From the NCBI GenBank assembly GCA_017958245.1, contig JAGDDC010000019.1:1-14305 (forward strand): a stretch of DNA of 14,305 nucleotides. The letters are read 5' to 3'. The stretch is from Lachnospiraceae bacterium. Lineage in GTDB: Bacteria; Bacillota_A; Clostridia; Lachnospirales; Lachnospiraceae. Position numbers and translations under genes: made by a program. The notes beneath the pieces are model-generated. The model was not told where the DNA came from. It worked only from the letters and a program-made list of their open reading frames with translations, and searched no databases. Of the stretch, positions 1 to 14,305 are shown one piece after another. How positions within the stretch are numbered: position 1 is the stretch's first letter; each line of letters opens with the position of its first letter.

Positions 1-57
1 AAGGAGATGCTCGAAAAAGGATCCGATACGCTTGTGATAAAACTTGAAAGTGAGTAG
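1..57 (+). CDS. C-terminal end of an upstream gene, possibly an FAD-dependent oxidoreductase (partial)
   Basis: An open frame enters from the left edge, encodes 18 residues ending in ...KLESE and stops at TAG 55-57. Only this tail is visible, so the sequence itself does not identify the product. The stop lies 5 bases before the start of the DUF1667 gene, so the two are almost certainly co-transcribed and translationally close. DUF1667 genes usually directly follow NAD(P)/FAD-dependent oxidoreductase genes of the anaerobic glycerol-3-phosphate dehydrogenase type. The identity offered here rests on that neighbourhood knowledge only. The frame is sound; the function is a guess. Confidence 0.5.
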   Translation, partial: KEMLEKGSDTLVIKLESE

Positions 58-62
58 CAGAT

Positions 63-434
63 ATGAAGACAGTCGAACTTACATGCATAAGATGTCCCAT
101 GGGGTGTCAGGTGAAGGTTGAGATGGACGGTGACAACATAGTCTCCGTCACGGGCAATACCTGCAAGCGCGGGGATGCCTACGCAAGATCCGAGGTGACG
201 GATCCGAAGAGGACAGTGACATCCACTGTGAAGGTCGAGGGAGGTGAACTTCCCGTGGTTTCCGTAAAGACTGCAACGGACGTTCCCAAGGGGAGCGTGC
301 TTGACTGCATGAAGGAGATCGACAGGGTGACGGTGAAAGCACCCGTTCACATAGGAGATGTGGTCCTTAGAGATGTTGCGGGCACGGGCGTTGACGTGAT
401 CGTGACCAAGGATATGGCTGCAAAGAAAAGTTGA
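63..434 (+). CDS. DUF1667 family protein, cysteine-motif partner of an FAD oxidoreductase
   Basis: A small 123-residue cytoplasmic protein with four N-terminal cysteines, C8-x2-C11-x3-C15-x18-C34, in the context CIRCPMGC and later NTCKRG. The spacing resembles the [4Fe-4S]-binding head of molybdopterin oxidoreductases, so a metal or iron-sulfur centre is plausible but not shown. The rest is small and beta-rich, with no membrane segment or signal peptide. The family (DUF1667) is normally the last gene of operons with FAD-dependent dehydrogenases related to GlpA, and it may act in electron transfer from them. Here it begins 5 bases after the stop of the upstream partial gene. The A-rich end of that gene supplies little Shine-Dalgarno, so translational coupling is likely. 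Family assignment is confident; biochemical role is unknown. Confidence 0.85.
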   Translation: MKTVELTCIRCPMGCQVKVEMDGDNIVSVTGNTCKRGDAYARSEVTDPKRTVTSTVKVEGGELPVVSVKTATDVPKGSVLDCMKEIDRVTVKAPVHIGDVVLRDVAGTGVDVIVTKDMAAKKS

Positions 435-495
435 CGCGACAAGTACACAAACAGTAGTGGTTTGTTCACAAAAAGTGTGGTAGACGTAAAAAATG

Positions 496-524
496 TTGAT
501 TGCAAAAATCCCTTGTGGTATAAT
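496..524 (+). promoter_or_regulatory. Sigma-A-type promoter with extended -10, for the hybrid kinase-PfkB unit
   Basis: A TTGATT -35 box at 496-501 and a perfect TATAAT -10 box at 519-524 are separated by exactly 17 bases. TG at 516-517 gives an extended -10 (TGnTATAAT). The expected transcript start is near 531, leaving about 35 bases of leader before the ATG at 566. The surrounding DNA (about 435-545) is distinctly AT-rich compared with the flanking genes. This is the best housekeeping promoter in the window. Confidence 0.8.
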
Positions 525-565
525 AAGATGATTTTATATGTAAAGTGCTTAAATGGAGAGATTTT

Positions 566-3500
566 ATGAGTTCCGAAGACACTATGACCACAAACGTGCT
601 CGATAAGATGCCGGTTGGCTTCATTATCGTAAGCATCATGAGGGACAAGTCGGGAGCACCCTACGACCTTTTTACGGAGTACCTCAACGCCGAAGCCGCA
701 AGGCTTGAAAACCTCAACTATAACGTCATGATAAACACGGAGTACTACGAGCTCTTCCCCGAGAAGCCGAGGACTCTTCTCGAACTGTGCTCTGAAGTAG
801 TCTCCACGGGCATGGTGCGCGAGTACAGCTCGTACAGGCCAAGAGTCAACAAGCACATTCATTTGCTGTGCTATTCAATAGGAGATGACCGCTGTGCCAT
901 CATCCTGTCCGACAAATCAGAAGCTTTCTCCAACAAGAAAACGATCGAGAAGCAGGCCAACACCCTGCAGAAGATATATGACACGCTTGAGACAGGCATC
1001 TTCCAGTTAAAAGACGACGACCTGCTGACCATCAAGCGCGGGAACCGCTGCGCCTATCAGATACTCGGGTACACGCGCAACGAGTTTGAGCGCGACAACG
1101 GATCGAGCTTTCTTGCGGTGTGCGTAAGAGAAGACTTTGAACAGCTCAGGGAGAAGCTGAACAACCTCTTCCTCTACGGCGATGGCCTGAGGCTCGAGCA
1201 CAGGGTCCACAACAGGAAGGGTGATGTCATCTGGATACACTCGTTCTTCAGAAGGACCAGAAACATGGACAACGAGGAGATCATCCAGCTTGAGTTCCGT
1301 AACTGTACCGTCAGGAAGAAGCTCCAGGCGGACATGGAGCAGGAGAGAGAGCGTTACCGTCTGGCAATGCTCAACTCGAGCGACATCATTTGCGAGTACG
1401 ATATAGAGAACAACATAGGCATACGCTACGGGTCGATACTCGATCCCTCCGTATCGAAGAGCAAACCGCAGTACATATACAACTACATTGAGAAGGTGAA
1501 GAGCGGACAGATAGTGTCCGAGGAGTTCGTGACCTCATTCCTCGACTACCTTCAGTCATGCTGCGGCGGCACGCTCACGACGAGGATGTACTTCGATTCA
1601 AAGAACGGCAAGAGCCTTCTGTGGGTGGTACTTGAGAGCTACGTTCTGCGCCGCGAGGGGAAGCCCGTCAGGATGATCGGAAAGATAAAGAGCATCCAGC
1701 ATGAGAAGGAAAAAGAGGAGAAGCTCGAGGACGACGCAAGGCGCGACAGGCTCACGAGGCTCTACTCCGGAAACTTTGCAGAGCAGTACGTGAGAAACTA
1801 TTTCAACCAGCACGATAACTCGCATATGAGCGCGCTCTACATGATAAAGATGGATGAGATGGAGCTCATCAACGAGAAGTACGGAAGGACCTTCGGGGAT
1901 TCCGTCATAGTTGAGTTCGCAGAGATCCTGCAGGATCTTGTGAAGGGCAACGACATAGCCTTCAGACTGAGCGGTGACAGCTTCGGACTTTTCTACAACA
2001 AGATTGAGACGGAGTATGCGAACTTCATTGCGAGGACCATCTGCGAGAGAGTGAACGACATTTACGTCGGCGAGGACAGCGAGATCAGGCCCTCGTGTAC
2101 GATAGGCATAGTCATGGAGGAGCCGGGGATGACGGCCGACGTCATGCTCGCCCACGGCAGTTCGCTGATCACGCACCTGAAGGAGAGCGGCAAGAACTAC
2201 TATTCCTTCTACTCGAACGCGGTCGAGAAGCTCGCTACGCAGCTTGAAGACCTGTTCATGAGGCCTGCGGAGACCGAGGAGCTCATCAGGGAGAGCCCGG
2301 TCTACAAGAACGACATAGTTTATTTCGCGCACACAATACTCGAGAAGACGAGGGACACGGACAGCGCGATCAACCTGTTGCTTGAGCGTATTGGCAAGCT
2401 CTTCGGGCTTGAGACCATAGCGGTCATAAACGTCGACATGAACTACCTGACGTGCACGACCGAGTACAAGTGGGATGTCATCGAGGGTATCATCAGGAAG
2501 AAGGAGATATCGCATTTTATAAAGCGCGAAGGCGAAGATGATCTGTCCATCCTAAACGACCTGAACAGAAACTCGGCCTTCGTGATCACAAGGGAGAAGT
2601 TCTTTGAAGCTTTTCCGGGCGGGGGCGAGATCATTTCGAGGACCAGAAGAAACTCGTTCGTGGTCTGCCCGAGCATGGAGAACGAGGTGCTCGACGGGAT
2701 CATTTGCTACGAGGAGGATGACCACGAGAGAGTATGGCAGCAGTCGGAGCTCAAGGCTTTCTCGGAGCTCACGAGCATCATCTTTGCCCATGTCAAGAAG
2801 GAGAAGGCTTCTATAGCGAGCCGCGCAAAGACGGAGTTCCTCTCCAAGATGTCTCATGAGATCAGAACCCCTATGAACGCGATACTTGGCATGACGGACA
2901 TCGCAAAGAAGAGCATAGGGAGCGACGACAAGGTCTTAGAGTGCCTAAAGAAGATCGATTCCGCTTCGAAGTTCCTGCTGTCGCTCATAAACGACGTGCT
3001 CGATATCTCGAAGATCGAGAGCGGCAAGCTTGAACTCGCGCAGAACGCCATGAGTCTCGACGACGTCGTGAGCCAGATAGAGGACGTTTTCTCACCTCTT
3101 GCGGAGAGCTCGGGCATAGAGTTCGAGATCGTGAGGGACTACAGGGAGAAGTTCTTCTACTCTGACAAGACGAAGCTGAACCAGATACTCGTAAACCTCG
3201 TGGGCAACGCGCTCAAGTTCACCCCGAAGGGCGGAAAGATAACCCTCAAGGTGATCCAGGTCTCGGATGTGTACGACCTGAAGGAGCACGGCGTCTTAAA
3301 GAACCGCTATGCGGACATTTATTTCAGCATCAAGGATACCGGCATAGGCATAGAAAAGGATGCCCAGGAGAGGATATTCAGGGCTTTCGAGCAGGCGAAC
3401 GCCAACGTCTCCGCAAGCTACGGCGGCACGGGACTCGGACTTCCGATCAGCTCGAACATAGTGTCAATGATGGGAGGAGCGCTCGAGGTAAACAGCGAGC

Positions 3501-3991
3501 CCGGCAAGGGGAGCGAGTTCTTCTTCACGATCCCTCTGCAGATATCAGACAGCATACTCAAGACCTACAACAGCAAAAAGTCTGTTGAGGAGTACGATTT
3601 CACCGGCAAGAGGATACTCGTGGTCGAGGACAACGAGCTCAACAGGGAGATCGCAAACACCCTGCTGCGCGAGACCGGCTTCGAGTGCGACAACGCGGAG
3701 AACGGCGAGGTCGCGGTGGAGAAGTTCACAAAGAGCAAGGAAGGGTATTACGACGCGATCCTCATGGACATCAGGATGCCTGTGCTTGACGGCATAGGGG
3801 CGACCGTTCAGATAAGGAACTTAAAGAGGAACGACGCGAGGACCATCCCCATCATAGCCATGACCGCAAACGCTTTCGACGAGGACACGAAGAGATCTTT
3901 GAGCAACGGCATGGACGGGCATCTGACCAAGCCGATAGACGTAAAGACGCTGTATGAGACACTGTATGACATAATCTATGAAAGGAATTAA
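566..3991 (+). CDS. Large cytoplasmic hybrid histidine kinase: PAS repeats, degenerate GGDEF, GAF-like, HisKA, HATPase, receiver
   Basis: A 1141-residue sensor kinase, numbered here from ATG 566. That start is preferred to the in-frame GTG at 545 because GGAGAG (555-560) sits 5 bases before it. No transmembrane segment or signal peptide is visible, so the protein should sense intracellular signals. Approximate order: PAS-like regions at 15-110, 130-255 and 262-385; a GGDEF-type domain at 390-555 whose signature is SGDSF (469-473), so cyclase activity is unlikely; a GAF-like region at 575-745; HisKA with the H-box MSHEIRTPMN and phospho-acceptor H764; HATPase with N-box near 872-882, DTGIGI at 924 and GGTGLGL at 953; and a receiver at 1015-1135 with acidic VVEDN and phospho-acceptor D1068 in MDIRMPV. 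No Hpt or DNA-binding output domain is present, so phosphate presumably passes to a partner encoded elsewhere or the receiver is autoregulatory. The PfkB gene begins 4 bases after its stop, implying co-transcription. Confidence 0.9.
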   Translation: MSSEDTMTTNVLDKMPVGFIIVSIMRDKSGAPYDLFTEYLNAEAARLENLNYNVMINTEYYELFPEKPRTLLELCSEVVSTGMVREYSSYRPRVNKHIHLLCYSIGDDRCAIILSDKSEAFSNKKTIEKQANTLQKIYDTLETGIFQLKDDDLLTIKRGNRCAYQILGYTRNEFERDNGSSFLAVCVREDFEQLREKLNNLFLYGDGLRLEHRVHNRKGDVIWIHSFFRRTRNMDNEEIIQLEFRNCTVRKKLQADMEQERERYRLAMLNSSDIICEYDIENNIGIRYGSILDPSVSKSKPQYIYNYIEKVKSGQIVSEEFVTSFLDYLQSCCGGTLTTRMYFDSKNGKSLLWVVLESYVLRREGKPVRMIGKIKSIQHEKEKEEKLEDDARRDRLTRLYSGNFAEQYVRNYFNQHDNSHMSALYMIKMDEMELINEKYGRTFGDSVIVEFAEILQDLVKGNDIAFRLSGDSFGLFYNKIETEYANFIARTICERVNDIYVGEDSEIRPSCTIGIVMEEPGMTADVMLAHGSSLITHLKESGKNYYSFYSNAVEKLATQLEDLFMRPAETEELIRESPVYKNDIVYFAHTILEKTRDTDSAINLLLERIGKLFGLETIAVINVDMNYLTCTTEYKWDVIEGIIRKKEISHFIKREGEDDLSILNDLNRNSAFVITREKFFEAFPGGGEIISRTRRNSFVVCPSMENEVLDGIICYEEDDHERVWQQSELKAFSELTSIIFAHVKKEKASIASRAKTEFLSKMSHEIRTPMNAILGMTDIAKKSIGSDDKVLECLKKIDSASKFLLSLINDVLDISKIESGKLELAQNAMSLDDVVSQIEDVFSPLAESSGIEFEIVRDYREKFFYSDKTKLNQILVNLVGNALKFTPKGGKITLKVIQVSDVYDLKEHGVLKNRYADIYFSIKDTGIGIEKDAQERIFRAFEQANANVSASYGGTGLGLPISSNIVSMMGGALEVNSEPGKGSEFFFTIPLQISDSILKTYNSKKSVEEYDFTGKRILVVEDNELNREIANTLLRETGFECDNAENGEVAVEKFTKSKEGYYDAILMDIRMPVLDGIGATVQIRNLKRNDARTIPIIAMTANAFDEDTKRSLSNGMDGHLTKPIDVKTLYETLYDIIYERN

Positions 3992-3995
3992 GGCT

Positions 3996-4931
3996 ATGGG
4001 TATCTTGGTTATAGGCGCGACTTTCCTCGACATAAAGGGCTTTCCCGAGGACACCTACATACCGGACGGAAGGAACGTCGGGAGGATAGAGTACGTTCAC
4101 GGCGGCGTGAGCCGAAATGTGGTCGAGGACATCGCGAACATGGAGCTGAGACCTACTTATCTCAGCATCGTGGACGATTCGCCTTTAGGCGAGGACGTCA
4201 TAAACAAACTCAAAAACCACAAGGTCAACACAGACTACATAATCAGGATGCCCGGAGGCATGGGCACCTTCCTCGCGATCTTTGACAACTCGGGGAATCT
4301 CGCTGGCTCTATCTCGCAGAGGCCGAATCTTGACAAGATCATGGATGTGCTTGAGGAGAAGGGCGACGAGATAGTCGGGGCATGCGACTCGATCGTGATC
4401 GAGGTCGATATGGACAAGGACATAGTAAAGAAGATCTTAAACCTCGCGGAAGCGCACGGCAAACAGGTCTTCGGCGTGGTCGCGAACATGTCGCTCGCGG
4501 CACACCGCAGGGATCTGATCTCGAGGTTCTCCTGCTTCATATGCAACGAGCTCGAGGCCGGCATACTCTTTGCCGACGATTACACGGACAAGGATCCGGA
4601 GCAAATGAGCGAGATCCTCTCGGAGAAGGTCACGAGGGCTATGATCCCCTCCATGATAGTGACTCTCGGGGACAAGGGCGCCGTGTATGCCGACAAGGAC
4701 GGCAACAGGGGCACGAGCCCCGCAAGAAACGTTCAGGTCAGGGACACGACGGGAGCGGGAGACGCTTTCTGCTCGGGCGTTGCCATAGGGCTGACCTACG
4801 GCAAGAGCCTTGCGGATTCCTGCGAACTGGGCTCCTTCCTCGCAGGCTCCGTGATCACTTCCACGGAGAACGTCTGCCCGAGGTTTTTGCCCGGAGAGCT
4901 GGGACTCGACATAGAAGTTGAAGAAGACTGA
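3996..4931 (+). CDS. PfkB/ribokinase-family carbohydrate or nucleoside kinase
   Basis: A 311-residue cytoplasmic kinase that should transfer phosphate from ATP to a sugar, sugar phosphate or nucleoside hydroxyl. Visible family marks are the N-terminal strand GILVIGATFLDIKG, the substrate-side GGVSRNVVED glycine motif near residues 32-42, and the C-terminal PfkB signature DTTGAGDAFCSG (250-261) with catalytic Asp at about 256. Length is normal for the family. ATG 3996 is chosen because AAAGGA (3981-3986) lies 9 bases upstream. An in-frame ATG at 3978 would overlap the kinase gene by 14 bases and add six residues before the conserved strand. It follows the hybrid kinase by 4 bases and is followed by a terminator, so the two form a unit. 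The substrate cannot be read from the motifs. Pseudouridine kinase-like, ribokinase-like and fructokinase-like roles all remain possible. Confidence 0.88.
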   Translation: MGILVIGATFLDIKGFPEDTYIPDGRNVGRIEYVHGGVSRNVVEDIANMELRPTYLSIVDDSPLGEDVINKLKNHKVNTDYIIRMPGGMGTFLAIFDNSGNLAGSISQRPNLDKIMDVLEEKGDEIVGACDSIVIEVDMDKDIVKKILNLAEAHGKQVFGVVANMSLAAHRRDLISRFSCFICNELEAGILFADDYTDKDPEQMSEILSEKVTRAMIPSMIVTLGDKGAVYADKDGNRGTSPARNVQVRDTTGAGDAFCSGVAIGLTYGKSLADSCELGSFLAGSVITSTENVCPRFLPGELGLDIEVEED

Positions 4932-4968
4932 ACGTGAAACATGAAAGATCGCACAGACGATCGGGTCT

Positions 4969-4997
4969 AACCGGACAGGCCGAGCCTGCCCGGTTTT
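4969..4997 (+). terminator. Probable intrinsic terminator after the PfkB gene
   Basis: A GC-rich hairpin with arms 4969-4980 and 4984-4995, a single A/C mismatch and a three-base CGA loop. It is followed by a short TTTT (4994-4997) and then GTGTG. The stem is strong but the T-run is short, so termination may be partial. It separates the hybrid kinase-PfkB unit from the sensing trio. Confidence 0.65.
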
Positions 4998-5064
4998 GTG
5001 TGATAAGCGATAGCTCTGAGTACAGGCATGCCGGCACCCGGAGCTTTGCAAGCGGACTGGGAAG

Positions 5065-6093
5065 ATGAAAAAGAATTTATCACTTTTTATCATCATAGCG
5101 ACACTCATGGCGATGCTTTCGGGCTGCGTGAGAGAGACAGCGGATGAGAACATACCAAAGATCGGCGAGGCTGACCGTCTCGTCGTCTTTACCTCTCACA
5201 AACCCGAGGTGTACGAGCCCATCATAAGGGAGTTTGAGAAGACTACATCCATCTGGGTCGAGGTCGTGAGCGGAGGCACGAACGAGCTTCTTGAAAGGCT
5301 CAGGGAGTCGGGAAGTTACGAGGCGGACGTGATGTTTGGAGGCGGAGTAGAGAGCCTCGGAGCATTTGCGGACTGCTTCGAGAGCTACGAGAGCAGCGAG
5401 GCAGGCGCCCTGGAGAGCGAGTACGCCTCGAAGGAGGGCATGTACACCGTCTTCTCCTCGCTCCCCATAGTCATTGTCTACAACGACAAGCTCGTATACA
5501 GGCCTTCGGCACCCGCGGGTTTCGCAGACCTTCTTGACGAGAGATGGAAGGGGAAGATCGCCTTCGCGGACCCCGGAAACTCGGGCACGAGCTACACCGC
5601 GCTCGCGAGCATCATGCAGGTGCTGGAAGGAGACAGGTACGAGAATTTGAGACTCTTTTCGGAGGCAGTGCAGACCACGGTCGGAGGATCGGGGGACGTC
5701 ATAAGTGCTGTGAATTCGGGCACAAAGCTCGTAGGGATCACACTCGAAGAATATGCCTTGAAAAACAAGGCTTCGGGGCTCGACATAGGGATAGTGTACC
5801 CCGAGGAGGGGACGAGCGCCATACCGGACGGAGTCGCGCTGATAAAGGGCGCGAGGAACCCGGGAAACGCAAAGAAGTTCATAGACTACGTCGTGAGCCG
5901 CAACGTCCAGCAGTACATCGCGGACAACTTCTACAGGAGGTCCGTGAGGAGCGACGTGAAGTCAGCTACGGGACAGGGACTTGTGGCAGTGGGAGAGCTG
6001 CCTGAGACGATAGATGTGATGAACTATGACCTTGGTTGGGCGAGCGCCCATCAGGGAGAGATCCTGAAGAAATGGAAGGATCTGATGGACTAG
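5065..6093 (+). CDS. FbpA-fold solute-binding lipoprotein of an HptA/PgtC-like sensing trio
   Basis: A 342-residue exported lipoprotein with start MKKN, a hydrophobic stretch at 5-18 and lipobox LSGC with the lipidated cysteine at 21. The mature part is a type II periplasmic binding protein of the iron/sugar-phosphate group. It opens with LVVFTSHKPEVYEPII and has the ligand-side motifs SGGTNELLERL and MFGGGVESL. The tyrosine pairs used by true ferric-iron binders near the C-terminus are not obvious (the region reads NFYRRS). It is followed 49 bases later by a membrane histidine kinase and then an AraC-type regulator, and has no permease of its own. The same composition occurs in HptASR and resembles PgtC of the phosphoglycerate system, where the binding protein presents ligand to the kinase rather than to a transporter. 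A sensory role is therefore favoured over uptake. The ligand is inferred to be anionic, perhaps a sugar phosphate. Confidence 0.82.
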   Translation: MKKNLSLFIIIATLMAMLSGCVRETADENIPKIGEADRLVVFTSHKPEVYEPIIREFEKTTSIWVEVVSGGTNELLERLRESGSYEADVMFGGGVESLGAFADCFESYESSEAGALESEYASKEGMYTVFSSLPIVIVYNDKLVYRPSAPAGFADLLDERWKGKIAFADPGNSGTSYTALASIMQVLEGDRYENLRLFSEAVQTTVGGSGDVISAVNSGTKLVGITLEEYALKNKASGLDIGIVYPEEGTSAIPDGVALIKGARNPGNAKKFIDYVVSRNVQQYIADNFYRRSVRSDVKSATGQGLVAVGELPETIDVMNYDLGWASAHQGEILKKWKDLMD

Positions 6094-6142
6094 CAAGGAA
6101 CGCGGCGACACATAGAAAACACAAGGAACAGGGGATAAGCGG

Positions 6143-7846
6143 ATGAAGAGAGTGATCACATCTTCTTTTAAAAGAGAAATGCTCATAAGCCTGCTGGTAG
6201 TGTCTCTGCTGCCGCTCGTCGTGAGCAGCCTGTTCCTGATAGGCTCGATCAAGGCAAAGATCTCGGGAGACTACGAAAAAGAAGCCCGCGCCCAGCTGCT
6301 CGAGCTTGCAGACGGCTTTTCGGAGCTCATCCGCTCGCTTGAGGAAGCCGACGCGAAGATATGCGAGAACTCAGAACTCTCACTGCTGCTTGAGAGCAGT
6401 GACTTAGACGATCAGAGAGAGGTCTATCAGACTCTGTACGCTGAGACCTCGCAGCTTCGGAGCCGCGCAGGCTTTTCCATATACTCGACCGAGGGAAAGA
6501 GACTTTTTTCGACAAACGGATCATCTTCGGCACAGGCGCTGCCCGTATACTTCGGGATACTGAAACGGTCGCTTGAAAACCCGGATTCGACCATATACGA
6601 CGGAAGTGATTACTCGGAGACGGGGTCATGCGCTGTAAGGTCGTGTCGCGTCATAAAGGAGAGCGGAAAGGTTCGCGGGTTTTTCGTCACGGAGATCTCG
6701 GAGAACGAGATGAAGAAGCTTGTGGAAGGCAAGCTGCAGAACCGCTCCGTGTGCATGATCCTCGACGAGTTCTGGCACGAGATATATTCAAACGAGGAGA
6801 CTGCAGGCTTAAGATCGAGTGAGATACTCAGGTCCGCCATGCTTGAGGGCTTGCAGCCTTCACAGGTAGAAAAGGACAGCAACTTCTATGCCACAGCTGT
6901 AGAAGGGACCGGGTTCAGTATAGTTATCAAGCAGCATGAGATCTTTTCGGAGAGCATCACCGAGAGCATGAACGTGGTCATGCTGACGGTTGCGGGCATC
7001 AGCCTCGTGCTCTGCATCATAGTCGCCGTCGTGCTGAGCAGGCAGCTCACAAAGCCCCTCGACAGCTTCAAGAAGGCTATAGGGCAGCTTGAGAAGGGAA
7101 ACTTAGACGTCTCCGTTGAGGTGAGCAGACATGATGAGTTTCAGGCTCTCTCAGACAGCTTCAACAGCATGACGGGGAAGCTTAAAGGTTATATGGATTA
7201 CGAGGTGAGGAAACAGCACGAGCTTGACGAGGCAAACATCGCCATGCTCCAGGCACAGTTAAACCCCCACTTCCTGTACAACACGCTCGATACCATGAAG
7301 TGGGTCGCAAAGGCAAACGGCCTTACCCAGATCGCAACGATGTCGCAGAACCTCGCAAAGATCCTGCGCTCGAGCATCTCACCGGAGAAGTTTGTGACGC
7401 TTGAAGACGAGTTAAAGCTGTGCAGATCCTACATAGACATACAGACTGTCAGGTTTGAGGGGAAGTTCTCCTTCGAGACCGACGTTCCGGACGACCTTTT
7501 GGATCTCATGGTCCCCAAGCTCATACTTCAGCCTATAGTTGAGAACTCGATCATTCACGGGCTTGAGGACGCGGAAACCGGACACATAAAGATAACCGCG
7601 AGAAAAGAGGGAGAGGATCTCCTAAAGGTCATGGTGACGGACGACGGCTGCGGGATCAGCGGGGAAGTGCTGGATCATTTGAACAGCCATGACAGAAGAC
7701 AGCTCGTGGGCCACATAGGGTTCTTCAACGTCGACACGATCATCAGGATGCACTACGGCGAGCCCTACGGCATGAAGGCCGAGAACATAGAGGGCGGCGG
7801 AGCCTGCGTCACGATAGAGCTGCCGGTCGTAAAGAGCGACCGGTGA
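6143..7846 (+). CDS. YesM/LytS-type membrane sensor histidine kinase (HptS-like)
   Basis: A 567-residue kinase. Transmembrane segments are seen at about 12-35 and 275-298. The roughly 240 residues between them form an extracellular sensor domain, where the lipoprotein encoded just upstream could dock. A HAMP linker follows at about 300-350. The His_kinase (PF06580) block is QLNPHFLYNTLD with phospho-acceptor H376. The ATPase part has an N-box PIVENSIIHGLE (N468) and VTDDGCGI (499-505). The usual G-x-G-L-x-N lid motif reads GHIGFFNV (523-530), an unusual version. AGGGG at about 6130-6134 lies 8 bases before the ATG. The response regulator starts 15 bases after the stop, so they are an operon pair. 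In the related Hpt system the kinase activates its regulator when the binding protein signals ligand. Confidence 0.9.
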   Translation: MKRVITSSFKREMLISLLVVSLLPLVVSSLFLIGSIKAKISGDYEKEARAQLLELADGFSELIRSLEEADAKICENSELSLLLESSDLDDQREVYQTLYAETSQLRSRAGFSIYSTEGKRLFSTNGSSSAQALPVYFGILKRSLENPDSTIYDGSDYSETGSCAVRSCRVIKESGKVRGFFVTEISENEMKKLVEGKLQNRSVCMILDEFWHEIYSNEETAGLRSSEILRSAMLEGLQPSQVEKDSNFYATAVEGTGFSIVIKQHEIFSESITESMNVVMLTVAGISLVLCIIVAVVLSRQLTKPLDSFKKAIGQLEKGNLDVSVEVSRHDEFQALSDSFNSMTGKLKGYMDYEVRKQHELDEANIAMLQAQLNPHFLYNTLDTMKWVAKANGLTQIATMSQNLAKILRSSISPEKFVTLEDELKLCRSYIDIQTVRFEGKFSFETDVPDDLLDLMVPKLILQPIVENSIIHGLEDAETGHIKITARKEGEDLLKVMVTDDGCGISGEVLDHLNSHDRRQLVGHIGFFNVDTIIRMHYGEPYGMKAENIEGGGACVTIELPVVKSDR

Positions 7847-7861
7847 TCACAGGGGGAGACC

Positions 7862-8623
7862 ATGTACAAAGTACTCAGAGTGGATGACGAGACCATCGTC
7901 AGAAAAGGTATCATATCGGAGGTCGACTGGGGCGCGCTTGACTGCGCGGTCGTGGGAGAGGCCTCAAACGGGATCGAGGGGATCGAGGCTTTCGAGAGGT
8001 TCGGACCGGACATAATCATATCGGACATCAGGATGCCCAAGATGGACGGCATAGAGATGGTGAGACAGATCAGGGACAGGGGGAGCGATGTGAGCGTGAT
8101 CTTTCTCACGGCTTACAGCGATTTCACCTACGCCCAGAACGCGATCAAGCTCGTGGCAGCGGACTACCTGCTAAAGCCCTTCGAGGACGGTGAGCTTGAG
8201 GCCTCCATAGAGCGCGTCAAGGAGAAGATCAAGGCTTCGCCCGCGCCCAGGGACGAGGCAAATGAGGCCCTCACCGACCTGCTTTCCGGCGATCCGAGCG
8301 TGTACATAAGGGACGCTGCACAGTACATAAGCAGCAACTGCCGCAAGAACGACCTCTCGGTGGCGATGATCGCGGAGGCGATCGGACTTAGCGAGGGGCA
8401 TTTGAGCAGGACCTTCAAGCAGGAGACCGGAAAGACGCTCGCGTCCTTCATCACGGATTACAGGATGTGCGAGGCGAAGAGGTTGCTTAAGGATCCGCGC
8501 AACAAGGTCTATGAGGTCGCTTCTTTGGTGGGGTTTAAGGACATCACGTACTTTGCGACAACCTTCAAGAAGCACACGGGACTCACGCCCACCGAGTACC
8601 AGAAGAACACGCCGAAAGGATGA
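7862..8623 (+). CDS. AraC-type response regulator (YesN/HptR-like)
   Basis: A 253-residue two-domain transcription factor. The receiver (about 1-125) has the acidic pocket VDDE (7-10), phospho-acceptor D55 in SDIRMPKMDG, FLTAYSD and the conserved lysine in LLKPF. A linker of only about 20 residues leads to an AraC DNA-binding domain (about 150-250). That domain has both helix-turn-helix units: LSVAMIAEAIGLSEGHLSRTF, and VASLVGFKDITYFATTFKKHTG, which contains the family signature. It lacks the long middle domain of bigger YesN proteins, and its size fits the HptR type. An AGGGGGAG site (7851-7858) precedes the ATG by 3 bases. It is the last gene of the trio and is closed by a strong terminator. 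The natural target is the importer operon that starts 244 bases downstream, although this is inference. Confidence 0.92.
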   Translation: MYKVLRVDDETIVRKGIISEVDWGALDCAVVGEASNGIEGIEAFERFGPDIIISDIRMPKMDGIEMVRQIRDRGSDVSVIFLTAYSDFTYAQNAIKLVAADYLLKPFEDGELEASIERVKEKIKASPAPRDEANEALTDLLSGDPSVYIRDAAQYISSNCRKNDLSVAMIAEAIGLSEGHLSRTFKQETGKTLASFITDYRMCEAKRLLKDPRNKVYEVASLVGFKDITYFATTFKKHTGLTPTEYQKNTPKG

Positions 8624-8681
8624 CGGGTCATTTGGTCAGAGTGACGTTTGAGAGTATCATTTGAAAAGAGGATCATGTACA

Positions 8682-8720
8682 AAATGACCACATGTGTAAC
8701 CGCATGTGGTCATTTCTTTG
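8682..8720 (+). terminator. Strong intrinsic terminator after the response regulator
   Basis: Thirteen perfectly paired bases, AAATGACCACATG (8682-8694) with CATGTGGTCATTT (8703-8715). The pairing can extend by two inner pairs to leave a TAAC loop. The 3' arm ends in TTT followed by CTTTG. The symmetrical A- and T-rich ends would also allow termination from the opposite strand. It insulates the sensing trio from the importer operon. Confidence 0.82.
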
Positions 8721-8867
8721 GGCAGAATGTCAGAAATCTTAAACAAATGTTTGATTTGTCGGGTATCGTTTGCGCGGGACAACTGATAGACTTGTGCGTG
8801 AAGGGGGACGACGGGAGTTCATCTTCCGCGTCCGTGGATAAACTTTTTCTTATAAGGAGGATATGAA
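8716..8867 (+). promoter_or_regulatory. Leader of the importer operon, candidate regulator-dependent promoter
   Basis: This 152-base gap must hold the promoter for the importer, because a strong terminator sits upstream. I find no good -35/-10 pair. The best -10-like hexamer is TAGACT (8787-8792), with no matching -35, which would fit an activator-dependent promoter. About 35 bases upstream of it is a near-palindrome CAAATGTTTG (8744-8753) inside ACAAAT-GTTTG-ATTTGT (8743-8759), a possible operator. The ribosome binding site is excellent: AAGGAGG at 8854-8860, 7 bases before ATG 8868. The nearer ATG at 8863 opens a two-codon frame only. Confidence 0.4.
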
Positions 8868-10301
8868 ATGAAATTCAAGAGATTGATCGGTATCGTACTT
8901 GTTTTTGCGATGACCCTCACTTTGCTCACAGCATGTTCGGGCAGCAACGAAGGCGAGAAGCCTGCTGACAAGCCCGCAGAGACAGCAACAGAGGCTCCCA
9001 AGGCTGACGAGCCTGCAAAGGCAGATGAGCCCGCGAAGACAGAAGAGCCCGCAAACCTTACAGCTACACAGCAGATCATCAAGGAAGCTCAGGGCATGAC
9101 GCTCGAGGAGCTTGCAAAGAAGGCTATCGAAGAGTCAAACGGCAAGACCTTCTACGGCGTAGGTAACTCCAGCCGCGGTAAATCGGCTCTTCCGCTTTTC
9201 ATCGAGTACCTCCAGACGATCGACGCAAGCTACAACATGGAGTTCGAGTGGCAGCAGCCCAAGAACAACAAGATCTTCGATCAGCTCACAGCTGATTCGC
9301 TCAAGGACACGGGAACATTTGCCATGACACTCATCCAGGACGGTAACCAGATCGAGTCCAAGATGGTAAAGACAGGCATCCTTGATACTTTCATCCCCAA
9401 GGATTGGGCAGAGGCAAAGGGCGTGACCGCTGATTCTTACGTTGGTTACCTTCCTCTTCAGACACTCAACAAGGTCTTCATGTTCAACAACACCGGTTCC
9501 AAGACCTACACAAACTGCTGGGATTTCGTGGCAGAGGGTGAGCACGGTCTCTACATGGACATCGACTCCGAGATCGTAGGCAAGAACTTCCTCTACATGC
9601 TTACACGCGACGACTACTCACTGTGGCTCAAGGAGTCCTTCGAGGCACTTGATGCTTCAAAGCAGGGACAGTTCCAGGCAGTCATCAACGAGATGGATTC
9701 TGAGGCAGCTGATCTCGGCCTCGGCGAGAACGGCAAGTACGCACTTGCTTGGATCAAGCTCTGGGTAGAGAGCTACAACGCTCAGACAGACGACGGTCCT
9801 ATCTGCAACACTCTTGTTACAAAGTCCGCAACAGATCAGTTCGGTCTTCTCGTTTACTCGAAGCTCCGTTCCGTAGAGGAGTCGGATGACGTTTCCGTAA
9901 ACAACATCCAGGTTGCTGCATACCAGGATGGCTACAAGGGTATCGGCGGATACGGTTACTGCCATTACCTCTTCGTAACAGACAACTCACCTCTTCCTTG
10001 GACAGCATGTGCATTCATCGCATACATGACCTGTACAGCTGACGGTTTCTCCGCATGGGGCAAGGATATGGGCGGTTACTCGTCGAACCCGAAGGTTGCA
10101 GCTGAGACAGAGGCAACTTACGGACACAGCCAGGGCGGTTACGTAGACGGCGTCAACACCTATGACTGCAAGAACGACAGAGGATATGACTGGTGGACAA
10201 CAACAGGCGAGCTCGTACTCGAGGATCCTGAGTACTGCGCATCTGTAGCATTTACAGTAGGCAGCTGGATCGAGATGCTCACCAAGTACGTTCCCGAATA
10301 A
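8868..10301 (+). CDS. ABC importer solute-binding lipoprotein, probably abundantly expressed
   Basis: A 477-residue lipoprotein. Its signal peptide has lipobox LTAC with the lipidated cysteine at 23. Residues 24-57 form a Pro/Ala/Glu/Lys linker with repeated KADEPA-like units that would tether the domain to the membrane. The folded part (about 65-477) is a type II binding protein fused to neither permease nor enzyme. It is rich in aromatic residues (PLPWTACAFIAYMT, WWTTTGELV) that may line the pocket. It is clearly longer than common ferric-iron binding proteins of about 340 residues, and I do not recognise a characterised close relative. Permease and ATPase genes follow directly, which assigns it to an importer. 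Its codons favour GCA, GCT, ACA, CTT and GTT much more than its neighbours do, and its Shine-Dalgarno is near-perfect, both signs of high expression. The ligand is unknown; a phosphorylated or other anionic metabolite is inferred from context. Confidence 0.82.
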   Translation: MKFKRLIGIVLVFAMTLTLLTACSGSNEGEKPADKPAETATEAPKADEPAKADEPAKTEEPANLTATQQIIKEAQGMTLEELAKKAIEESNGKTFYGVGNSSRGKSALPLFIEYLQTIDASYNMEFEWQQPKNNKIFDQLTADSLKDTGTFAMTLIQDGNQIESKMVKTGILDTFIPKDWAEAKGVTADSYVGYLPLQTLNKVFMFNNTGSKTYTNCWDFVAEGEHGLYMDIDSEIVGKNFLYMLTRDDYSLWLKESFEALDASKQGQFQAVINEMDSEAADLGLGENGKYALAWIKLWVESYNAQTDDGPICNTLVTKSATDQFGLLVYSKLRSVEESDDVSVNNIQVAAYQDGYKGIGGYGYCHYLFVTDNSPLPWTACAFIAYMTCTADGFSAWGKDMGGYSSNPKVAAETEATYGHSQGGYVDGVNTYDCKNDRGYDWWTTTGELVLEDPEYCASVAFTVGSWIEMLTKYVPE

Positions 10302-10315
10302 GACACCGCAGTAAA

Positions 10316-10353
10316 TTTTATAGGGCTGCCACATGTGTGACAGCCCTGTAAAA
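10316..10353 (+). promoter_or_regulatory. Intercistronic hairpin between binding-protein and permease genes
   Basis: AGGGCTG (10322-10328) pairs with CAGCCCT (10341-10347). The stem is extended inward by three pairs past one C/A mismatch, and outward by an A/T-rich stretch (TTTTAT with GTAAAA). It is not followed by a T-run on the + strand, so it is not a classical terminator. Such hairpins after binding-protein genes commonly protect the upstream mRNA from 3' decay or attenuate read-through, giving more binding protein than membrane components. That function is inferred. Confidence 0.6.
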
Positions 10354-10375
10354 AATTTGAAGAGAGGATAAAACA

Positions 10376-12193
10376 ATGACCGGCGCGATAGTCAGAAATA
10401 AAATCAAAACCTTCTTTTCAAAGCCGCAGAATGTCATCCTCGTTCTCTTTGGACTCGTGCTCACGTTCACGACATTTGCACCGATCATAGCGATCGTCAA
10501 GGATACGATCTCAGTCCATCCGGGAACTATCGACGAGAACCTCATTTCGAGAGGTCTGGCTTCTGAGATAGACGGCTATACGCTCGCCAACTACACGGAT
10601 CTCTTCACCTCGAAGCTTGCGAAGGCAAACCTGTGGACACCGCTTTTGAACACTGTTTTGCTTGCGACCTTCTCATGTATCATTTCGATACTCTACGGTG
10701 GGATCTTTGCTTTCTTGGTCACGCGTACCAACATGAAGTTTAAGAAGTACTTAAGCTCCATCTTTATCTTTCCCTACATCATGCCGCAGTGGACTCTTGC
10801 CGTTGTATGGCAGAACCTCTTCAACAGCAACGCCGTGACCGGTACCTCGGACGGTTTGCTGGCAGGGCTCTTTGGCATAAACATGCCGAGCTGGTGGTGT
10901 CAGGGACTTTTCCCAAGCGCCCTGGTGCTGGGACTCCATTACGCGCCATTTGCGTATATACTGATAGGCGGGATCTTCAAGAACATGGATGCAAACCTTG
11001 AAGAGGCAGCTACGATACTCGATACGCCCAAGTACAAGACCATGTTCAGGATCACACTTCCGATGGTCAAGCCCGCTATACTCTCGACGATCCTTCTGGT
11101 GTTCGGACGCGCGATGGGAAGTTACCCCGTACCCCATTATCTGGGTCTTACGACACTCTCGACCAAGTATATCTCGATGAACTCCAAGTACACAGGAGAG
11201 GCGAGTATACTGGCGATCATCATGATGCTCTTCGGCATCGCGATCATGTTTGCGAACCAAATGAGTCTGAAGAGCAGAAAGAGTTACACCACAGTCACCG
11301 GAAAGTCGGGACAGATCTCGAAGATCAACATCGGCAAGATCGGGAAATACATCGTGGGAGCGGTATTTGCGATCACGACCTTCCTTACGAGTATATTCCC
11401 CATCATATCATTTGCGTTTGAGACCTTCCTCCCGAACCCCGGAGACTACAGCTTCCTGAAGACCGGAAACACCGCGTTTCTCACAACAAAGTGGTGGATC
11501 ACGAGTGAGAACATCACCGAGAACGGCATGTACGGTCAGCAGGGCGTGCTCTACAATTCGACTATCTGGAAGGCTTTCGGCGGAACACTGCTCGTTTCCG
11601 TGCTCTGTGCGCTGATCGCCGGCACTATAGGAACGCTCATAGGCTATGCGGTCTCGAAAAACAGGAGGGCGAAGCTTTCAACCTACGTAAACTCGGTTGC
11701 TTTCCTGCCTTACCTCATGCCTTCGATCGCTGTAGGTATCGCGTTCTTCATCCTCTTCTCGAACGAGAGAGTGAACCTTTTCAACACCTATACGCTGCTT
11801 GTCATAGTGGGTACGGTCAAATACATACCTTTCGCGAGCCGAAGCTCGCTGAACTCCATGCTGCAGCTTTCGGGTGAGATCGAGGAGGCGGCGGTGATAC
11901 AGGACATCCCGTGGTTCAAGAGAATGTTCAAGATCATCATCCCCATACAGAAATCCTCGATCATCAGCGGCTATCTGCTGCCGTTCATGACGTGTCTGAG
12001 AGAGCTGTCGCTGTTCATGCTCCTGTGTGTTCAGGGCTTCATCGTAGCGACAACGCTCGATTACTTTGATGAGATGGGTCTCTACGCTTTCTCGAGCGCC
12101 ATCAACCTGATACTCATCATAGTCATCCTGCTGTTCAACACGCTTGTGAACAAGCTTACAGGCGCAAGTCTTGATTCGGGAATCGGAGGTTAA
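10376..12193 (+). CDS. ABC importer permease, two fused transmembrane domains (ferric-iron/AfuB class)
   Basis: A 605-residue inner-membrane protein with about twelve hydrophobic helices arranged as two homologous halves (about 20-300 and 320-600). One polypeptide therefore supplies both transmembrane domains, as in FbpB/AfuB-type permeases. Each half has an EAA coupling loop that contacts the ATPase: EEAATILDTPKYKTMF at 209-224 and EEAAVIQDIPWFKRMF at 503-518. In both, the residue normally Gly (EAA-x3-G) is Asp (D216, D510). AGAGAGG lies 5' of ATG 10376. The ATPase gene begins 3 bases after the stop. Annotation pipelines would likely call this an iron permease, but members of the class also move sugar phosphates, thiamine and other anions. 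The class is therefore firm and the substrate open. Confidence 0.9.
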   Translation: MTGAIVRNKIKTFFSKPQNVILVLFGLVLTFTTFAPIIAIVKDTISVHPGTIDENLISRGLASEIDGYTLANYTDLFTSKLAKANLWTPLLNTVLLATFSCIISILYGGIFAFLVTRTNMKFKKYLSSIFIFPYIMPQWTLAVVWQNLFNSNAVTGTSDGLLAGLFGINMPSWWCQGLFPSALVLGLHYAPFAYILIGGIFKNMDANLEEAATILDTPKYKTMFRITLPMVKPAILSTILLVFGRAMGSYPVPHYLGLTTLSTKYISMNSKYTGEASILAIIMMLFGIAIMFANQMSLKSRKSYTTVTGKSGQISKINIGKIGKYIVGAVFAITTFLTSIFPIISFAFETFLPNPGDYSFLKTGNTAFLTTKWWITSENITENGMYGQQGVLYNSTIWKAFGGTLLVSVLCALIAGTIGTLIGYAVSKNRRAKLSTYVNSVAFLPYLMPSIAVGIAFFILFSNERVNLFNTYTLLVIVGTVKYIPFASRSSLNSMLQLSGEIEEAAVIQDIPWFKRMFKIIIPIQKSSIISGYLLPFMTCLRELSLFMLLCVQGFIVATTLDYFDEMGLYAFSSAINLILIIVILLFNTLVNKLTGASLDSGIGG

Positions 12194-12196
12194 ACC

Positions 12197-13846
12197 ATGC
12201 CTGAGATTAAATTAACCAATGTTACAAAGAGATGGGGGAAGTTCTACGCTGTCGAGAACCTGAACCTCGATATAGACAACAACTCTTTCATAACGCTGCT
12301 CGGTCCTTCCGGCTGCGGAAAGACCACGACGCTGCGTATGATCGCCGGGCTTGAGACTCCCACGAGCGGAAGGATCACGATCGGTGACAGGGTCGTATTT
12401 GACAGCGAAAAGGGGATCAACGTTCCCGCAAACAAGAGAAAGGTAGGCTTCCTCTTTCAGAACTACGCCCTCTGGCCCAACATGACGGTGTACAAGAACA
12501 TCGCCTTCGGTCTGAACAACATAAAGGACGATTTTGCGAAGGTCGACTACGATTCGAAGGTTGCGGCGAGGATGGCAGAGATCCTCTCAAACCCCAAGGA
12601 GATGACCGACCTCGTGGAGGAGTGCAGGGACAAGAAGGGAAACATCGATGTGAGCCGCGCTCAGCTCATGCTGATCGATCACTACACCATATCGATGATG
12701 ACTGCAAAGAAGCTCCTTGCTCTCAATCTGAACGCGTCAAATGATGCCGGGAAGAAGGCTGAGGCAAAGATCGCCGAGCTCAAGTTGAAGATCGAGAAGA
12801 ACAAGCAGGCTCTTTCCTCAAAGGGCATCAGCTTGAACGAGAACTTCGAGCTTGTAAAGGACGGCAAGGTGATCGTCGAGAAGCGCAAGATGACCGAGGA
12901 GGAGATCGACCTCGCAGTCAGGAGAGTGTCAAGGATCGTAAAGATCGGAATGTTCATGGACAGATATCCCGCAGAGCTCTCCGGCGGACAGCAGCAGCGT
13001 GTCGCCATAGCGCGTACGCTCGCTCCCGAGCCGACGGTGCTCTTCATGGATGAGCCGCTCTCAAACCTCGACGCGAAGCTGAGACTTGAGATGAGATACG
13101 AGCTTCAGAGACTCCACGTTGAGACGGGGAGCACGTTCGTGTACGTTACCCACGATCAGATGGAGGCCATGACGCTCGCGACCAAGATCTGTCTGATCAA
13201 CAACGGAGTGCTCCAGCAGTACGAGCCCCCGCTCTCGGTATACAACAAGCCCAACAACCTGTTTGTCGCTGACTTTGTCGGCAACCCCTCGATCAACTTC
13301 ATAGAGGGAAAGGGAACGCAGGGACAGGACGGCGGACTCTCCCTCAAGGTCTTCGGAGAGCACAACGCCGTATTCCGCGCGAAAGAATCGCTCGATCTCG
13401 GCAAATGGTTCGCGGAGCGCGACAGGCTGAAGGAAGTCGAGGAGTCCGAGAGACTCAGGCTTTCAAAGGACAAGAAGTATGTCGAGAAGGCCAACAAGGA
13501 CGAGGTCTTCAAGTACAACATACCCAAGGCTGTCGAGGATGACTTCGGGATACTCGAGGACGCGGAGCCCACGAACGAGGATTTCGTGCTCGGCGTGAGA
13601 CCGGAGTTCATACACATAGTCGACGACGACGGAATAGAAGGAGTCGTATACGGTGCGATGCCCACAGGTATGGAATCGACAGTGAAGGTGGCCGTAGGAA
13701 ACTTCCTGCTGACATCCGTGATCTTCGGAGGCGTGATCTACAAGATCGGCGACAAGAAGAAGATCAGGATCGACGGCGACAACGTGATGCTCTTTGACAG
13801 AAAGTCGGGAAGGCTCATAACGACCGGAAGTCTCGACATCATGTAA
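12197..13846 (+). CDS. ABC importer ATPase with a large insertion before the LSGGQ signature
   Basis: A 549-residue ATPase of the MalK/PotA/FbpC type that powers the adjacent permease. All catalytic motifs are intact: Walker A GPSGCGKTT (36-44), Q-loop Q88, signature LSGGQ (261-265), Walker B with D285-E286, D-loop SNLD (289-292) and switch H319. It is far longer than the usual 350-370 residues because of two expansions. The first, about residues 111-228, lies between the Q-loop and the signature in the helical subdomain. It includes a coiled-coil-like helix (about 186-206, KKAEAKIAELKLKIEKNKQAL). The second, about 385-450, is highly charged and lies in the C-terminal regulatory part before the TOBE-like motif FVLGVRPE (463-470). 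GGAGG (12185-12189) is 7 bases before the ATG, within the permease stop region, so translation is coupled. With every motif kept, the protein should be active; what the insertions do is unknown. Confidence 0.92.
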   Translation: MPEIKLTNVTKRWGKFYAVENLNLDIDNNSFITLLGPSGCGKTTTLRMIAGLETPTSGRITIGDRVVFDSEKGINVPANKRKVGFLFQNYALWPNMTVYKNIAFGLNNIKDDFAKVDYDSKVAARMAEILSNPKEMTDLVEECRDKKGNIDVSRAQLMLIDHYTISMMTAKKLLALNLNASNDAGKKAEAKIAELKLKIEKNKQALSSKGISLNENFELVKDGKVIVEKRKMTEEEIDLAVRRVSRIVKIGMFMDRYPAELSGGQQQRVAIARTLAPEPTVLFMDEPLSNLDAKLRLEMRYELQRLHVETGSTFVYVTHDQMEAMTLATKICLINNGVLQQYEPPLSVYNKPNNLFVADFVGNPSINFIEGKGTQGQDGGLSLKVFGEHNAVFRAKESLDLGKWFAERDRLKEVEESERLRLSKDKKYVEKANKDEVFKYNIPKAVEDDFGILEDAEPTNEDFVLGVRPEFIHIVDDDGIEGVVYGAMPTGMESTVKVAVGNFLLTSVIFGGVIYKIGDKKKIRIDGDNVMLFDRKSGRLITTGSLDIM

Positions 13847-13882
13847 GCATTTTTCCTGATATATCCGCTCATCAATGAGTGC

Positions 13883-13925
13883 AGCCGGGATAAGCCCAAG
13901 TGCTTATTCCGGCTCTTTTTCTTTC
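13883..13925 (+). terminator. Strong intrinsic terminator of the importer operon
   Basis: A 13-pair stem, AGCCGGGATAAGC (13883-13895) with GCTTATTCCGGCT (13902-13914), includes one G-T wobble and a six-base loop. It is followed by CTTTTTCTTT. It ends the importer transcript 37 bases after the ATPase stop. Confidence 0.9.
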
Positions 13926-13938
13926 CGCTGATATGTTG

Positions 13939-13944
13939 TATAAT
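13939..13944 (+). promoter_or_regulatory. Probable -10 box of the promoter for the ComB-like gene
   Basis: A perfect TATAAT at 13939-13944 follows the terminator and lies 35 bases before the ATG at 13980. The region 17 bases upstream is the terminator T-run (TTTTTC, 13916-13921), which is only a poor -35 box. A separate promoter is needed here because the terminator upstream is strong. Confidence 0.55.
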
Positions 13945-13979
13945 GAATCAAATGACTTTTTTATCCTTTAGGGGGGTCT

Positions 13980-14305
13980 ATGGAAATAAACATCTACCAC
14001 CTGATAGACGGCGCAAAACAGGCGGAAGGCCTCACCGTGATCATAGATGTGTTCAGGGCGTTCTCTCTGGAGTGCTATCTCTTCGACATGGGAGTCAAGG
14101 AGATAAGGCCCGTGGGGAGCCTTGAGGAGGCTTTCGCGTGGAGGGAAAGAGACCCGGAATGCCTGCTTGTCGGCGAGAGGGGCGGAGTGATGTGTGAAGG
14201 CTTTGATTTCGGCAACTCCCCGTCTTCCATAGTGCCTGAAGCGGTGCGCTCAAGGAGGGTGATACACACGACGAGCGCCGGGACCCAGGGCATAGTAAAT
14301 GCGGT
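13980..14305 (+). CDS. comB: 2-phosphosulfolactate phosphatase family protein, ComB-like (3' end outside window)
   Basis: The first 108 codons of a gene that continues past the right edge. The start ATG at 13980 follows AGGGGGG (13971-13977) closely; no other in-frame start fits as well. Family marks are VIIDVFRAFS (about 20-29, usually IDVLRATS), LLVGERGG, GFDFGNSP and HTTSAGTQG, which together are typical of the ComB fold. Characterised ComB is a Mg2+-dependent phosphatase that removes phosphate from 2-phosphosulfolactate in coenzyme M synthesis in methanogens. Relatives are common in bacteria that make no coenzyme M, and their substrate is mostly unknown. It has its own promoter and lies after the importer terminator, so it is probably not part of that operon. 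Family is confident; the true reaction is uncertain. Confidence 0.85.
   Translation, partial: MEINIYHLIDGAKQAEGLTVIIDVFRAFSLECYLFDMGVKEIRPVGSLEEAFAWRERDPECLLVGERGGVMCEGFDFGNSPSSIVPEAVRSRRVIHTTSAGTQGIVNA

Follow-up and report, generated by a model that had tools for sequence, protein, structure and literature searches.

Here we describe a six-gene module of a gut-type bacterium in which a three-component sensor, probably for a phosphate-bearing sugar, would drive a dedicated ABC importer, a reading that we hold with a probability of about 65% and whose ligand and activation step we infer. Linkage of the genes, their co-occurrence across genomes, a site common to the importer promoters and the conservation of a binding pocket are the computational observations behind it. 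The module lies in a stretch of 14,305 nucleotides from a Lachnospiraceae bacterium (contig JAGDDC010000019.1), hereafter called the window, where all six open reading frames were confirmed on the + strand at the coordinates given here. The first operon encodes an HptA-like sensor lipoprotein (5065..6093), which is the cluster D binding protein and carries the lipobox LSGC and matches to SBP_bac_6/11, a YesM-type sensor histidine kinase (6143..7846; HAMP, His_kinase (PF06580) and HATPase_c) and a response regulator of 253 aa with a receiver and an AraC-type HTH (7862..8623; HTH_18). The second encodes an importer binding protein of 477 aa from an unnamed family (8868..10301; lipobox LTAC), a fused two-domain permease with two BPD_transp_1 stretches (10376..12193) and an ATPase with an inserted domain (12197..13846; ABC_tran). 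The initial annotation had proposed these two operons, each closed by its own terminator, and reading frames and domain matches agree with it, the importer binding protein being without a family match. Strong hairpins indeed follow both operons on the + strand, at 8682..8715 (-22.0 kcal/mol, z -6.0, with a short U-rich tail; absent from the list of a simple terminator scan) and at 13883..13914 (-21.6 kcal/mol, z -5.2). An Rfam search of the window returned no match.

The six genes are a conserved module. Scanning one genome per species (84,980 species) gave 430 relatives of the importer binding protein, the best 80 of which were fetched, a set that is biased to close kin and in which contig ends truncate some modules. 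Among these best 80 loci of 430, 78 have the permease close to the importer protein and 72 the ATPase, while the HptA-like sensor gene is nearby in 64, a kinase relative in 63, a regulator relative in 62 and the whole trio in 62. When the count is limited to the 72 loci whose flanking sequence was deemed sufficient, the sensor gene adjoins in 64. A neighbourhood survey was one of the checks that the initial annotation had named, and its outcome favours that reading. The sensor gene occurs in three arrangements relative to the importer: upstream on the same strand, as in the window (30 loci), divergent (27) and downstream on the same strand (7). Median identity to the window is 80% for the permease, 77% for the importer protein and 65% for the ATPase, and 52%, 47% and 36% for regulator, sensor and kinase, respectively. 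Of the 16 loci without an adjacent sensor, four have a sensor gene elsewhere in the genome, outside the fetched locus (L035, L045, L047 and L048), two carry the trio on another contig (L058 and L067), and ten have no close HptA at the thresholds used. The genome of L043 contains a distant HptA only (1.2e-53), and in L070 the regulator gene lies on the opposite strand. In the viral contigs searched, a relative of the importer protein was absent.

A candidate regulator site of the form TCAGAAA-N13-ACAGNTTTGTCC, with half-sites 20 bp apart, lies directly 5' of the -35 region of the importer promoters. In the upstream regions of 74 of the 80 loci and of the window, this direct repeat (consensus ATNTCAGAAATTTNAAAAAAATAACAGTTTTGTCC) was placed roughly 80-150 nt 5' of the importer start codon, and in most loci a TATAAT-like box follows some 25 nt past the repeat. 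The candidate in the window, TCAGAAA...TTGATTTGTC at 8727..8762 on the + strand, has a diverged right half-site, and its spacing to a candidate -10 element read from the sequence (TAGACT, 4/6; 8787..8792, +), 25 nt past the right half-site, is as in the relatives. To score such sites, we built a 36-bp matrix from 27 loci with the sensor upstream on the same strand, leaving out the window, which scores 20.6 bits. The CAGNTTTGTCC consensus alone was rejected for site placement, as it gave wrong positions in the window and in L069, both of which were placed by the matrix. All 38 held-out loci with a sensor in the genome (26 divergent, seven downstream, three cut-off and two unlinked-trio loci) carry the site, at 6.8-42.9 bits, three of them scoring below the maximum of 13.6 bits reached by 1,500 shuffled regions, for which the 99% point is 1.2 bits; one of the 38, L035, has a site identical to that of training locus L025. 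Loci without a close sensor have it in none of nine cases, with scores of -7.1 to -19.1, counting L049, for which the upstream region is only 163 nt, and L043 with its distant HptA. The presence of the sensor in L035, L045 and L048, and its absence from L049, L062 and L064, were looked up after the sites had been scored. From six of the 80 loci no upstream region was taken at first (L015, L047, L063, L071, L072 and L078); four of these have the site before the importer gene at 21.1-26.1 bits, L072 has none there, and L047 is without upstream sequence.

The site persists where the trio is unlinked, scoring 17.8 bits in L058 and 15.0 bits in L067. For 15 further regions the prediction was fixed before the scan. 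All ten expected positives carry the site (7.8 to 36.2 bits, in each case more than any of 200 shuffled versions of that region), amounting to about seven independent positives since three pairs share an identical site, and all four expected negatives score below zero. The remaining genome, G517, with a distant and unlinked HptA, had been declared ambiguous beforehand and set aside; there, the site is absent. Extra copies occur 25 nt before the -10 element of a beta-phosphoglucomutase (beta-PGM) gene in L018 and before a gene for an HD-domain protein in L054. A genome-wide pattern search in 30 genomes, restricted to exact matches and thus liable to miss weaker targets, found 17 sites in 16 genomes, of which 14 are importer sites by sequence or position; the other three look like chance, the reversed control giving two. 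As such, the regulatory link that had been proposed between trio and importer gains a candidate promoter site that is common to the importer promoters and tracks the presence of the sensor, through which the regulator would activate transcription.

The pairing of trio and importer, also part of the initial annotation, holds for whole genomes as well as for single loci. We searched two orders, scoring the best few candidates per genome, so that misses are possible. In the order of the L005 genome (Anaerosporobacter), which we take to be Lachnospirales, 17 of 344 genomes have the importer, 48 have the sensor (E 1e-60) and 14 have both; the sensor is thus found in 14 of 17 importer genomes versus 34 of 327 others (Fisher p 8.5e-11, which ignores relatedness). 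Judging by coordinates, sensor and importer are close neighbours on a single contig in 13 of the 14 genomes with both parts, all but G517. The importer is present in all 12 genomes of this order whose sensors match best (E 1.3e-128 or better, a threshold picked once the list had been seen; p 1.3e-18, again ignoring relatedness). In the order of the L021 genome (Flavonifractor), presumably Oscillospirales, the importer occurs in four of 147 genomes, and the sensor in three of these four versus none of 143 others, relatedness likewise being ignored. Leaving out the centre genomes, both of which carry the module, gives Fisher p values of 5e-10 and 2.8e-4 for the two orders.

The likeness of the sensor lipoprotein to HptA, suggested at the outset, is upheld. 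Its best PDB matches are 6lki and 6lkg (E 5e-32; the 6lk entries are HptA), in alignments HptA comes first, ahead of the G6P protein VcA0625, P5PA and AfuA, and its model (pLDDT 89.8) has HptA as Foldseek rank 1, followed by P5PA and AfuA. Its nearest solved relatives are HptA and other phosphate-ester binders. According to the parts of the published accounts consulted, Ser37, Ser148, Gly149 and Thr150 of AfuA and Ser183 of P5PA surround the phosphate (PMC4546632, PMC8427247). In our reading of pairwise alignments, these contacts match Thr72, Ser173, Gly174, Thr175 and Ser209 of the sensor, and the cradle so formed (T/S72, S173, G174, S/T175, S209) is kept in 65 of 65 sensors, including that of the window. 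His45-Lys46 is invariant across the aligned sensors. At the positions of the AfuA sugar contacts His205/Asp206, the sensors have Glu228 (65/65) and Glu229 (59/65), and where the window sensor has this Glu-Glu acidic pair, HptA has Glu-Gln in our reading of the alignment. Since the sugar end of the pocket is unlike both AfuA and HptA, the sensor may, judging from these residues, bind a ligand different from theirs. For the ectodomain of the kinase, no PDB relative was found at E 0.01; PDB chains match its kinase core alone.

As a single sequence, the importer binding protein has no match in Pfam, NCBIfam or PDB. It has at least 3,354 relatives (8,000 candidates scored), and among the 120 matches listed identity is 74-96%, the six named ones being called 'hypothetical protein'. 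Its modelled structure (confidence 88.1) has the AfuA/FbpA fold at about 9% identity to AfuA, with the fold comparison tied among iron, citrate and sugar-phosphate proteins, while its profile picks up iron and citrate proteins weakly and over the N-lobe only. Some of its distant paralogues are labelled iron(III) transport. Fold and distant paralogues point to the ferric/AfuA class, an assignment that should be read as predicted. In a low-identity profile alignment with approximate positions, the His205/Asp206/Glu229 sugar motif and the Ser37/Thr150 cradle of AfuA are absent from the importer protein. Of the AfuABC-class importer that had been proposed, the fold of the binding protein therefore stands and the aligned pocket positions do not; as these positions differ, the AfuA likeness is not supported as stated, nor is a common ligand of sensor and importer. 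Between its Q loop and signature, the ATPase has some 120 additional residues (residues 107-228; nt 12515-12880), an insert that measures 111-122 residues in all 72 aligned sequences, the window included.

Genes in or beside the modules give further clues to the ligand. We examined 121 of 122 such accessory genes, leaving out one very long ORF; cluster c12 was dropped, being an antisense ORF of a HAD gene. The HAD hydrolase family PF00702 is matched by 36 of the 121. With seeds taken from the same loci, the best 80 modules of 430 include 19 with Cof-type HAD genes, 16 with beta-PGM and 12 with a HAD-IA gene; 31 of the 80 have at least one HAD gene in the module or within 2.5 kb of it, and none of the 80 loci has such a match at a greater distance. 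A phosphohexomutase gene occurs at one locus. Eight beta-PGM proteins were scanned against NCBIfam and all score above the cut-off of the beta-PGM equivalog; the protein of L018 matches solved beta-PGM structures (E 5e-47). In 30 genomes, a choice made when HAD genes were already known from some of them, 9 of 15 beta-PGM matches lie at the module or trio. For the Oscillospirales set, the beta-PGM tree needs two or more changes of label on supported branches, which suggests that beta-PGM was recruited more than once; one gain and one loss would also do. In other bacteria, GH65 phosphorylases are the known internal source of beta-G1P. These enzymes were not found in any of the 22 genomes searched with positive controls alongside, and in 17 of the 22 a beta-PGM gene lies at the module or trio. 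We know of no importer for hexose-1-phosphates as a nutrient class, and tentatively consider that the module could be a scavenger of these compounds, beta-glucose 1-phosphate among them, with beta-PGM acting on an imported rather than an internal substrate, a specific proposal that we regard as improbable on present grounds. A reading of the ligand from the enzymes only was not adopted, because 49 of the 80 modules are without a HAD gene. The window itself has none; the upstream neighbour of its module is a PfkB-type kinase gene. Taken with the conserved cradle of the sensor, the HAD and beta-PGM genes at part of the modules lend indirect support to the phosphorylated sugar ligand that had been proposed, and which we infer.

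Could the trio control the importer in response to some other anion, such as a phosphonate, phosphoglycerate, pyridoxal phosphate or a metal-citrate complex? We consider this unlikely, though it is the alternative with most in its favour. The NCBIfam 2-aminoethylphosphonate set PhnS2/PhnU2/PhnT2 matches sensor, permease and ATPase and is the best match for the first two, the sensor is closely related to P5PA, and a fold search with the importer protein brings up the metal-citrate protein MctA. However, the phosphonate matches fall far under their cut-offs (98 of 393, 106 of 593 and 279 of 458 bits), and the enzymes found at part of the modules, namely beta-PGM, HAD phosphatases and, at one locus, a phosphohexomutase, speak against it. 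An iron reading, in which the module takes up ferric iron and its regulator responds to iron, in line with the label that its relatives usually bear, is in our view very improbable. The fold class is indeed that of FbpA, and the iron(III) labels of some distant paralogues would fit. The iron pocket of FbpA has a Tyr-Tyr iron pair; in a scan of the sequences by themselves, no adjacent tyrosine pair was found in either binding protein of the window, a weak pointer against iron. Moreover, the sensor has the glutamates 228 and 229 at the sugar-contact positions of AfuA, and its closest relatives HptA, VcA0625, P5PA and AfuA bind sugar or pyridoxal phosphates.

Gene order could also have been kept merely by descent, with trio and importer uncoupled in function. 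Many of the best 80 loci of 430 are related, so that their counts overstate independence, and the shared site of L035 and L025 is a case in point. Against this speak the three different gene orders, the persistence of the site in both genomes whose trio is on a different contig, and its absence from the examined regions wherever a close sensor is missing, and we give this explanation the least credence of all, slightly below that of iron transport.

For the preferred reading, in which the trio senses a phosphate-bearing sugar and drives the importer, we propose the following mechanism. The HptA-like lipoprotein would bind a small sugar phosphate outside the cell and, by analogy with HptA-HptS, dock on the YesM-type kinase, which would then phosphorylate the AraC-type regulator. 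The regulator is predicted to bind the direct repeat 5' of the -35 region and to start transcription of the importer operon, the importer presumably using its own, different binding protein of FbpA/AfuA fold. In part of the modules, linked HAD phosphatases and, in some species, beta-PGM may feed the sugar phosphate into glycolysis. If true, this would assign a function to a binding-protein family that has no name but counts thousands of members in gut Bacillota, and would extend Gram-positive sugar-phosphate sensing beyond UhpT exchangers. The candidate promoter site and the short list of ligands make the proposal directly testable in culturable strains.

How does the module relate to known systems? 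In Staphylococcus, HptA passes the G6P signal to HptS, with UhpT as the target, and HptASR of Staphylococcus aureus has the same kinds of binding-protein sensor, kinase and regulator as the trio, as far as the part of the source consulted describes them (PMC8774646). Here, the trio instead adjoins an ABC importer that brings a binding protein of its own. The difference from the UhpT exchanger pairing that had been pointed out is consistent with the genomes of 30 relatives, none of which passes the cut-off for the UhpT/GlpT family, with one sub-threshold match. AfuABC of Actinobacillus and Citrobacter, in the sections of its description used here (PMC4546632), shares the fold class of both binding proteins and a phosphate cradle like that of the sensor, but differs in that our importer protein is without the AfuA cradle, the ATPase has its insert, and a sensory trio lies alongside. 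In Ruminiclostridium cellulolyticum CuaDSR-CuaABC, a second, sensory binding protein drives a cellobiose importer, according to the portion of the report consulted (PMC10384115). The likeness is one of layout, in which a two-component system and its sensory binding protein drive an importer that has a separate binding protein. That system serves cellobiose, unlike the sugar-phosphate system proposed here. Two binding proteins, one of them linked to kinase and regulator genes, are present in the window and in 64 of the best 80 loci. Because HptASR signalling and the CuaDSR-type layout are already known, we regard the module as a new combination of known principles, in which an HptASR-like trio meets an ABC importer whose binding protein is of an unnamed family, together with a defined candidate promoter site. 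No description of this module was found in the open-access literature searched.

A further comparison comes from 20 regions around HptA-like genes in the order of L005, of which two are modules (L104 and L105, where divergent versions of sensor and importer still adjoin), 11 are HptA-like importer clusters (L088-L095, L098, L106 and L107) and seven are neither. These clusters combine an HptA-like protein with an ATPase and a fused permease, as in the window. In contrast to the window module, a second binding protein of the importer family was not detected in any of the 11, and their ATPases (341-372 aa) are, by length, without the insert. A HAD-IA gene is found in three of the 11, and a YesM-type kinase and regulator in nine, with L093 and L095 cut by contig ends. 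Weak copies of the candidate site (11.1 and 12.5 bits) lie before the HptA-like gene of L091 and L092.

The importer ATPase (window 12197-13846) carries an insert of about 120 extra residues between the Q loop and the signature, encoded at window 12515-12880. An insert of 111-122 residues is present in all 72 aligned sequences, that of the window included, and it is less conserved than the core, with a mean top-residue frequency of 0.58 versus 0.90-0.94. Within it, a conserved stretch surrounds ECRDK...LID...TAK. Distant paralogues have shorter ATPases. The insert may serve as a docking element for regulation.

Another importer of the window's type, a distant one, was found in Fusobacterium naviforme (locus L081, 4553-11421), in the same genome as L067, a locus whose trio of sensor lipoprotein, kinase and regulator lies on another contig. 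Its binding protein is about 28% identical, its ATPase has 371 aa, and it is adjoined by a YesM-like kinase and regulator of its own. In L058 and L060 the importer binding protein is present twice, with a HAD-IA gene in between, ahead of the permease.

In L054 (8872-9590) a strong second copy of the 36-bp direct repeat, the candidate regulator site before the importer gene, scores 34.4 bits and precedes an HD-domain protein placed between the regulator and importer genes. L070 holds a site-like match of 17.0 bits (1229-1264, minus strand) distant from the module.

Directly upstream of the trio in the window lies a PfkB-family sugar kinase (3978-4931), which scored under the cut-off for every named family and has one distant relative (22%) elsewhere among the 80 loci, in L057. 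Upstream, too, is a large hybrid sensor kinase (545-3991) with PAS, GGDEF, HisKA, ATPase and receiver domains; weak relatives of it occur in only a few of these loci, which represent the best 80 of 430 relatives of the importer binding protein. At one end of the window is a DUF1667 protein (63-434); at the opposite end an ORF begins (13980-14305) that presumably resembles 2-phosphosulfolactate phosphatase ComB.
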